Positions 1 to 64,000 of a DNA stretch of 64,000 nt are shown one piece after another (the stretch's first letter is position 1; every line of letters begins with the position of its first letter). Source of the stretch: Cellulomonas chitinilytica (GTDB lineage Bacteria; Actinomycetota; Actinomycetes; Actinomycetales; Cellulomonadaceae); contig NZ_BONK01000007.1 of assembly GCF_016862675.1 (NCBI RefSeq), forward strand, positions 62,001 through 126,000, read 5' to 3'. The translations under genes and the position numbers were made by a program. Below the pieces are notes generated by a model. It was given only the letters and a program-made list of their open reading frames with translations, was not told the DNA's origin and did not search any database.

Positions 1-861
1 GTGCTGCGGCACACGTACGACCAGGTCGACTACGTGTCGCTGCACGCCTACTACCAGGAGCACGAGGGCGACCATGCGTCCTTCCTCGGCTCCGCCGTCG
101 ACATGGACCACTTCATCGAGTCCGTCGTCGCCACCGCCGACGCCGTCCGCGCCGCCGGCAAGCACACCAAGCGCATCAACCTCTCGTTCGACGAGTGGAA
201 CGTCTGGTACCAGACGGGTCGCGACACCGAGGACCAGCCGCACGTCATCGCCGAGCGCAACATCTGGCGCGAGCACCCGCGGATCATCGAGGACGAGTAC
301 AACGTCACCGACGCCGTCGTCGTCGGGACCCTGCTCAACTCGCTGCTGCGGCACGGCGACCGCGTGAAGATCGCCAACCAGGCGCAGCTCGTCAACGTCA
401 TCGCCCCCATCCGGTCCGAGGAGGGGGGCCCCGCCTGGCGGCAGTCGATCTTCTGGCCGTTCGCCCGCATGGCGGCGCTCGCCCGCGGCGAGATCCTGCG
501 GGCCGTCGTGCGGTCCGACCGGTACGACACGAACCGGTTCGGCGACGTCGACCTCGTCGACGTCTCGGCGACCTGGTCGCAGGCCGACGGCCGGGTCGCG
601 CTGTTCCTCGCGCACCGCGGGCTCGACGAGGACGCCACGGTGACCGTCGACCTGCGCGGCTGGACCGCCGGCCGGGTCGCCCGCGCCGAGGTCCTCGACA
701 CCCCTGCGGGCGGCGACCGGTTCTCGTCGAACACGCAGGACCGGCAGGACGCGGTCGGGCTCCGCGCTCTCGACGGCGTCGCCGTCGACGGCAGCACCCT
801 CACGGTCCGTCTTCCGGCCCTCTCCTGGGCGGTCGTCGAGCTGGAGGTCGCCGCCTCCTGA
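1..861 (+). CDS. GH51 alpha-L-arabinofuranosidase, C-terminal part (5' end outside window)
   Basis: This is the last 286 residues of an arabinofuranosidase that removes terminal alpha-L-arabinofuranosyl groups from arabinoxylan and arabinan. The motif FDEWNVWY near residue 64 is the GH51 segment holding the catalytic nucleophile Glu. Downstream are a conserved barrel end (VVGTLLNSLLRHGDRVKIANQAQLVN is typical, positions about 307-393) and the C-terminal beta-sandwich ending in LSWAVVELEV. GH51 enzymes are usually about 500 residues, so roughly 210 N-terminal residues, including the acid/base Glu, lie upstream of base 1. The GTG at base 1 is an internal Val codon, not the start. No signal peptide can be judged. 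The enzyme fits the plant-polysaccharide lifestyle implied by the GH6 cellulase near 57 kb. Confidence 0.9.
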   Translation: MLRHTYDQVDYVSLHAYYQEHEGDHASFLGSAVDMDHFIESVVATADAVRAAGKHTKRINLSFDEWNVWYQTGRDTEDQPHVIAERNIWREHPRIIEDEYNVTDAVVVGTLLNSLLRHGDRVKIANQAQLVNVIAPIRSEEGGPAWRQSIFWPFARMAALARGEILRAVVRSDRYDTNRFGDVDLVDVSATWSQADGRVALFLAHRGLDEDATVTVDLRGWTAGRVARAEVLDTPAGGDRFSSNTQDRQDAVGLRALDGVAVDGSTLTVRLPALSWAVVELEVAAS

Positions 862-1043
862 CCGGTCGGTCGACCCGCTCGTGGGCGATGGCCGGCTGGA
901 GGCCGCTGCCCACGACCCGGTCGGCTGACCACCGGGGCGGTGGTCGAGTGGAGGCCGCCGCCCCTCCGACCGGTCCGGTCGCTCCGCAGCCGGCCGGACC
1001 GGTCGCGGCGCGGTCGGGGGAGCGCGCACGGCTGGGCACCGTG

Positions 1044-1112
1044 CGCCACCCCGACCGCGCCGCGTGGCGACCGTCGCGACGTCACCCCGGCCGCGCAGCG
1101 TGGCGACCATCG
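1044..1112. repeat. Imperfect tandem repeat, unit about 36 bp
   Basis: Two adjacent units share the pattern CACCCCG...CGCGC.GCGTGGCGACC.TCG (1044-1076 and 1077-1112), and a third partial copy begins at 1113. No coding role is supported. Confidence 0.45.
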
Positions 1113-1164
1113 CGGCCACCCCGACGGTGTGCCGCCACGTGCCGCCGCCCGCGGCCGGCGCAGC

Positions 1165-1170
1165 TACGGT
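1165..1170 (+). promoter_or_regulatory. -10 hexamer of a probable leaderless transcript
   Basis: TACGGT lies 7 nt before the GTG at 1178 and no Shine-Dalgarno sequence is present, so transcription probably starts at or next to the start codon. Confidence 0.5.
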
Positions 1171-1177
1171 GGCGCGC

Positions 1178-1879
1178 GTGGACCCCGAGCACGACGACAC
1201 CCCCGACGCTTCGTCGCACGAGCCGACGCACGAGCCGACGCACCAGGCCCGTGACCTCGAGGCCGTCGGGGTCGGACCGTGGCCGGGCCCGCTGCCCGAC
1301 GACCCCCGCTACGACCCCGAGCTGCTCGCGCACGGCGACCGTCGCAACGTGGTCGACCAGTACCGCTACTGGACGGTCGAGGCGATCGTCGCCGACCTCG
1401 ACACCCGACGTCACCCCTTCCACGTGGCCGTCGAGAACTGGGCGCACGACCTCAACATCGGCTCGGTCGTCCGCACGGCCAACGCGTTCGCCGCCACCGA
1501 GGTGCACATCGTCGGCCGCCGCCGCTGGAACCGTCGCGGTGCGATGGTCACCGACCGGTACCAGCACATCCGGCACCACCCGACGGTCGAGGATCTCCTG
1601 ACGTGGGCGGCGAGCGGCGGTCCCGACGGCACACCCATCCCCGTGCTCGGCGTCGACAACCTTCCCGGCTCCGTCCCGCTCGAGGGCTACCCCCTGCCAC
1701 GGTCCTGCGTGCTGCTCTTCGGCCAGGAGTCCGTCGGCCTCTCGGACGCCGCCCGAGCAGCCGTCGTCGACGTGCTGCACATCGCCCAGTTCGGGTCGAC
1801 GCGCTCCATCAACGCCGGGGCCGCGGCCGCCATCGCGATGCACGCGTGGGTCGCCCAGCACGCGCGACGCGACGACTGA
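1178..1879 (+). CDS. SPOUT-class RNA 2'-O-methyltransferase (TrmH/SpoU family)
   Basis: It transfers a methyl group from SAM to a ribose 2'-OH in tRNA or rRNA; which RNA is not decidable here. All three SPOUT motifs are visible in the 233-residue protein: NIGSVVRTANAF (motif 1), VLLFGQESVGLS (motif 2) and SINAGAAAAIAMHAW (motif 3), which form the trefoil knot that binds SAM. The N-terminal about 30 residues are polar, with repeated HEPT. An in-frame ATG at 1064 would add a low-complexity, repeat-encoded leader, so I chose the GTG at 1178, which has a -10 box 7 nt before it. The gene stands alone, as is usual for this family in Actinobacteria. Confidence 0.85.
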   Translation: MDPEHDDTPDASSHEPTHEPTHQARDLEAVGVGPWPGPLPDDPRYDPELLAHGDRRNVVDQYRYWTVEAIVADLDTRRHPFHVAVENWAHDLNIGSVVRTANAFAATEVHIVGRRRWNRRGAMVTDRYQHIRHHPTVEDLLTWAASGGPDGTPIPVLGVDNLPGSVPLEGYPLPRSCVLLFGQESVGLSDAARAAVVDVLHIAQFGSTRSINAGAAAAIAMHAWVAQHARRDD

Positions 1880-1900
1880 CCCCTCGGCCGGACGCCATGG

Positions 1901-1959
1901 GCGCCTCGGCGCAGCCGCACCGGTCGGCCGTCAGGGACGCCTCGGCGCAGCGGCACCGG
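1901..1959. repeat. Short direct repeat, period 36 bp
   Basis: A 23-bp segment, (g/a)cGCCTCGGCGCAGC(c/g)GCACCGG, occurs at 1901-1923 and again at 1937-1959 in the gap between the convergent methyltransferase and HNH genes. Function unknown. Confidence 0.5.
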
Positions 1960-2020
1960 GCTCCGTCGCGCGCCTCGCGTTGAGTGGCTCCTGAGGGCAT
2001 CCGGCACCTCGCTCATCTCG

Positions 2021-3583
2021 TCAGGGAGGCTCGGCCAGCACACGTCCGTCGGCCGTCCTGAAGGTGTACCGAGCGGGCGTCCGAGGACCAGGTGCCGGCC
2101 CGCCTGTGATGGCAGGCCCGGGTGCCGTCCCGAGACCCGTCCTCGTCGGCGGTCGACCGCCGACGTCATCGGATCCGCTGCGCGATCGCGCCCGGGGCGA
2201 CCGGCGCGGCGGCGACGTGTGACGCTCGATCGTCAGGTCCCGCCGGTGCACCTCGTGGTGATGGAAGCTGCACAGCAGGACTCCGTTGTCCACGCTCGTC
2301 GCACCGTCGTCCCGGTCCCACCATCGGATGTGGTGGACCTCGCCCCACCGGGCGGGAGTGGAGCAGGACGGCCACGCGCAGTGCCGGTCCCGCGCGACGA
2401 CCGCGCGGCGCTGAGCGCCGGTGTACGTGCGGACGGTCCGCCCGAGGTCCAGCGGGACCGACTCGGCGGTGAGCACCATCCGGGTCAGCTCGCTGTCGCA
2501 CAGCAGCCGCGCGAGCTCCGACGAGGGCACGGGCGTGCCGTCCTCGAGCGTCGCGGGAGCAACGGCGTCCTCGTCGGCAGGCTGGAACGCGGGGTGGACG
2601 CCAGCGAGACACCCGGCGCCTTCACCAGCGTCGTGAGCGCGGAGACCGCCGCCAGCACCGCCAGCGCCGCCCGGCCCGCCAGCACCGTCAGCGTGCGCCC
2701 CGCGCTGCCGCCGTTGCACCGCGGCGACCGTCTCGGCGTCCACCAGCACCGAGAGGTGCGGCCGCTGGGAGGTCCCCGACAGCGTGGCGGGCGCGCTCAG
2801 CGCCCGGTCTGCCAGCGCCACGAGTGCATCGGCGCGTGCCTGCTCCGGCGTCCGGTCCTCACCGGGTTCCTGCCCGGTGGCCTCGAGCGCGAGCTGCAGT
2901 CGGTGCCCGGCCATCGAGTCCAGCCGACCCCGGACGAACGTGCCGTCGCTCTGGTGGGACAGGTGCAGGAACCGTGCCCGCCGCTGCACCTCGTGCCCCT
3001 GCTCGAGCGCAGCCGGGTCGTGGGCCGCCACCCAGCCGGTCAGCGAGCGGGCGAACGCGGGTGCGTCGTGCGCGCGGGCGAGGGCGAGCACCGTGCTCTG
3101 CCCGGCGGCCGACGTCAGCAGCTCGCTGATCGCGGGCGAGGCGGCGGCGGACGCGCGGGCGACGGCGTCCAGGTGCGACACCGGGAGCGTCCCGGAGGAG
3201 ACGGCGTCGGCGAGCACCGGCATCGAGCGGAGGGCCTCCGCCTGTCGCACCTGCCGCGCGGCTCCCGCCCACCCGGCGCGCGAACGACGCGCCTGCGCGG
3301 CCTCGAAGGACGCGTCGCCCGGCCGCATCGACGTCCCGGCGTCCCTCTCGGCGACGAGGAGCCGGCCCCTCGCGGCAGCGACGAGACCTTCGATCCGGTC
3401 GAGGTCGTTGAGCGCGGACCCTCGGTCCTCGGCGAGCCACGAGTCGCACACCGCGAGCTCGTCGACCAGCGCGCGCATCGCGTCGACCGCCCGCGAGGCG
3501 ACGCGGGCCCGCGAGCGCTCGACCGGGCACACGGCGACCGCGGCGCCGCCCCCGGCGACCGACACTCCCGGCACTTCGAACAT
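2021..3583 (-). CDS. DUF222 / HNH endonuclease-domain protein (13E12 repeat family)
   Basis: A 520-residue member of the actinobacterial 13E12 family: an N-terminal DUF222 region (about residues 20-330) followed by an HNH nuclease fold. The HNH core reads RHCAWPSC...GEVHHIRWWDRDDGATSVDNGVLLCSFHHHEVH, with paired Cys for structural zinc and the catalytic His in VHHI. The C-terminal about 70 residues are Pro/Arg-rich. A Gly-rich loop (GGPGGAGGAGG) interrupts the middle. The likely start is the ATG at 3583 (MFEVPG); a longer frame reaching 3628 adds only poorly conserved residues. This family occurs in many copies per genome, often with unknown biological role; a nuclease function is inferred from the fold, not demonstrated. 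Confidence 0.8.
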   Translation of the reverse strand: MFEVPGVSVAGGGAAVAVCPVERSRARVASRAVDAMRALVDELAVCDSWLAEDRGSALNDLDRIEGLVAAARGRLLVAERDAGTSMRPGDASFEAAQARRSRAGWAGAARQVRQAEALRSMPVLADAVSSGTLPVSHLDAVARASAAASPAISELLTSAAGQSTVLALARAHDAPAFARSLTGWVAAHDPAALEQGHEVQRRARFLHLSHQSDGTFVRGRLDSMAGHRLQLALEATGQEPGEDRTPEQARADALVALADRALSAPATLSGTSQRPHLSVLVDAETVAAVQRRQRGAHADGAGGPGGAGGAGGGLRAHDAGEGAGCLAGVHPAFQPADEDAVAPATLEDGTPVPSSELARLLCDSELTRMVLTAESVPLDLGRTVRTYTGAQRRAVVARDRHCAWPSCSTPARWGEVHHIRWWDRDDGATSVDNGVLLCSFHHHEVHRRDLTIERHTSPPRRSPRARSRSGSDDVGGRPPTRTGLGTAPGPAITGGPAPGPRTPARYTFRTADGRVLAEPP

Positions 3584-3843
3584 ACGTACGATTCTGCCGA
3601 TCCAGCACGGAGCGCGCGCAACCGCCAACTCGTCCCGGGGGGGTGAACGCCCCGGTCAGGGGCTGTGGGCGGCTCGAGACCGCGTCCGCCCGCGAGACGT
3701 CCCCCGGACGGACGAAAAGCCACGACACCACTGCACGCCACGACCCCACCGTCCGTAGGCAGGACGTCCCGATCGTGACCTCACCCAGTAGTGGCAAACT
3801 CAGTCCGACACCGCCCCACCACCCAACGCAGGAGATGCTGCAG

Positions 3844-4866
3844 ATGGCCATCGCCACCCCTGAGGTCTACGCCGAGATGATCGACCGGGCGAAGGCAGGC
3901 AAGTTCGCCTACCCCGCCGTGAACATCACGTCCTCCCAGACCATCACCGCCGCGCTGCAGGGCTTCGCGGAGGCCGAGTCCGACGGCATCCTGCAGGTCT
4001 CGGTCGGTGGCGCGGAGTACGCCTCCGGTTCGACGGTCAAGGACCGCGTGTCCGGCTCGCTCGCCCTCGCCGCGTACGCGGCCGAGGTCGCGAAGGGCTA
4101 CGGCATCACGGTCGCCCTGCACACCGACCACTGCGTCAAGAAGAACCTCGACTCGTGGGTCCGCCCGCTGCTCGCCATCGAGGCGGAGCAGGTCAAGGCC
4201 GGCAAGAACCCGACGTTCCAGTCGCACATGTTCGACGGCTCGGACATCCCGCTGGACGAGAACCTCGTGATCGCGGCGGAGCTCCTCGAGCTCTCGCAGG
4301 CGGCCCGCACGATCCTCGAGATCGAGGTCGGCGTCGTCGGTGGCGAGGAGGACGGCCACGAGGCCGAGATCAACGAGAAGCTGTACACGACGGCCGAGGA
4401 CGGTCTCGCGACGGTCCGCGCGCTCGGCACGGGCGAGAAGGGCCGCTACCTGACGGCCCTCACGTTCGGCAACGTGCACGGCGTCTACAAGCCGGGTGCG
4501 GTCAAGCTGCGCCCGTCGATCCTCGCGGAGATCCAGAAGGCCGTCGGCGCCGAGGTCGGCAAGGAGTCGCCGTTCGACCTCGTGTTCCACGGCGGGTCCG
4601 GCTCGACGGCCGCGGAGATCGCCGAGGCGGTCGACAACGGCGTCATCAAGATGAACATCGACACGGACACGCAGTACGCGTTCACGCGTCCGGTCGTCGG
4701 CCACATGTTCACGAACTACGACGGCGTCCTGAAGGTCGACGGCGAGGTCGGCAACAAGAAGGCGTACGACCCGCGCGCCTGGGGCAAGCTCGCCGAGGCG
4801 GGCATGGCCCAGCGCATCGTCGAGGCCGCCCAGCAGCTGCGTTCGGCCGGCAACAAGCTCGGCTGA
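3844..4866 (+). CDS. fbaA: Class II fructose-bisphosphate aldolase
   Basis: It cleaves fructose-1,6-bisphosphate to dihydroxyacetone phosphate and glyceraldehyde-3-phosphate (reversible) in cytoplasmic glycolysis and gluconeogenesis. The 340-residue length fits the class II A group. Visible zinc-site elements are LHTDHC (Asp/His), EIEVGVVGGEEDGHE and the His of VFHGGSGST; the phosphate loop NMNIDTDTQ-like segment (KMNIDTDTQYAF) follows. Start: ATG 3844 has AGGAG at 3830-3834, 9 nt upstream; an ATG at 3835 has no space for a ribosome site, and a still longer frame from 3643 is not homologous. It is monocistronic, bounded by a strong hairpin downstream. Confidence 0.95.
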   Translation: MAIATPEVYAEMIDRAKAGKFAYPAVNITSSQTITAALQGFAEAESDGILQVSVGGAEYASGSTVKDRVSGSLALAAYAAEVAKGYGITVALHTDHCVKKNLDSWVRPLLAIEAEQVKAGKNPTFQSHMFDGSDIPLDENLVIAAELLELSQAARTILEIEVGVVGGEEDGHEAEINEKLYTTAEDGLATVRALGTGEKGRYLTALTFGNVHGVYKPGAVKLRPSILAEIQKAVGAEVGKESPFDLVFHGGSGSTAAEIAEAVDNGVIKMNIDTDTQYAFTRPVVGHMFTNYDGVLKVDGEVGNKKAYDPRAWGKLAEAGMAQRIVEAAQQLRSAGNKLG

Positions 4867-4879
4867 CGTCCTGCATGCC

Positions 4880-4911
4880 GAAGGCCCCGCACCGGGCGGT
4901 GCGGGGCCTTC
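4880..4911. terminator. Bidirectional hairpin terminator
   Basis: A perfect 13-bp stem (GAAGGCCCCGCAC / GTGCGGGGCCTTC) with a 6-nt loop sits between fbaA and the convergent STAS gene. No U-tract follows on either strand, which is common in high-GC actinobacteria. Confidence 0.8.
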
Positions 4912-4927
4912 GTGCGTCTCGCGACCG

Positions 4928-5374
4928 TCAGGCGGCGCCGGGACCGGTGTCGCCGGCCGCGCTGTCGCCGACGGGCTGGAACTCGCCCTCGTCGTCGCCC
5001 TCGACGACGTCGACCAGCTCACCGATCCGGGTGACCTCGAGCAGGAAGCGCACGGTCGGCGGGACCCGCAGCAGCCGGACGCGGTGCTGCGACCGGATGG
5101 ACAGGCGGGCGAGGAACGCGACGCCCGACGAGTCCATGAACGTGACGTGGTGCGCGTCGACCTCGATCGGCAGGCCCAGCTGCTCGGCCTCGGCGGTCGC
5201 CTCCTGGAGCTCCGGGCCGAGGTCCGCGTCGACCTCGCCGGAGAGCACGATGCGGGTCCGGTCGGCGCCGACGATCACGTGGACCGCACCTGGTTCGCCG
5301 ATCACACCGTTGTTCTGGTCGACCGCGCTGGTGTCCCCGGGCTCCTCGGGGGTGGTGCTGTTACCGTCGCGCAC
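4928..5374 (-). CDS. STAS-domain anti-sigma factor antagonist
   Basis: A 148-residue anti-anti-sigma factor of the SpoIIAA/RsbV type. In its unphosphorylated form such a protein binds an anti-sigma kinase and frees the sigma factor. The phosphorylation-site region reads HHVTFMDSSGVAFLARL, with the acceptor Ser in DSSG. N-terminal about 30 residues and the acidic C-terminus (EGDDEGEF) flank one STAS fold. The start is the GTG at 5374 with GGAAGGAG 6 nt upstream; longer frames are the antisense shadow of the phosphatase gene. It is divergent from the SpoIIE-type phosphatase, 87 nt away, which is its likely activator. Confidence 0.85.
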   Translation of the reverse strand: MRDGNSTTPEEPGDTSAVDQNNGVIGEPGAVHVIVGADRTRIVLSGEVDADLGPELQEATAEAEQLGLPIEVDAHHVTFMDSSGVAFLARLSIRSQHRVRLLRVPPTVRFLLEVTRIGELVDVVEGDDEGEFQPVGDSAAGDTGPGAA

Positions 5375-5461
5375 GGTGCTCCTTCCGTTCTGTCCTGGAA
5401 GGCGCCGCGCCGGTGTTTCGACGTTTCGCCCGTTCGGCACGCTAGACGATCGGAGGTGGTA

Positions 5462-7651
5462 GTGGTCAACTCCCACACGCATCCGACGTCCGAGCAGTCG
5501 CTCGACAGGGCCCTCGAGCTCGCCCTGGCGTCCACCGCGGTGCCGATGGCGCTCCTGGACGCATCCCAGCCGGACCTGCCGGTGGTGTGGGTGAACGCCG
5601 CGTTCGAGGCGGCGACGGGGTACGGGCTCGACGGGGCCCGGAGCCGGCACGGCGACGTCGTCGAGGGTTCGGCCCTGCGCCCGTCGGACGTGGACGCGCT
5701 GACGGCCGCGGTCCGCGAGGAGCGCCCGGTGTCGCAGACGCTGACGCTGCGACGGGCGGACGGCACCCGGCTGACGTGCCGGGCGCACCTGTCGCCCGTC
5801 CGGGACAGGGAGGGTCCGGCGGCCCACTGGGTCGTCGCGCTGCAGGACCTCACGGAGCAGCTCTCGCACGACGCGGAGCAGGCCGCGCTCGTCGAGGTCG
5901 AGCGGCGTGAGCGGCGCAGCCTCGGGCTCATCGCGCAGGTGTCGGACCTGCTGATGGACGTCGACGACCCGCACGCGCTGCGCGAGATCGCCATGATGCT
6001 GCGCCGCGCGCTGGTCGGGTGGGCGGCGTTCTACCTGAACGACGGGGGGCTGCGCGCCGCGGACGGCATCGGCCCGGGGCACCCGCCGAGCGGCAAGGGC
6101 CAGCGCCACGGCGACGCCCATCCCGGTGACGCGCACCGTGCCGCGCTGCGGGTGACGTCGACGGCGACGGGTGCCCTCCCGATCCTGCGGGGCGCGCCTG
6201 CGCGGTTCCCGCGCGACGTGGTCCAGCTCCTCCTGGACGGGGAGCGGGACCGCCCGGTCGAGCTCGACCTCGACGGCACCTACGCGCCGGGGAGCGCGTC
6301 CGACTGGCTCGCGCGGCACGTCGGGCAGGACCCCGGGCACGACGGGCGGACGACGGGCGACCGGCGGGCCGTCGTCTACCCGGTCCCGGGCCGTCGACGA
6401 GTGCTGGGGGTGCTCGTCGTGCTGCCGCGCGACGCGGGCGGGCTGGCCGCGGTCGAGCCGTCGACGATGACCGTCCTGGAGCTGACGGCCAGGCGGGTGG
6501 GCCTCGTCGTCGACAACGCGCGGCTGTACGACCGGGAGCACCGGCTGGCGGAGACGCTGCAGCGCGCGATGCTCCCGGAGCAGGCGGAGGTCGACGGCCT
6601 GGACGTGTGGACGTACTACGCGCCGAACTCCGAGAACGTGCAGGTCGGTGGCGACTGGTACGACGTGCTGCAGATCGCGCCGGACGTCGTCGGCGTGGTC
6701 ATCGGCGACGTGGTGGGCCACGACGTCGAGGCCGCCGCCGCGATGGGGCAGCTCCGCTCCGTCGTGCGGTCGTACACGTTCGACATCACGTCCCCCGGTC
6801 CGGTCCTGGAGCGGGTGGACCAGCTCGTCACGGGCATGCGGATCCCCCGCTCGGCGGGTCTCGTGCTGTCGACCCTGACCCGGTCGGGCGGCGGGTGGCG
6901 GTTGGAGTACTCACGTGCGGGGCACCTGCCGGTGCTGCTCGTGCGCGAGCGGGAGGCCACGCAGCTGCTCGACGCCGGAGGTCCGCTGATCGGCTTCGGC
7001 GGGCACGGTCGCGGCACCGCGGCGGTCGACCTGCTGCCCGGCGACTTCCTCGTCTACTACACGGACGGCCTCATCGAGCGCCGCGACCGGGGGCTGCGCG
7101 ACGGGCTCGCCGCGCTGGCCGGTGTCGCCGCGCACGTGACGGCGCTGGACGCCGCGGGGATCGGCGAAGAGCTGCTGTCGCGGCTCGCCGACCACCCGGA
7201 GGACGACGTGGCCGTGGTCGTGGTGCGTGTGCCGGACCCGCGCGACCAGCTCGAACGGGCCCGGAGCCCCCGGCGGCGGCGGTGGTCGCTGCCGAACGAG
7301 CCGGCGTCGATCGGCCGCGCCCGGCACGCGGTGGTGCGCACCTGCCAGGCGTGGGACATCCCCGAGGCCGCGAACGCGGAGCTGGTGGTGTCGGAGCTCG
7401 TCGCGAACGCCGTGCTGCACGGCTACGGGCACGTGTCGCTGCAGCTGTACGACACGGGCGACGGGCTGCGGATCGAGGTCGAGGACGGCAACCCGGCGCC
7501 ACCCGTCGCGACCGACGGGCACCCGGGGCGGGTCGGCGGGTTCGGCATGCAGATCGTCGAGCGGCTCGCCGACTGGGGCTGGCGGCAGTCCCGGGGCGGC
7601 AAGCTCGTGTGGGCGAAGATCCGGCCCGGCGCGCTGCCGCCGGGCCGCTGA
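5462..7651 (+). CDS. PAS-GAF-SpoIIE phosphatase-HATPase multidomain regulator
   Basis: A 729-residue signalling protein that probably dephosphorylates a phospho-STAS partner and also carries an anti-sigma kinase-like module. Domains in order: PAS (about 15-135; LPVVWVNAAFEAATGYG), GAF-like region (about 150-345), PP2C-type SpoIIE phosphatase (about 360-580; metal-binding VGGDWYD, IGDVVGHDVEAAAAMGQLR, YYTDGLIERR, DDVAVVVV), and a C-terminal HATPase_c of the RsbW type (about 600-725; N-box ELVVSELVANAVLHG, G-box VGGFGMQIVERL). No membrane segment is seen, so sensing is cytoplasmic. Start: GTG 5462 with CGGAGG at 5451-5456; GTG 5456 is possible. It is flanked by two STAS genes on the opposite strand, one on each side. 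Confidence 0.85.
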   Translation: MVNSHTHPTSEQSLDRALELALASTAVPMALLDASQPDLPVVWVNAAFEAATGYGLDGARSRHGDVVEGSALRPSDVDALTAAVREERPVSQTLTLRRADGTRLTCRAHLSPVRDREGPAAHWVVALQDLTEQLSHDAEQAALVEVERRERRSLGLIAQVSDLLMDVDDPHALREIAMMLRRALVGWAAFYLNDGGLRAADGIGPGHPPSGKGQRHGDAHPGDAHRAALRVTSTATGALPILRGAPARFPRDVVQLLLDGERDRPVELDLDGTYAPGSASDWLARHVGQDPGHDGRTTGDRRAVVYPVPGRRRVLGVLVVLPRDAGGLAAVEPSTMTVLELTARRVGLVVDNARLYDREHRLAETLQRAMLPEQAEVDGLDVWTYYAPNSENVQVGGDWYDVLQIAPDVVGVVIGDVVGHDVEAAAAMGQLRSVVRSYTFDITSPGPVLERVDQLVTGMRIPRSAGLVLSTLTRSGGGWRLEYSRAGHLPVLLVREREATQLLDAGGPLIGFGGHGRGTAAVDLLPGDFLVYYTDGLIERRDRGLRDGLAALAGVAAHVTALDAAGIGEELLSRLADHPEDDVAVVVVRVPDPRDQLERARSPRRRRWSLPNEPASIGRARHAVVRTCQAWDIPEAANAELVVSELVANAVLHGYGHVSLQLYDTGDGLRIEVEDGNPAPPVATDGHPGRVGGFGMQIVERLADWGWRQSRGGKLVWAKIRPGALPPGR

Positions 7652-7728
7652 GGCCACCGGGCCGCTTGAGGCCACTGGCCCGGCGAGGCGGCTGAGGCCT
7701 CCGCGGCCGGTGAAGCCACCCGGCCGCC

Positions 7729-7754
7729 GAGGTGAGCAGCCGAGGTGAGCAGCC
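7729..7754. repeat. 13-bp tandem duplication
   Basis: CCGAGGTGAGCAG occurs twice in direct succession between the phosphatase stop and the convergent STAS stop. The preceding 75 nt carry looser GAGGCCACCGGGCCG copies. Confidence 0.5.
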
Positions 7755-7755
7755 G

Positions 7756-8127
7756 TCAGGCGGGTGTGGGTGCCCCGCTCGGCCGGACGAACCCGGTCGC
7801 CCCGGCCGTCTCGGCGCACCGGTGGTCGGAGTCGACCCGGAAGAGCTCGAGCGCGCCGCAGATCTCGAGGACGAACAGGTCCCGCGGGTCGGCGCCGCGC
7901 AGCACCGTGGCCCCGCCACGGCGCCGTCCGGCGTCGGCGAGCGAGATGAGGAACGCGGCACCGGTGGAGTCCATGAAGGTGACGCCGCACATGTCGATCA
8001 CGAGGAGCTGGCGGCGCAGGCCGACGACCCGTGCGGCGATCTCGGGGAACTGGTCGCGCTCGGCCAGGTCCAGGTCGCCGGAGACGACCAGGGTGGTGGT
8101 CGTCGAGGACGTGGAGATCTCGATCAT
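7756..8127 (-). CDS. STAS-domain anti-sigma factor antagonist (second copy)
   Basis: A 123-residue SpoIIAA/RsbV-type protein. The STAS signature IDMCGVTFMDSTGAAFLISLADAG holds the phospho-acceptor Ser in DSTG. It resembles the STAS protein at 4.9-5.4 kb around this site (VTFMDS.G.AFL) but is otherwise diverged, so the two may serve different sigma factors. Start: ATG 8127 (MIEIST); an in-frame GTG at 8136 would add three residues. It converges on the phosphatase gene. With no anti-sigma kinase gene beside it, the HATPase domain fused to the phosphatase is the nearest candidate partner. Confidence 0.82.
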   Translation of the reverse strand: MIEISTSSTTTTLVVSGDLDLAERDQFPEIAARVVGLRRQLLVIDMCGVTFMDSTGAAFLISLADAGRRRGGATVLRGADPRDLFVLEICGALELFRVDSDHRCAETAGATGFVRPSGAPTPA

Positions 8128-8261
8128 GGTGGTCACCTGTGCTCGAGGTGCCCATCTGGGGCAGTGGGCGCCGACCGGGGGTGTCGGCGGGTCGACTGTA
8201 GTTGCGCTCCCACGGGTCCGCACCCGGAACGGACACGTGTCCAGCCGGACGAGCGAACGGC

Positions 8262-8340
8262 CCGGCGACCGGCTCGGCGACCGGCTCGGCGATCGACCCG
8301 GCGACCGGCCCCGCGACCGGTCCGGGGATCGACCCGGTGA
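8262..8340. repeat. Degenerate 12-bp tandem repeat
   Basis: About six copies of a 12-mer close to GACCGGCTCGGC or GATCGACCCGGC lie upstream of the second STAS gene. They produce an Arg-Ser-Pro repeat when read on the minus strand, but no convincing gene uses it. The whole 8128-8382 interval contains no supported CDS. Confidence 0.55.
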
Positions 8341-8370
8341 GCGGGCCGTGGACGATCCGGCCGACTGGGG

Positions 8371-8376
8371 GAGACT
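8371..8376 (+). promoter_or_regulatory. -10 hexamer of a probable leaderless transcript
   Basis: GAGACT lies 6 nt before the ATG at 8383 and there is no Shine-Dalgarno sequence. Confidence 0.4.
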
Positions 8377-8382
8377 GGCCGC

Positions 8383-8811
8383 ATGAGCCACGAGAACCTC
8401 CTGGACGGTCCCGCGCCCACCCTGCTCCCGGCCGACGGCCCCGACGGCGATGCCCGGGCCGCCCTGGCGGCGGGCTCGGCACCGCGTGACGTCGTGAGCG
8501 TCGCGCCGGCGTCGTCGATCGTCTGGGCGCTCCTCGCGGAGCGGGCGCTCTCGGACGACGGCGACCCCGTCGCCGCCTACGCGTTCGCCCGCACCGGCTA
8601 CCACCGTGGGCTCGACGCGCTGCGCCGCGCGGGGTGGCGCGGACGCGGCCCGATCCCGGCGGACCACGCGCCGAACCAGGGCTTCCTGCGGGCGCTGCTG
8701 GCCCTCGCGGAGGCCGCCGAGGCGATCGGCGAGGGCGAGGAGGCGGACCGGTGCGCGCAGTTCCTCGTCGACTCGGGCACCTCGGCGGCGCAGGTCGCGG
8801 AGCTGCGCTGA
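8383..8811 (+). CDS. DUF3151 family protein
   Basis: A 142-residue protein of the actinobacterial DUF3151 family, identified from its overall pattern: the N-terminal NLL.GP.PTLLP, the central WALLAERAL, the motif AYAFARTGYHRGLDALRRAGWRGRGPIP, then PNQGFLRALLALAEAAEAIGE. It is mainly helical, soluble and acidic, with no known activity. The family is often found between fba and purA, as here. The arginine-rich central motif suggests a nucleotide or RNA contact, but that is only a guess. Confidence 0.85.
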   Translation: MSHENLLDGPAPTLLPADGPDGDARAALAAGSAPRDVVSVAPASSIVWALLAERALSDDGDPVAAYAFARTGYHRGLDALRRAGWRGRGPIPADHAPNQGFLRALLALAEAAEAIGEGEEADRCAQFLVDSGTSAAQVAELR

Positions 8812-8897
8812 CGGGACGCGGGCGGCGGCCGGGGCCGGGGCTGCGCGGGGGTCGTGCCGAGCGGCCCGGCGATGGACCGCCCATGACCGGAAGTTGA

Positions 8898-10301
<1,404 letters not shown>

Positions 10302-10315
10302 CCTCACGAGCACAG

Positions 10316-10355
10316 CGACGGCCGGTCCCGGGGAGCTCCCGGGGGCCGGCCGTCG
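10316..10355. terminator. Hairpin terminator of purA (convergent)
   Basis: Arms CGACGGCCGG (10316-10325) and CCGGCCGTCG (10346-10355) pair perfectly, with further CCCGGG pairing inside. It lies 14 nt after the purA stop and before the end of the convergent MFS gene. Confidence 0.75.
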
Positions 10356-10379
10356 GTCGTCTGTCGGTCGGGCCGGCGG

Positions 10380-11669
10380 TCACGCCGCCGCGGGCACCGG
10401 CGTCTCGTCCGCGGTGGGGGTGCTGACGACGAGGGCCGCCTCCGCCTCGTCGACCATCCGCTGCCGCAGGACCACGGACACGTAGAGCGCCGCGAGCACC
10501 GAGACGGCCGTGGCGCCGAGGAAGACGGTCGGCAGCCCCCACTGCTCGGCGACGGCCCCGCCGAGCAGCGCACCGACGGGCATGAGCCCGAACGCGACGG
10601 TCCGTGCGGCGCCGCTGGTGCGGCCGAGCATCCCGGCGGGCACGATCCGCTGCCGCATGGACTGCCCGATGACGTTCCCGAGGGTGTTGGTCAGGCCGAG
10701 CAGGGCGGCGGTGACGCACAGGGCGGGGACGGTCGGGGCGATCACCGGGACGACGAGCAGCGCGGCGTTGCTGAGCCAGCACCCGAGCATCAGCCGCACC
10801 TCGGGGACCACCCGGCCGAGCGGCTCGGCGAGCACGGACCCGACGACGGCGCCGACGGCGAGCACGGTGAGCACGAGCGGGAAGGTCTGGGGCGTCATGC
10901 CGACCCGGGACCCGTCGCCGACGACCCACAGCACGAACACGGAGAAGTACGCGGTCGACGCCATGTTCATGAGGCCGCCGCCGATCAGCAGGGGCCGCAG
11001 GACCCGGTGGTGCAGGAGGAAGGCCACACCCTCGCGGACCTGGGCACCGACGTGCTGCGGGGCGTCGGGCGCGGCGTGCCGGTAGGACCCGCGGACGCCG
11101 AGCAGGACGAGTGCGACGGCCCCGACGGCGAGCCCGGCGGGTACTCCGAACACCCACCCGGACCCGAGCGCGAGCACGGCGCCGGCGATCGGTGCGCCCA
11201 GGAACGCGTTGGCGACCTGCTCGACGGCGAGGAGCCGCCCGTTGGCGGCCTGCAGCCGTGTCCGCGGGACGAGGTCGGGGACGATCGCGCCGCCGGCGAG
11301 GTCGGCGAAGACCTCGGTGACCCCGTAGGCGAGGCTGAGGCCGACGAGGAACGTCATCGTGAGGTGACCGGTGGCGACGACGACCACGGCGACGGCGAGG
11401 ATCGCGGCGCGTGCGCCGAGGGCGGCGGCCCGCACGACCCGGCGGTCGCGACGGTCGACGACGACGCCGGCCATGAGCCCGCCGACGAGCCAGGGGAGCC
11501 ACGCGGCGGCGGTGAGCAGGGCGATGAGCCCGGGGGAGCGGGTGAGCGTGAGGGCGACGAGCGGGACCCCGGTCTGCACCACGCCGTCGCCGAGGTTGGC
11601 CAGGCCGGTGGACGTGAGGTGTGCGGCGAACCGGCGGCCGAGGGGCTCGCGGGCGGCGGTCTCGGTCAT
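10380..11669 (-). CDS. MFS transporter, probable drug exporter
   Basis: A 429-residue integral membrane protein of the major facilitator superfamily, in the group of actinobacterial exporters with enterobactin- or macrolide-exporter-like sequences. About 12 hydrophobic segments can be traced; the cytoplasmic loop between TM2 and TM3 has GLMAGVVVDRRDRRVV (the MFS motif A equivalent). The N-terminus reads GRRFAAHLTSTGLANLGDGVVQTGVPLVAL, typical of this group. It is divergent from an ArsR-type regulator across a 108-nt operator-rich gap, so the regulator probably represses it until its substrate enters. The substrate is unknown. The C-terminal tail (TADETPVPAAA) is unstructured. Confidence 0.85.
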   Translation of the reverse strand: MTETAAREPLGRRFAAHLTSTGLANLGDGVVQTGVPLVALTLTRSPGLIALLTAAAWLPWLVGGLMAGVVVDRRDRRVVRAAALGARAAILAVAVVVVATGHLTMTFLVGLSLAYGVTEVFADLAGGAIVPDLVPRTRLQAANGRLLAVEQVANAFLGAPIAGAVLALGSGWVFGVPAGLAVGAVALVLLGVRGSYRHAAPDAPQHVGAQVREGVAFLLHHRVLRPLLIGGGLMNMASTAYFSVFVLWVVGDGSRVGMTPQTFPLVLTVLAVGAVVGSVLAEPLGRVVPEVRLMLGCWLSNAALLVVPVIAPTVPALCVTAALLGLTNTLGNVIGQSMRQRIVPAGMLGRTSGAARTVAFGLMPVGALLGGAVAEQWGLPTVFLGATAVSVLAALYVSVVLRQRMVDEAEAALVVSTPTADETPVPAAA

Positions 11670-11701
11670 GGCGTCCTCCGGGCATACGATCGACGAGGAA
11701 C

Positions 11702-11777
11702 TTCTGCAGAGCATGTTCTGCAGAATGATTTGCAGAGCAGACTCTGCAAAGAAGACTCTGCAAAGGTATCTCTGCAC
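11702..11777. promoter_or_regulatory. Operator array: six TGCA-centred sites between MFS exporter and ArsR-type regulator
   Basis: Six copies of a (T/C)TCTGCA(G/A)A-like element lie in this AT-richer segment, with TGCA cores at 11705, 11719, 11731, 11745, 11759 and 11773. Core spacings are 14, 12, 14, 14 and 14 bp. The second copy (TTCTGCAGAA, 11716-11725) is a perfect palindrome; the fourth and fifth are identical (CTCTGCAAAG). The last copy abuts the regulator's ATG at 11778. This is the obvious binding region for the adjacent wHTH regulator, giving control of the exporter and self-control. Confidence 0.75.
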
Positions 11778-12449
11778 ATGGTCGAGGGCAAGCCCCCGTT
11801 GTTCGCCGAGCACCCGATCGGGCCCGAGGCGCTCAAGGTGTTCGCGCACCCGCTGCGCACCGCGATGTACAACCTGCTCGGCGAGCAGGGCCCGTCGACG
11901 GCGACGCAGCTCGGCAGGCTGCTCGGGGAGAGCAGCGGCCAGACGAGCTACCACCTGCGCCAGCTCGAGAAGCACGGCTTCGTCGAGGACGACCCCGAGC
12001 ACACCGGCGGCCGCGAACGGTGGTGGCGGCCGGTCGGGTTCTCGGTCGACGGCCGGCAGATGCTGCGCGACCCGGCGACCGCCCCCGCTGCGCGCGCCCT
12101 GCTCCAGTCGGTCGTCGCCGACCGGGCCGAAGTGCTCACGCGCTGGATGTCGCAGCCCGAGGAGGTCCCGGGCTGGGACGACTCCGTGATCAACGACCGG
12201 ATCACCACCGACCTCACGCCGCAGGAGGCGCACGACCTCATCGACGAGGTGCAGCGCGTCATGGCCGGGCACATCGACGCCGCGAAGGCGCGCAAGAAGG
12301 CCGGCGAGACGGCCGGCCGCCGCACCGTCCGCATCTACCTCGACGTGCTCCCCCTGCCGCTCCCCGGCGACACCGACGTCCCCGGCGACACCGACGTCCC
12401 CGGCGGCACCGACGTCGCCGGCGGTGCGGCCGCGTCGACCGAGGGCTGA
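11778..12449 (+). CDS. ArsR-type winged-helix transcriptional regulator
   Basis: A 223-residue DNA-binding protein. The wHTH lies at about residues 15-85: ALKVFAHPLRTAMYNLLGEQGPSTATQLGRLLGESSGQTSYHLRQLEKHGFVED follows the helix-turn-helix and wing pattern of the ArsR/HTH_20 group, with no CxC metal-binding motif, so a metal sensor is unlikely. The remainder is a helical domain rich in Trp and acidic residues (RWMSQPEEVPGWDDS). The C-terminus ends in three in-frame 18-bp repeats (PGDTDV, PGDTDV, PGGTDV). ATG 11778 is the start; no Shine-Dalgarno sequence is seen because the operator array runs up to it. Divergent from the MFS exporter. Confidence 0.85.
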   Translation: MVEGKPPLFAEHPIGPEALKVFAHPLRTAMYNLLGEQGPSTATQLGRLLGESSGQTSYHLRQLEKHGFVEDDPEHTGGRERWWRPVGFSVDGRQMLRDPATAPAARALLQSVVADRAEVLTRWMSQPEEVPGWDDSVINDRITTDLTPQEAHDLIDEVQRVMAGHIDAAKARKKAGETAGRRTVRIYLDVLPLPLPGDTDVPGDTDVPGGTDVAGGAAASTEG

Positions 12450-12486
12450 ACCCGTGGACGGTCCCGCACCGTCCGGCACGCCTCGG

Positions 12487-12492
12487 TAGGCT
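12487..12492 (+). promoter_or_regulatory. -10 hexamer before purD
   Basis: TAGGCT lies 8 nt before the GTG at 12501 with no Shine-Dalgarno sequence between, consistent with a leaderless purD transcript. Confidence 0.5.
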
Positions 12493-12500
12493 CGCCCCCC

Positions 12501-13760
12501 GTGAAGATCCTCGTCGTCGGCACCGGTGCCCGTGAGCACGCCCTCGTCCGTGCGCTGTCCCTCGACCCGTCGGTGACGGCCCTGCACGCCGCCCCGGGCA
12601 ACCCCGGGATCGGCGCGCTCGCCACGCTCCACGCGGTCGACCAGCTCGACGGGTCCGCCGTCGCCGCGCTCGCCACCGAGCTCGCCGTGGACCTCGTCGT
12701 CGTCGGCCCCGAGGCGCCGCTCGTCGCGGGCGTCTCCGACGCCGTCCGGGCCGCCGGCATCCCCGTGTTCGGCCCGTCCGGCGAGGGCGCGAGGCTCGAG
12801 GGCTCGAAGGCCTTCGCCAAGGAGGTCATGGCCGCCGCGGGCGTGCCGACCGCCGAGCCGCGCGTCGTCACGGACCCCGCCGAGGCGGGCGCCGCGCTCG
12901 ACGCGTTCGGGGCGCCGTACGTCGTCAAGGAGGACGGGCTCGCCGCGGGCAAGGGCGTCGTCGTGACGTCGGACCGCGCGGAGGCGCTCGCCCACGCGGA
13001 GGCGTGCCTGGCGAAGGACGGCGGCGCGGTGGTCGTCGAGGAGTACCTGGACGGCCCCGAGGTGTCCCTGTTCGTGCTGTGCGACGGCACCGACGTCGTC
13101 CCGCTCGTCCCGGCGCAGGACTTCAAGCGCGTGCACGACGGCGACGAGGGCCCGAACACCGGTGGCATGGGGGCGTACACGCCGCTGCCGTGGGCGCCGG
13201 CCGGGCTGGTCGAGGACGTCGTCGAGCGCGTCGCGAAGCCCACGGTCGCCGAGATGGCCCGCCGCGGCACGCCGTTCTCGGGCGTCCTGTACGTCGGGCT
13301 CGCGCTCACGTCGAAGGGTCTGCGCGTCGTCGAGTTCAACGCCCGGTTCGGCGACCCCGAGACCCAGGTCGTGCTCGCCCGGCTCGCGACGCCGCTCGCC
13401 GGCGTGCTGCTGGCGTCCGCCACGGGCACGCTCGCGGCGCTGCCCCCGCTCCAGTGGCGCGACGACGCGGCCGTCACGGTCGTCGTCGCGTCGCAGGGCT
13501 ACCCCGCGTCGCCCCGGTCCGGGGACCCGATCGGCGGCGTCGACGACGCGGACGCCCTGCCCGGCGTGCACGTCCTGCACGCCGGCACGGCCACCGCGGA
13601 CGGCGCGCTCGTGTCCGCCGGGGGTCGCGTCCTGTCCGTCGTCGGCACGGGTGCCGACCTCGGGGCGGCGCGCGCGGCCGCGTATGCGGGCGTCGACCGC
13701 ATCACGCTGGCAGGCTCGCACCACCGGTCCGACATCGCCGCCGCAGCAGCGGCGGGCTGA
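12501..13760 (+). CDS. purD: Phosphoribosylamine-glycine ligase (GAR synthetase)
   Basis: It condenses 5-phosphoribosylamine and glycine with ATP, the second step of de novo purine synthesis. The 419-residue protein has the PurD N-domain ([15 protein letters not shown]), the ATP-grasp domain ([47 protein letters not shown]) and the C-terminal B/C domain (GFP-like [14 protein letters not shown]). GTG 12501 is the only start that keeps the N-terminal Rossmann strand. A small unknown gene follows after 26 nt and may be co-transcribed. Confidence 0.96.
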
Positions 13761-13786
13761 CCCGGACCCGACCCCGGGAGGAACGC

Positions 13787-14197
13787 ATGGGCGCGTTCGA
13801 GACGCTGGTCTTCGGCGACGGTGAGTGGGGCGGCGACCCGGCGGTGACGCCGAGCCTGACGATCGACATCCACGACAGCGACATCGCGACCGTCGAGTAC
13901 CGCCCCGCACCGGAGGGCTGCGGGCGGTTCTACCTCGGGTTCCAGCCGCGCGACTTCTTCGACGACCCGTCGGAGAGCGACCCGGTGGACCTCGACGCCG
14001 AGGCGGAGGGGTTCGCCGAGTGGGCCGCGCTCGCGGGCACGGACGACGTGGGGGCGAAGCGGGTCCGCAAGCTGCTCGCGGAGGAGCACGTCGACGAGCC
14101 GCAGGACACGTTCGTCGAGGAGACCGTCGAGCGGCTGCTGCGCCTGGTCGGCCTCCCGGTGCCGGACGAGCTGTCCGCGCACGACGGGCTCGACTGA
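13787..14197 (+). CDS. Conserved hypothetical acidic protein
   Basis: A 136-residue acidic, soluble protein that I cannot place in a named family. Start ATG 13787 has a good ribosome site (GGGAGGAACGC). The first 60 residues look like beta strands ([44 protein letters not shown]), and the rest is helical and charged ([32 protein letters not shown]). No Cys pairs, signal peptide or membrane segments. It follows purD by 26 nt on the same strand, so it may share its transcript; codon use and GC are like its neighbours. Confidence 0.7.
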
Positions 14198-14198
14198 C

Positions 14199-14738
14199 TC
14201 AGCGTTCCCGCGCGACGAGCGCCAGCGCCGCCGCGACCGACTCCTCGGGCGTCGCCCCGGCCGTGTCGAGCACCGCCGCGGAGGCCCACGCGTCGAGCTC
14301 GGTCGTCGCGACGCCCTCCCAGGTCGGCTGCACGTGGCCGGGGATGTCCGCCTCCCGGCCTTCGACCCGTCCCCGGTGCGCGACGGGGTCCGTGCAGACG
14401 ACGAGGATCTCGACGACCCTCGCGCCGGACTCGGCGCCGACCCACCGCCAGCCGTCCTGGCTGGCCGCGACCGGGTTCACGCTGTCCGCCACGACGTCGA
14501 GCCCGAGCCGCAGGTTGTCGGCGGCGACGCCCATCGCGGCGGCGTACCCGGCCTCGGCGACCGCGGGCACGCCGAGCGACGAGTGCAGCACCGCCTGCTC
14601 GACCGTGTCGACGCGGACGTGCACGGCCCGCAACGCGCGGGCGACGCCCCGGGCGAGGGTCGTCTTGCCGCTCCCGGGCAGCCCGCCGAGGACCACGAGG
14701 GCCGGGCGCGAGCCGGAGGTGCTGTGGACGTCGTGCAT
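14199..14738 (-). CDS. P-loop kinase-like ATPase (AAA_33/zeta-like)
   Basis: A 179-residue P-loop protein. The N-terminus has a Walker A motif ([17 protein letters not shown]) and a strand ending [11 protein letters not shown], where the Asp is in the position of the substrate-binding acid of AAA_33 kinases such as polynucleotide or small-molecule kinases. A lid-like Arg stretch ([14 protein letters not shown]) follows. Similar actinobacterial proteins are annotated as AAA family ATPase or adenylyl-sulfate-kinase-like; the substrate is unknown. Its stop codon lies 1 nt from the stop of the preceding + strand gene (tail to tail) and it is divergent from purC. Confidence 0.75.
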
Positions 14739-14790
14739 CGATGTGCTCCTCGCCTGGTGGACGACCGCGCGACCGGGCGGCCGCGCACGT

Positions 14791-14796
14791 CACACT
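14791..14796 (+). promoter_or_regulatory. -10 hexamer before purC
   Basis: CACACT lies 6 nt before the GTG at 14803, and no Shine-Dalgarno sequence is present; a leaderless start is likely. Confidence 0.45.
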
Positions 14797-14802
14797 AGGC
14801 CG

Positions 14803-15735
14803 GTGACTCTCGACCTCGGTGCCGAATTCGCCGTCGACCTGCCCGGCTGGGCGCACACCTACTCCGGCAAGGTCCGCGACCTGTACGTGCCGGACGAGTC
14901 CCCGGCCGGCCGCGCCGTCACGGACGCGCACGGTGACGTGGTGCTCGTCGTGGCGAGCGACCGGGTGTCGGCCTACGACCACGTGCTGAGCCCCGGCATC
15001 CCCGACAAGGGCGTGGTGCTGACGCAGCTGAGCCTGTGGTGGTTCGAGCAGCTCGCGGACCTGGTGCCGAACCACGTGGTGTCGACGGACGTGCCGGTCG
15101 AGGTCGCGGGCCGGGCGATGGTGTGCCGCCGGCTGGAGATGTTCCCGGTCGAGTGCGTCGCCCGCGGGTACCTCACGGGCTCGGGCCTGGCGGAGTACCG
15201 GGTGTCGGGCGAGGTCACGGGCATCGCGCTGCCGCCGGGGCTCGTCGACGGCTCGCGTCTACCGGAGCCGATCTTCACGCCCGCGACGAAGGCGGAGCTC
15301 GGCGACCACGACGAGAACGTGCCGTTCTCGGCGGTCGTGGCGCAGGTCGGCGAGGACGCGGCGGGGACGCTGCGGGACCTCACGCTCGGCGTGTACGCCC
15401 GGGCGGAGGCGATCGCGCGGGAGCGGGGCGTGATCCTCGCGGACACCAAGCTCGAGTTCGGCACGGACCCGGTGACGGGTGCGGTGACGCTCGGCGACGA
15501 GGTGCTGACCCCGGACTCGTCGCGGTTCTGGCCGGCGGACGGCTGGCAGCCGGGCCATGCGCAGCCGAGCTTCGACAAGCAGTTCGTCCGGGACTGGCTG
15601 ACGTCGGCCGCGAGCGGCTGGGACCGGGAGAGCGACACCCCGCCGCCGCCCCTGCCGTCGGACGTCGTGGAGCGCACACGGGACCGCTACCTGGAGGCGT
15701 TCGAGCGCCTGACGGGGTCACCGCTCGCCCTCTGA
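14803..15735 (+). CDS. purC: Phosphoribosylaminoimidazole-succinocarboxamide (SAICAR) synthase
   Basis: It ligates CAIR and aspartate with ATP to SAICAR in purine synthesis. At 310 residues it belongs to the longer PurC type. Clear motifs: [68 protein letters not shown] and [10 protein letters not shown], which together form the ATP and CAIR sites. The GTG at 14803 gives the expected N-terminus (MTLDLGAEF); the open frame upstream is antisense to the kinase-like gene. It is a single-gene unit. Confidence 0.96.
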
Positions 15736-15789
15736 CGCGGGCGTCGCCCGATCGGGTGTGACGAGGTCGACAGCCGGGGCTCGGGTGAC

Positions 15790-15808
15790 TGAGGTTAGGC
15801 TTGCCTCA
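15790..15808 (+). promoter_or_regulatory. IdeR/DtxR-type iron box
   Basis: TGAGGTTAGGCTTGCCTCA matches the 19-bp DtxR/IdeR consensus TTAGGTTAGGCTAACCTAA at 15 positions. It lies 54 nt before the siderophore-binding-protein gene, where Fe(II)-loaded regulator would block transcription when iron is plentiful. Confidence 0.85.
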
Positions 15809-15861
15809 TCACGACCGGGGACATCGGTCCCGGTCGCCCGACCCCCGATCGGAGCACGTCC

Positions 15862-16890
15862 GTGCGCCTCCTGCGCCGCGCCGCCGCCGTCGCCACCGCG
15901 ACCGCCGTCGCCCTGTCCCTCGCCGCGTGCAGCGGCTCGTCCGGCTCCGACGACGCGAGCGCGAGCCCCGACGCCAGCGGCGACGCCGCCTTCCCGGTGA
16001 CCGTCGAGTCGGCGCTCGGCTCGGCGACGATCGAGAAGAAGCCCGAGCGGGTCGTGACCCTCGGCTGGGGCGCCGCGGACATCGCGCTCGAGCTCGGCAC
16101 GGTCCCCGTCGGCATCGAGGCGGACGCGTGGGGCGGCGACGCGGACGGCTACCAGCCGTGGTTCCGCGAGGCCGTCGAGAAGCAGGGCGCCGAGCTGCCG
16201 GAGACGATCGCGGGCTACCCGCTGGACGTCGACGCGATCGTCGCGCTCAACCCGGACCTCGTGCTCGCGCCGCAGTCCGGCATGGACCAGGCGACGTTCG
16301 ACCAGCTCTCCGAGCTCGTGCCCGTCGTCGCCTACCCGGGCGAGCCGTGGCAGACGACGATCCAGGACCAGGTCACGATCGCCGCGAACGCGCTCGGCGT
16401 GCCCGACGAGGCCGCGCCGCTGCTGACGAAGCGCCAGGACGCGATCGAGGCCGCGGCCGCGGCGAACCCGGGCCTCGCGGGCAAGACGTTCGCGTACGTG
16501 TACGCCGGCACCGAGCCCGGCTCGCTGTCCGTGTACCTGCCGGGCGACCCGCGCGTCGAGCTGCTCACCGGCCTCGGCATGACCCTCGCGCCGTCCGTCG
16601 CGGGCCTCACCGCGTCGCCCGGCACGTTCGCCGCGACGCTCGGCCTGGAGAACGCCGACCAGCTGAACGACGTGCAGGTCCTGTTCACCTGGTTCAACGA
16701 CGAGACCGAGCAGGCCGCGACCGAGTCGCAGCCGCTGTTCGCCCAGATCCCCGCGTTCGCCAAGGGCGCCTACGTGCCGATGCTCGACCGCCAGCTCGGC
16801 ATGGCCGTGTCGGTCGCGACGCCGCTCAGCGTGCCGTGGGCGCTCGACGCGTACGTGCCGCTCATCGCGGAGGCCGCGGCCAAGGCCTGA
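15862..16890 (+). CDS. Iron-siderophore ABC transporter, substrate-binding lipoprotein
   Basis: A 342-residue lipoprotein that captures ferric siderophore outside the membrane. The N-terminus is a type II signal peptide with lipobox LSLAAC, giving the lipidated Cys at residue 23, followed by a Ser/Asp-rich tether (SGSSGSDDASASPDASGD). The rest is a Peripla_BP_2 (FecB/FepB-like) fold: RVVTLGWGAADIALELGTVPVGIEAD, LNPDLVLAPQSGMDQATFDQLSELVPVV. The GTG 15862 start gives a complete signal peptide. It is the first gene of a four-gene import unit, with an IdeR box upstream. The exact siderophore is not predictable. Confidence 0.9.
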   Translation: MRLLRRAAAVATATAVALSLAACSGSSGSDDASASPDASGDAAFPVTVESALGSATIEKKPERVVTLGWGAADIALELGTVPVGIEADAWGGDADGYQPWFREAVEKQGAELPETIAGYPLDVDAIVALNPDLVLAPQSGMDQATFDQLSELVPVVAYPGEPWQTTIQDQVTIAANALGVPDEAAPLLTKRQDAIEAAAAANPGLAGKTFAYVYAGTEPGSLSVYLPGDPRVELLTGLGMTLAPSVAGLTASPGTFAATLGLENADQLNDVQVLFTWFNDETEQAATESQPLFAQIPAFAKGAYVPMLDRQLGMAVSVATPLSVPWALDAYVPLIAEAAAKA

Positions 16891-16928
16891 CGCGACGGCC
16901 TGACGCGACGGCCCGCGCGACGGCCTGA
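16891..16928. repeat. 13-bp tandem repeat in intercistronic gap
   Basis: CGCGACGGCCTGA occurs three times, the middle copy shortened (CGCGACGGCCCG), directly after the substrate-binding-protein stop. It shortens or lengthens the distance to the permease gene without affecting coding. Confidence 0.6.
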
Positions 16929-16943
16929 TCCAGGCACGTTCCG

Positions 16944-16949
16944 TACCGT
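16944..16949 (+). promoter_or_regulatory. -10 hexamer of an internal leaderless promoter
   Basis: TACCGT lies 6 nt before the permease ATG at 16956. The permease-ATPase genes may therefore also be expressed without the upstream binding-protein gene, outside the IdeR box. Confidence 0.45.
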
Positions 16950-16955
16950 GCACCC

Positions 16956-17993
16956 ATGAGCACCGCCACGATCCCGCGAGCCCCGCGCACCGTCCGCGCC
17001 CGGGGCTCGCGGGCGTCGCTGCTGGCGGTCGGCCTGCTCGGTGCTGCCGTGCTGCTGCTGCTCGCGGTCGCGCTGAGCATCGCGGTCGGCGCGAAGCCCG
17101 TGCCGCTGGGCGACGTGTGGTCCGCGTGGCGGCACCCCGACGGGTCGTACGTGTCGACGGTCGTCGCGTCCCGCGTCCCGCGCACGCAGCTCGGGGTGCT
17201 CGTGGGGGCGGCCCTCGCGGTCGCCGGTGTCGTCATCCAGGGGCTCACGCGCAACCCGCTGGGCGACCCCGGGCTGCTCGGCGTCAACGCCGGGGCGGCG
17301 GCGTCGGTCGTGGTCGTCGCGGCGGTCGCCGGTGCCGGTGCGGGCCGGTCCGTGTGGGCGGCGATCCCGGGTGCCCTGCTCGCCGCGGTCGCGGTGTACC
17401 TCGTGGGCTCGGGCGGACGACGCGCGACGCCCGTGCGGCTCGTGCTCGCCGGCGCGGCCGTGTCCGCGGTCCTCGTCGCGCTCGTCGAGGCGATCTCGCT
17501 CGCGAAGCCGGAGGTGTTCGACTCCTACCGCGCATGGGTCGTCGGCTCGCTCGCCGGACGGCCTCCCGGGACCGTCGGCGAGATCGCGCCGTTCGTCGTC
17601 GCCGGCCTGGTCGGGTGCGTCCTGCTCGCGCGGCCGCTCAACGCGCTCGCGCTCGGCGACGAGGCGGCCACGTCCCTCGGCCTGCGCGCGGGCCGGACGC
17701 GGCTGCTCAGTGCGGCCGTCGCGACGATCCTGTGCGCCGCCGCCGTCGCCGCCTGCGGGCCGATCGCGTTCGTCGGGCTCGCCGTGCCGCACGTCGTGCG
17801 GTCCTTCACCGGGTCGGACCACCGCTGGCTGCTGCCGTACTGCGCGCTGCTCGGGCCGGTGCTGCTGCTCGGCGCCGACGTGGTCGGCCGGGTCGTGGCG
17901 CGGCCCGGCGAGCTCATGGTCGGCGCGGTGACGGCGTTCGTCGGGGCACCGTTCCTCGTCGCGGCCGTCCGGCGCGGTCGGGTGGCGCTGTGA
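16956..17993 (+). CDS. FecCD-family iron-siderophore permease, first subunit
   Basis: A 345-residue integral membrane permease of the FecCD/BtuC family. Eight or more transmembrane helices are visible; diagnostic segments are VASRVPRTQLGVLVGAALAVAGVVIQGLTRNPLGDPGLLGVNAGAA-type (positions about 17.17-17.30 kb, motif GLTRNPLGDPGLLG) and the ATPase-coupling EAA-like loop ALGDEAATSLGL. It pairs with the next gene to form the heterodimeric channel. The stop overlaps the start of the next gene (GTGA, 17990-17993), so translation is coupled. Confidence 0.92.
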   Translation: MSTATIPRAPRTVRARGSRASLLAVGLLGAAVLLLLAVALSIAVGAKPVPLGDVWSAWRHPDGSYVSTVVASRVPRTQLGVLVGAALAVAGVVIQGLTRNPLGDPGLLGVNAGAAASVVVVAAVAGAGAGRSVWAAIPGALLAAVAVYLVGSGGRRATPVRLVLAGAAVSAVLVALVEAISLAKPEVFDSYRAWVVGSLAGRPPGTVGEIAPFVVAGLVGCVLLARPLNALALGDEAATSLGLRAGRTRLLSAAVATILCAAAVAACGPIAFVGLAVPHVVRSFTGSDHRWLLPYCALLGPVLLLGADVVGRVVARPGELMVGAVTAFVGAPFLVAAVRRGRVAL

Positions 17994-19084
17994 GCACCGC
18001 GGTCGAGCCCGTCACGGCGGAGGCGGCTGTGCTGCCCGGGCCGCGGACCGTGCGCGTCGCGAGCGGGCCCGACGGGTCCCGTGGGCTCGTGCTGGTCTGG
18101 CGACGGCGGCCGCTCGTGGTGTGCGTCGTCGCGCTGGTCGTCGCCGTCGCGGCCGCCCTGGTGACGATCACGGCCGGCGAGCTCGGCATCCCCCTGTCCG
18201 AGCTGCCCGCCGTGGTCGCCGGGCAGGGCACCCGCATCCAGCACTGGGTGCTGTACACGACCCGGCTGCCGCGGCTGCTCGTCGGCGCGGGTGCGGGTGC
18301 GGCGCTCGCCGTGTCCGGGGCGATGTTCCAGTCGGTCACCCGCAACCCGCTCGGCAGCCCCGACGTCATCGGGCTCGGCGCCGGTGCGGCGGCGGGGGCG
18401 GCCGCCGCGGGGCTCGTCTGGCCCGGGGTCGTGCCCGTGCCCGTCGGTGCGGTGCTCGGCGCGTTCGTCGCCGTCGGGGCGGTGTGGTTCGGGTCGGGCA
18501 GCGGGTTCTCCCGGCCGCAGCGGCTCGTGGTCGTCGGCATCGCCGTCGGGGCGATGGCGCTCGCGTTCGTCCAGCTCGCGCTCGCCCGGGCGTCCCGCGA
18601 GGACGCGCTCGTCATCGCCCAGTGGCTCAACGGGAGCCTCGCGGCCCGGACGTGGGCCGACGTGCGGCTGATCGTCGCGGCGCTCGTCGTGCTGCTGCCG
18701 CTCGCGCTGCTGCTCACCCGGCCGCTGCAGGTCGTCGAGATGGGCGACGAGGCCGCGACGGCGGTCGGGGTGCGCACCGACCCGACCCGGACGCGGGCGG
18801 TGCTCGTCGCGGTGCTGCTGACCGCCGCCGCCGTGAGCGTGTGCGGGCCGGTCGCGTTCGTCGCGCTCACCGCGCCGCAGATCGCCCGCCGGCTGACCCG
18901 GTCGAGCGGCCCCGGCATGGTCGCGGCGGCCTGCACGGGGGCGGCGCTGCTCGTCGTCGCCGACCTCGTCGCGCAGTACGCCCTGCCGGAGCAGCAGCTG
19001 CCCGTCGGGATCGTCACCGCCGGGCTCGGTGGGGTGTACCTGGTGTTCCTGCTGGTCCGCGAGTTCCGAAGGAGTGCGGTGTGA
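17990..19084 (+). CDS. FecCD-family iron-siderophore permease, second subunit
   Basis: A 364-residue permease and paralogue of the preceding subunit. It has an N-terminal cytoplasmic extension of about 35 residues, then FecCD motifs TTRLPRLLVGAGAGAALAVSGAMFQSVTRNPLGSPDVIG and the coupling loop EMGDEAATAVGVRTDPTRTRAVL (shown here only by its position, about 18.74-18.80 kb). About nine hydrophobic segments follow. GTG 17990 overlaps the previous stop, and its own stop overlaps the ATPase start (GTGA at 19081-19084): three genes are translationally chained. Confidence 0.9.
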   Translation: MSTAVEPVTAEAAVLPGPRTVRVASGPDGSRGLVLVWRRRPLVVCVVALVVAVAAALVTITAGELGIPLSELPAVVAGQGTRIQHWVLYTTRLPRLLVGAGAGAALAVSGAMFQSVTRNPLGSPDVIGLGAGAAAGAAAAGLVWPGVVPVPVGAVLGAFVAVGAVWFGSGSGFSRPQRLVVVGIAVGAMALAFVQLALARASREDALVIAQWLNGSLAARTWADVRLIVAALVVLLPLALLLTRPLQVVEMGDEAATAVGVRTDPTRTRAVLVAVLLTAAAVSVCGPVAFVALTAPQIARRLTRSSGPGMVAAACTGAALLVVADLVAQYALPEQQLPVGIVTAGLGGVYLVFLLVREFRRSAV

Positions 19085-19905
19085 ACGTCGCCGACAGCCC
19101 CCTGGTGGCCGACGGGGTCACCCTCGCGTACGACCGGCTCGTCGTCGCACGGGACCTCGACCTCGCGGTCGCACCGGGGTCGTTCACCGTGATCATCGGG
19201 CCCAACGGGTGCGGCAAGTCGACGCTCCTGCGCGCCCTGGCCCGGACGCTCGCCCCGCGAGAGGGCCGGGTGCTGCTCGACGGTGCTCCCATCGACCGGA
19301 TGCGCAGCAAGGACGTCGCGAAGCGGCTCGCGCTCCTGCCGCAGGGACCGATCGCACCCGAGGCGATCACCGTCGGCGACCTCGTGGCACGCGGCCGCTA
19401 CCCGCACCAGGGGATCCTGCGGCAGTGGTCCGCGGCCGACGCCCGCGCGGTCGACGCGGCCCTGCGCGCGACCGAGGTCGACGACCTGCGCGAGCGGTTC
19501 GTGTCCGACCTGTCCGGCGGTCAGCGGCAGCGGGTGTGGCTCGCGATGGCCCTCGCCCAGGAGACCGACCTGCTGCTGCTCGACGAGCCGACGACGTTCC
19601 TCGACATCGCCCACCAGGTCGAGGTCATGGACCTGTGCGCGCGCCTGCACGCCGAGGGCCGCACGCTCGTCGCCGTCCTGCACGACCTCAACCAGGCCGC
19701 CCGGTACGCCACGCACCTCGTCGCGATGCGCGACGGGCGGGTCGTCGCGCAGGGCGCCCCGGCGGACGTGGTGACCGAGCCGCTCGTGCAGGAGGTGTTC
19801 GGGCTGGCCAGCCGGGTCGTCCCGGACCCGGAGACCGGGACGCCGATGGTGGTGCCGCTGCGGCGGACGGTGCCGGGCTCAGTACAGGACCAGGTCGTCC
19901 TCTGA
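19081..19905 (+). CDS. Iron-siderophore ABC transporter ATPase
   Basis: A 274-residue FepC/FhuC-type nucleotide-binding subunit. Motifs in order: Walker A GPNGCGKST, Q-loop LLPQGP, ABC signature LSGGQRQR, Walker B LLLLDEPTTFLD and the H-loop HDLNQAARYATH. It powers the two FecCD permeases. GTG 19081 overlaps the preceding stop. Its last 27 bases overlap the 3' end of the convergent nuclease gene (19879-19905), so the two transcripts share complementary ends. Confidence 0.94.
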   Translation: MNVADSPLVADGVTLAYDRLVVARDLDLAVAPGSFTVIIGPNGCGKSTLLRALARTLAPREGRVLLDGAPIDRMRSKDVAKRLALLPQGPIAPEAITVGDLVARGRYPHQGILRQWSAADARAVDAALRATEVDDLRERFVSDLSGGQRQRVWLAMALAQETDLLLLDEPTTFLDIAHQVEVMDLCARLHAEGRTLVAVLHDLNQAARYATHLVAMRDGRVVAQGAPADVVTEPLVQEVFGLASRVVPDPETGTPMVVPLRRTVPGSVQDQVVL

Positions 19906-20892
19906 CGTCAGCGTGATCCACGCCTGACGACCCTCGGGCGTCGGCTGCGACGCGAGCACGTCGGCCGCGACGAGCGGACCGAGGTCGAGGCCGGTGAGGT
20001 CGGCCACCGTCTGCACGGGGACCTGGAACGTCCGGAACGGGCCGAGCGGCGGGGGAGCGTCGGCCTCGCGGGCGGCGCGGAGGGCCTCGTCCAGGTCGAG
20101 CCCGGCGATCAGCGGAGACTGGTCGAGGACGAACGCCGCGGAGACGAGCGTGCGGGCCGCGTCCTCGGTGAACGGCCGCTCGGTGAACGGCCGGCGTTCG
20201 GTGAACGGCCGCGCGGTGGCGTCCGAGGGGTCGGAGTCGGGCTCGTGGTGTGAGGTGGCGCCGTCGTCGGCGTCGAAGGGGTACTCGGACGGGTCGACCG
20301 GGGTGCCCGTCGTCGGGCTCGTGGCTCCGGGGTCGTCGGGCTCCTGCGCGGGGACGGTCCAGACGGCGACCTTCCAGAAGTGCCGGGGGATCCCGCACCC
20401 CCGGTACACCGGGTCGTTGTCGACGAGCACCGGGCCGGTGAACACGCTCACCCGGTGGTGCCACTGCCCGGCGTAGTCGAGCACGTGGTCCTCGAGCCCG
20501 ACCCACAGCTCCTTGCCCTGGTTGAACTTCGCGGCCTGCGGGGCGGCGTTGGCGAACGTGAACGTCTCGACGTTGGCCCGCTGGGCCTCGTCGTGCTCGC
20601 CCCACACCGGGTCCTGGCGGCGGACGAGGTGGCCGCGGTCGAGGTCGTTGTGGTCGTACACGTGCGGGCCGGTCTGCTCGGACTCGGGCGCGCGGGCGTC
20701 GAACACCCAGTTGTCGGCCCGGGGCAGCGACAGGAGCCGGCTGCCGTCGATGTTGACGGCCGTCGACGCGGCGAGCCGGCGGACGGGGTCCAGCTGCACG
20801 GTGAAGTGCGTGGACGGCAGCACGCGGACCTCGCGTGGCACCACGGGCAGCGGGACGTCGGGTCCCAGGAAGGTCGAGTCGTAGCCGGTCAT
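19879..20892 (-). CDS. DNA/RNA non-specific endonuclease (NUC, beta-beta-alpha-Me fold)
   Basis: A 337-residue nuclease of the Serratia NucA/EndoG family. The catalytic motif LDRGHLVRR gives DRGH at residues 85-88, with His88 as general base, and Asn115 in TFANAAPQ is the expected metal ligand. These enzymes cut single- and double-stranded DNA and RNA with Mg2+. No signal peptide or secretion tag is seen, unlike secreted members. Residues about 205-250 are a disordered Asp/Pro/Thr-rich insert with a short PFTER repeat (three copies). The C-terminal about 90 residues look like a separate domain of unknown role. It overlaps the ABC ATPase 3' end and is divergent from the amidohydrolase. Confidence 0.85.
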   Translation of the reverse strand: MTGYDSTFLGPDVPLPVVPREVRVLPSTHFTVQLDPVRRLAASTAVNIDGSRLLSLPRADNWVFDARAPESEQTGPHVYDHNDLDRGHLVRRQDPVWGEHDEAQRANVETFTFANAAPQAAKFNQGKELWVGLEDHVLDYAGQWHHRVSVFTGPVLVDNDPVYRGCGIPRHFWKVAVWTVPAQEPDDPGATSPTTGTPVDPSEYPFDADDGATSHHEPDSDPSDATARPFTERRPFTERPFTEDAARTLVSAAFVLDQSPLIAGLDLDEALRAAREADAPPPLGPFRTFQVPVQTVADLTGLDLGPLVAADVLASQPTPEGRQAWITLTSEDDLVLY

Positions 20893-20945
20893 GATGCAGC
20901 CCCCTACCGTGCTCTCAGGCAGACGAGGCTAGCGAGGTCGAAGGT

Positions 20946-22421
20946 GTGAGCAACATCACATTTGGGACAAATCACCCGGTGGTCCTCACCGGTGCACGGC
21001 GCGTCGGCGGCGCCGGGCCGGTCGACGTGCTCGTGCGCGACGGCCGGATCGCCGCGCTCGGTGCCGGGCTCGACGCAGGCCCCCGGGCGGAACGCGTCGC
21101 GCTCGACGGCCGGTTCGTCGTCCCCGGCCTCTGGGACGCGCACACGCACCTGACGCAGTGGGCCCTCGCCCGCCGGCGGCTCGACGTGTCCGGAGCGCGG
21201 TCGGCGGCCGAGGCGGTCACGCTCGTCGCCCGACGCCTCGCGGCCGACCCGCCGCCCGCCGGCGTCGCGCTCGTGGGAGCGGGGTTCCGGGACGCCCTCT
21301 GGCCCGACTCGCCGACCGCCCGGCTTCTCGACGAGGTCGCGGCGGAGGTGCCCGTCGTGCTCGTCTCCGGCGACCTGCACTGCGCCTGGGCGTCGACCGC
21401 CGGGCTCCGGTTCCTCGGCGTCACCCACCCCACGGGGCTGCTGCGCGAGTCCGAGTGGCTGCCGCTGCAGGGCGCCGTCGACCACGTGCCCGACGACGTC
21501 GCCGACGCCCTCGTCGGCGACGCGCTGCGTGCCGCCGCGACCCGCGGCGTGGTCGGCGTCGTCGACCTGGAGATCGCCGACAACCTCGCCGTCTGGCGCC
21601 GCCGCCGCACCCCGCCGGTCCGGGTGCGCGCCGGCGTCTGGGAGGACCACCTCGACCGCGTCGTCCGCGAGGACCTGCACACCGGCGACCGGGTCGCCGA
21701 CCTCGTCGAGCAGGGCCCCTTCAAGGTCATCACCGACGGCTCGCTCAACACCCGCACCGCCTACTGCCACGACCCCTATCCCGGGTCCTCGCACCGAGGC
21801 GTGCTGGCGGTGCCGCCGGAGCGGCTCGTCCCGCTCATGACGTACGCCCGCGCCCACGGCCTGCGGTGCGCGATCCACGCCATCGGCGACGCCGCCAACG
21901 GGCTCGCCCTCGACGCGTTCGCCGCGACCGGGGCCGCCGGCTCGATCGAGCACGCCCAGCTGCTCACCGCCGGCGACGTCGCCCGGTTCGCTGAGCTCGG
22001 CGTCGTCGCGAGCGTGCAGCCCGAGCACGCGATGGACGACCGGGACGTCGCCGACCACCACTGGGCCGGCCGCACCGACCGGGCGTTCGCGTTCGGCGCC
22101 CTGCACCGGGCCGGTGTCCGGCTCGCGCTCGGGTCCGACGCGCCCGTGGCGCCGCTCGACCCGTGGGCCGCGATCGACGCCGCCGTGTGGCGGGCGCGCG
22201 ACGGGCGGGAGCCGTGGCACCCCGAGCAGCGGATCGACGCGCTGGCCGCGCTCACCTCGTCCGTGGACGGGCGCCCCCTCACCTTGCGGGTCGGCGACCC
22301 GGCGGACCTCGCGGTGCTCGACGAGGACCCGCTCGTGCTCGCGGGGGCGGCCGGCGCGCTGCGGTCGATCGCCGTCTCCGGGACGCTCGTCGCAGGGGAG
22401 TGGGTGCACCGCGCGATCTGA
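20946..22421 (+). CDS. Amidohydrolase family protein (YtcJ/Amidohydro_3 type)
   Basis: A 491-residue metal-dependent hydrolase with a composite beta-domain (residues 1-60 and about 440-491) around a TIM barrel. Metal-ligand motifs: WDAHTH (His66, His68), DGSLNTRTAYC, AIHAIGDAANGLALDAF, SIEHAQL and LALGSDAPVAPLDPW. This order is that of the YtcJ-like branch, whose substrates are mostly unknown N-substituted amides or cyclic amides. The start is the GTG at 20946 (MSNITF); the segment around the start is unusually AT-rich for this window. Divergent from the nuclease gene with 53 nt between starts. Confidence 0.85.
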   Translation: MSNITFGTNHPVVLTGARRVGGAGPVDVLVRDGRIAALGAGLDAGPRAERVALDGRFVVPGLWDAHTHLTQWALARRRLDVSGARSAAEAVTLVARRLAADPPPAGVALVGAGFRDALWPDSPTARLLDEVAAEVPVVLVSGDLHCAWASTAGLRFLGVTHPTGLLRESEWLPLQGAVDHVPDDVADALVGDALRAAATRGVVGVVDLEIADNLAVWRRRRTPPVRVRAGVWEDHLDRVVREDLHTGDRVADLVEQGPFKVITDGSLNTRTAYCHDPYPGSSHRGVLAVPPERLVPLMTYARAHGLRCAIHAIGDAANGLALDAFAATGAAGSIEHAQLLTAGDVARFAELGVVASVQPEHAMDDRDVADHHWAGRTDRAFAFGALHRAGVRLALGSDAPVAPLDPWAAIDAAVWRARDGREPWHPEQRIDALAALTSSVDGRPLTLRVGDPADLAVLDEDPLVLAGAAGALRSIAVSGTLVAGEWVHRAI

Positions 22422-22484
22422 GCGGAGCGTCCCGCTCGATCGGGTGAGCGTGCGCGCGACGCCCCCGCGTCCGATGGACACCTC

Positions 22485-22514
22485 TTGTCCGCATATGTCG
22501 CCGCGCGATATATG
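22485..22514 (+). promoter_or_regulatory. Promoter of the PadR/membrane-protein operon
   Basis: TTGTCC (22485-22490) and TATATG (22509-22514) are separated by 18 bp in a local AT-rich island. ATATGT occurs twice (22493-22498, 22510-22515), and GGACA-N5-TGTCC (22476-22490) overlaps the -35 box; these are candidate PadR sites. Confidence 0.55.
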
Positions 22515-22582
22515 TTCGCGGTGACCTCGCAGATCAGCGGCCGTGCGCGGCGCCCGGACGGGCCTCCGTCGGGCGGCCGGTC

Positions 22583-23635
22583 GTGACCCGGACCGCCGAC
22601 GGGTCGTTCGCGCGGTCCGCGCGGTTCTGGCTCCGGGCCTACCCCGCCGACTGGCGCGAGGAACGCGGCGACGAGCTCACGGCCGTCCTCGCGGACCTCG
22701 CCGGCCCGGGGGCGCGACGGCTCGACGCCCGGTCCGTCGTCGGCCTCGTCCGCGGGGGACTGGCCGCACGGTGGCGCGTGAGCCCGCCGCTCCTGCCGTA
22801 CCTCGGCTACATGTCGATGGGGACGCGCGTCGCTCCCGCGTACGCGGCGTGGGCGTGGCGCGACATCCAGCGTCCGCACTACCGCTGGCGTCGGGCGGCT
22901 CGCCCGAACGGGGCGGTGGTCATCGTCGTGGGTTCGTCGCTCCTGAGCGACCCGCGCCTCGCCCTCGGCTGGGCCGTCGTGTACGCCGCGCTGGGCGTCG
23001 CCATGGCGCTCCTCGTCGATCCCGTGCGTCTGCGGCGGAACGCCCTCGTCCAGCACCTCGGGCCCGGGCCCGGGCGAGCTCCCGCCGCCGGCTGCGTCCG
23101 CGTGGCGGTGCCGCGTCGCCGGCTGCGGGCCCGGGACGGCGCCGCCGTGCTGCTCGGCACGGTGGCCGCCTGCGCCACGGTCTGGTCGGTGACCGCGTGG
23201 ACGACGGTCGGCTGGTTCGGGTCCGTGGCCGCCCGCGACACCGCCGTGCCGCGCGTGCTCGCCGCCGCACTCGTCGTCGGCCTCGTCGCGGCGGCGGTCG
23301 TGGTGGGGTGCCACCGCACGTCGCTGCCCGACCCGCCCGAGCAGCCCGACCGCGTCGTCGTCCGGCTCCAGCCGCAGGCGCCCGCGGGCCTCGCCCTGGT
23401 GCTCCTCGCGGTCGTCGCGACCGCGGTGCTCGAGGCCACCGGCATCCTGGACGCCCCGATGTCCCTCACGGGGGCCGCGCTGTCCACGGCGATGCTCCCT
23501 GCCGCGTGCGTGATCTGGCTCCGGGCGCGCCGGACGGCCGACGACGGGCGCGTGGTTGCCGCCGACCTCGTCCGCGGCGCGATCGGCCGTCCGCCCCGGG
23601 TCGAGCCGGCCCAGGCCCTGTGGGTGATGCCGTGA
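22583..23635 (+). CDS. Membrane protein of a PadR-linked pair (unknown function)
   Basis: A 350-residue protein. The N-terminal cytoplasmic part (FARSARFWLRAYPADWREERGDELTAVLADLA and following, residues about 8-70) is followed by about six hydrophobic segments in three pairs. It is clearly related to the protein at 24.4-25.6 kb: FWLRAYP..WR..RG.EL.AV.ADLA.PGA.RLD.RS..GLV.GG.A.RWR..PPL..YL is shared. I do not recognise a named family; the layout resembles permease-like or sensor proteins regulated by PadR. GTG 22583 is chosen; its stop overlaps the PadR start. Confidence 0.75.
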   Translation: MTRTADGSFARSARFWLRAYPADWREERGDELTAVLADLAGPGARRLDARSVVGLVRGGLAARWRVSPPLLPYLGYMSMGTRVAPAYAAWAWRDIQRPHYRWRRAARPNGAVVIVVGSSLLSDPRLALGWAVVYAALGVAMALLVDPVRLRRNALVQHLGPGPGRAPAAGCVRVAVPRRRLRARDGAAVLLGTVAACATVWSVTAWTTVGWFGSVAARDTAVPRVLAAALVVGLVAAAVVVGCHRTSLPDPPEQPDRVVVRLQPQAPAGLALVLLAVVATAVLEATGILDAPMSLTGAALSTAMLPAACVIWLRARRTADDGRVVAADLVRGAIGRPPRVEPAQALWVMP

Positions 23636-24009
23636 CGTTCCGGATGAGCGAGCAGGCCTACCTCGTGCTCGTGGCGCTCGGCGAGGAGCCGCGGCACGGG
23701 TACGGCGTCGTGCAGGCGGTCCGGGCGCTGTCCGACGGGCAGGTGCGCCTCGGCGCCGGGACGCTCTACGGGATCCTCGACCGGGCCGTCGGGGCGGGCT
23801 ACGTCGAGGCGTCCGGCGAGGTCGTCGTCGACGGGCGGCTGCGTCGCTACTACCGGCTCACGCCGACCGGCCTGGCCGCCGTCCGCGCCGAGACGCTCCG
23901 GCTGGCCGAGCTCGCCCAGCGCGCGCGACGAGCGCTCGGCGCAGGCCCGACCACCGGCCCGACCACCGGCCCGACCACCGGGCTGCCCGCACTCGGAGGA
24001 ACGTCATGA
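23632..24009 (+). CDS. PadR-family transcriptional regulator
   Basis: A 125-residue repressor-type protein. The wHTH reads LVLVALGEEPRHGYGVVQAVRALSDGQVRLGAGTLYGILDRAVGAGYVEA, including the PadR hallmarks HGYG and GTLYGILDR, then the wing RRYYRLTPTGLAAV. The C-terminal tail carries three 12-bp in-frame repeats (GPTT x3). GTG 23632 overlaps the preceding stop (GTGA), though an ATG at 23644 is a plausible second choice. Its stop overlaps the next ATG (24006-24009). The tight coupling to three membrane-protein genes suggests that it controls its own operon. Confidence 0.88.
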   Translation: MTFRMSEQAYLVLVALGEEPRHGYGVVQAVRALSDGQVRLGAGTLYGILDRAVGAGYVEASGEVVVDGRLRRYYRLTPTGLAAVRAETLRLAELAQRARRALGAGPTTGPTTGPTTGLPALGGTS

Positions 24010-24371
24010 CACCGGCCCGCCCGCCCCTGGCCGTCCTGCTGCGCTACCGCCTGCTGGGCCGGCGTCCCGCCGCCACGCACGACGACTGGCTCAGGACCGA
24101 CCTCGACAGCCGCTGGTACCCGGTCCGCTCCGTCCTGCTCGTCACGGCGACGTCCTTCGTCGTCGTGATCGCCGTCTGCTGGGCCGGCGCCGCGCTGGGC
24201 TGGTGGTCGCCGCTCGACCCGTTCGTCGTCGTCGCCCTCGGCGTGGTGCACGGCGTCGCGCAGACGGTGCGTGCCGTCCGGCTCCGGGAGGCCGAGCGCG
24301 AGCGGTTGTTCGGCGTGCGAGACGAGCTCGGCCGGTTCACGCCGTACCTGCACCTGGAGCGCGACGAGTGA
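24006..24371 (+). CDS. Small membrane protein in PadR operon
   Basis: A 121-residue protein with two transmembrane helices (about 44-66 and 70-92), an N-terminal Arg-rich cytoplasmic part and a charged amphipathic C-terminus ([20 protein letters not shown]). No family recognised. Start and stop both overlap neighbours (ATGA at 24006, GTGA at 24368), so it is translated with PadR and the following large membrane protein. Confidence 0.75.
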
Positions 24372-25576
24372 GCGGGCCCGACCCGAGGTTCGAGCGGTCC
24401 GTCGCGTTCTGGCTGCGCGCCTACCCGCGCCGCTGGCGCGCCGCCCGCGGCGCGGAGCTCGCAGCGGTCGCCGCCGACCTGGCGAGGCCCGGGGCGGTTC
24501 GGCTCGACCTGCGCTCGGCCGCCGGGCTCGTCGCGGGCGGGTGGGCCACGCGGTGGCGGACGCGCCCGCCGCTGCGCGACTACCTGCTCTACCGGTTCGC
24601 CGACCGCCGGGTGCCCGTCGAGCACCGCGCGTGGGCGGCCGACGACCTGGAGGGCAGGTTCGCGGGGCTCCGCGTCGGGTTGTCCGGACCGGTCGGGGCG
24701 GCCGCAGGCATGCTGATCGCCCGGCGATGGGAGGGCGAGCCTCCGGACTGGGCGTTCGTCGGCCTCTTCTCGGCGCTCCTGGCGACGATGTGGCTCGTGA
24801 TCTGGCCGGGTCGCCTGGAGAAGTCGCGCCGCAAGCACCTGGTGCCCCAGCAGGGCGAGCCCCTCGTCGACGGGACCCGGGTCTACGAGTGGGTGCCCCG
24901 GGACCGGGTGGCGGCTCGTGCGGGGACCCTCACGACGCTCCTCGCGACGGCCCTGCTCGCCCCGGCGGCGTCCGTCGCGTGGCTCGTCGCCCCGCGGCGG
25001 GTGGCCACGGTGGCGTGCGCGCCGCCCGACGACGGCGGCGGGTGCTTCGAGACGGTGAGCCTCACCCGGCACGGCGCGGTCGGCCCCGTGCTCGCCGCCC
25101 TGGCGGTCGCGCTGCTCGTCGGTGGCGCCGTGGCGTGGCTCGCCGCCCGACGGCTGGACCGGCAGGTCCCGGTGCGCCCGTTCCAGCCGGCCCGGCGGGT
25201 CGTCGGTCTGGGCCTGCGCCGGGCGGCCGGAACGGGCCTCGTCGTCGTGCTGGTGCTCGCGGACCTCGCCGCGGAGGCGACCGGCCGGATCGACCTGTGG
25301 GCGGGCGCCGTGCTCGCGGTCGTCGCGCTCGCCCTGCTCCCGGCCTGCGCCGTCACGTGGCGCGTCGCGTCGCGGGGGCCGTCGGACCTCGCGTGGTCCG
25401 ACGTGCGCCGGATCGTGTGGACGGGTCACGCACCGGTCGTGGACCAGCACGGGACCGGCCTCGTCCCGTTCGTCCTCGGACCGGCACCGGCGACGCCCGC
25501 GGGGCAGGCCGTCGCGGTCACGGGCGGGGCCCGCGCGGACGGCGCCGAGGCCCCGCGCCCCGACTGGCTACACTGA
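24368..25576 (+). CDS. Membrane protein, paralogue of the 22.6-kb gene
   Basis: A 402-residue protein with the same N-terminal module as the first gene of the operon ([30 protein letters not shown], residues about 13-42) and six or so hydrophobic segments. The extracytoplasmic loop contains two Cys ([16 protein letters not shown]) that could form a disulfide. The C-terminus is Ala/Pro-rich. GTG 24368 overlaps the preceding stop. Probably works with its paralogue in one membrane complex; function unknown. Confidence 0.75.
25569..25574 (+). promoter_or_regulatory. -10 box of purSQ promoter
   Basis: TACACT overlaps the stop codon of the preceding membrane-protein gene and lies 44 nt before the purS start. 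No good -35 box is seen. This gives purS a leader with a ribosome site (CAGGAG), unlike the leaderless pur genes. Confidence 0.4.
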
Positions 25577-25618
25577 CCGCCGACCCCCCACCGCCGCGCG
25601 AACACAGGAGCATCCCCC

Positions 25619-25885
25619 GTGGGACGAGTCGTCGTCGACGTCATGCCGAAGCCCGAGATCCTCGACCCGCAGGGCAAGGCCGTCGCCGGTGCGCTGCCGC
25701 GGCTGGGCTTCGGCCAGTTCGCCGGGGTGCGCCAGGGCAAGCGGTTCGAGCTCGAGGTGGACGGCCCGGTGACGGACGAGATCCTCGCCGCCGCGCGCGC
25801 CGCCGGAGAGCAGGTCCTGTCGAACCCCGTCATCGAGGACGTCGTGGCGGTGTACGAGGACACGGACGCGCAGGTCGGCGCCTGA
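25619..25885 (+). CDS. purS: Phosphoribosylformylglycinamidine synthase subunit PurS
   Basis: The 88-residue structural subunit of the three-part FGAM synthase (PurS, PurQ, PurL), which bridges glutaminase and synthase. Sequence pattern [26 protein letters not shown] is diagnostic. GTG 25619 has CAGGAG 8 nt upstream. Its stop overlaps the purQ ATG by one base (TGATG), so the two are co-translated; purL, however, is 23 kb away. Confidence 0.95.
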
Positions 25886-26580
25886 TGGCCCGCATCGGCG
25901 TCGTCACGTTCCCCGGCACGCTCGACGACCGGGACGCCGCCCGCGCGGTCCGCCTGGCCGGCGCCGAGGCCGTGAGCCTGTGGCACGCCGACGCCGACCT
26001 GCACGGGGTCGACGCCGTGGTGCTGCCCGGTGGCTTCTCGTACGGCGACTACCTGCGCGCCGGGGCGATCAGCCGGTTCGCGCCGGTGATGGGCGAGATC
26101 GTCGACGCCGCGAACCGCGGCCTGCCGGTCCTCGGCATCTGCAACGGCTTCCAGGTCCTCACCGAGGCGCACCTGCTGCCGGGCTCGATGATCAAGAACG
26201 ACCACCTGCACTTCGTCTGCCGCGAGCAGGTCCTGTCCGTCGAGAACGTCGACACGGCCTGGACGCGCGACTACGCGCAGGGCGAGCGGATCACGGTCCC
26301 GCTGAAGAACCAGGACGGCCAGTACGTCGCCGACGAGCGCACCCTCGACGAGCTCGAGGGCGAGGGCCGGGTCGTGTTCCGCTACCAGGACGTGAACCCG
26401 AACGGGTCGCGTCGAGGCATCGCGGGCATCACGAACGCGGCCGGCAACGTGGTCGGCCTCATGCCGCACCCCGAGCACGCCGTCGAGCAGGGCTTCGGCC
26501 CGGACGGTGCGCACGGCCCCCGCACGGGCACCGACGGGCTGCGGTTCTTCACGTCGGTCCTGCACGCCCTCGTCGGCTGA
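25885..26580 (+). CDS. purQ: Phosphoribosylformylglycinamidine synthase glutaminase subunit PurQ
   Basis: A 231-residue class I glutamine amidotransferase that supplies ammonia to PurL. The nucleophile Cys86 sits in LGICNGFQ, and the His/Glu pair is in [10 protein letters not shown]. The oxyanion segment [14 protein letters not shown] is intact. ATG 25885 overlaps the purS stop. The gene ends just before a double-GNAT gene, 8 nt downstream, which may be read through from this transcript. Confidence 0.95.
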
Positions 26581-26588
26581 GCGCAGGC

Positions 26589-27590
26589 ATGAGCACGACG
26601 ACCGGGACCGCCACGCTCGCCGTCGTCGACTGGGACGACCCGGACGCCGCCCGGCTGCGCACCGCCCAGCAGGCGGAGCTGCGCGACCGGTACGGCGACG
26701 ACGACATCGGCCACACCATGACGGGCGAGTCGATCGCCGCGATGGTGCTGCTGCGCGTCGACGGTGAGCCCGTGGCGTGCGGGGCGATCCGTGACGCGTC
26801 GGACGAGCTCGGTGCCGGCACCGGCGAGCTCAAGCGGATGTTCGTGCTGCCCGGCCACCGCGGTCGGGGCCACTCCCGGACGGTCCTCGCCGAGCTCGAG
26901 CGGATCGCGACGGACCTCGGCTGGCGGCGGCTCGTGCTGGAGACGGGTGTGCTGCAGCCCGAGGCCATCGGGCTGTACCTGCGGGCGGGCTACCGGTCGA
27001 TCGACAACTTCGGCGAGTACGTCGACGTGGTCGACTCGCGCTGCTTCGAGAAGTCCCTGGTCCCGGCCGCCCCCCGCGCTCGACCGGTCGGGGCGAACGC
27101 CCTGACGGTGACCGTCGAGCACGTGACCTGGGACGACCCCGACGCGGCCGCGCTGCGCCGGGCGATGTGGGCGTGGAACTCCGTGCGGTACCCCGCGTAC
27201 GTCGCGGAGGTCGAGGACGGCATCGGGTACGACGCGGACGACGCCCAGCAGGGCGTCGGCGTCGTGTCGACGCTGCTCGCCCGGGTCGACGGCCGCGCGG
27301 TCGGCACCGCGGCGCTGCGGGTCGCCCGCGACGGCTACCCGGCGGGGTCCGGCGAGCTGAAGAAGCTGTACGTGGACGACGCGGCACGCGGTGCCGGTGC
27401 GGCGAGAGCCCTCCTCGACGTCGTCGAGCAGGACGCCCGGGCGCAGGGCATGACGAGCGTCGTGCTCCAGACGGGCATCCGGCAGCCCGAGGCGGTCACC
27501 CTCTACCTCTCGCGCGGGTACCGCCCGATCGCGCCGTTCGGCCCGTACGGGGACGACCTGACGTCCCTCTGCTTCGCGAAGCAGCTCTGA
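26589..27590 (+). CDS. Tandem double GNAT acetyltransferase
   Basis: A 333-residue fusion of two homologous GNAT domains (about 1-158 and 172-333) joined by a Pro/Arg linker. Each keeps the acetyl-CoA-binding signature: domain 1 ELKRMFVLPGHRGRGHSRTVL, domain 2 ELKKLYVDDAARGAGAARALL, and the same ending pattern, LETGVLQPEAIGLYLRAGYRSI versus LQTGIRQPEAVTLYLSRGYRPI. The substrate is unknown. Both lobes appear intact, so neither is an obvious pseudo-domain. It lies 8 nt after purQ, which suggests read-through but not a purine role. Confidence 0.85.
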   Translation: MSTTTGTATLAVVDWDDPDAARLRTAQQAELRDRYGDDDIGHTMTGESIAAMVLLRVDGEPVACGAIRDASDELGAGTGELKRMFVLPGHRGRGHSRTVLAELERIATDLGWRRLVLETGVLQPEAIGLYLRAGYRSIDNFGEYVDVVDSRCFEKSLVPAAPRARPVGANALTVTVEHVTWDDPDAAALRRAMWAWNSVRYPAYVAEVEDGIGYDADDAQQGVGVVSTLLARVDGRAVGTAALRVARDGYPAGSGELKKLYVDDAARGAGAARALLDVVEQDARAQGMTSVVLQTGIRQPEAVTLYLSRGYRPIAPFGPYGDDLTSLCFAKQL

Positions 27591-27708
27591 GGTCCCCGCG
27601 CCCGAGGGCGTGACATTCCCGGCCTGAGCAGGGCCTTCTTCGAGCCCGGACCTGTCTCGGATGGCGGGACGACCGGCCGGATCGCTAGGCAGGACGGGCC
27701 CGGGTTCG

Positions 27709-27714
27709 TATCTT
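27709..27714 (+). promoter_or_regulatory. -10 box upstream of SAM-I riboswitch
   Basis: TATCTT lies 8 nt before the predicted 5' end of the aptamer. No clear -35 hexamer is seen 17-18 bp upstream. Confidence 0.4.
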
Positions 27715-27721
27715 GCGCGCG

Positions 27722-27825
27722 CCCATCCCGAGCGACCGAGAGACCTGGCTCGTCGACGTCGCAGCAACCCCCCGGCCCGTGCAGAACGGATCGGGTGCGG
27801 GTGCTCCTGCCAGGCCCGATGGAGG
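27722..27825 (+). ncRNA. SAM-I (S-box) riboswitch
   Basis: The leader follows the S-box layout: CCATC (27723-27727) pairs with GATGG (27818-27822) as P1; GAGCGACCGAGAGACCTGGCTC is the P2 and kink-turn region (27730-27751, described by position); the conserved GCAGCAACC core precedes P3, and GGGTGCTCCTGCCAG is the P4/J4-1 region. The ribosome site GGAGG begins inside the P1 3' strand, so SAM binding would hide it and turn off translation of the flavoprotein operon. Confidence 0.85.
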
Positions 27826-27831
27826 ATCCGC

Positions 27832-28998
27832 ATGAGTCGCGCACGTCCCTTCCGCCTCGCCGTCGAGCTGTCCGGCGCGGGGGTCCACCCGGCGGCCTGG
27901 CGGCTGCCGCACGCCGACGCGGGGCAGGTGTTCACGGCCCCGTACTGGGTCCGGCTGGCGCAGCACGCCGAACGGGCCGGCGCGACGCTCGTCGTGATCG
28001 ACGACACGAGCGCCCCCGTCCGTGAGCAGCCCGGTGCGCTCGTCGGCGGGCTGGACGCGATCGGTGTCGCCTCGCTGCTCGGCCCCGTGACGAGCCGCGC
28101 GGGCCTGGCCCCGGTGGTGCCGGTGACGTACCTGGAGCCATTCCACGTCGGCAAGGCCGTGCAGACGGTCGACCACGTGAGCCTCGGCCGCGGAGCCGTG
28201 CAGGTCGGGATCGCCGCGGTCGCGGGTGCGGACGGTGCGGACGACGAGGCGCGCCGGTACGACGAGCGGACCCCGCGCGACGTCGAGGCGGCATGGCGGG
28301 AGGCCGACGACGTCGTCGAGGTCGTCACGCGGCTGTGGGACTCGTGGGAGGACGACGCGATCGTGCTCGACGAGGAGGCCGACCGCTACATCGACCGGGA
28401 CCGGGTGCACGCGATCGAGTTCACCGGCGAGTTCTTCTCGGTGCACGGCGCGTCGATCACGCCGCGCTCGCCGCAGGGCCGCCCGGTGGTCGTGCTCCGC
28501 GGCGACGACCCGCACGCCCTGGCGGTCGCGGCCCGGCGCGCGGACGTGGTGCGGGTCGCGCTCGACGACGCGACGCCCACCCGCGTCGACGCCGTGCGCG
28601 CCGCCGTGGCCGACGCCGGCCGCGACCCGGGTGCCGTCACGGTGCTCGTGGACGTCGACGTGCTGCTCGGTGCCGTCGACTCCGAGGCGGGTGCCCGGCT
28701 GCGCGCGCTGGACGACCTCACGCGCCGCCGCCCGACGGCGAACGAGCTGGTGGGCGGCGTCCTGGGCGTCGCCGACGGCCTCGCCGACCTGGTCGCCCGC
28801 ACGGGCGCCGACGGCGTGACTGTCCGGTCGCTCGCGCACGTGACGGACCTGCCGCTGCTCGCCGACGGCGTCGCCCCGCTGCTCCGCGAGCGCGGCCTCC
28901 TCGTCGAGCCCACCCCGCAGCCGGGACGTCAGCACGGCACCCTGCGCGACGCGCTCGGCCTGGCCCGCCCCGCCAGCCGGTACGCCACCACGCGCTGA
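27832..28998 (+). CDS. LLM-class flavin-dependent oxidoreductase
   Basis: A 388-residue luciferase-like monooxygenase of the bacterial luciferase fold. Typical N-terminal pattern LAVELSGAGVHPAAWRLPHADAGQVFTAPYWVRLAQHAERAGATLVVIDDT is followed by GLDAIGVASLLGPVTSRAGLAPVVPVTYLEPFHVGKAVQTVDHVSLGR (both by position). The middle includes VTRLWDSWEDDAIV, a common element of NtaA/SnaA/DszA relatives. It would use FMNH2 and O2 to oxidise an organic substrate. ATG 27832 has GGAGG at 27821-27825. It is the first gene after a SAM-I riboswitch, so the substrate is probably an organosulfur compound. Confidence 0.85.
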   Translation: MSRARPFRLAVELSGAGVHPAAWRLPHADAGQVFTAPYWVRLAQHAERAGATLVVIDDTSAPVREQPGALVGGLDAIGVASLLGPVTSRAGLAPVVPVTYLEPFHVGKAVQTVDHVSLGRGAVQVGIAAVAGADGADDEARRYDERTPRDVEAAWREADDVVEVVTRLWDSWEDDAIVLDEEADRYIDRDRVHAIEFTGEFFSVHGASITPRSPQGRPVVVLRGDDPHALAVAARRADVVRVALDDATPTRVDAVRAAVADAGRDPGAVTVLVDVDVLLGAVDSEAGARLRALDDLTRRRPTANELVGGVLGVADGLADLVARTGADGVTVRSLAHVTDLPLLADGVAPLLRERGLLVEPTPQPGRQHGTLRDALGLARPASRYATTR

Positions 28999-29028
28999 CC
29001 CCCGCACGAGACCCCCGAGAGCGACACC

Positions 29029-30429
29029 ATGCCGAAGAAGCAGATCCACCTCGCCGCCCACTTCCCGGGCGTCAACCACCACACCGTCTGGACCGACCCG
29101 ACGCACCGCCCCGAGACCCAGTCGTCGTTCGCGTCCTTCCAGCACCTCGCCGCCACCGCCGAGCGCGGCCTGTTCGACTTCGTCTTCCTCGCCGAGGGCC
29201 TGCGGCTGCGCGAGCACCGCGGGCAGCTCGTCGACCAGGACGTCGTCGGTCGCCCGGACACGTACGCGGTGCTCGCCGCGCTCGCGGGCGTGACGACGCA
29301 CGTCGGCCTCGCGGGCACCATCAACGCGACGTTCAACGACCCGTACGAGCTGGCGCGGCAGTTCGCGACGCTCGACCACCTGTCGGCGGGCCGGGCGGCG
29401 TGGAACGTCGTCACGTCGTCGGACGCGTTCCACGGGGCGAACTTCCGCCGCGGCGGCTACCTGGCGTACGCGGACCGGTACGAGCGGGCACGGGAGGTCG
29501 TCGAGGCGGCCCGGGCGCTGTGGGACGCGTGGGCGCCCGACGCGCTGCGCGCCGACGCCGCGACCGGCGAGTTCGTCCGCCCGGGCTCGCTCTCGACGGT
29601 CCGGACCGGGGGAAGGCTCGTCGACATCGAGGCCGTCCCGTCCCTGCCGCGGCCCCCGCAGGGGCACCCCGTGATCATCCAGGCCGGCGACTCCGACGGC
29701 GGCCGCGAGCTCGCCGCCCAGGTGGCCGACGCCGTCTTCTCCCGGCACACCGAGCTCGGCGACGGGCAGGCGTTCTACGCCGACGTCAAGGGCCGCCTCG
29801 CCCGGTACGGGCGCCGGCCCGAGGACCTGCTGATCCTGCCGGGGTCGTCGTTCGTGCTCGGCGACACCGCCGCGGAGGCCGAGGAGCGGCTGCGCGAGAT
29901 CCAGCACCAGCAGATCCGGCCGAGCGTCGCCCGCGCGTTCGTCGAGCAGGTGTGGAACCAGGACCTGTCGGCGTACGACGTCGACGGCCCCCTGCCCGAG
30001 GTCGACCCGGTGACGGACGCGCCGTCGGTCACGCAGGGCAAGGCCGGCTTCTTCCGCGACCCGCTCGCCGTCGCGAAGCAGTGGCGCGAGCTGTCCGAGG
30101 CGAAGGGCCTGTCGATCCGCGAGCTCGTCATCCAGGTCGTCGGCCGTCACTCGTTCGTCGGCACGCCCGAGCACGTCGCCGCGGAGATCGACCGGTACGT
30201 GCAGGAGGACGCCTCCGACGGGTTCATCCTCGTGCCGCACCTCACGCCGCACGGGCTCGACGAGTTCGTCGACCGCGTCGTCCCGCTCCTCCAGGAGCGC
30301 GGCTCGTTCCGCACGTCCTACGAGGGCACCACGCTGCGCGGCCACCTCGGCCTCCCGCCGGCCGACGCGTTCGGCCGCACCCGCGCCGCCGACGACGTCG
30401 CCTCCGAGGACCTCGTCGCCGTCTCCTGA
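29029..30429 (+). CDS. NtaA/SnaA/DszA-family FMN-dependent monooxygenase
   Basis: A 466-residue member of the family containing nitrilotriacetate monooxygenase, dibenzothiophene-sulfone monooxygenase DszA and dimethylsulfide monooxygenase. Motifs: AHFPGVNHHTVW near the N-terminus, FDFVFLAEGL, ARQFATLDHLSAGRAAWNVVTSSDAFHGANF (by position 29.36-29.46 kb), and HPVIIQAGDSDGGRELAAQVADAVF. It starts 30 nt after the first LLM gene and probably acts in the same pathway, oxidising a sulfur-containing compound to release sulfite. DmoA/DszA-type function is inferred from family and riboswitch. Confidence 0.88.
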   Translation: MPKKQIHLAAHFPGVNHHTVWTDPTHRPETQSSFASFQHLAATAERGLFDFVFLAEGLRLREHRGQLVDQDVVGRPDTYAVLAALAGVTTHVGLAGTINATFNDPYELARQFATLDHLSAGRAAWNVVTSSDAFHGANFRRGGYLAYADRYERAREVVEAARALWDAWAPDALRADAATGEFVRPGSLSTVRTGGRLVDIEAVPSLPRPPQGHPVIIQAGDSDGGRELAAQVADAVFSRHTELGDGQAFYADVKGRLARYGRRPEDLLILPGSSFVLGDTAAEAEERLREIQHQQIRPSVARAFVEQVWNQDLSAYDVDGPLPEVDPVTDAPSVTQGKAGFFRDPLAVAKQWRELSEAKGLSIRELVIQVVGRHSFVGTPEHVAAEIDRYVQEDASDGFILVPHLTPHGLDEFVDRVVPLLQERGSFRTSYEGTTLRGHLGLPPADAFGRTRAADDVASEDLVAVS

Positions 30430-30471
30430 CCGTCCGTCGCACCGCTGCACCCCTTCCCGCAGGAGGACCGC

Positions 30472-31278
30472 ATGACCACCACGACCGACCGCACCGCCAC
30501 GTTCGCCGCCGACTGGCAGGCCTGGCACGACGAGCGCGAGGCCTACTACCGCGACCCGCACGGCTGGGTCGCCATCACCGCCATCCACTGGCTCACGGCC
30601 GAGCCCGTCGCGCTCGAGGGGATCCCGGGCCGCTGGTCGGCGCCGCAGGGCGGCCCGCTGCGCCTCGAGGCCACCGACGCGGACGGCCTGACCCTGGCCG
30701 ACGGCACCGTGGTCGACGGCGTGGCCGAGCTCGACCCGGTCGAGGGCGCACCGGGCCTGCACGTCCGCTCCGGGGACCTGCTCCTCGAGGTGGCCCGTCG
30801 CACCGGCCACGTCATCGTGCGGGTGCACGACCCGCTCGCGCCGCAGCTCGCCGCGTTCCAGGGCATCCCCGCGTACGAGCCCGACGAGCGGTGGGTGGTG
30901 ACGGGTCGGCTCGAGCGGTTCGACGAGCCGCGCCGCGTGACGACCGGGGGTGTCGTCGAGGGCCTGGAGCACCACCACACGGCCGTGGGCGTCGTCCGGT
31001 TCGCGATCGACGGCATCGACCAGGCGCTCACCGTCTTCGACCACGGCACGCGGGGGCTCGGCGTGCTGTTCCGCGACGCGACGAGCGGCGTCACGACCTA
31101 CCCGGCGTCCCGCACCCTGTCGCTCGGCCCGGTGGCCGACGACGGGACGGTGACGCTCGACCTCAACCGGGCGGCCAACCTGCCGTGCGGCCTCACGCAG
31201 TTCGCGACGTGCCCGGTGCCGCCGCCGGAGAACGTCCTGACGGTCTCCGTCGAGGCGGGGGAGAAGTGGGTGCGCTGA
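30472..31278 (+). CDS. DUF1684 family protein
   Basis: A 268-residue soluble protein of DUF1684. The conserved C-terminal signature LDLNRAANLPCGLTQFATCPVPPPEN is diagnostic (position about 31.16-31.24 kb), with two Cys flanking it. N-terminal WQAWHDEREAYYRDPHGWVAITAIHWL is also conserved. The fold is mostly beta and no enzyme activity is established. ATG 30472 has AGGAGG 7 nt upstream. It lies 42 nt after the monooxygenase gene and is the last gene of the SAM-I-controlled unit, before a hairpin. Confidence 0.88.
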   Translation: MTTTTDRTATFAADWQAWHDEREAYYRDPHGWVAITAIHWLTAEPVALEGIPGRWSAPQGGPLRLEATDADGLTLADGTVVDGVAELDPVEGAPGLHVRSGDLLLEVARRTGHVIVRVHDPLAPQLAAFQGIPAYEPDERWVVTGRLERFDEPRRVTTGGVVEGLEHHHTAVGVVRFAIDGIDQALTVFDHGTRGLGVLFRDATSGVTTYPASRTLSLGPVADDGTVTLDLNRAANLPCGLTQFATCPVPPPENVLTVSVEAGEKWVR

Positions 31279-31306
31279 GCCTCTGAGCCTGACGGCCGAT
31301 CCGGAT

Positions 31307-31344
31307 GCGGTCGGGCCACGGTCGACCTACCGTGGCCCGACCGC
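31307..31344. terminator. Hairpin terminator
   Basis: Arms GCGGTCGGGCCACGG and CCGTGGCCCGACCGC pair over 15 bp with an 8-nt loop, 29 nt after the DUF1684 stop. The second arm contains TACCGT (31328-31333), which may be the -10 box for the next gene. Confidence 0.75.
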
Positions 31345-31375
31345 CTCCGCCCGGGGGCCCGACGAGGAGGTCGCG

Positions 31376-31855
31376 ATGGCGCAGGACGACGTGGCGAAGG
31401 TGGCCGAGCTCATCAAGGGCGCCCGCATCGCGATGCTCACCACGGTCGCGGCCGACGGCAGCCTGGTGAGCCGTCCGATGGGCGTGCAGGACGTCGACTT
31501 CGACGGCGACCTGTGGTTCTTCGCCGACGCCGACAGCCACAAGGTCGACGAGATCGAGCACGGCAGCCCCGCGAACGCCGCGTTCGCCGACCGCTCGTCG
31601 TGGGTCTCCGTGTCCGGGCCCGCCGAGGTGGTCCGCGACACGGCGAAGGCCCGGGAGCTCTGGGGCGCGACGGCGGCGGCCTGGTACCCCGACGGCCCCG
31701 AGACCCCGGGGCTCGTGCTCGTGGTGCTGCACGGCGAGACGGCCGAGTACTGGGACTCCGCGGGTGGGCGCCTCGCGACGGTGCTGAGTCTCGTCAAGGC
31801 CAAGGTGAAGCACGAGCGCTACGACGGCGGCGAGAACGAGACCGTCCGGCTCTGA
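31376..31855 (+). CDS. Pyridoxamine 5'-phosphate oxidase-fold protein (general stress protein 26-like)
   Basis: A 159-residue split-barrel flavin-binding protein. Pattern: VAKVAELIKGARIAMLTTVAADGSLVSRPMGVQ, then LWFFADADSHKVDEIEHGSPANAAFAD and WVSVSGPAEVVRD. These proteins bind FMN, F420 or heme; the cofactor is not clear here. It lacks the long C-terminal PLP site of true PdxH. Start ATG 31376 has GAGGAGG upstream. It is outside the SAM-regulated unit because of the hairpin before it. Confidence 0.85.
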   Translation: MAQDDVAKVAELIKGARIAMLTTVAADGSLVSRPMGVQDVDFDGDLWFFADADSHKVDEIEHGSPANAAFADRSSWVSVSGPAEVVRDTAKARELWGATAAAWYPDGPETPGLVLVVLHGETAEYWDSAGGRLATVLSLVKAKVKHERYDGGENETVRL

Positions 31856-31925
31856 GCGCGCCGACCGCCCGGACGGCCGGGGGCGCACCCAGGGGGACCG
31901 TGGGCCGGTCGGCCGCGGCGTCGGT

Positions 31926-32567
31926 TCAGAGCCCGCCGACCAGGGTGACCACGAGCGCGATGATCACGGTGCCGAACAGGTACGACAGCATCGCGTGCGC
32001 CAGGGCCGCCCGCCGGAACGCCGACGACTCCAGGTCCGTGTCGGAGATCGCGAAGCTCATCCCGATGGTGACCGCGACGTAGGCGAAGTCCGTGTACCGC
32101 GGCGGCTCGTCCTGGTGGAAGTCGATGCCGCCGGGCGTGCCGCCGAAGAACATCCGCGCGTACCGCAGCGCGAAGACCGTGTGGATCGCCGCCCAGGACG
32201 CGACCACGCTCGCCACCACCGCGAGGGTGGGCAGCGCGTCGCCGTCGTCCGGCCCGACCAGCACGACGGTCACGCCGGCGAGGCTGACGAGCGCCCCGAC
32301 CACCACGACCAGGTGGGCGCCGGTCCTCGTGGGCTCCTCGCGGGTGGCGTGCGCGGAGGTCTGCGCAGAGTCCATCGGGCCGACCACCGCCCAGGTGGAG
32401 ACGACGAACAGGACCGCGGTCGTCGCCCATCCCGCGAGCACCGCGACGACCAGCGACGTCCAGACGACGACGAGCGCCACCGCGACGCCGATGACGACGC
32501 CGATCCCGAGGCGGGCCAGGGGGACGACGTCGCGCGTCCGACGTCGCGGGGACGAGGTGGCTGTCAC
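31926..32567 (-). CDS. DUF1345 membrane protein
   Basis: A 213-residue integral membrane protein of the DUF1345 family, with five or six transmembrane helices. Diagnostic segment: FALRYARMFFGG...GIDFH..EPPRYTDFAYVAVTIGMSFAISDTDLESSAFRRAALAHAMLSYLFGTVIIALVV (by position, minus strand 32.17-31.93 kb). Function unknown. The GTG at 32567 is the most likely start. Both flanks are separate units; the 132-nt gap towards metZ shows no gene. Confidence 0.85.
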   Translation of the reverse strand: MTATSSPRRRTRDVVPLARLGIGVVIGVAVALVVVWTSLVVAVLAGWATTAVLFVVSTWAVVGPMDSAQTSAHATREEPTRTGAHLVVVVGALVSLAGVTVVLVGPDDGDALPTLAVVASVVASWAAIHTVFALRYARMFFGGTPGGIDFHQDEPPRYTDFAYVAVTIGMSFAISDTDLESSAFRRAALAHAMLSYLFGTVIIALVVTLVGGL

Positions 32568-32699
32568 AGGGCCCAGTGAACCGCGCAGCGCGCCGCCGGG
32601 CCACGAGCCGACCTGCTCGCGCGCCGCGGCGCCCCCGAGCCCGACCTGCCCGGGCGCCGGCGGCCGACGCCGTCGGCGCGGGCCGTCGGTGCGTCGAGC

Positions 32700-33971
32700 T
32701 CAGTCCGGCAGCCGGTCCAGCGCCTGCGTGAGGTCGTCGATCAGGTCGTCGACGTCCTCGAGCCCGACGGACAGCCGCACCGTCGACTCGGCGATCCCCA
32801 CCTTGGCCCGCCCGTCGGGGCCGAGCTTGCGGTGCGTCGTCGTCGCCGGGTGCGTGACCATCGACTTCGCGTCGCCGAGGTTGTTCGAGATGTCGAGGAT
32901 CCGCAGCGAGTCGAGCACGCCGAACGTGGCCTTCTTCGCGACGTCGGCGGACGCCCCCTCGGGCACGCGCAGGTTGAACGTCACGACGGTCCCGCCGCCC
33001 GACTGCTGCGCGAGCGCGAGCTCGTGCTGCGGGTGGGACGTCAGGTACGGGTAGCGGACGAGGGCCACGCCGGGCTGCTGCTCCAGCCACGTCGCGAGCC
33101 GCAGGGCCGACGCCGTCTGGTGCTTCACGCGCAGCGACAGCGTCTCGAGGCCCTTGAGCAGCACCCACGCGTTGAACGCGGACAGCGACGGGCCGGTGTT
33201 CCGGATGAGCGTCTGGACGGGCCCGCGCACGTACTCCTCGCTGCCGAGGATCGCACCGCCGAGCACCCGGCCCTGGCCGTCGATGTGCTTGGTCGCCGAG
33301 TACACGACGACGTCGGCGCCGAGGTCGAGCGGGCGGGACAGCACGGGCGTCGCGAACACGTTGTCGACGATCACGAGCGCGCCCGCGGCGTGCCCGAGCC
33401 GGCTGACGGCGGCGATGTCGACGAGGTCCTGCATGGGGTTCGACGGCGTCTCGAAGAACACGACGTCCGCGGGGGTGGCGAGGGCCTCCTCCCACTGCGA
33501 GAGCACGTGCCCGTCGACGTAGTCGGTGCGCACGCCCCACTTGGCGAGGATCTCGTCGAAGATCACGACGGACGACCCGAACAGCGCCCGCGCGGCGACG
33601 ACGCGCGACCCCTGCTGCAGGACGGCGGCCAGCGCGGTGAACACCGCGGACATGCCGGTCGCGGTCGCGTACGCGGCCTCGGCGCCCTCGAGCAGCCGGA
33701 GCCGCTCCTCGAACGTGGAGACGGTCGGGTTGTTGTACCGGGAGTACAGGAAGCGGTCCCGCTCGCCGGCGAAGGCCGCCTCGGCCTCGGCCGCGGAGTC
33801 GTAGGTGTACGCCTGCGTGAGGTAGATCGCCTCGGAGACCTCGTGGAACTCGGAGCGGACGAGCCCGCCGCGCACGGCAAGGGTGTCGGGGCGCAGCGAG
33901 TCGCGCCCGACCCGCCGGTCGTCCCAGTCGAGCGGGCCGGGGACCCGGGCCCCGTCCGGGCGGCCGCTCAC
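32700..33971 (-). CDS. metZ: O-succinylhomoserine sulfhydrylase
   Basis: A 423-residue PLP enzyme of the Cys/Met metabolism family that makes homocysteine from O-succinylhomoserine (or the acetyl ester) and sulfide in methionine synthesis. Key segments: YSRYNNPTVSTFEERLRLLEGAEAA (by position), ATGMSAVFTAL, VDNVFATP and the PLP-binding Lys in VVYSATKHIDGQG; C-terminal TTTHRKLGPDGRAKVGIAESTVRLSVGLED. The GTG at 33971 overlaps the stop of the rhodanese gene (GTGA), showing translational coupling. A SAM-I riboswitch upstream of that pair regulates both. MetZ rather than MetY is chosen from overall similarity and length. Confidence 0.9.
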   Translation of the reverse strand: MSGRPDGARVPGPLDWDDRRVGRDSLRPDTLAVRGGLVRSEFHEVSEAIYLTQAYTYDSAAEAEAAFAGERDRFLYSRYNNPTVSTFEERLRLLEGAEAAYATATGMSAVFTALAAVLQQGSRVVAARALFGSSVVIFDEILAKWGVRTDYVDGHVLSQWEEALATPADVVFFETPSNPMQDLVDIAAVSRLGHAAGALVIVDNVFATPVLSRPLDLGADVVVYSATKHIDGQGRVLGGAILGSEEYVRGPVQTLIRNTGPSLSAFNAWVLLKGLETLSLRVKHQTASALRLATWLEQQPGVALVRYPYLTSHPQHELALAQQSGGGTVVTFNLRVPEGASADVAKKATFGVLDSLRILDISNNLGDAKSMVTHPATTTHRKLGPDGRAKVGIAESTVRLSVGLEDVDDLIDDLTQALDRLPD

Positions 33972-34387
33972 TTCTGCCGCCACGGCAGGCCGGCGGCGCG
34001 CCAGCCCTCGTGCCCACGCTGGCCGTCCGGCCCGATGCCGCCCTCGAAGCCCTCGAGCACGTTGTACGCGGGACCGAGCCCGGCGGCCGTCGCGGCCTGC
34101 GCGGCGGCGATCGACCGGACCCCGGACCGGCACAGGAACACGACCGGACGCTCGTCGCCGGGCACGAGGCCCGCCTCGGCGAGCTGCGTGAGGAACAGCG
34201 GGTTCTGGCGGCCGGACGGTGCCTGCACCCACTCGACGAACGCGGCGCGGCCGCCGAGGGCGTCGGCGTCGGGGACGCCGATCTGCTGCCACTCCCCGTC
34301 CGTGCGCACGTCGACGAGCACGGCTCGCTCGTCGGTCGTGAGCAGCTCCCACGCCTGCTGCGGCGTCAGGTCACCTGCGTAGCTCAT
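33968..34387 (-). CDS. Rhodanese-like sulfurtransferase
   Basis: A 139-residue single-domain rhodanese. The active-site loop is LCRSGVRS, with catalytic Cys86, and the domain starts with PQQAWELL...AVLVDVRTDGEW. Such proteins carry persulfide sulfur. Here it is co-translated with metZ, so it may deliver or detoxify sulfane sulfur or sulfide for homocysteine synthesis. ATG 34387 has GGAGG 4 nt upstream, part of which lies in the SAM-I riboswitch P1 stem. Confidence 0.88.
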   Translation of the reverse strand: MSYAGDLTPQQAWELLTTDERAVLVDVRTDGEWQQIGVPDADALGGRAAFVEWVQAPSGRQNPLFLTQLAEAGLVPGDERPVVFLCRSGVRSIAAAQAATAAGLGPAYNVLEGFEGGIGPDGQRGHEGWRAAGLPWRQK

Positions 34388-34394
34388 CTCGCCT

Positions 34395-34492
34395 CCATCG
34401 GTCCTGGCGGTAGCACCCTCGGCCGGGCACGTGGTGCCCGCGGGTTGCTGCGGCGTCGTCGAGCCAGATCTCTCGGCCGCTCTGGATGGTGC
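34395..34492 (-). ncRNA. SAM-I (S-box) riboswitch
   Basis: On the minus strand, CCATC (34488-34484) pairs with GATGG (34399-34395) as P1. Between them are AGAGCGGCCGAGAGATCTGG (P2/kink-turn region), GCAGCAACC (core), and GGGTGCTACCGCCAGG (P4/J4-1). It is the same design as the aptamer at 27.7 kb, and the ribosome site again begins in the P1 3' strand. It should turn off rhodanese-metZ translation at high SAM. Confidence 0.87.
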
Positions 34493-34497
34493 CGGTG

Positions 34498-34527
34498 ATG
34501 CTACGCGGAGCGACCGGAACCCTCCAA
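34498..34527 (-). promoter_or_regulatory. Promoter of SAM-I/rhodanese/metZ transcript
   Basis: Minus-strand TTGGAG (34527-34522) and TAGCAT (34503-34498) are 18 bp apart; the predicted start is just before the riboswitch P1. Confidence 0.6.
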
Positions 34528-34573
34528 GTGCTGGACACGGCGTCCCGTCATCCGAGACGCGCCGGGCGTGTCG

Positions 34574-34603
34574 TTGACACGACCGGGGGACCTTGGCGAC
34601 CCT
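34574..34603 (+). promoter_or_regulatory. Promoter of SAM-IV/aminotransferase transcript
   Basis: TTGACA (34574-34579) and GACCCT (34598-34603) are 18 bp apart; the predicted start near 34610 coincides with the first base of the SAM-IV aptamer. Confidence 0.65.
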
Positions 34604-34610
34604 CGTCTCA

Positions 34611-34726
34611 GGTCATGAGCGCCAGCGCGAAGCCCCGGCTCGCTGGCCGGCAACCCTCCTCCGCGGCGGGGTGCCCCGGGTGACGACCTGGCTGGCCGCC
34701 GTCCGGCGTCCGGCAAGCGCGGGGTC
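34611..34726 (+). ncRNA. SAM-IV riboswitch
   Basis: The leader matches the SAM-IV class: GGTCATGAGCGCCAGCG at the 5' side, AAGCCCCGGCTCGCTGGCC, the core GGCAACCCTCC, CGGGGTGCCCCGGGTGA and GACC closing P1 (34685-34688), then the class-specific extra helix and CGGCAAGCGCGGGGTC at the 3' end. Downstream, GGTCCACCAC (34723-34732) is complementary at 9 of 10 positions to GTGGAGGACC (34757-34766), which contains the ribosome site, so control is probably at translation. Confidence 0.88.
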
Positions 34727-34769
34727 CACCACAGGCACGGTGTCCCCCTGAGCCTTGTGGAGGACCACC

Positions 34770-36185
34770 ATGACCGTCACCGCCGAGCGCGAGTCGTGTG
34801 CGGAGGTCGCCGCCACCGCGACGACCCTCCCGCACGTCAGCCCCCTGCTCCGCGTCGTCGGCGCCGACACCACGGTGCCCCTCGTGGACGGCACGCAGCG
34901 CGTCTACGCCAACCTCGACTACGCGGCGAGCGCGCCCGCCCTCGAGGCCGTGGCGGCGCGCGTCACCGAGGTCCTGCCCCTGTACGCGTCCGTCCACCGC
35001 GGCGCCGGGTACCTGTCCCAGGTCTCGACCGCCCTGTACGAGTCGGCCCGGCAGACCATCGCCCGCTTCGTCGACGCGCGACCCGACGACGTCGCGATCA
35101 TCACGCGCAACACGACCGACTCGCTCAACCTGCTGGCCGGCGTCGTGCCCGCCGGCGGACGCGTGCTCGTCCTCGACGTCGAGCACCACGCGAACCTGCT
35201 GCCCTGGGTGCACTCCGGCGGTCGGCACGGCAACACCACGACCATCCTGCCCATCGAGAAGACCGTCGCCGCGACGCTCGACTCGCTCCGCGACGAGCTC
35301 GCCCGCCTCCCGTACGCCCTGGTCACCGTCACCGGCGCGTCGAACGTCACGGGTGAGTCCCTGCCGCTCGACGAGGTCGTCGCGATCGCGCACGCGGCCG
35401 GTGCCCGCGTCGCCGTCGACGGCGCCCAGCTCGTGCCGCACCGCGGGTTCTCGCTCACCGCCACCGACGCCGACTACGTGGCGTTCTCCGGCCACAAGAC
35501 GTACGCGCCGTTCGGTGCGGGCGCGCTCGTGGGCCGCCGCGACTGGCTGGACACCGGCACGCCGTACCTCGCAGGGGGAGGTGCGGTGCGCGACGTCCGC
35601 TCGGACCGGACGATCTGGCAGCCCGCGCCGGCCCGTCACGAGGCGGGCTCCCCGAACGTCCTGGGCGCGATCGCGCTCGCCGAGGCGTGCGACCAGCTCG
35701 GCGCGCTCCCGGCCGGGGCGCTCGCCGCCCACGAGGAGGCCCTGCGCGGGCGGCTCGTGGACGGGCTGTCGGCCATCGACGGCGTCGAGGTCGCGCGGAT
35801 CTGGCCGGACTCGGCCGACCCCGTGGGGGTCCTCACGTTCACGGTGCCCGGGCACGACTCCGGCCTGGTCGCGGCGTACCTCGCGGCCGAGCACGGCATC
35901 GGCGTGCGTGACGGCCGCTTCTGCGCGCACCCGCTGCTCGCGCATCTCGGTGCGTCGGGCGGGGCGATCCGGGCGTCGGTCGGCGTCGGGACGACGAGCG
36001 AGGCGGTCGACCGCCTGGTCGTCGCGCTGCGGACGTACCTCGCCGACGGTCCGGCGTCGCAGTACGAGATCGTCGACGCGTGCTGGGCGGTCGTCGACGA
36101 CACCCGGCCGCTCGTCGAGGTGCACGGGCTCGACCACCTGGCCGCCACCGCGGCGGCGGCGTGCGGTCCCGCGCTCGACGACTGA
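34770..36185 (+). CDS. Cysteine-desulfurase-like class V aminotransferase
   Basis: A 471-residue PLP enzyme of the SufS/CsdA group. The PLP Lys243 lies in FSGHKTYAPFG, the cofactor His140 in EHHANLLPW and Asp217 in VAVDGAQLVPHRG. Cys385 in VRDGRFCAHPLL is in the position of the desulfurase catalytic Cys, so it may take sulfur from cysteine or a related selenium/sulfur compound. A C-terminal extension of about 45 residues (YEIVDACWAVVDDTRPLVEVHG) exceeds the usual SufS length of about 410. No suf genes are nearby. ATG 34770 has GGAGG 6 nt upstream. Its SAM-IV leader ties it to methionine/cysteine balance; the exact substrate is inferred. Confidence 0.85.
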   Translation: MTVTAERESCAEVAATATTLPHVSPLLRVVGADTTVPLVDGTQRVYANLDYAASAPALEAVAARVTEVLPLYASVHRGAGYLSQVSTALYESARQTIARFVDARPDDVAIITRNTTDSLNLLAGVVPAGGRVLVLDVEHHANLLPWVHSGGRHGNTTTILPIEKTVAATLDSLRDELARLPYALVTVTGASNVTGESLPLDEVVAIAHAAGARVAVDGAQLVPHRGFSLTATDADYVAFSGHKTYAPFGAGALVGRRDWLDTGTPYLAGGGAVRDVRSDRTIWQPAPARHEAGSPNVLGAIALAEACDQLGALPAGALAAHEEALRGRLVDGLSAIDGVEVARIWPDSADPVGVLTFTVPGHDSGLVAAYLAAEHGIGVRDGRFCAHPLLAHLGASGGAIRASVGVGTTSEAVDRLVVALRTYLADGPASQYEIVDACWAVVDDTRPLVEVHGLDHLAATAAAACGPALDD

Positions 36186-36366
36186 CGTCGTCCGCGGCAG
36201 GACCTCGGGCAGGACGCGTCGCGCCCCGGAGGTGAAGTCCGGGCCGTGACCTGCCGATGTGTGGGTGGGTGCCTCCCGGACGTCCCGACGCCGGGACGCG
36301 CGAGCTCTGACGCCCACCGACCCGTCGTCGGCGTGACGGCGACCACCCGAGACGAGGAACACCCGC

Positions 36367-37014
36367 ATGAGCACCGCCTTCGACCAGGCAGGCAGCACGC
36401 CCGTCGCCGGGTGGTACCCGGACCCGCATGCGCCCGGCGCGCACCGCTGGTGGGACGGGACGCAGTGGACGCAGCACACGCAGCAGGAGCCCGCCCCCGC
36501 GGCCCCGACGTACGCGGCCCCGGGGTACCCGACGCAGCACGCCGACGCCGTCCCCGGGTACCCGCAGCAGCAGGCCGCCGGCACGGCCGGGTTCGGCGCT
36601 GCACCCGGTGGCGTCCCGGGGTACCCGTCCGCCTCGGTGGGCGGTGTGCCCGGCTACCCGGTGGCGGGCGGCGGCTACCCGTCCGGGGCCGGGGTGTCGT
36701 TCCCGGGCGGCGCGACCTCGACGTACCCGGGCACGTGGTCGGCGACCGGCGCGTACTCGATGGAGAAGCCGAAGAACCGGACGGCGACGTGGGCGCTCGT
36801 CGCCGGCATCGTCGTGATCCTGGTCCTGCTGTTCACGGACTACGCGATCGCGTCGTGGCTGGCGATCTTCGTCGGCATCCAGGGCGTCAAGAAGGCGCGT
36901 GCCATCCGGGCGGAGGGGTACCCGAAGGCCGTCGGCATGGGCCGTGCGGTGACGGGGCTCGTGCTGTCGGGCATCAGCGCGGCCCTGTTCGTGCTCTCGT
37001 TCGCCCTGCGCTGA
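36367..37014 (+). CDS. DUF2510 membrane protein with Pro/Gly/Tyr-rich linker
   Basis: A 215-residue protein. The N-terminal DUF2510 box is AGWYPDPHAPGAHRWWDGTQWTQHT (residues about 14-38), a short Trp-rich element found at the front of many actinobacterial membrane proteins. Residues 40-135 are low-complexity with repeated PGYP. Two transmembrane helices (about 142-175 and 192-213) follow in a DUF4190-like arrangement. Start ATG 36367 has GAGGAA upstream. Function unknown. Confidence 0.82.
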   Translation: MSTAFDQAGSTPVAGWYPDPHAPGAHRWWDGTQWTQHTQQEPAPAAPTYAAPGYPTQHADAVPGYPQQQAAGTAGFGAAPGGVPGYPSASVGGVPGYPVAGGGYPSGAGVSFPGGATSTYPGTWSATGAYSMEKPKNRTATWALVAGIVVILVLLFTDYAIASWLAIFVGIQGVKKARAIRAEGYPKAVGMGRAVTGLVLSGISAALFVLSFALR

Positions 37015-37048
37015 CGACCCGCACCGGAATGCCCTTCGCGGCCTGTGG

Positions 37049-37054
37049 CACCAT
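37049..37054 (+). promoter_or_regulatory. -10 hexamer of a probable leaderless transcript
   Basis: CACCAT lies 6 nt before the ATG at 37061 and no Shine-Dalgarno sequence is seen. Confidence 0.4.
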
Positions 37055-37060
37055 CGCCGC

Positions 37061-37648
37061 ATGCTGCACGACCTGACTCTCGACGGCTTCGGCGCCCGGC
37101 TCGTCCCGCTGGACCCCTCGCACGCCGCCGAGCTCGCGGAGATCATCGACGACGACCTGTGGCGTGGCATGACGTCCCCGGTCCCGGTCGGTGCCGCTGC
37201 GGTGGAGGCGATGATCGACGCGGCCACGGCCACCCCCGGCCGGCTCGCGTTCGCCGTGCTGGACGCGGCGTCGGGCGAGGTCCGCGGCAGCACGTCGTTC
37301 TACGACTGGGAGCCGCGGTTGCTGCGCGTCGAGATCGGACACACCTACTTCGCGCGGCGCTGGTGGGGCACGTCGAACAACCCGGCGTGCAAGCTCCTGA
37401 TGCTGCGGCACGCGTTCGAGTCGTGGGGGTGCGCCCGCGTGGCGCTACGTGCCGACGCCCGCAACACCCGGTCCGTCGCCGCGATCACCCGCCTCGGCGC
37501 GACGCCGGAGGGCGTGCTGCGCAGCCACCGCGTGGCACCGGACGGCTCCCGCGGCGACACGGCGTACTTCTCGATCCTGTCGGACGAGTGGCCCGCGGTC
37601 CGCGACGGCCTCCTGACCCGCCTGGCACCCGCCCGCACCGACGCCTGA
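37061..37648 (+). CDS. GNAT acetyltransferase, RimJ/RimL type
   Basis: A 195-residue acetyltransferase. The pattern RLVPLDPSHAAELAEII, VRGSTSFYDWEPRLLRVEIGHTYFARRWWGTSNNPACKLLMLRHAFE (by position) and RVALRADARNTRSVAAITRLGATPEGVLRSHRV is that of the RimJ/RimL branch that acetylates N-termini of ribosomal proteins or small amines. The substrate cannot be named. It is a single-gene unit. Confidence 0.87.
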   Translation: MLHDLTLDGFGARLVPLDPSHAAELAEIIDDDLWRGMTSPVPVGAAAVEAMIDAATATPGRLAFAVLDAASGEVRGSTSFYDWEPRLLRVEIGHTYFARRWWGTSNNPACKLLMLRHAFESWGCARVALRADARNTRSVAAITRLGATPEGVLRSHRVAPDGSRGDTAYFSILSDEWPAVRDGLLTRLAPARTDA

Positions 37649-37682
37649 CCGACCCGGCCCCCGCCTGCACCCCTCACCCGTC

Positions 37683-37748
37683 GAGAACGTGACTTCGGGG
37701 CGAGAACGGCACTTCAGACTGACGTTCTCACCCCGAAGTCACGTTCTC
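37683..37748. repeat. Nested inverted repeat (18-bp outer, 7-bp inner arms)
   Basis: GAGAACGTGACTTCGGGG (37683-37700) and CCCCGAAGTCACGTTCTC (37731-37748) are perfect reverse complements. Inside, GAGAACG (37702-37708) pairs with CGTTCTC (37723-37729). The left arm and inner segment are also direct repeats (GAGAACGtgACTTC, GAGAACGgcACTTC). It is located between a + strand gene end and a convergent gene end, so it may act as a terminator, but its structure also fits a short palindromic mobile repeat. Confidence 0.75.
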
Positions 37749-37811
37749 AGCGTCTCGGTCGCGGGCGGGGAGGGCGGGGTGCGCGGGGTGGAGGGCGGGG
37801 CGGGAGGGGCG

Positions 37812-38708
37812 TCAGGCGGCGAGCGGGGTGACCGTGCCGGTGAGGTGGGGCTTGCCCGAGCGGGCGTCCCACCCGGCGAACGTGAACCCGTCGGCGTCGT
37901 CGTGCGCGACGCGCACCGTGACGGTCCCCGGCAGGAGCACGGGCCCGGCGAACTCCACGGACCACACGTAGGCGTCGCCGCGTGCGGCCCCGACGTCGGC
38001 GAGCGCCCGGGCCGCCGTGTACATCCCGTGCGCGATGGCGCGCGGGAAGCCGAGCGCCTTCGCGGACAGCGACGACAGGTGGATGGGGTTGCGGTCGCCG
38101 GACACGGCGGCGTAGCGACGGCCCGTGTCGGCGGCGAGCCGCCACCGGCCGGTGGGCGTGGGCGGCACGAACGGCACGCGCTCCTCGTCGGACGCCGGCG
38201 CGCCGTCGCCGCCCAGCCGGATGCCGCGCGCGAGGTACGTCGACACCCCGCGCCACGCGAGCGTGTCGCCGGTCCGCACCTCGGTGACGAGGTCGACCTG
38301 CGTCCCGCTGCGGTGCGCGCGCAGGTCCGCGGCCCAGGCCCGGACGTCGAGCGGGTCGTCGAGCGTCACCGGCCGGTGCTGCTCGACGTGGTTGCTCAGG
38401 TGCACGAGCCCGGCGAGCGGGAGCGGGAAGTCGGTGCGGGCCATGAGGGCGGTGGCGACGGGGAACGCGAGCACGTGCACGAACCCGGCGGGCAGCCGGT
38501 CGGACGCGGGCTCACCCAGCAGGTGCTGGTACGCGGTGAGCTGCTGAGGGTCGGCGCGGACGCCGCTCACCGTGTACACGACGTCGGGCAGCGCGGACGG
38601 CGCACGGCCGAGCCGGCGCGCGACGGCCAGCCGTCCCGACGCCCCGGCCCCGCGCGCGTACACCCCCGCGAGGGCCGGGACGCCGGGCAGGACGACGGTC
38701 GACGTCAC
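37812..38708 (-). CDS. MaoC-family (R)-specific enoyl-CoA hydratase/dehydratase
   Basis: A 298-residue double-hot-dog protein. The C-terminal half has the hydratase-2 motif YAAVSGDRNPIHLSSLSAKALGFPRAIAHGMYTAA (by position), with catalytic Asp and His in GDRNPIH. The N-terminal half is a degenerate hot-dog. It would hydrate trans-2-enoyl-CoA (or -ACP). GTG 38708 overlaps the FabG4 stop (GTGA). With the next two genes it forms a fatty-acyl operon: thiolase, reductase, hydratase. Confidence 0.87.
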   Translation of the reverse strand: MTSTVVLPGVPALAGVYARGAGASGRLAVARRLGRAPSALPDVVYTVSGVRADPQQLTAYQHLLGEPASDRLPAGFVHVLAFPVATALMARTDFPLPLAGLVHLSNHVEQHRPVTLDDPLDVRAWAADLRAHRSGTQVDLVTEVRTGDTLAWRGVSTYLARGIRLGGDGAPASDEERVPFVPPTPTGRWRLAADTGRRYAAVSGDRNPIHLSSLSAKALGFPRAIAHGMYTAARALADVGAARGDAYVWSVEFAGPVLLPGTVTVRVAHDDADGFTFAGWDARSGKPHLTGTVTPLAA

Positions 38709-40060
38709 TGGCCCACCATGTTCTGCCCGCACACCCGCAGCACGCGCCCGACGACCCCGCCGGCGGCGGGCGACGCGAGGAACGCCACGGTCTCGGCGAC
38801 GTCGACGGGCAGCCCGCCCTGCTGGAGCGAGTTGAGCCGCCGGGCGACCTGCCGGGTGAGGGCGGGGATGCGGGCCGTCATGTCGGTCTCGATGAACCCG
38901 GGGGCGACCGCGTTGGCGGTGCCGCCGAACGCGGTGAGCAGGGGAGCGGTCGCCCGGACCATGCCGATGACGCCGCCCTTGGACGCCGCGTAGTTCGTCT
39001 GCCCGCGGTTGCCCGCGATGCCCGACGTGGACGCGAGCGACACGATCCGCGGCGCGTCCGTGAAGTCGCCGGACGTGAGCAGGGCCTCGTTGATCCGCAG
39101 CTGGGACGCGATGTTCACCGCGAGGACGGAGTCCCACTTGTCGGGCGTCATGTTGGCGAGCAGCTTGTCGCGCGTGATGCCGGCGTTGTGCACCACGATG
39201 TCGAGCCGCCCGTGCCGCTGCAGGGCGTGCTCGAGGATCCGCGCACCGGCGTCGTCGGCCGTGACGTCGAGCTGCAGGGCGGTGCCGCGCACCCGGTTGG
39301 CGACGGTGGCGAGCTGCTCCCCGGCGGCGGGCACGTCGACGGCGACGACGGTCGCGCCGTCGCGGGCGAGCGTGTCGGCGATCGACGCGCCGATGCCGCG
39401 GGCGGCGCCGGTGACGACGGCGACCCGCCCGGCGAGCGGCCGGTCCCAGTCGTCGGGCAGCGTGCCGGCCGACGAGTCGACGACGAGCAGCTGCCCGTCG
39501 ACGAACGCGGACCGCCGCGACAGGAAGAACCGCAGCGCCCCCACGGACGACGGGGCGTCGACGGGCACGCCCGCGTGCAGCACGACCCCGTTGCCGGTCG
39601 CCCCGCCGCGCAGCTCCTTCGCGAGCGACCGCAGCAGACCGTCGACCCCCTGCCGGGCGGCGGCCACGGCGGGCGCGTCGTCCGCCACCGCCTCGCGCGA
39701 CACGGTGACCACGCGACCCCCGCGCGCGAGCCCCTTGAGCACACCGGCGGCGGCGAGCACGGGCGCGCTCAGCTCGGTGGGGTGCACGACCTCGGTGAGC
39801 ACGAGGACGACGGCGGCGTACCGGGTGTCCGGCACCGCGTGCCGGTGCACGTCGAGGTCCCACCCGAGGCCCGGGCCGCCCGCGAGCAGCGCGGCGAGCG
39901 TGTCCGCGTCGGCGCCCGACCCGAGCACGAGCGCGGGCCCGTCGAGCAGCGGCTGTCCCGGCTGGTGCCGGCGCAGGGGCGCGGGCTGCGGCAGGCCGAG
40001 CTGCTTCGCGAGCTTCTTCGTGACCCCGCTGTTGACGAGGTTGAGGTACGTGTCGGTCAT
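38705..40060 (-). CDS. fabG4: Long-chain-type 3-oxoacyl-ACP/CoA reductase (FabG4-like)
   Basis: A 451-residue high-molecular-weight FabG. Residues 1-205 are the extra flavodoxin-like N-terminal domain found in mycobacterial FabG4; the C-terminal SDR domain has the cofactor site [26 protein letters not shown] and the catalytic pair NYAASKGG. FabG4 proteins prefer NADH and reduce long 3-ketoacyl-CoA. The start ATG 40060 (MTDTYLNLVNSG) is typical. It lies 3 nt after the thiolase stop and overlaps the MaoC start. Confidence 0.9.
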   Translation of the reverse strand: MTDTYLNLVNSGVTKKLAKQLGLPQPAPLRRHQPGQPLLDGPALVLGSGADADTLAALLAGGPGLGWDLDVHRHAVPDTRYAAVVLVLTEVVHPTELSAPVLAAAGVLKGLARGGRVVTVSREAVADDAPAVAAARQGVDGLLRSLAKELRGGATGNGVVLHAGVPVDAPSSVGALRFFLSRRSAFVDGQLLVVDSSAGTLPDDWDRPLAGRVAVVTGAARGIGASIADTLARDGATVVAVDVPAAGEQLATVANRVRGTALQLDVTADDAGARILEHALQRHGRLDIVVHNAGITRDKLLANMTPDKWDSVLAVNIASQLRINEALLTSGDFTDAPRIVSLASTSGIAGNRGQTNYAASKGGVIGMVRATAPLLTAFGGTANAVAPGFIETDMTARIPALTRQVARRLNSLQQGGLPVDVAETVAFLASPAAGGVVGRVLRVCGQNMVGQ

Positions 40061-40063
40061 GGG

Positions 40064-41404
40064 TCAGGCCGCCTCGAGGATCGCGGTGAGGCCCAGCCCG
40101 CCGGCTGCGCACACGGACACGAGCGCCCGCGGGGTGCCGCCCTCGGCGGCCTTCCGGCGGTGCAGCTCCTTGCTGATGGTCGCGACGATCCGGCCGCCGG
40201 TCGCGGCGAACGGGTGGCCCGCCGCGAGCGAGGACCCGTGCACGTTGAGCCGCGAACGGTCCACCTTGCCGAACGCCCCGGGCAGCCCCAGGCGGTCACG
40301 GCCGAACTCCTCGGACTCCCAGGCGGCGAGCGTGGTGAGCACGGTCGACGCGAACGCCTCGTGGATCTCGACGTACGCGAAGTCGTCGAGCGTGAGCCCG
40401 TTGCGGGCGAGCAGCCGCGGCACGGCGAACGCGGGGGCCATGAGCAGCCCGTCGACGCCGTGCACGAAGTCGACGGCCCCGGCCTCGGCGTCGACGACGG
40501 CGGCGAGCGGCGTGAGGTCGTGCGCGGCGGCCCACTCGTCGGACCCGAGCAGCACGGTGGACGCGCCGTCGGTGAGCGGCGTGGAGTTGCCGGCGGTCAT
40601 CGTGGCGGGGGTGTCGAGCGTCAGGCCGAACGTCGGCTTGAGCGTGGCGAGCTTCTCCATCGACGTGTCGGTGCGGAGGTTCGCGTCGCGGACGAGGCCG
40701 CGGAACGGCGTCACGAGGTCGTCGAAGAACCCGGCGTCGTAGGCGGCGGCGAGCCGCTGGTGGCTGAGCAGCGCGATCTCGTCCTGCGCCTCGCGCGTGA
40801 TGCCCCACTGCGCGGTGGTGAGGGCCTGGTGCTCGCCCATGGACAGGCCGGTGCGCGGCTCGTCGGTCCGGGGTGCGGCGGGGGCGAGGTCCTTCGGGCG
40901 CAGGCGCGCGACGGCGGCGAGCTTCTGCTGGGGCGTCTTGGCGTGCGAGAGGTCGAGCAGCACGCGCCGCAGCCGGTCGGAGACGGCGATCGGTGCGTCC
41001 GACGTGGAGTCGACGCCGCCCGCGATCGCCGACTCGAGCTGGCCGAGCCGGATCTTGTTCGTCAGCGCGACGACCGTCTCCAGCCCGGTCGCGCACGCCT
41101 CCTGCAGGTCGTACGCCGGAGTCTCGGGCGACAGCGCGGACCCGAGCACCGACTCGCGGGTCAGGTTGAAGTCCCGGCTGTGCTTGAGCACCGCTCCGGC
41201 GGCGACCTGGCCGATCCGCTCGCCCTGCAGCCCGTACCGGGCGACGAGCCCGTCGAGCGCGGCGGTCAGCATGTCCTGGTTGCTCGCGTGGGCGTACTTG
41301 CCGCCGGCGCGGGCGAACGGGATCCGGTTGCCGCCGAGCACCAGGGCGCGGCGCGGGCCGGCCGGGTCAGCGGTCGTCCGGGACTTCGGGGTGGAGGCTG
41401 CCAT
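40064..41404 (-). CDS. Acetyl-CoA C-acyltransferase (FadI-like thiolase)
   Basis: A 446-residue thiolase. The acyl-accepting Cys104 is in LQEACATGLET; other active-site elements are EIHEAFAS (His), NVHGSSLAAGHPFAATGGRI (His) and VCAAGGLG (Cys). It cleaves or forms 3-ketoacyl-CoA. ATG 41404 has GAGAGGAAAG upstream. It is first in the thiolase-FabG4-MaoC operon and divergent from a TetR-acyl-CoA oxidase pair across 90 nt. Confidence 0.92.
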   Translation of the reverse strand: MAASTPKSRTTADPAGPRRALVLGGNRIPFARAGGKYAHASNQDMLTAALDGLVARYGLQGERIGQVAAGAVLKHSRDFNLTRESVLGSALSPETPAYDLQEACATGLETVVALTNKIRLGQLESAIAGGVDSTSDAPIAVSDRLRRVLLDLSHAKTPQQKLAAVARLRPKDLAPAAPRTDEPRTGLSMGEHQALTTAQWGITREAQDEIALLSHQRLAAAYDAGFFDDLVTPFRGLVRDANLRTDTSMEKLATLKPTFGLTLDTPATMTAGNSTPLTDGASTVLLGSDEWAAAHDLTPLAAVVDAEAGAVDFVHGVDGLLMAPAFAVPRLLARNGLTLDDFAYVEIHEAFASTVLTTLAAWESEEFGRDRLGLPGAFGKVDRSRLNVHGSSLAAGHPFAATGGRIVATISKELHRRKAAEGGTPRALVSVCAAGGLGLTAILEAA

Positions 41405-41436
41405 CAGGCTTTCCTCTCGCATCGTCAGTGATGGAA

Positions 41437-41493
41437 GGGACGTAAGTCCCGGGTGTTGTGTCCAGGACCGACAGTACCTGATACCTTCGGTCC
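41437..41493. promoter_or_regulatory. Divergent promoter/operator region (TetR candidate sites)
   Basis: Two inverted repeats lie between thiolase and TetR genes: GGGAC-N4-GTCCC (41437-41450) and GGACCGA-N15-TCGGTCC (41465-41493). TACCTT (41482-41487) inside the second is a -10 box 7 nt before the TetR GTG at 41495. Binding of the TetR protein there would control both directions. Confidence 0.5.
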
Positions 41494-41494
41494 C

Positions 41495-42430
41495 GTGAGC
41501 CCTGTCACACCGGGCCCGGCGACGACGCCGGCCCTCACCCTGTTGAGCAGCGACGCCGCAGCCCCCGGTCGCGGCGCCCGACCATCCCCTGCCCGTGCCC
41601 CGGCCCCCACCGACGCGTTCGCCGTCGACGGCCGCTCCACGCGCTGGGCCGACCACCGCGAGGCCCGCCGCGCGGAGCTCGTCCGCATCGCCCGACGCAC
41701 CGTCCACCACCAGGGCGCCGACGTCTCCATGGAGGAGATCGCTGCCGCCGCCGGCACGTCGAAGTCGATCGTCTACCGCTACTTCGCGGACAAGACGGGC
41801 CTGCAGATCGCCGTCGCCGAGGCCGTCGTGCTGCAGATCCAAGGTGCCCTCGAGGGCGTTCTCCGGGTCGCACCGACCCCGCGCGACGGCCTGCGGGCCA
41901 TGGTCGCCGTCTACCTCGAGATGATCGAGTCCTCCCCGAACGTGTACGCGTTCGTCACCCGCAACGGCTCCGTCGAGTCCGGCGGCCCCCTCGGCCACTT
42001 CCTCGACTCCGTCACCGCCCTGGTGGCGGCGCCGTTCGCCCGCGGGCTCACCGAGGACGGGGGCGACGGACGTCGCACCGCCCGCCGGCCCGAGGCCGGG
42101 CCGGACGAGGTCGGACCCCACGAGGCCGGGCCCGACGAGGCCGCGCTGCGCGCCCGGGTGGCGCTCGCCGAGTCCTGGGCCGCGGGCGCCGTCGGCTTCG
42201 TGCGCGGCGCCGGCGAATGGTGGCTGGCCCACCGCGACGAGCCGGGCAGCCCCGACCGGGAGACCATCACCGCCCAGGTCGCCGCCTGGCTCTGGGCCGG
42301 CCCCGTGGGCCTGCTCGCCCGCGACCGCGGCCGCCCCCACGCCGAGGACCCCACCGCCGACACCGCACTGGACCTGTCGCACCCGCTCGCCGACGCACTC
42401 CCGGCCGATCCCACGCAGGAGACCCGATGA
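41495..42430 (+). CDS. TetR-family transcriptional regulator
   Basis: A 311-residue regulator. The wHTH (about residues 60-105) reads RRTVHHQGADVSMEEIAAAAGTSKSIVYRYFADKTGLQIAV, a standard TetR pattern. The ligand domain is long and includes a Gly/Asp/Glu repeat (EAGPDEVGPHEAGPDEA) absent from most TetR proteins. The N-terminal about 55 residues are Pro/Ala-rich. GTG 41495 is chosen over ATG-like frames from 41453 because of the -10 box 7 nt before it. It is translationally coupled to the acyl-CoA oxidase gene (ATGA) and divergent from the thiolase operon; fatty acyl-CoA is the likely ligand. Confidence 0.87.
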   Translation: MSPVTPGPATTPALTLLSSDAAAPGRGARPSPARAPAPTDAFAVDGRSTRWADHREARRAELVRIARRTVHHQGADVSMEEIAAAAGTSKSIVYRYFADKTGLQIAVAEAVVLQIQGALEGVLRVAPTPRDGLRAMVAVYLEMIESSPNVYAFVTRNGSVESGGPLGHFLDSVTALVAAPFARGLTEDGGDGRRTARRPEAGPDEVGPHEAGPDEAALRARVALAESWAAGAVGFVRGAGEWWLAHRDEPGSPDRETITAQVAAWLWAGPVGLLARDRGRPHAEDPTADTALDLSHPLADALPADPTQETR

Positions 42431-44520
42431 CCACCACCACACCGCGCACCACCCCGTCGAGCACGAACGGCGAGCAGGGCGACCCCCGGCTCGACGCCGA
42501 GCTCGCCGGCATCGACGTCGCGCACCTGCAGCACGTCCTGCTCGGGCACTACCCCGAGCTGCGGCTCGCGGCCCGCACCCTCATGAGCGACGAGCGGTTC
42601 CACCAGATCCCCGGCCAGACGCTCGCCGAGCACCGCGAGCGGGTCCTCGCGCAGCTGCGGCTGCTCGCGGTCGAGGGCGACGTGCACCGCTCGTTCCCGG
42701 TGCGGTTCGGCGGCGCCGAGGACCACGGCGGCTTCCTCGCCCGGTTCGAGGAGCTCACGCACGCCGACCCGTCGCTGCAGATCAAGTCGGGCGTGCAGTG
42801 GGGGCTGTTCGCGTCGGCGATCTACCACCTGGGCACCGAGCGCAACCACGACGAGTTCCTGGCGGACGCTCTGTCCATCGCGGTGCCCGGCGCATTCGCG
42901 ATGACGGAGACCGGTCACGGCTCGGACGTCGCCGCGATCGGCACGACCGCGACGTACGACCCGGCGACGCAGGAGATCGTCGTCCACACGCCGTTCCGGG
43001 CCGCGTGGAAGGACTACCTCGGCAACGCCGCCCAGCACGGCACCGCGGCCGTCGTGTTCGCGCGGCTCATCACCGCGCCTCCCGGCGGCCAGGCCGTCGA
43101 CCACGGGGTGCACGCGGTCTACGTGCCGATCCGCGACCCGCAGACGGGGGAGTTCCTGCCCGGCGTCGGCGGCGAGGACGACGGCCTCAAGGGCGGCCTC
43201 AACGGCATCGACAACGGGCGGCTCTGGTTCGACCACGTGCGTGTCCCGCGGACCAACCTGCTCAACCGGTACGGCGACATCGCGGAGGACGGCACCTACT
43301 CGTCGCCCATCGCGAGCCCCGGCCGCCGCTTCTTCACGATGCTCGGCACGCTCGTGCAGGGCCGTGTGTCCCTCGACGGCGCCGCGGTCACCGCGTCCCG
43401 GCTCGGCCTGACGATCGCGATCACCTACGGCAACCAGCGCCGCCAGTTCGCGTCCGCCTCGCCGACCGAGGAGGTCGTGCTCCTCGACTACGCCGAGCAC
43501 CAGCGCCGGCTGCTCCCGCTGCTGGCCGAGACGTACGCCGCGGGGTTCGCGCACGAAGACCTGCTCGCCGCGTTCGACGACGTGTTCAGCGGCCGCAACG
43601 ACACCCCCGAGACCCGTGAGGACCTCGAGACGCTCGCGGCGGCCCTCAAGCCGGCGTCGACGTGGCACGCGCTGCGCACGCTGCAGACGTGCCGAGAGGC
43701 GTGCGGCGGCGCCGGGTTCCTCGCCGAGAACCGGATCACCGGGCTGCGCGCGGACATGGACGTGTACGCGACGTTCGAGGGGGACAACACCGTCCTGCTG
43801 CAGCTCGTCGGCAAGCGGCTGCTCACCGACTACGGCAAGTCGTTCAAGCACCTCGACGCCGTCAAGGTCGCCCGCCTCGTCGCCGAGCGGGCCGCCGACG
43901 CCGCCCGGTTCCGCACGCCGCTGCACCGCGCGGTCCAGACGATCGCCGACGTCGGCGACGCCCGCCGCTCGGCCGGCCAGCTCCGCGAGACGGCCACCCA
44001 GCGGTCGCTGCTCGTCGACCGGGTCGAGACGATGGTCGCCGAGATCGCGCAGGCCCTCCGCCCGGCCCAGAAGGCGGACCCGGCGACGGCCGCGGCGCTG
44101 TTCAACCAGCACCAGCACGACCTCGTCGAGGCCGCGCGGGCGCACTCCGAGCTCGTGCAGTGGGAGTCGTTCACCGCGGCCCTCGACCGGGTCACCGACC
44201 CGGGCACCCGCCAGGTGCTCACGTGGGTCCGGGACCTGTTCGGCCTCACGCTCGTCGAGCGGCACCTCGCCTGGTACCTCGTCAACGGCCGGCTGTCGGC
44301 GGGACGGGCGCGGACCGTCACGTCGTACATCGACCGGCTGCTCACGCGGCTGCGGCCGCACGCGCAGGACCTCGTGGACGCGTTCGGCTACGGCCAGGAG
44401 CACCTGCGGGCGCCGATCGCGTCGGGTGCCGAGGCGGAGCGGCAGGACGAGGCGCGGGCCTACCTCAAGGCGCAGCGGGCGTCCGGCGACGCCCCGCGGC
44501 CGGAGAAGCACGTGCGCTGA
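42427..44520 (+). CDS. Acyl-CoA oxidase/dehydrogenase family protein
   Basis: A 697-residue flavoprotein of acyl-CoA oxidase architecture: N-terminal helical domain (1-140), beta domain with AMTETGHGSDVAAIGTTATYD, FAD helices, and a long C-terminal domain (about 500-697) as in ACOX. The catalytic Glu is expected in VYATFEGDNTVLLQLV. It introduces the 2,3-double bond into acyl-CoA, passing electrons to O2 or ETF. ATG 42427 overlaps the TetR stop. It supplies the enoyl-CoA that the MaoC/FabG4/thiolase set can process, so the locus encodes a complete beta-oxidation-like cycle. Confidence 0.88.
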   Translation: MTTTTPRTTPSSTNGEQGDPRLDAELAGIDVAHLQHVLLGHYPELRLAARTLMSDERFHQIPGQTLAEHRERVLAQLRLLAVEGDVHRSFPVRFGGAEDHGGFLARFEELTHADPSLQIKSGVQWGLFASAIYHLGTERNHDEFLADALSIAVPGAFAMTETGHGSDVAAIGTTATYDPATQEIVVHTPFRAAWKDYLGNAAQHGTAAVVFARLITAPPGGQAVDHGVHAVYVPIRDPQTGEFLPGVGGEDDGLKGGLNGIDNGRLWFDHVRVPRTNLLNRYGDIAEDGTYSSPIASPGRRFFTMLGTLVQGRVSLDGAAVTASRLGLTIAITYGNQRRQFASASPTEEVVLLDYAEHQRRLLPLLAETYAAGFAHEDLLAAFDDVFSGRNDTPETREDLETLAAALKPASTWHALRTLQTCREACGGAGFLAENRITGLRADMDVYATFEGDNTVLLQLVGKRLLTDYGKSFKHLDAVKVARLVAERAADAARFRTPLHRAVQTIADVGDARRSAGQLRETATQRSLLVDRVETMVAEIAQALRPAQKADPATAAALFNQHQHDLVEAARAHSELVQWESFTAALDRVTDPGTRQVLTWVRDLFGLTLVERHLAWYLVNGRLSAGRARTVTSYIDRLLTRLRPHAQDLVDAFGYGQEHLRAPIASGAEAERQDEARAYLKAQRASGDAPRPEKHVR

Positions 44521-44532
44521 CCGGTCGCACCA

Positions 44533-44572
44533 CGACGCCCGCCGCCAGGGGCCTCCCCGGCGGCGGGCGTCG
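44533..44572. terminator. Hairpin terminator
   Basis: A perfect 14-bp stem (CGACGCCCGCCGCC / GGCGGCGGGCGTCG) with a 12-nt loop, followed by TCGTTCCC, ends the TetR-oxidase transcript and separates it from the convergent zinc-ribbon gene. Confidence 0.8.
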
Positions 44573-44609
44573 TCGTTCCCGGGGTGTCCGTGCGTCCGTG
44601 CGGCCGCCG

Positions 44610-44987
44610 TCAGAAGTCGAACAGCTCGCCGAGCCACGACTCCTTCCGGCGCCGGCGCGGGTCGGTGCTGCGGGAGCGGTCGTCGTAGCCGCTGCCGTCG
44701 GCGGACCTGCGCCCGTCGTCCCGGCGGTCGTCGTACCCGCGCCGGTCGTCGTACCCCCGCCGGTCGTCGTACCCCCGCCGGTCGTCGTACCCCCGCCGGT
44801 CGTCGTGCGCGCCGGACGTGCGGGTCGCCGGTGCGGTGACCGGGGGAGCGGTCGCGGCGGCGCGGTCGAGGATCTTGTCCAGCTCGCCGCGGTCGAGCCA
44901 GATGCCGCGGCACGTCGGGCAGTAGTCGATCTCCACGCCCTGGCGCTCGGACATCACGAGCTCGGCCTGGTCCACGGGGCATCGCAT
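44610..44987 (-). CDS. TFIIB-type zinc-ribbon protein with YDDRRG repeats
   Basis: A 125-residue protein. The N-terminal 40 residues are a zf-TFIIB domain (MRCPVDQAELVMSERQGVEIDYCPTCRGIWLDRGELDKIL), with Cys3, Cys23 and Cys26 visible; the expected fourth ligand is Asp6 (CPVD). Residues about 60-90 are YDDRRG repeated four to five times, encoded by an 18-bp DNA tandem array. The C-terminal KESWLGELFDF motif is conserved in the family. Function unknown; possible RNA or nucleic-acid binder. Confidence 0.82.
   Translation of the reverse strand: MRCPVDQAELVMSERQGVEIDYCPTCRGIWLDRGELDKILDRAAATAPPVTAPATRTSGAHDDRRGYDDRRGYDDRRGYDDRRGYDDRRDDGRRSADGSGYDDRSRSTDPRRRRKESWLGELFDF
44725..44808. repeat. 18-bp in-frame tandem repeat
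   Basis: Four to five copies of CGGTCGTCGTACCCCCGC encode YDDRRG in the zinc-ribbon protein. Copies are nearly identical, so the number probably varies between strains. Confidence 0.75.
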
Positions 44988-45093
44988 GAGGGTGTCCTCC
45001 GGTCGGGTCGACGGTCGGGGGTCGGTCGTCGTGTGCTGAACGACCGGGACTCCCGTGAAGTTGCGTCCCGTCGGACCCCGCCGGCGCGGCAGG

Positions 45094-45711
45094 TCAGGTC
45101 ATGTCCCCCGTGGCGGGGTCGGCGCCCGTCGGGGCGTACCGCAGCAGGACGGCACCCGCGCTGCCCGCGACGGGCGGCTCGAGGAGGGTGAGCCCGGAGG
45201 CGCGGGCACCGTCGGGGAACACCTTCTTCCCCCGGCCGAGCACGATCGGGTACACCCACAGGGTCAGCACGTCGAAGAGCCGCTCGGACAGGAGAGTCTG
45301 GACCAGGTCGACGCTGCCGATGACGTGGGTGCTCTCGTGCCGGTCCCGCAGCGCCCGGACCTCGGCGGGCAGGTCGGGCCCGAGCAGCGTGCTCCCCGAC
45401 CAGGTGAGCTCGGGCGTGCCGCGGCTGGCGACGTACTTCGGCACGGCGTTGAGCCTGCGCGCGATCGGCCCGTTCTCGCCCTGCTCCTGGTCGGGCCAGT
45501 ACCCGGCGAAGATGTCGTACGTCCGGCGCCCGAGCAGGAGGGCGTCCATCGCGTCGATGCCGGCGGTCACCTCGCGGTCGACGACGTCGTCCCACAGCGG
45601 TGCCTGCCAGCCGCCGAACGGGAAGCCGCCGGAGGTGTCCTCCTCGGGGCCGCCGGGCGCCTGTGCGACGCCGTCGAGGGTGACGAACAGGTCGATGTGC
45701 AGGCGTCCCAC
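45094..45711 (-). CDS. RibD C-terminal/dihydrofolate-reductase-fold protein
   Basis: A 205-residue member of the RibD_C family of DHFR-like reductases. The pattern RLHIDLFVTLDGVAQAPGG, ALLLGRRTYDIFAGYWP, TWSGSTLLG, HVIGSVDLVQTLL and WVYPIVLGRGKKVFPDG is diagnostic. It binds NADPH; the substrate is not known, and no riboflavin genes are nearby. Start ATG 45711 lacks a strong ribosome site, so it may be leaderless. The transcript runs towards the zinc-ribbon gene. Confidence 0.85.
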   Translation of the reverse strand: MGRLHIDLFVTLDGVAQAPGGPEEDTSGGFPFGGWQAPLWDDVVDREVTAGIDAMDALLLGRRTYDIFAGYWPDQEQGENGPIARRLNAVPKYVASRGTPELTWSGSTLLGPDLPAEVRALRDRHESTHVIGSVDLVQTLLSERLFDVLTLWVYPIVLGRGKKVFPDGARASGLTLLEPPVAGSAGAVLLRYAPTGADPATGDMT

Positions 45712-45787
45712 GGCTGCTCCCCGGCTCGGTGGTGGACCGTTCGAGACTAGTCCCGGCCACGCGTGGCGGTCGGTGTCGCCCGGCGCC

Positions 45788-46543
45788 TCACGCCTTCGGG
45801 CCGCCCGCGACGTACAGCACCTGGCCGGAGACGTACCCGGCGCCCTCGGAGCAGAAGAACGCGACGGCCGCCGCCACGTCCTGCGGCGTCCCGGCCCGCC
45901 GCGCGGGCACGTCCCGCGCGGCGGCGGCGAAGTACTCCTCGGGCGGCACCCCGAGCCGCTCGGCGGCGGCCCGGGTCATGTCCGTCTCGATGACCCCGGG
46001 GGCCACGGCGTTGACGGTCACGCCGAACGGTCCGAGCTCGATCGCGAGCGTCTTCGTGAAGCCCTGCATCCCGGCCTTCGCCGCGGCGTAGTTCGCCTGG
46101 CCGCGGTTGCCGAGGGCCGACGTGCTGGACAGGTTGACGATCCGTCCCCACCGGGCGGCGACCATGTGCTGCTGGACGGCGCGGCTCACCAGGAACGCGC
46201 CGCGCAGGTGCACCGACAGGACCGCGTCCCAGTCGGCGGCGCTCATCCGGAACAGCAGGTTGTCGCGCAGGATCCCGGCGTTGTTCACGAGCACCGTCGG
46301 GGCGCCGAGCTCGTCGACCACCCGGGCGACCGCCGCCTGCACGGCGTCCTCGTCGGCGACGTCCGCCCCGACGGCGAGCGCCGTCCCTCCGGCCGCGACG
46401 ATCTCGTCGGCGGTGCCGCGGGCGTCGGCCTCGTGCAGGTCGAGCACCGCGACCCGCAGGCCGTCGGCGGCGAGCCGCCGGGCGGTGGCGGCGCCGATGC
46501 CGCGGGCGGCGCCGGTCACGAGCGCGGTGCGGGGGTCGGTCAC
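45788..46543 (-). CDS. fabG: 3-oxoacyl-ACP reductase-like SDR (FabG)
   Basis: A 251-residue short-chain dehydrogenase. Cofactor site [46 protein letters not shown] with the Ser-Tyr-Lys catalytic set, and the ending [13 protein letters not shown] are present. Family length and sequence fit FabG, but no other fatty-acid synthesis gene is adjacent, so it may act on a different ketone. GTG 46543 has an AGAGGA ribosome site. It lies 38 nt from the DUF2599 lipoprotein gene and may be read through from it. Confidence 0.88.
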
Positions 46544-46581
46544 GGTGGGTCCTCTCGTCGTCGGGTCAGGGGTGGCAGCGG

Positions 46582-47370
46582 TCAGGGGTTGCACCGTGCC
46601 CCGAGCATGTCGAGCGGGCCGACGTCCGGCCGCCACGGCTCGAGGTTCCACGTCTCCTTGTCGGGTGCGCCGAGCTCGTGGCACCCGAGCTGCGCCTGCA
46701 TCGTCGCCGTGCCCGCCTCGGGCTCGGCGGCGACGAGCTGCTCGCGCAGGGCCGTCTCGGCGGCGAGGCCCCCGGCGCGGGCCCAGGCGCTCGGCGTGAC
46801 CGCGAGCGACCGGCCGCCTTCCCGCTCGCCCCAGTCGGCGCCCTTGACGGCGACCGTCGCGACCCACAGCTCGACGCCGGTCGCACCGGGCGCGGGCGTG
46901 ACGAGCCGGACGACCTCGTCGTCGGCCCGCTCGAGCCGGCCGCCCGTCGGCGTCACGCCGGCCAGCAGCGTGCCCGCGGCGTCCCGGACCACCGCGGTGC
47001 CGTCGGCCAGCACGTCCCACACCGCGCCCTCGGGTGCCGCGACGAGCGCGACGGTCGTGTCCTGCGGCGGCACGGGGAACGTGGCCCGGACGGAGCCGTC
47101 GTCCTGCGGTGCGGGGGTGACGGTGCCGGGCGGCGTCGGGCGCACGGCGAGCGTGACGGCCCCCGACGTGACCGGGACCCCGTCGCGCCGCACCGCGGGG
47201 GCGGAGTCGTCGGGCGTCGAGGGCGTGGGCGTCGACGTGGTCGACGGTGGGCCCGGCGACGTCGGCACGGTGTCGGGGGCCGACCTCGAGCAGGCCGTCA
47301 GGACCGTCACGAGCAGCACGGACGCGGGGACGACGAGCCACCCGCGGGCGCGCAGGGACGGTCGTGCCAT
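46582..47370 (-). CDS. DUF2599 lipoprotein
   Basis: A 262-residue lipoprotein. Lipobox LTAC with lipidated Cys27 is followed by a Ser/Thr/Pro linker ([20 protein letters not shown]). The C-terminal domain ends in [36 protein letters not shown], the signature of DUF2599, with two Cys likely to form a disulfide. Surface-exposed; function unknown. It precedes fabG on the same strand. Confidence 0.83.
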
Positions 47371-47436
47371 GCGGCCGACGGTACCGGCAGCACGGCCCCA
47401 CGACCGGACGCGCCCCCGGGGTTCGGCGGCGCCCGA

Positions 47437-48621
47437 CTACACCGACGCCGTCGCCGGCACCTCGACCTCCGGCGCGGGCGGCCCGCCGGCCGGTGCGTCC
47501 GTCGACGTCCGGTTGACGACCCGGAGCAGGACCCACGCGACCAGCCCGACCACCCACCCGTACATGAGCCCCCAGCCCGACGCCTGCCACGCGGACGACC
47601 CGACGTAGAGCGAGAGCAGACCGAACGGGTCGCCCCCTTCCGTGCCCTGCAGGTGGCTGCCGGCCTGGGCGGCGGCGACAACGGTCGCGACCATGCCGCC
47701 GACCACGGACGCCCACCACGCCACGAGCACCAGGACACCGCCCCCGCGCACCGGTGCCGTCCCACGCGCCGCGAGCACGACGGCCACCGCGACGACGACG
47801 CCGAGCAGCGCCGCGCCCAGCAGGTACGCCCGGACGTAGGGCGGGCCGAACCACGCGAGGTCCGGCCCGGCGCTGTTCGGCAGCAGGGTCAGCGCCCACT
47901 CGGTCACCTGCTGACGGGCCGCCGTGCGGGTGCCGACCTCGGTCATCACCCGCTCGAGCACCCACCCGGACGCGGCCCACCCCGTGGCGGCGACGAGCCC
48001 TGCGACGACGGCGGCGACCACGCTGCTCGGACGGGCGCCGGACGACCGCACCGCGGCGCCCCGGCGGAGCGCGAGCAGCAGGACGACGCCCACGGCCCAG
48101 CCCCACACGACACCCCAGGTCGCGCCCTGGGACACGATCCAGCGCCACGTGACGACGGCGCCCAGCTGCGCCCCGATCTCGACGGTGGTGACGGCGGCCC
48201 CGGCGACGCCCGCGAGACATGCGACGAACCAGCCGGAGAGCAGCACGGCGGTCGCGGACACGGTGCCGCGGCGGACCGCCAGGGCAAGACCCGCGGTGAC
48301 GAGAGCGCCGACGACCGCCACGACGACGGTCGACAGGGCGACCGGTCCGGGGCGCGGGCCCAGGGGCATCGGCAGGAGGGCGGGGGTGAGCCGGACCGCG
48401 AGGCGGGCGGGGACGAGCCCGTCGGAGTAGGCCCACAGGAGGCCCGCGGCGAGCAGCCAGGCACCCGCGGCCGCGAGCGCCCCGAGGGCGGCGACCGACC
48501 AGGTGCCGAGCGGCGCTGCGCCGTCCCGGGGCGAGGGCCGCTCTGCCGGCGGCACTGGTGGCACGGGCGGGACGAGGTCGTCGGTCGGCGCGGGCGGGAC
48601 GTCGGACGGGTCGGCAGGCAT
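47437..48621 (-). CDS. Polytopic membrane protein, unknown
   Basis: A 394-residue protein with about eight transmembrane helices after a Pro-rich cytoplasmic N-terminus (residues 1-35). Two internal segments resemble each other ([13 protein letters not shown] and [20 protein letters not shown]). No family recognised; Trp-rich motifs and Ala/Val-rich helices fit a general permease or sensor. Start ATG 48621 is clear. It may be the first gene of a unit with the DUF2599 lipoprotein, 66 nt downstream. Confidence 0.7.
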
Positions 48622-48751
48622 GCGCGCGACCGTAGCAACGAGACGGCGGCGCCGCGGGGTTCCGTCCGGTTCGTCACCAGGTTGTCACCGGCTCGTGACA
48701 GGGCGGCGGACCTCCCTCCGGACACCCGGCGGACCCCGTCCGGCGCGCCGG

Positions 48752-48757
48752 TACCCT
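48752..48757 (+). promoter_or_regulatory. Possible -10 box of purL
   Basis: TACCCT lies 77 nt before the purL ATG in the 213-nt upstream gap. No strong -35 was found; this is a weak assignment. Confidence 0.3.
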
Positions 48758-48834
48758 TGTCCTCGTCTGCCGACCCGGGCGTGGACCAGCAGTGGCCTGT
48801 CGGCCCCCGGTCCCTGCCCCCACCGAGGGAATCG

Positions 48835-51201
48835 ATGACCACCGCAGCTGCGCGCACCGCCCCCCAGACCGACACCGTCGAGCACGCCGCGGCGACGCCC
48901 GACCAGGAGCAGCCGTTCGCCGAGCTCGGCCTCAAGCCGGACGAGTACCAGCGCATCCGCGACATCCTCGGCCGCCGCCCCACGGCCGCCGAGCTCGCCA
49001 TGTACTCGGTGATGTGGTCGGAGCACTGCTCGTACAAGTCGAGCAAGAACCACCTGCGCCAGTTCGGCGACAAGACGACCGACGCCATGAAGGAGCACCT
49101 GCTCGTCGGCATCGGCGAGAACGCGGGCGTGGTGGACATCGGCGACGGCTGGGCGGTGACGTTCAAGGTCGAGTCGCACAACCACCCGTCCTATGTGGAG
49201 CCGTACCAGGGTGCGGCCACCGGTGTCGGCGGCATCGTGCGCGACATCATCTCGATGGGTGCCCGCCCGGTCGCGGTCATGGACCAGCTGCGGTTCGGCG
49301 CGGTCGACCACCCGGACACGGCCCGCGTGGTGCACGGCGTGGTCTCCGGGGTCGGCGGCTACGGCAACTCCCTCGGCCTGCCGAACATCGGCGGCGAGCT
49401 CGTCTTCGACGCGTCCTACCAGGGCAACCCGCTCGTCAACGCCCTGTGCCTCGGGGTGCTGCGCCACGAGGACATCCACCTCGCCAACGCGTCCGGCACG
49501 GGCAACAAGATCGTGCTGTTCGGCGCCCGCACGGGCGGCGACGGCATCGGCGGCGCGAGCATCCTGGCGTCCGAGACGTTCGACGACACCAAGCCGTCCA
49601 AGCGTCCGTCGGTGCAGGTCGGCGACCCCTTCATGGAGAAGGTGCTCATCGAGTGCTGCCTCGAGCTGTACGCCGCGCAGGTCGTCGAGGGCATCCAGGA
49701 CCTCGGTGCCGCGGGCATCAGCTGTGCGACGAGCGAGCTCGCGTCGAACGGTGACGGCGGCATGCACGTCGACCTCGAGAACGTGCTGCTGCGCGACCCC
49801 ACCCTGACGGCCGGCGAGATCCTCATGTCGGAGTCGCAGGAGCGCATGATGGCCGTCGTCGCGCCGGACAAGCTCGACGAGTTCCTCGCCATCACCGGCA
49901 AGTGGGACGTCGAGACGGCCGTGATCGGCGAGGTCACCGGCACGGGCCGCCTGACCATCGACCACCACGGCAGCCGCATCGTCGACGTCGACCCGAAGAC
50001 GGTCGCGCACGAGGGCCCGGTCTACGACCGCCCGTACGCCCGCCCGGCGTGGCAGGACGGCCTCAACGCCGACACGGCCGCGAACCTGGCCCGCCCGGGC
50101 ACGCCCGCCGAGCTCCGCGCGACCGTCCTGGAGCTGCTGGCCAGCCCGAACCTGGCCGACAAGTCCTGGGTGACCAACCAGTACGACCGCTTCGTGCAGG
50201 GCAACACGGCCCTCGCGCAGCCCGACGACGGCGGCGTGGTCCGCGTCGACGAGCAGTCGGGCCTCGGCGTCGCGCTCGCGACGGACGCGAACGGCCGCTA
50301 CGGCAAGCTCGACCCGTACACGGGCGCCCAGCTCGCGCTCGCGGAGGCGTACCGCAACGTCGCGACCACGGGCGCCCGCCCGCTGGCCGTCACGGACTGC
50401 CTCAACTTCGGCAGCCCCGAGCACCCCGACTCGATGTGGCAGCTCGTCGAGGCCATCCGCGGCCTCGCGGACGCGTGCCAGGAGCTCGAGGTCCCGGTCA
50501 CGGGCGGCAACGTGTCGCTCTACAACGGCACGGGCGAGCCCGGCAAGATCGACTCCGCGATCCACCCGACCCCCGTCGTGGGCGTGCTCGGCGTGCTGGA
50601 CGACGTCGCCTCGGCGACCCGTTCGGGCTGGTCGGCCCCCGGCCAGGCGGTCTACCTGCTCGGCACCACGCGCGCGGAGCTCGACGGCTCGGCGTGGGCC
50701 GACGTCGTGCACGGCCACCTCGGCGGTCTGCCCCCGCAGGTCGACCTGGCGGCCGAGCGTCGTCTGGCCACCGTCCTGCAGCGGGCGAGCCGCGACGGCC
50801 TCGTCGACTCGGCGCACGACCTGTCCGAGGGCGGTCTGGCGCAGGCGCTCGTCGAGGCGAGCCTGCGCTACGGCGTCGGCGCGCAGGTGACGCTCGACGC
50901 GCTGTGCGAGCGGGACGGCGTGACCCCGTTCGAGGCCCTGTTCTCGGAGTCCACGGCCCGCGCGCTCGTCGCGGTCCCGCGCTCGGAGGAGGTCCGCCTC
51001 GCGGACCTGTGCACCGCGCGCGGCGTCCCGGTGCTCCGCCTCGGCGAGACGGCGGAGTCCTGCTCGCCGGGTGCCGGTGCACCGGTCGACGACGCGGACC
51101 ACGAGCACGGCCCCGCGGTCGAGGTCGCCGGCCTGTTCACGCTGCCCCTGACCGAGGCGCGTCGCGCCTGGGAGGACACGCTGCCGCGCTGGTTCGGCTG
51201 A
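48835..51201 (+). CDS. purL: Phosphoribosylformylglycinamidine synthase subunit PurL
   Basis: The 788-residue synthase subunit of FGAM synthase, of the small (PurSQL) type that needs PurS and PurQ. Motifs: [17 protein letters not shown] (ATP site, His), [26 protein letters not shown] (by position), [23 protein letters not shown]-like [11 protein letters not shown], and [20 protein letters not shown] 48835 follows a GAGGGAATCG ribosome site. Its separation from purSQ by 22 kb is unlike the contiguous purSQL of Bacillus and many actinobacteria. Confidence 0.96.
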
Positions 51202-51291
51202 CGTCGCGGCGACATCCTGCTGCGGGGTAGGGAACGAGCCACGAGCGGCGATACAGGTCGCGGGCGGTGGTGAACACAGCGGAGGGTCGAC

Positions 51292-52014
51292 ATGGGTGAC
51301 GACGCGAAGTCGCGCGTCAGCCTGTCCTCGAATGCCGTGGGCGCCGACGTCAGGCGGGCCGCGGCACGTCGGCCTGACGCTGCTGCCGACGTCTTGCGGT
51401 CCTTCGCGGACGACCGAGACAGGCAGGTCCGGGAGAACCTCGCCGCCAACCCCGCGTGCCCGCAGGACGTGCTGCTCGCTCTGCTCGACGACGCTCACTG
51501 GCGGGTTCGCTGGGAGGCCGCGCAGAATGTCTCGGCAGGGCGAGCGCTGCATCTGGCGGCACTGTCGGCAGCCGACGGCCAGCTCGTCTGGGCCGTCGGA
51601 CAGCTGGGCGACAGGCTGGACCGTGAGGTCGTCGACGAGCTCCTGCGGCACCCGCTGCGGCACGGGCGCGAGCAGCTCGCGTTGACCTCCACGTCCGCCG
51701 ACATCCTGTGGGCGCTCGCGGAGGACACCGACCACCGGGTCCGCCTCCACGTCGCCATGTCCGACGCCTGCCCCGTCGACCTGCTGCGCGTCCTCGCGCG
51801 GGACCGGCGCAAGGAGGTCCGTCAGGTCGTGGCGGCGTCGTCGCGGCTGCCGCGGGACGTCGTCGACGAGCTGCTGCACGACCGTTCGGCGGACGTGCGC
51901 TGGAACGTCGTCTGCCACCGGAGCGCAGACGGCGACATCTGCCGGGCGCTGGTCGACGACCCGGACGACACCGTGAGGGGGCATGCCCGGGTTGCTCTCG
52001 GGCTGCCGGTCTGA
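51292..52014 (+). CDS. HEAT/leucine-rich-variant repeat protein
   Basis: A 240-residue helical repeat protein. Repeating units of about 24 residues such as LAANPACPQDVLLALLDDAHWRVRWEAAQN and VAMSDACPVDLLRVLARDRRKEVRQVVAAS (by position) follow the LRV/HEAT pattern, with D(V/P)LRVLADD..W.VR spaced regularly. No signal peptide. Such solenoids bind other proteins; no catalytic residues are seen. ATG 51292 has GGAGGGTCG 3 nt upstream. It lies 144 nt before the protease/ATP-grasp pair and could belong to that locus, though this is not shown. Confidence 0.75.
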   Translation: MGDDAKSRVSLSSNAVGADVRRAAARRPDAAADVLRSFADDRDRQVRENLAANPACPQDVLLALLDDAHWRVRWEAAQNVSAGRALHLAALSAADGQLVWAVGQLGDRLDREVVDELLRHPLRHGREQLALTSTSADILWALAEDTDHRVRLHVAMSDACPVDLLRVLARDRRKEVRQVVAASSRLPRDVVDELLHDRSADVRWNVVCHRSADGDICRALVDDPDDTVRGHARVALGLPV

Positions 52015-52158
52015 GCGGTTCGTGGCGATCCGTCGTGCGGGTCGTGGTCGCGCTGTCCTCCTGCAGCCGCACCGAGGTTGGCGTATCTGGACAAATCGGG
52101 CCAGGCTCCTTCCTGACGGCGCGACAGGGGGACTGTCGTCGACCGTCAGGGAGCAGCG

Positions 52159-53724
52159 ATGCCTTCAACGAAGAAGCCAGCGAACGCGGATCTCGACAAC
52201 AGCCTGTACCCACCCCGGCTCGACAAGCTCGTCCTCCCCGACGAGCGGATGGCGGGGGCGGGCCCCGACTACAGCGCGATCCTCGAGACCATCTGCGGGG
52301 CGACCGACGACTCGCAGCCCGTCGAGCAGTACGACGGCACCCTGGGTGTGACGGTGGCGTTCGTGAACGCGCACCAGGCCCCTGCCGTGCAGGTCCAGTG
52401 GAACAGCAACCTGGCGGCGGTGTTCACGAACCCCGGCGACGTCTCGGGCGTCCGGTGGGGCAGCGGGACGATGATCGGCCCGGACCTGTTCCTCACGTGC
52501 GGCCACCTGTTCGACCAGGACCCGAACGGCTGGACGATCCCGCGCCAGAACGGCACGTCGAGCGCGATCACGCCGCAGCAGGCCGCGCAGCAGATGCACC
52601 TGAACTTCAACTACCAGGTGGACTCCGGCGGCGTGCTGCAGACCGAGGTCAGCTACCCGATCACCCAGCTGCTCGAGTACCGGCTCGGCGGCCTCGACAT
52701 GGCGCTGTGCCGCATCGGCGGCAGCCCCGGCAACACCTACGGGTGGACGGAGTTCGGCACGACGAACGCGGCCGTGGGGGACATGCTCGCGATCATCGGG
52801 CACCCTGCGGGCCAGCCGAAGCGGATCGAGGCGGGCCCGGCGACGAGCATCGTCGGCTCGACGATCGGCTACAACGACATCGACACCCTGGGCGGCAACT
52901 CGGGCTCGGGCATCCTGCAGGCGTCGACCGGGCGGGTCGTCGGCGTGCACACCAACGGCGGCTGCAACCCGTCGGGCACGGGGCAGAACACGGGCACCGC
53001 GATCGCGGCGATCTTCGCGGCGTCCCCGACGCTGCAGGCCACGACGCCGAGCTCCAGCACGGGCCTGGGCAGCGACTTCACGGGGACACCGCTCGCGACG
53101 GACATCGGCGGCACGCTCCTCGGCCAGGACACGGTCAAGGCGACGGACACCGGCATCCTCCAGGACGTCGCGACGCCGCTCGCGCAGGACATCCACGCGA
53201 CCATCAAGGCCCAGGACGTCGTGGCGACCCTCAAGGCGGCGGACAGCCACACGATCCAGGACCAGATCGCGACGCTGTTCCAGGCGGACACGCACACGGT
53301 CGCGGACACCGTCACGAACATCGCGCTCGACAACATCGGCACCCCGGTCGCGCAGGACCTCGCCACCACGATCGCCGCCGACCAGCCGGGCACGGTGATC
53401 GTCGCCGACCAGCCGGGAACACCCATCGCGGCCGACACGGGCCTCGCCGACCAGCCGGGCACGTTCGCGGCTGCCGACGACCCGGGCTTCGACCCGGGCA
53501 CGATCGTCAACCCGGTCGTCAACCCCGTCTTCCCGGGCCTGTCCGGCCTGCTCGGCGGGGGTGCCCGCCCGTTCGTCCAGGCCGGCCCGTACACGCCGGT
53601 CGACGAGGGCATCCAGGCCACGCACCCGGTGCTCGCCGAGCTCGAGGCGCTCATCGCCACGCAGACGCAGGTCCTGGCCTCGCTGCAGGCGCTGTACCAG
53701 CTGATCGCGTCCGGCGAGGTCTGA
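52159..53724 (+). CDS. Trypsin-like serine protease fused to a TxxxxD-repeat tail (candidate graspetide precursor)
   Basis: A 521-residue protein without signal peptide. Residues about 60-285 form a chymotrypsin-fold protease with His116 (LTCGHLF), Asp180 (GGLDMALC) and Ser248 (GGNSGSGI). Residues 310-440 are a chain of 17 units: fifteen T-x4-D, one S-x4-D (363-368) and one T-x3-D (427-431), e.g. T319-D324, T339-D344, T395-D400 and T421-D426, separated by 0 to 3 residues. The end (441-521) has Gly/Pro-rich turns and a helical tail. Start ATG 52159 has GGGAG upstream. A graspetide ligase forms esters between Thr/Ser hydroxyls and Asp/Glu carboxylates, and such a gene starts 7 nt downstream. 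The alternative is an unmodified solenoid. The protease fold is seen; the precursor role is inferred. Confidence 0.8.
   Translation: MPSTKKPANADLDNSLYPPRLDKLVLPDERMAGAGPDYSAILETICGATDDSQPVEQYDGTLGVTVAFVNAHQAPAVQVQWNSNLAAVFTNPGDVSGVRWGSGTMIGPDLFLTCGHLFDQDPNGWTIPRQNGTSSAITPQQAAQQMHLNFNYQVDSGGVLQTEVSYPITQLLEYRLGGLDMALCRIGGSPGNTYGWTEFGTTNAAVGDMLAIIGHPAGQPKRIEAGPATSIVGSTIGYNDIDTLGGNSGSGILQASTGRVVGVHTNGGCNPSGTGQNTGTAIAAIFAASPTLQATTPSSSTGLGSDFTGTPLATDIGGTLLGQDTVKATDTGILQDVATPLAQDIHATIKAQDVVATLKAADSHTIQDQIATLFQADTHTVADTVTNIALDNIGTPVAQDLATTIAADQPGTVIVADQPGTPIAADTGLADQPGTFAAADDPGFDPGTIVNPVVNPVFPGLSGLLGGGARPFVQAGPYTPVDEGIQATHPVLAELEALIATQTQVLASLQALYQLIASGEV
53080..53480 (+). repeat. Coding repeat array for TxxxxD units
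   Basis: The DNA encoding residues 308-440 of the protease fusion shows repeats of an ACG-N12-GAC type (Thr, four residues, Asp), including three QPG-T-x4-D copies near the end (53.38-53.48 kb). Copies are diverged at DNA level, so this is old or selected protein-level repetition rather than a recent tandem duplication. Confidence 0.7.
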
Positions 53725-53731
53725 GGCCGAC

Positions 53732-54700
53732 GTGATCGGCATCGTCTCCCACCCGGACGACCTGCACACGACGGAGGTGACCCGGCACCTGGACCGTGCA
53801 GGTGCCGGGCACCACCTCGTGGACACCTCCCGCGTGCCCACCGCGACCACGCTCACCACCCGTCAGCTCCCTGACGGCACGTGGACCGGCACGTGGGAGG
53901 GGTTCGACCTCGCCGAGCTGCACGCCATGTGGTGGCGGCGCCCGCAGCCGTTCGTCCTGCACGACGAGGTCACCCGGCCGCAGGACCGGCAGTTCGCGAT
54001 CGGCGAGTGCGCCGCGATGGTCGCGGGCATCTGGTCGTGCGTCGACGCGGAGTGGGTCAACGAGCCGGACCGTGACGAGGCGGCGTCCCGCAAGATGTGG
54101 CAGCTGCAGCTCGCCTCCCGAGCGGGTCTGCGGGTGCCGCGCACGCTCATGACGAACGACCCGGACGAGGCCCGCGCCTTCGTCGCCGCCGAGCGCGGTG
54201 CGGTGATCTTCAAGTCGTTCTCGGCGACCCCGACGACGTGGCGGGAGACCCGCCCGGTCCGCGACGTCGACCTGGGCCTGATGGACCAGGTCCGGTACGC
54301 GCCGGTGATCTTCCAGGAGCTCGTGCCGGGCGGCCGGGACATCCGGGCGACAGTCGTGGGCGACGAGGTGTTCGCCGCGGAGATCCGGGCCGACCAGTCG
54401 GCCTACGAGTTCGACTTCCGCATCGACTCCGCGCACGCGCCGATCTCCGAGTACCGGCTGCCCGAGCCGGTGCAGGAACGGCTCCTGGCGGTCATGCGTC
54501 GGCTGGGCCTGCGGTACGGCGCGGCCGACTTCCGGGTGGCCCCGGACGGCGACCACGTGTTCCTCGAGGTCAACCCGGCCGGGCAGTGGCTGTTCGTCGA
54601 GTACGCGACGGGCCAGCCGATCGCGGCCGCGCTCGCCGACCTCCTCGTGCGGCTGGACCGTGCGCGGTCGGGCACCCGGGCCGGCGCGTTATTCGCGTGA
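53732..54700 (+). CDS. ATP-grasp ligase, MvdC/MvdD-like (graspetide macrocyclase)
   Basis: A 322-residue ATP-grasp enzyme. N-terminal recognition-domain motif MWWRRP (residues 66-71) corresponds to the W-[YW]-R-R-P of microviridin-type ligases. ATP-grasp elements: Lys161 in VIFKSF, FQELVPGGRDIRATVVGDEVFAAEI, ADFRV (Asp267) and FLEVNPAGQWLFVE (Glu279, Asn281) before TGQPIAAALADLL, which is the C-terminal signature of MvdC/MvdD. This family forms omega-ester or omega-amide bonds in peptides. GTG 53732 is 7 nt after the protease-fusion stop, so the two are co-translated. A RimK-like glutamate ligase is the alternative. It ends 32 nt before rsgA. Confidence 0.85.
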   Translation: MIGIVSHPDDLHTTEVTRHLDRAGAGHHLVDTSRVPTATTLTTRQLPDGTWTGTWEGFDLAELHAMWWRRPQPFVLHDEVTRPQDRQFAIGECAAMVAGIWSCVDAEWVNEPDRDEAASRKMWQLQLASRAGLRVPRTLMTNDPDEARAFVAAERGAVIFKSFSATPTTWRETRPVRDVDLGLMDQVRYAPVIFQELVPGGRDIRATVVGDEVFAAEIRADQSAYEFDFRIDSAHAPISEYRLPEPVQERLLAVMRRLGLRYGAADFRVAPDGDHVFLEVNPAGQWLFVEYATGQPIAAALADLLVRLDRARSGTRAGALFA

Positions 54701-54719
54701 GGTGTCCGGGACGTCGGCC

Positions 54720-54725
54720 TACCGT
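54720..54725 (+). promoter_or_regulatory. -10 hexamer before rsgA
   Basis: TACCGT lies 7 nt before the GTG at 54733, with no Shine-Dalgarno sequence; rsgA probably has its own leaderless promoter despite the short distance to the ATP-grasp gene. Confidence 0.5.
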
Positions 54726-54732
54726 CGAGCAC

Positions 54733-55821
54733 GTGCCCGACCTTCCCGGCGTCCCGGACGCCGTCCGTGTGGTCCGCGCCGACAGGGGCGCGGTCCTCGT
54801 GCTGCCCGCGCACGCGCTGGCGCCGCACGACGACGCCCCGGTGGGGCGGTCGGGAGCCCCGGACGGGCCGGACGGGCACCCGCGCCGCGTCGTCCTCGAC
54901 CGTGACGGCCTCGTCCCCGGCCCGGACGACGAGCGCACGGTCCCCACGGTCGGCGACTGGCTGCTGCTCGACGAGACCCCCGACGGCCCCCGGGTCCGCG
55001 CGCTCGTCCCGCGCCGCACGGCCCTCGTGCGGGACACCGCGGGGAAGACGTCCCAGACGCAGGCGCTCGCCGCGAACGTCGACGTCGTCCTCGTCGTCGA
55101 GCACCTCGACCCGGACCCGGACCTGGGCCGCGTGGAGCGGCTCCTGACGCTCGCGTGGCGGTCGGGCGCGCAGCCGGTGGTCGTGCTGACCAAGGCGGAC
55201 CTGGTGCCCGACCCCGAGGGCATGGCGGCCGAGGTGGCCGACGTCGCGCTCGCGGTCGACGTGCACGCGGTGGCCGTCCCGACCGGGGCCGGGCTCGACG
55301 GGGTCCGTGCGCTGCTCGCACCGGGCATGACCCTCGTCGTCGTGGGACCGTCCGGAGCCGGGAAGTCGACGCTGGTCAACGCGCTCGCGGGCCGTGAGGT
55401 GATGGCGACGGGCGGCCGGCGTGCGGACGGCCGGGGGCGGCACACGACGACCCACCGCGAGCTGGTGCCGCTGGCCGGGGGAGCGGTGCTCATCGACACG
55501 CCGGGCATCCGCGGGGTCGGGCTGGTGGCGGACGCGGAGGCGCTGGACACGACGTTCGCCGACGTCGCCGACCTCGCGGCGCGCTGCCGGTTCGGCGACT
55601 GCCACCACACGGGCGAGCCGGGGTGCGCGGTGCAGGAGGCGCTCGAGGCCGGCGAGCTGGCGCCCCGACGGCTCGACAGCTGGCGGCGGCTGGAGCGGGA
55701 GGCGGCCTACCAGGCGCGCCGCGCGGACGTCCGGCTCGCCGCGCTGGAGCGCGACCGCTGGAAGAAGATCACGAAGGACATGCACCGAGGGCTGCGCGGC
55801 CCGGGTCGCCCCCGCGGCTGA
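54733..55821 (+). CDS. rsgA: Ribosome small-subunit GTPase RsgA
   Basis: A 362-residue circularly permuted GTPase that tests the decoding centre during 30S maturation. Circular order G4-G1-G3 is seen: VVLTKADL (G4), VVGPSGAGKSTLVNAL (G1/P-loop), IDTPGIRGVGL (G3). An OB fold precedes it and a zinc knuckle follows (CRFGDCHHTGEPGCAV). GTG 54733 is the start. The N-terminal about 70 residues are Asp/Pro-rich. No functional link to the graspetide-like genes before it. Confidence 0.93.
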   Translation: MPDLPGVPDAVRVVRADRGAVLVLPAHALAPHDDAPVGRSGAPDGPDGHPRRVVLDRDGLVPGPDDERTVPTVGDWLLLDETPDGPRVRALVPRRTALVRDTAGKTSQTQALAANVDVVLVVEHLDPDPDLGRVERLLTLAWRSGAQPVVVLTKADLVPDPEGMAAEVADVALAVDVHAVAVPTGAGLDGVRALLAPGMTLVVVGPSGAGKSTLVNALAGREVMATGGRRADGRGRHTTTHRELVPLAGGAVLIDTPGIRGVGLVADAEALDTTFADVADLAARCRFGDCHHTGEPGCAVQEALEAGELAPRRLDSWRRLEREAAYQARRADVRLAALERDRWKKITKDMHRGLRGPGRPRG

Positions 55822-55839
55822 CGGCGGCGGCCGGTCGGG

Positions 55840-56676
55840 TCACGCGGCCGGGTCGTCCCACCCGACGAAGGCCCGGAGGTCGTCGACGGTCGTCAGCGGG
55901 GGAGCCTCGGCCCCCAGGCAGTGGCCGGTCGGCAGGACGATGTGCTGCGGCTCGCCCGTCGCCCGGAAGTACTGCCGTGTCGTCGCGCTGACGTCGTCCT
56001 TCGTGATCGTGTACGCGATCTCCGTCAGCGCACCGTCGTCGGTGAACGTGAAGGTCCCGGTGCCCGTCGCGTCCTGGAACGCGTCCGGGTCGGCGGGCTC
56101 GACGCCGGCGTCGAGGAGCGCGTCGACCGAGAGGTCGACGGTCAGGTCGAGCGTCGACTCGTCGGCGACCTCGGTCGCGGCGTCCATGAGCCTCGTCGCC
56201 GGCTCGGGGTCGACCTCCTGCTGCATGCCGCCCATGAACTCGTCGAGCACCGCGGGGTCCACGTGGGCCCAGGTGGCCTCGAAGCACGCGGCGCCGTCCT
56301 GCACGGTGTCGGTGTCGACGTAGACGATGTCGCCGTCGACGGTGAAGTAGTGGCCGACGGCGCAGTGCTCGTCCTCGGTGAAGGTGCCCGCGGTGACCTC
56401 GTACCGGTCCGGGGCGACGGAGGTGGGTTCCGTGCGAACCTCCGCGCACCGCCCCGACCTGCTCGTGCCCGTGTCCTTCTCGGTGGCGTAGCCGGTCGTG
56501 CCGCCGTCCGCCGCGGCGACCGCCTGGATCCCGCGCTCGACACGCTCGCGGGCCGCGGTGAGGGCCTTGTCGTCCGCTCCGTCCGCACCCCCGCCCGCGC
56601 AGCCGGCGAGCGTGAGGACGAGCGCGGCCGCCCCGCCCAGCGCGGTCATCGTCCGAGGTGTCAGAGGGGTTCCCAC
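55840..56676 (-). CDS. Hypothetical lipoprotein
   Basis: A 278-residue lipoprotein with lipobox LTLAGC (lipidated Cys26) and a Gly/Ala/Asp linker. The rest is beta-rich with two Cys pairs (GRCAEV, EDEHCAVGHYF, AACFEATW) and no family I recognise; the layout resembles LppX/LprG-like or MlaB-like lipoproteins, but without supporting motifs. Start GTG 56676 is chosen: CAGACT lies 8 nt before it, and it gives a compact signal peptide. GTG 56694 is also possible. Confidence 0.75.
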   Translation of the reverse strand: MGTPLTPRTMTALGGAAALVLTLAGCAGGGADGADDKALTAARERVERGIQAVAAADGGTTGYATEKDTGTSRSGRCAEVRTEPTSVAPDRYEVTAGTFTEDEHCAVGHYFTVDGDIVYVDTDTVQDGAACFEATWAHVDPAVLDEFMGGMQQEVDPEPATRLMDAATEVADESTLDLTVDLSVDALLDAGVEPADPDAFQDATGTGTFTFTDDGALTEIAYTITKDDVSATTRQYFRATGEPQHIVLPTGHCLGAEAPPLTTVDDLRAFVGWDDPAA

Positions 56677-56995
56677 GGGTGCGGAGTCTGGCACGACGGC
56701 GCTCGTCGACGGGTCGGTGTCCGGCGCGCGAGGGGGTGGTGGGGGCCGCGCGGAAGCGCATCGACGACGCCGGACGGGCTACTAAACGTTTCAGTTCGGA
56801 GCGAACCCTCGCCCTCGGCGCGGTCGGTCGGGTTTCCTCGACGGGTCCGGGTCGTGCCTTCGGCCGCCCGACGTCCCCGCCGGTCACGGACGACCTGCGG
56901 TGCCGTCGGCCCGGACGCCGTCCCGAGCACCCGGCACCGCCCGACCCGGCGCCACGCCACCCCCGGCACCGCGCCGACCACCGAGGAGAGCCCGC
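56677..56995. other. Divergent control region of lipoprotein and cellulase genes
   Basis: No gene is seen in these 319 nt. Most of it is GC-rich, but one AT-rich spot at 56782-56791 carries a LacI-type operator core. It should hold the cellulase promoter and the ribosome site GAGGAGAG at 56983-56990. Confidence 0.6.
56784..56791. promoter_or_regulatory. LacI-family operator core
   Basis: AAACGTTT, a palindrome with central CG, is the usual core of LacI/GalR-family sites. It stands in a GC-rich context 204 nt before the cellulase ATG, a likely place for sugar-responsive control. Confidence 0.4.
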
Positions 56996-58420
56996 ATGTC
57001 CACCCGCAGAAACGTCATCGCGCTGCTCTCGGCAGCCGCGGTCGCCGTGGCCGGCTTCACCGCCGCCGCGTCGGCCCAGGCCGCGCCCGGCTGCAAGGTC
57101 GACTACACCGTCACCAACCAGTGGAACACCGGCTTCGGCGCCGCCGTGAACATCACGAACCTCGGCGACCCGATCACGTCGTGGAAGGTCGAGTGGACCT
57201 TCGGGGCGGGCCAGACGATCCAGCAGCTCTGGAACGGCGCCGTGACGACGAGCGGCTCGAAGGTGACGGTGTCGAACCTGTCGTGGAACGGGTCGCTCGC
57301 CAAGAACGCGTCGACCGGCTTCGGGTTCAACGGCGGCTGGAGCGGGTCCAACCCGGTGCCGACGTCGTTCAGCCTCAACGGGACCGTCTGCACCGGCGTC
57401 GTCACGACGCCGACCAGCACCCCCACGCTCACCCCGACCCCCACTCCCACCCCGACGGTGACACCGACCGTGACCCCGACGCCGACCCCCACGCCGACCC
57501 CGACCCCGACGCCGACGCCGACCCCCACGCCGACGCCGACCCCCACCCCGACGCCGACGCCGACCCCCACGCCCACGCCGGCGTCGGGCTTCTACGTCGA
57601 CACCAAGACGCAGGCGTACGCCGCCTGGCAGTCGGCCACGGGCACCAACAAGGACCTGCTCGCGAAGATCGCCCTCAACCCCGCGTCGTACTGGGTGGGC
57701 AACTGGTCCGACGCGTCCCACGCCCAGCAGGAGGTCGCCGACTACACCTCCCGGGCGCAGGCCGCCGGCAAGACGGGCATCCTCACCGTGTACGCCATCC
57801 CGGGCCGTGACTGCGGCTCGTACTCCGGCGGCGGCGTCGCGACCAGCGAGTACGCGAAGTGGATCGACACCATCGCGGCCGGCATCAAGGGCAACCCGTA
57901 CGTCGTCCTCGAGCCCGACGCCCTCGCCCAGCTCGGCGACTGCAGCGGCCAGGGCGACCGGGTCGGCTTCCTCCAGTACGCCGCGAAGGCGCTGACCCTG
58001 GCCGGCGGCCGTGTCTACATCGACGCGGGCCACTCGTCCTGGCTCTCGGTCGACACGGCGGTCAGCCGCCTCAACCAGGTCGGCTTCCAGTACGTCGTCG
58101 GCTTCGCGCTCAACACGTCGAACTACCAGACGACCGAGGCCACCAAGTCCTACGGCCAGCAGATCAGCCAGCGCCTCGGCGGCAAGAAGTTCGTCATCGA
58201 CACGTCCCGCAACGGCAACGGCTCGAACGGCGAGTGGTGCAACCCCCGCGGCCGCGCCCTCGGCGAGCGGTCCACGGTCGTGAACGACGGCACCGGGCTC
58301 GACGCCCTCCTGTGGGTCAAGCTGCCCGGCGAGTCGGACGGCACCTGCAACGGCGGCCCGACGGCCGGCGCCTGGTTCAACGACATCGCCCTGGAGCTCG
58401 CGCGCAACGCGAAGTGGTGA
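56996..58420 (+). CDS. Secreted GH6 cellulase with CBM2 and Pro-Thr linker
   Basis: A 474-residue endoglucanase of the Cellulomonas CenA type. Signal peptide 1-30 (ends AQAA|PGC), CBM2 32-133 with Cys33-Cys132 and surface Trp43, Trp79 and Trp97, Pro-Thr linker about 139-195, then GH6. The GH6 active site is seen in IPGRDCGSYSGGG (catalytic Asp) and VVLEPDALAQLGDC (acid Asp), with CNPRGRALG near the end. It hydrolyses internal beta-1,4-glucosidic bonds, inverting the anomeric carbon. The N-terminal CBM and linker order matches CenA rather than exo-acting relatives. ATG 56996 has GAGGAGAG 6 nt upstream. Followed by a strong hairpin. Confidence 0.95.
   Translation: MSTRRNVIALLSAAAVAVAGFTAAASAQAAPGCKVDYTVTNQWNTGFGAAVNITNLGDPITSWKVEWTFGAGQTIQQLWNGAVTTSGSKVTVSNLSWNGSLAKNASTGFGFNGGWSGSNPVPTSFSLNGTVCTGVVTTPTSTPTLTPTPTPTPTVTPTVTPTPTPTPTPTPTPTPTPTPTPTPTPTPTPTPTPTPASGFYVDTKTQAYAAWQSATGTNKDLLAKIALNPASYWVGNWSDASHAQQEVADYTSRAQAAGKTGILTVYAIPGRDCGSYSGGGVATSEYAKWIDTIAAGIKGNPYVVLEPDALAQLGDCSGQGDRVGFLQYAAKALTLAGGRVYIDAGHSSWLSVDTAVSRLNQVGFQYVVGFALNTSNYQTTEATKSYGQQISQRLGGKKFVIDTSRNGNGSNGEWCNPRGRALGERSTVVNDGTGLDALLWVKLPGESDGTCNGGPTAGAWFNDIALELARNAKW
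57417..57583 (+). repeat. Pro-Thr linker repeat
   Basis: Alternating CCG/CCC-ACG/ACC hexanucleotide units encode about 25 Pro-Thr steps between CBM2 and GH6. Such tracts vary in length between strains and are glycosylated in Cellulomonas cellulases. Confidence 0.85.
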
Positions 58421-58463
58421 GCCACCGGCTCGCCCCCGAGCCGACCTGACAGGGCCCCGACTG

Positions 58464-58508
58464 CCGCGGGCCCGCGGACGAGCCACGACGCCGTCCGCGG
58501 GCCTGCGG
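58464..58508. terminator. Cellulase terminator hairpin
   Basis: CCGCGGGCCCGCGGACG and CGTCCGCGGGCCTGCGG pair at 16 of 17 positions, with an 11-nt loop, 44 nt after the stop. Confidence 0.75.
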
Positions 58509-58527
58509 CTTCCATGTCCGCCCGTCG

Positions 58528-58557
58528 GTCGGGGCGCCGCCAGCCCGGCGCCCCGAC
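58528..58557. terminator. Second hairpin after cellulase
   Basis: A perfect 12-bp stem (GTCGGGGCGCCG / CGGCGCCCCGAC) with a 6-nt loop. It lies just upstream of the next gene's -10 box and insulates it from cellulase transcription. Confidence 0.65.
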
Positions 58558-58582
58558 GGGGCCTCGGCCACGCTCGCCCCGC

Positions 58583-58588
58583 CACAAT
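58583..58588 (+). promoter_or_regulatory. -10 hexamer of a probable leaderless transcript
   Basis: CACAAT lies 6 nt before the ATG at 58595 without a Shine-Dalgarno sequence. Confidence 0.5.
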
Positions 58589-58594
58589 GGGTGC

Positions 58595-58975
58595 ATGCCC
58601 CCACGCCGTCGCACCGAGCCCGCCGACGGGCGCGCCGCCCTCGCGACCTGGCGCGCCGCGCCCGACGACGTCCCCGTGCCGGCCCGCCGCACGGCCGTCC
58701 GCTTCACCCTCGAGGAGCTCGCGGAGGTCGCCCCGGGCAACGCCGTCGAGGTCCGGGTCCCGCCGGACGGCGCCGTCCAGGCCGTCGAGGGTCCTCGTCA
58801 CACCCGCGGGACCCCGCCCAACGTCGTCGAGACCGACCCGCAGACGTGGCTCCGCCTCGCGACCGGGGACCTCACCTGGGAGGACGCCGTGGCGACCGGC
58901 AAGGTGCACGCCTCCGGCGAGCGCGCCGACCTCGGGTCGTGGCTGCCGCTGCAGGCCGCCCGGCAGCGTCCGTGA
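58595..58975 (+). CDS. Sterol-carrier-type (SCP2-like) small protein
   Basis: A 126-residue protein of the actinobacterial 'sterol carrier family' often found before purF. The pattern [88 protein letters not shown] (by position) ends in the SCP2 fold core. It lacks membrane segments and is arginine-rich at the N-terminus. Ligand unknown; sterol binding itself is unlikely in a bacterium. Confidence 0.8.
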
Positions 58976-59010
58976 CGGCCGGCCCGACGAGGCGCACGCT
59001 GCCGCTGACC

Positions 59011-59016
59011 TAGGAT
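59011..59016 (+). promoter_or_regulatory. -10 hexamer of a probable leaderless transcript
   Basis: TAGGAT lies 6 nt before the GTG at 59023; no Shine-Dalgarno sequence. Confidence 0.5.
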
Positions 59017-59022
59017 CACCGG

Positions 59023-59439
59023 GTGTCGTCGACCGAGCCCACCACGCCCGCTCAGCCGGACGAGGCCCCCGTGCCCGAGACCGTCGAGACCTCCGAGCCC
59101 GTCGGGTCGCCCGAGCCGGTCGAGGCCCCCGTGCCCACCGAGGCCGAGCTCGTCCGCGACGCACAGCCGGCGACCGTCCGGCACGCCCCGAAGTTCGGCG
59201 CCTTCATCACCGCCGGCGCGCTCGTCGGCATCGTCGTCGCGCTCGTCCTCACGCAGGCGATCCAGCCGGAGCTCCCGCGCGCGGCCGACGGCTCGGGCTT
59301 CCTGCCGTTCCTCGACGGCGAGAACGCGGTCCGCACGGTCATGGCCGTCTCCGGTGCGGTCCTCGGCGGGTTCGTCGGCGGGCTGCTCGCCGTCGTCGCG
59401 GACCGCCGCAGCGTGCGCCGCGCCCGCCGCGCCGACTGA
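59023..59439 (+). CDS. Two-helix membrane protein upstream of purF
   Basis: A 138-residue protein: an acidic Pro/Glu/Val-rich N-terminal tail of about 50 residues (with EPVEAPVP repeats), then two transmembrane helices (about 60-80 and 104-126) with short loops and an Arg-rich C-terminus (RRSVRRARRAD). This arrangement is common next to purF in Micrococcales, but the function is unknown. Confidence 0.75.
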   Translation: MSSTEPTTPAQPDEAPVPETVETSEPVGSPEPVEAPVPTEAELVRDAQPATVRHAPKFGAFITAGALVGIVVALVLTQAIQPELPRAADGSGFLPFLDGENAVRTVMAVSGAVLGGFVGGLLAVVADRRSVRRARRAD

Positions 59440-59557
59440 CGCAGGACCGCCGTCCCGCTGCGGGATCCGCGCCCACGACGACCCGCGGGTCCGCCCGAGG
59501 GCGGCGCCGCGGGTGTCCGGACAGCGGGCCGGGCCGGGCCGGGCCCCGGCCGTGTGC

Positions 59558-59563
59558 GACCAT
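59558..59563 (+). promoter_or_regulatory. -10 hexamer before purF
   Basis: GACCAT lies 6 nt before the GTG at 59570 with no Shine-Dalgarno sequence, so purFM is probably transcribed as a leaderless message. Confidence 0.45.
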
Positions 59564-59569
59564 AGGCAC

Positions 59570-61117
59570 GTGGCACCCCGCGCAGACGGACGTCTGAACC
59601 ACGATCTCCTTCCGAACGAAAAGGGCCCCCAGGACGCCTGTGGCGTCTTCGGCGTCTGGGCCCCTGGCGAAGAAGTCGCCAAGCTCGCGTACTTCGGCCT
59701 CTACGCCCTGCAGCACCGCGGGCAGGAGTCGGCCGGCATCGCGACGTCGAACGGCCAGCAGCTCCTCGTCTACAAGGACATGGGCCTCGTGTCGCAGGTC
59801 TTCGACGAGACCGCGCTGAACGCCCTGCAGGGGCACATCGCCATCGGCCACGCCCGGTACTCGACCACGGGCGGTTCGACCTGGGAGAACGCGCAGCCGA
59901 CGCTCGGCCCCACGGCCGCCGGCACCGTGGCCCTCGGCCACAACGGCAACCTCACGAACACCGCCGAGCTCGTCGACCTCGTCGCCGAGCGGTACGGCAG
60001 CCAGCGCCGCGGCGAGCTCGCGCGCGGCAACACCACGGACACGGCCCTCGTCACCGCGCTGCTCGCGGGCGACCCGGACCACACGCTCGAGGCCACGGCG
60101 CTCGAGGTCCTGCCGCGGCTGCGCGGCGCGTTCAGCCTCGTGTTCATGGACGAGACCACGCTGTACGCCGCCCGCGACCCGCAGGGCGTGCGGCCGCTGG
60201 TCCTCGGCCGGCTCGAGCGAGGGTGGGTCGTGGCGAGCGAGACGCCGGCGCTCGACATCGTCGGCGCGTCGTTCGTGCGCGAGATCGAGCCGGGCGAGTT
60301 CATCGCGATCGACGCGGACGGCCTGCGCTCCACCCGGTTCGCGGAGGTCGACCGCGCCGGCTGCATCTTCGAGTACGTCTACCTGGCCCGCCCGGACACG
60401 TCGATCGCCGGCCGCTCGGTGCACGCCGCCCGCGTGGCGATGGGTCGCCGCCTCGCCGTCGAGCACCCGGTCGAGGCGGATCTGGTCATCCCCGTGCCCG
60501 AGTCCGGCACCCCCGCCGCCGTCGGGTACGCGACGGAGTCCGGCATCCCGTTCGGGCAGGGCCTGACGAAGAATGCGTACGTCGGGCGCACGTTCATCCA
60601 GCCGTCGCAGACGCTGCGCCAGCTCGGCATCCGGCTCAAGCTCAACCCGCTGCGCGACGTCATCCGCGGCAAGCGGCTGGTCGTGGTCGACGACTCCATC
60701 GTGCGCGGCAACACGCAGCGCGCGCTCATCCGGATGCTGCGCGAGTCGGGTGCCGCCGAGGTGCACGTGCGGATCAGCTCGCCCCCCGTGAAGTGGCCCT
60801 GCTTCTACGGCATCGACTTCGCCTCGCGCGCCGAGCTCATCGCGAACGGGCTGTCGGCCGACGAGATCGCGGCGTCCCTCGGCGCCGACTCGCTGGGCTA
60901 CATCTCGGAGGAGGGCCTCATCGAGGCCACCGAGCAGCCCGCGTCCCAGCTGTGCACGGCCTGCTTCTCGGGCCGGTACCCCATCGAGCTGCCGCCCGCC
61001 GACCGGCTCGGCAAGCACCTCCTCGAGCAGAACGAGCTCCCGCTGGGCGCTCCCGAGGACGGCCTGCTGACCATCGTCCCGACCCCCGGCGGCGCGACCG
61101 CCCTGGAGCACCCGTGA
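59570..61117 (+). CDS. purF: Amidophosphoribosyltransferase
   Basis: The first enzyme of purine synthesis: PRPP plus glutamine to phosphoribosylamine. The 515-residue protein starts with a 23-residue propeptide (ending QDA) before catalytic Cys24 (CGVFGVW), as in Bacillus-type PurF that is processed by self-cleavage. The glutaminase domain is followed by the PRTase domain with VVVDDSIVRGNT. Cys in WPCFYGIDF and CTACFSGRYP near the C-terminus are the expected 4Fe-4S ligands, so this is an iron-sulfur PurF. GTG 59570 follows GACCAT by 6 nt. Its stop overlaps the purM start (GTGA). Confidence 0.96.
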   Translation: MAPRADGRLNHDLLPNEKGPQDACGVFGVWAPGEEVAKLAYFGLYALQHRGQESAGIATSNGQQLLVYKDMGLVSQVFDETALNALQGHIAIGHARYSTTGGSTWENAQPTLGPTAAGTVALGHNGNLTNTAELVDLVAERYGSQRRGELARGNTTDTALVTALLAGDPDHTLEATALEVLPRLRGAFSLVFMDETTLYAARDPQGVRPLVLGRLERGWVVASETPALDIVGASFVREIEPGEFIAIDADGLRSTRFAEVDRAGCIFEYVYLARPDTSIAGRSVHAARVAMGRRLAVEHPVEADLVIPVPESGTPAAVGYATESGIPFGQGLTKNAYVGRTFIQPSQTLRQLGIRLKLNPLRDVIRGKRLVVVDDSIVRGNTQRALIRMLRESGAAEVHVRISSPPVKWPCFYGIDFASRAELIANGLSADEIAASLGADSLGYISEEGLIEATEQPASQLCTACFSGRYPIELPPADRLGKHLLEQNELPLGAPEDGLLTIVPTPGGATALEHP

Positions 61118-62235
61118 CCGACGCGCAGATCACGTACGCCACCGCGGGCGTCGACACCGAGGCGGGCGACAAGGCCGTCGAGCTCATGAAGGACGCGGTG
61201 CGCGCGACGCACGGCCCGCAGGTGCTCGGCGGGGTCGGCGGCTTCGCGGGCCTGTACGACGCGTCGGCGCTCACCCGCTACCGGCGCCCCCTGCTCGCGA
61301 CCTCGACCGACGGCGTCGGCACGAAGGTCGCCATCGCGCAGGCCCTCGACATCCACCACACCATCGGGTTCGACCTGGTGGGCATGGTCGTCGACGACAT
61401 CGTCGTGGTCGGCGCGAAGCCGCTGTTCATGACCGACTACATCGCGTGCGGGCGGGTTGTCCCCGAGCGGATCGCCGACGTCGTGCGCGGCATCGCCGCC
61501 GCGTGCTCGGTCGCCGGCACCGCGCTCGTCGGCGGCGAGACGGCCGAGCACCCGGGCCTGCTCGGGCCCGACGAGTACGACGTGGCCGGTGCCGCCACCG
61601 GCGTCGTGGAGGCCGACGAGCTGCTCGGGCCGGACCGCGTCCGGGCCGGCGACGTGCTCGTCGCGCTCGCGTCGAGCGGCCTGCACTCCAACGGCTACTC
61701 GCTCGTCCGCAAGGTCGTCGAGGTCGCCGGCTGGGGCCTGGAGCGGCACGTCGACGAGCTGGGCCGCACCCTCGGCGAGGAGCTCCTCGAGCCGACCCGT
61801 GTGTACGCGAGCGACGTCCTCGCCCTCGTCGAGCGCGCCGGGGTCGCCGGCATCCACGCGTTCAGCCACGTGACCGGCGGCGGCCTGGCGTCCAACGTCG
61901 CGCGTGTCCTGCCGACGGGCCTCGTCGCGGACGTCGACCGCGGGGGATGGCAGCTGCCGCCCGTGTTCTCGCTCGTCCAGCGCCTCGGGCAGGTGCCGTG
62001 GAACGACCTCGAGGGCACGCTCAACCTCGGTGTCGGCATGGTCGCGATCGTCGCCGCCGACGCCGTCGACGGGGTCCTCGCGCACGCCGCCGAGATCGGG
62101 CTGCCGGCCTGGGTGCTCGGTGCGGTCCGGGACGCCGACCCCGTCACCGACGTGGTCGGGGCGCCCGGGATCGTCGCGGGGACCAAGGGCGTCCACGGCG
62201 GGGCCGTGCGGCTGACCGGGGCGTACCGGGTCTGA
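61114..62235 (+). CDS. purM: Phosphoribosylformylglycinamidine cyclo-ligase (AIR synthase)
   Basis: The 373-residue AIR synthase closes the imidazole ring with ATP. Motifs: ATSTDGVGTKVAIA, DLVGMVVDDIVVVGAKPLFMTDYIA, LVGGETAEHPGLL, ALASSGLHSNGYSLVR and HVTGGGLASNVARVLP. GTG 61114 overlaps the purF stop, so the two are translationally coupled. A tandem 16-bp repeat follows the stop. Confidence 0.96.
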   Translation: MTDAQITYATAGVDTEAGDKAVELMKDAVRATHGPQVLGGVGGFAGLYDASALTRYRRPLLATSTDGVGTKVAIAQALDIHHTIGFDLVGMVVDDIVVVGAKPLFMTDYIACGRVVPERIADVVRGIAAACSVAGTALVGGETAEHPGLLGPDEYDVAGAATGVVEADELLGPDRVRAGDVLVALASSGLHSNGYSLVRKVVEVAGWGLERHVDELGRTLGEELLEPTRVYASDVLALVERAGVAGIHAFSHVTGGGLASNVARVLPTGLVADVDRGGWQLPPVFSLVQRLGQVPWNDLEGTLNLGVGMVAIVAADAVDGVLAHAAEIGLPAWVLGAVRDADPVTDVVGAPGIVAGTKGVHGGAVRLTGAYRV

Positions 62236-62249
62236 CCCGGATCTGCTCC

Positions 62250-62329
62250 GGGTACCTCAGACTCCGGACACCGCAGACCCCGGACACCGCAGACCCCGGG
62301 TACCTCAGACGACGGGTACCGCAGACGAC
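62250..62329. repeat. Five tandem copies of a 16-bp repeat
   Basis: Units GGGTACCTCAGACTCC, GGACACCGCAGACCCC (twice), GGGTACCTCAGACGAC and GGGTACCGCAGACGAC follow one another without gaps between purM and the convergent DUF3073 gene. Each has the core CAGAC and four carry sites differing at two or three bases. No CRISPR-like spacers. Confidence 0.85.
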
Positions 62330-62484
62330 GTCGACGCCCGTCGTTCGCCTGAACGGCTACGGCGGGCGTCGGTCGGTGCACGAGCGGCTCCACGCAGAGA
62401 CATGGCGGTGAGCCGCTCGGGCCGACGGTCCGGATCGTGGCCGACCAGCCCGCAGAGCGGACAGGTCAGCGCGCGAGGACCGGG

Positions 62485-62691
62485 TCAGTCGTCGTCGGAC
62501 CAGCGACGGTAGTCGTCGTCCTCGTCGTCGGTGTCCACCGCAGCGCCTCCACGGCGGCTGTCGGTACCGAGGTCGTTGTGGCCATGCGACCCAAGCTCCT
62601 GCTCCAGGGCTCGGTAGTTGGTCTCCGGGCTGAAGTACTTCAGCTCCCGGGCCACCTTCGTCTGCTTAGCCTTCTGACGGCCGCGCCCCAT
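62485..62691 (-). CDS. DUF3073 protein
   Basis: A 68-residue protein starting MGRGRQKAKQTKVARELKYFSPETNY, the diagnostic DUF3073 opening, which is strongly basic; the second half is acidic (DTDDEDDDYRRWSDDD). The family is restricted to actinobacteria and sits next to purM and bldC. It may bind nucleic acid through the basic end; this is not established. ATG 62691 has GAGGGGG upstream. Confidence 0.92.
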   Translation of the reverse strand: MGRGRQKAKQTKVARELKYFSPETNYRALEQELGSHGHNDLGTDSRRGGAAVDTDDEDDDYRRWSDDD

Positions 62692-63125
62692 GGCATCGAC
62701 CCCCTCTTACGTGGATGCGGGGCGGCTCCGTGCTGACACGTGCGGCCCCGGGGTGCTGATTCGTCTCTTCGCGGTGCAACGGTACATGGTCCTCCGGCAT
62801 TCCGACCACTTGCTTGCCCGCGACTCTCGTCACTGCCCGCCGTCACCGAGATCGTGTCGCGCGAGGCGACTAGAACCATTTGTCGGGTTTAGGCTGACAG
62901 TGCGGTCAGGGACTCGCGGCAGACATGTGGTCGGTGGACGTCATGTGAAGGTTCACCTGTCACACCGTGTCCTGGAATGCGGCTTCTGTTCCGTTCGTTC
63001 ATGCTAGGGCGAAGGCCCGCCAGCATCACCCGCTCGACCCCGGTTCCACCCGCTCCAGTCGTGGTCGGAGTGTCCCGACAGCAGCTCGGGTTCTCTCGGC
63101 CGCACGCTCGCCAGGAGGCAAGCTG
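62692..63125. other. 434-nt gene-free divergent region (DUF3073 and bldC promoters)
   Basis: No supported gene. The region is AT-richer than its surroundings. It carries GTGAA-GG-TTCAC (62945-62956), a symmetric element of operator type, and a CATGCTAGGGC spot near 63001 that could be a -10 box for bldC. A long bldC leader is typical of developmental regulators. Confidence 0.5.
62945..62956. promoter_or_regulatory. Palindromic operator-like element
   Basis: GTGAAGGTTCAC is symmetric except for the central GG, located 170 nt before bldC. The binding protein is unknown. Confidence 0.35.
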
Positions 63126-63338
63126 ATGACTACGCATCCCGCAGAGTCCGAGACCCTGCTCACGCCGTCCGAGGTCGCGACGCTCTTCCGCGTCGACCCC
63201 AAGACCGTCACCCGATGGGCGAAGGCCGGCAAGCTGTCGTCGATCAGGACGCTCGGAGGGCATCGCCGCTACCGCGAGTCCGAGGTGCGGGACCTGCTGA
63301 ACGGCGTCCCCCAGCCCCAGCGTCCCGCGGACGACTGA
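63126..63338 (+). CDS. bldC: BldC-type MerR-like transcriptional regulator
   Basis: A 70-residue DNA-binding protein. LLTPSEVATLFRVDPKTVTRWAKAGKLSSIRTLGGHRRYRESEVRDLL (residues 11-58) is the winged helix of BldC, a MerR-like domain without effector region that binds DNA in head-to-tail arrays. In Streptomyces it delays development; in non-sporulating relatives its role is less clear. ATG 63126 has GGAGGCAAGCTG upstream. Followed by a hairpin terminator. Confidence 0.93.
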   Translation: MTTHPAESETLLTPSEVATLFRVDPKTVTRWAKAGKLSSIRTLGGHRRYRESEVRDLLNGVPQPQRPADD

Positions 63339-63372
63339 GCCTTCCCCTCGTCGCGGCCCCCGGGCCGCGGGC

Positions 63373-63401
63373 AGAACGTCGGTGCCTGGCACCGACGTTC
63401 T
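63373..63401. terminator. bldC terminator hairpin
   Basis: AGAACGTCGGTG and CACCGACGTTCT form a 12-bp stem with a CCTGG loop (5 nt), followed by TGCGTG. It lies 34 nt after the bldC stop. Confidence 0.8.
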
Positions 63402-63481
63402 TGCGTGCCCGTGACGTTCTGACGTGCCCGCGCAGATCGCCCGAGCTCACGACCCCCGCAGAGTCGCCGGGGCCGGTGAGC

Positions 63482-63799
63482 TCAGTCGCGCGCCCGGAGC
63501 CGGGCGGCCACGAGGACGGCGACCACGGCGACGGCGCCCCCGAGCACCATCCGCGCCCGCGTGCGGGCCTTCGGGTCGGCGTCGGGCCGGACCGCGTCCT
63601 TGAGGAGCTGCTTGCCGCTGTCGACAGCGCGGCCGGCCTGCACGCGCGGGTCGAGCACACCCGTGAGCTCGTCGACCGTCGACGCGAGGCGTGCCCGGGT
63701 CGCGGCCACCTCGGCCTCGAGCTCGACCATGCGCGGCGTGCTGAACGGCGGCGGCGACGGCTTGTCCTCGCTGGTGTCCTGCGGCTTGTCGGCGCTCAT
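63482..63799 (-). CDS. DUF3618 protein
   Basis: A 105-residue protein with N-terminal Pro-rich region, a helical segment (STPRMVELEAEVAATRARLASTVDELTGVLDPR) characteristic of DUF3618, and one C-terminal transmembrane helix. It pairs with the holin-like gene that overlaps it (ATGA, 63796-63799), a common actinobacterial pair of unknown role, possibly in membrane stress or permeability. Confidence 0.87.
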   Translation of the reverse strand: MSADKPQDTSEDKPSPPPFSTPRMVELEAEVAATRARLASTVDELTGVLDPRVQAGRAVDSGKQLLKDAVRPDADPKARTRARMVLGGAVAVVAVLVAARLRARD

Positions 63800-64000
63800 G
63801 ACGTGATCCCTGCCTTCACGGCGTCGATGTCCTGCTGGACGTTCTCGAGGGCGCGTGTCGGCTTCGGCGGGGAGCCCTTCTTCAGCCGGTTCACGCCGAC
63901 GAGCGCCAGCACGACGATGATCAGCAGCAGCACGCCCGTGACGACGAGCGCGGCGAGCCACGGCGCCCACACGGTGCACAGCGCCAGGATGGCCGTGGCG
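63796..64000 (-). CDS. Phage-holin-family (Phage_holin_3_6) protein, C-terminal part
   Basis: The last 67 residues, cut by the window edge. A hydrophobic segment (LAALVVTGVLLLIIVVLALVGVN) is followed by a basic tail (RLKKGSPPKPTRALENVQQDIDAVKAGI), the pattern of Phage_holin_3_6 proteins, which despite their name are ordinary membrane proteins in actinobacteria. Its stop overlaps the DUF3618 start. The start codon lies outside the window. Confidence 0.75.
   Translation of the reverse strand, partial: ATAILALCTVWAPWLAALVVTGVLLLIIVVLALVGVNRLKKGSPPKPTRALENVQQDIDAVKAGITS

Follow-up and report, generated by a model that had tools for sequence, protein, structure and literature searches.

A tailed protease as the putative substrate of its neighbouring graspetide-type ATP-grasp ligase in Cellulomonas chitinilytica and its relatives

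The window analysed here is a stretch of 64,000 nucleotides of Cellulomonas chitinilytica, and the locus of interest within it consists of two genes that share a strand and are separated by 7 bases, lying where the original prediction, made from the letters of the sequence, had placed them (Table 1). The upstream gene encodes a trypsin-like protease with a Thr/Asp repeat tail, a description that holds, as the Trypsin_2 family of Pfam is matched and the repeats of the tail lie far above chance. The catalytic triad of this protein type (H116, D180 and S248) is invariant in all 19 aligned proteins. The downstream gene encodes an ATP-grasp ligase in which the two expected motifs, MWWRRP and FLEVNPAGQWLFVE, sit at exactly the claimed residues. 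In an AlphaFold2 model of the upstream protein, the protease domain is folded, with blocks mostly at 64 to 90 pLDDT, residues 299-498 are almost wholly below 50, and a C-terminal helix is predicted at residues 489-520. A crude hydrophobicity check gives no evident signal peptide in this 521-aa protein.

Table 1. Features of the two-gene locus, in window positions
Feature	Residues	Positions	Strand	Remark
Precursor protein: trypsin-like protease, repeat tail and C-terminal recognition module (putative)	521 aa	52159..53724	+	
Trypsin_2 domain	101-263	52459..52947	+	Pfam E 1.8e-14
Tail, proposed core with ring sites	299-452	53053..53514	+	16 T-x4-D pairs; predicted disordered
RPFVQA motif, module start	470-475	53566..53583	+	P471 and F472 invariant, 19 aligned proteins
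C-terminal helix, second half of module, proposed ligase-binding follower	489-520	53623..53718	+	predicted
ATP-grasp ligase, MvdC/MvdD (graspetide synthetase) type, own subfamily	322 aa	53732..54700	+	
MWWRRP motif of ligase	66-71	53927..53944	+	12-ligase alignment
FLEVNPAGQWLFVE motif of ligase	277-290	54560..54601	+	12-ligase alignment

A separate short precursor beside the window ligase was looked for and rejected, in agreement with what had been noted from the sequence, as none is evident in the gap or on either flank: the 7 bases and the flanking frames leave little room. In the 144 bases upstream, the sole contained frame of at least 20 aa is 26 aa long, runs on the opposite strand and overlaps the start of the protease gene; on the downstream side, longer frames already span the end of the ligase gene and no separate short gene is evident. 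The candidate precursor is instead the 521-aa enzyme fusion itself.

The ligase is of the MvdC/MvdD type. It matches the MvdD pre-ATP-grasp domain of Pfam (PF21068; 28 bits against a cut-off of 27) as well as the RimK-like ATP-grasp domain, and its best match in NCBIfam is TIGR04187, with 248 bits against a curated score of 350. Because it falls below the curated score of every matched NCBIfam family, it is a distinct subfamily rather than MvdC or MvdD itself. It is matched over the full length by solved chains that carry the names ATP grasp ligase, AMdnB and CdnC (best E 2.3e-40), and a comparison of profiles with solved graspetide-type ligases gives a best E of 2.4e-60; the solved chains 5ig8, 5ig9 and 7drm are MdnB, MdnC and PsnB. 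Residues W67, W68, R69, R70, E279 and N281 are invariant in 12 aligned ligases, including that of the window, and the nearest named relative, among the best 80 of 476, comes from a Cellulomonas MAG, with 82% identity.

In a sample of 200 genomes of the family, the ligase is found at E<=1e-20 in 31 genomes and at 33 places, that of the window being G000:C7. An enzyme-tail gene lies directly upstream at 22 of these 33 places, 14 of them trypsin-type and 8 astacin-type. The 14 places with the ligases closest to the window ligase (about 55-100% identity) are the trypsin-type ones, and all of them have the protease-tail gene directly upstream. The trypsin-type domain occurs (at E<=1e-8) in 15 of the 200 genomes, beside the ligase in 14 and cut by a contig end in the remaining one, so that, that copy aside, it is not seen in this sample without the ligase. 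The idea that precursor and protease are one protein is upheld by this comparison, although it had missed the C-terminal module, called PF here after the proline and phenylalanine at its start. Of the observations named in advance as speaking against the idea, neither a short unrelated precursor beside close ligases nor a loss of the repeat was seen within the clade. One of the 14 trypsin-type places (L006/L035) has an odd junction in a fragmented draft. In L068/L035 precursor and ligase share a reading frame, but this was rejected as evidence of a natural fusion, the joined frame having neither the C-terminal helix nor the start of the ligase, again in a fragmented draft.

At the astacin-type places, the ligases are 39-49% identical to that of the window and the enzyme is a zinc metalloprotease of the astacin family, unrelated to the trypsin-like one; in one of them, L046, the frame that encodes the astacin part is not the one that holds the tail's end. 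At the remaining 11 of the 33 places the ligase is more distant or only partly matched, and no enzyme-tail gene was found directly upstream at the 8 for which wider surroundings were fetched. Among the 11 is the second ligase of the window's own genome, of 35% identity, which has an upstream gene of 98 aa. Beyond the clade, at about 33-37% identity, ligases can adjoin ordinary short precursors, as with tgmA beside tgmB.

A wider scan by pattern, with one genome per species, gave 476 ligase relatives, of which the best 80 were retained; the query was derived from ligases whose tailed neighbours had been seen beforehand, a point against the reading proposed below. The module lies at most 200 bases upstream, on the same strand, in 72 of these 80 loci, with a median gap of 18 bases. 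Two of the eight misses (L086 and L116) are near a contig edge, one (L068) has the odd junction, and five were judged divergent by eye: L096 is an astacin with a K/D tail, in L100 and L105 repeats flank a motif that lies in mid-tail, L114 has the motif at the very end, and L123 has a divergent form. Members of the ligase clade thus mostly adjoin an enzyme with a tail of fixed spacing and a conserved PF module. Judging by record titles, many of them of MAGs, the hosts include Actinobacteria, Proteobacteria, Acidobacteria, Planctomycetes, Chloroflexi, Myxococcales and a Nitrososphaerales record.

The enzymes that carry the tails are diverse. Of the 92 precursor and companion frames, 74 were left for a Pfam search after removal of near-copies, and they match astacin (19), M43 (17), Trypsin_2 (16), M28 (7), subtilase (5) and tyrosinase (1), with some proteins matching more than one related family. 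Tails are carried by four peptidase families (trypsin-like, subtilisin, astacin and M43, the second last and last both being metzincins), and the M28 companions are without a tail. The tyrosinase, in L093, stands in the peptidase's place and has TLKFxDD repeats. L102, L105 and L114 matched no Pfam family; a small N-terminal domain common to these enzyme-less precursors and the short precursors L143, L144 and L053 was considered, but the identity is only 16-29%. A YscW-like gene is present in 28 of 28 astacin-type loci of the set used for the tree described below and in 0 of 41 loci of trypsin, M43, S8 or tyrosinase type, some of which were covered in short stretches only; none was found in the stretch of the window that was searched. 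Other recurring neighbours were mostly shadow frames.

The module has a consensus like PF[VIA][LQ]xTPHH, typically starting PF[VIA][LQ]x[TG][PG], and then a helix; in 57 aligned copies only P and F are invariant. When a profile was trained on 24 trypsin-type modules, it detected 13 of 28 modules of the astacin type at E<=1e-3 (best 2.1e-8); in the opposite direction, with 22 astacin-type modules for training, 8 of 26 modules of the trypsin type were recovered at the same threshold; the profile of the M43-type finds 1 of 28 astacin-type and 3 of 26 trypsin-type modules. Trypsin-type and astacin-type tails, though on unrelated enzymes, therefore appear from these scores to end in one module. The seeds were 79 frames near a ligase that had been picked by the PF pattern (six frames, L141, L044, L045, L047, L105 and L114, being excluded from the combined profile), and the profiles also recovered frames that lacked this preselection. 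Weak false matches without PF come from coiled coils. Since the seeds were selected by PF and coiled coils match falsely, the strength of the evidence for the module lies in the scores across families and in its co-occurrence with the ligase.

This co-occurrence was followed in two genome samples. In the 200 family genomes, the module matched (E<=1e-3) at 15 places, 14 of which adjoin a ligase, and the fifteenth, in G103, covers model positions 19-63 only, after PF; the sensitivity of this search is such that 8 of 22 known places were missed. In 396 genomes of the phylum, both matches that cover PF (G000 and G277) adjoin a ligase, and four others start after PF. Within these two samples, the PF form of the module is found only beside the ligase. 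The reverse does not hold: the ligase occurs at E<=1e-40 in 21 of the 396 phylum genomes and the PF module in G000 and G277 only, so graspetide-type ligases are mostly without this arrangement of enzyme, tail and module, which counts against the tail being a substrate.

No kinship between the module and known leaders could be detected, as on five conventional short precursors its profile performed no better than on shuffles, which is a further point against the proposal. A common pattern, Phhx(1,2)h, had been considered as a link to conventional leaders, with 32 of 57 modules fitting against 98 of 1826 background stretches. This link was rejected, since the enrichment is circular for modules picked by the PF pattern; with stricter hydrophobic letters, 4 of 57 modules fit.

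In the tail of the window protein (residues 299-452), T-x4-D occurs 16 times against 3.1 expected (z 8.4), 2000 shuffles reach a maximum of 9, and none of the other T-to-D spacings from x1 to x11 is above z 1.3. Donor-acceptor spacing was then scored in 63 tails, a set from which the seven M28 companion frames, near-copies and frames without the PF motif or too short had been dropped. A donor-acceptor spacing with z>=5, as the best of 66 combinations, is present in 57 of the 63 tails and in 3 of 63 controls, these being stretches upstream within the same proteins that were treated alike; the tail probably extends into the three positive controls, because those three have long repeats. The best spacing is K-x4-D in 21 tails, T-x4-D in 17, T-x2-E in 6, K-x3-D in 4 and another in 9. 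The kinds seen across the clade are T-x4-D, K-x3-D (as in the Cellulomonas astacin-type tails L084, L090 and L091), K-x4-D/E and TLKFxDD. The original prediction of a Thr/Asp tail on a protease therefore stands for the window and was too narrow for the clade: tails based on lysine and other enzyme families exist, and because of the former Thr/Asp is one of several chemistries. In tails with a KDxP period of four, the exact partner of each donor is ambiguous.

The sequences of the tails diverge greatly while the donor-acceptor spacing persists, and Ser/Thr/Lys donors with Asp/Glu acceptors at set spacings, as in known graspetides, are what they contain. T and D are more conserved than the residues between them (0.88 vs 0.40, in 65 of 65 pairs). 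When the alignment was barred from using T and D, the values became 0.51 vs 0.38, in 58 of 79 pairs, and this drop counts against a reading of the tail as substrate.

Taken as a whole, these comparisons make it likely, in our judgement, that the two genes form a graspetide-like pair: the ligase takes the enzyme-tail protein as its substrate, recognises it through a C-terminal follower, and closes the tail into rings. At the level of genomes, this interpretation of the locus is supported. The PF motif and the C-terminal helix would be bound by the ligase and would act as a naturally occurring follower, where other graspetides have an N-terminal leader; no such leader is found, since the enzyme occupies the N-terminus and the conserved element lies at the other end. 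Graspetide synthetases are described as phosphorylating an acidic side chain that is then attacked by Ser, Thr or Lys (PMC13097080). Here, the ligase would use ATP to phosphorylate Asp/Glu side chains of the tail, and each of these would be joined to a nearby Thr hydroxyl as an ester or, in other members, to a Lys amine as an amide. Closure of these bonds would convert the floppy tail into a chain of small rings; the window protein could hold up to about 16 of the T-x4-D kind, each with a loss of 18 Da. A model of the L065 module read through into its own ligase (mean pLDDT 81.5) has the RPFVQ block at 73, flanked by two stretches below 50, and comparable blocks in the lone window precursor are at 30 and 37, which, as a comparison of pLDDT between two different proteins and alignments in an artificial fusion, hints that the PF motif docks on the ligase.

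With less confidence, we suggest that the ringed tail stays on the enzyme and controls its latency, tethering or stability. The attached enzymes are of kinds that are normally secreted or tightly controlled. Control of the enzyme is our preferred guess because such enzymes, which show no evident signal peptide, would put the cytoplasm at risk, and because the YscW-like gene, which might encode a dedicated inhibitor or chaperone, accompanies the astacin type. That unrelated enzymes have been swapped onto one tail-and-tag system points strongly to a role of the tail in the service of the enzyme. The broadest form of the proposal is a modular modification in which a follower-guided ATP-grasp ligase laces whole enzymes by their tails (a tyrosinase, and four peptidase families of three unrelated folds) into strings of ester or amide rings. 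These would act on the enzyme, perhaps by locking it in a latent state, and enzyme and ring chemistry would be swapped in evolution and ligase and follower kept; we regard this as evenly poised between right and wrong.

Several other explanations have to be weighed. The protease could cut its own ringed tail free, giving a secreted multi-ring peptide as in a classical RiPP; the intact catalytic triad of all 19 aligned trypsin-type members fits such built-in maturation, and a dedicated protease that frees a microviridin core was identified only lately (PMC13039773). The reading is nevertheless doubtful, as a tyrosinase and proteins without a Pfam family stand in the same place, four peptidase families carry the tails, and no recurrent exporter is seen among the 16 largest neighbour groups listed, with ABC-type ATPase frames at at least 6 of 65 loci and in differing positions. 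ATP-grasp ligases of the RimK type attach amino acids to their protein substrates with no ring closure, and the RimK-like domain match of the window ligase would suit a similar addition of free amino acids or a small molecule to the side chains of the tail. We find this improbable: the best matches, over the full length, are graspetide-type ligases, and the fixed pairing of donors and acceptors in most tails would be needless for a one-sided addition.

It is quite improbable that the peptidases serve only to mature precursors from unlinked genes, or only for resistance, and that those precursors are what the ligase modifies. This is close to the published views: the authors' own for loci without a predicted precursor (PMC8939145), and one of maturation or resistance where proteases adjoin the ligase, group 32 being among the groups concerned (PMC13097080). 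It leaves the conserved tails and module unexplained, as well as the PF form's confinement to the neighbourhood of the ligase in both samples and the replacement of a peptidase by a tyrosinase. Finally, tail and module could be a docking or export signal, with the ligase riding along. None of the 92 precursor and companion frames has a strong N-terminal hydrophobic stretch (the highest 15-residue mean is 1.99, with start codons uncertain), so another exit route would be needed if the proteins leave the cell. A signal of this kind is highly improbable when tails vary in sequence yet hold their spacing and, once more, when the PF form of the module occurs only beside the ligase in the genome samples.

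The substrate reading, which we prefer, has to be set beside the systems already described. Branches 7 and 8 of Makarova et al. (2022) have MvdC/D-like ligases beside peptidases of several unrelated families and no short precursor; no precursor was predicted for them, one being perhaps encoded elsewhere, the peptidases were thought to cut other proteins, and branch 8 loci typically have a second, truncated ATP-grasp gene (PMC8939145). Correspondence to branch 7 is inferred from the YscW-like gene, which the same account names as often present in that branch (PMC8939145) and which is found here at every astacin-type locus of the tree set. The trypsin-type subclade of the window differs in having no YscW gene in the stretches searched, and the loci studied here differ from both branches in that the peptidase gene itself carries the proposed core and recognition module. 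Group 32 of Carter et al. (2026), compared by its description, likewise has neighbouring proteases of diverse families, but these are read as possible maturation or resistance factors and the set requires a precursor peptide identified by RODEO (PMC13097080). The association of ligase and peptidase is already known, with another reading; the role of the peptidase as precursor is a new proposal relative to the available text of these two sources (PMC8939145, PMC13097080). Among the papers listed in literature searches, none describes the enzyme as the precursor in its title or the start of its abstract, and subscription papers and supplements may mention it.

Corallotide (group 15) is similar in its large precursor with repeated K-x3-D, each closed by a proven isopeptide, and this spacing is that of the Cellulomonas astacin-type tails; its precursor, as described, has a helical N-terminal part and no enzyme, and an oxygenase acts afterwards (PMC13097080). 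In engineered ThfA, the recognition element has been placed behind the core as a C-terminal leader, and ThfB is still guided by it, at a lower rate; that arrangement is called unnatural in the paper (PMC13003496), whereas here it would be natural and widespread. Microviridin and plesiocin share the ligase type and the use of Thr/Lys donors and Asp/Glu acceptors, but have short precursors, an N-terminal leader and released peptide products. If the substrate reading is true, it would supply the missing substrates of ligase branches for which no precursor has been published, carry graspetide chemistry beyond small peptides to enzymes of full size, and provide a natural C-terminal recognition tag for graspetide ligases, of the sort lately built by protein engineers.

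A quick tree built from 102 ligases places the trypsin-type members together in a single group (SH-aLRT 92) and requires 10 changes of class in all, counted over rows of known class; its many open forks and long branches limit how far it can be interpreted. The orphan ligase L145 sits inside the astacin group, and neither the module nor the astacin motif was found within about 8 kb on each side of it, which counts against the proposal. Within the trypsin-type class, close actinobacterial tails have T-x4-D and L081, L083 and L085 have lysine. A match was present in 21 plasmid records, and 4 of these were studied. The best hit, L204 of Burkholderia stagnalis, was inspected afterwards as a forward test: it has an M43 peptidase (Pfam E 8.9e-16), a tail with 6 T-x4-D in the 110 residues before the motif against 1.2 expected (the maximum of 2000 shuffles being 6), and then PFVLSTPHHSMAW and a helix, with a module E of 7.9e-12, beside the ligase. 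Because the trypsin-type tails vary and L204 has T-x4-D on an M43 enzyme, donor chemistry and enzyme seem to be swapped independently.

A small YscW-like gene (PF09619) accompanies the astacin-type precursors, in which an astacin is the enzyme fused to the repeat tail and C-terminal PF module: among the ligases of the quick 102-sequence tree it is present, on either strand, at all 28 astacin-type loci, and it was found at none of the 41 tree-set loci with other enzymes, some of which were covered by brief stretches of sequence. The copy at ligase locus L096 matches PF09619 with an E-value of 4.8e-4, the match falling slightly short of the curated cut-off. At the astacin-type locus L046, the tail end and the astacin part lie in different, overlapping reading frames, which suggests that this copy carries a frameshift. 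One orphan ligase, L198, is placed within the astacin-type group, and no enzyme-tail gene was found in its surroundings.

At seven loci there is a second enzyme gene, encoding an M28-type peptidase; seven members match M28 in the Pfam run, the match being given for L131. The C-terminal helix of this companion (HYQALFAQYARL) is similar to that of the M43 precursor, and neither the PF module nor repeats were seen in the companions.

The enzyme part of the precursor also varies, a tyrosinase domain replacing the protease at L093. The precursors L100, L102, L105 and L114 have no Pfam family match, and in the first three the PF motif is flanked on both sides by repeats, a layout that is perhaps an older form. 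The window genome has a second, distant ligase (L054, 35%), whose upstream gene of 98 aa makes it resemble an ordinary graspetide pair. Within the window, the ORF list, judged by eye, also holds a putative secreted cellulase-like protein.

Positions of the companion genes, variant loci and other features
Feature	Locus or position	Remarks
YscW-like gene	L048-L052, L084, L091, L092, L096, L098, L103, L112, L132, L136 and others	astacin-type loci
M28-type companion	L118, L120, L124, L131, L133, L134, L138	~2 kb upstream of ligase
Tyrosinase-type precursor	L093:4295-5848	TLKFxDD repeats, PFVLATPHH module
Second ligase	G000:C4:203000-216000	L054
Orphan ligase	around G424:C1:2225420	L198
Cellulase-like protein	window:56900-58420	long Pro-Thr linker
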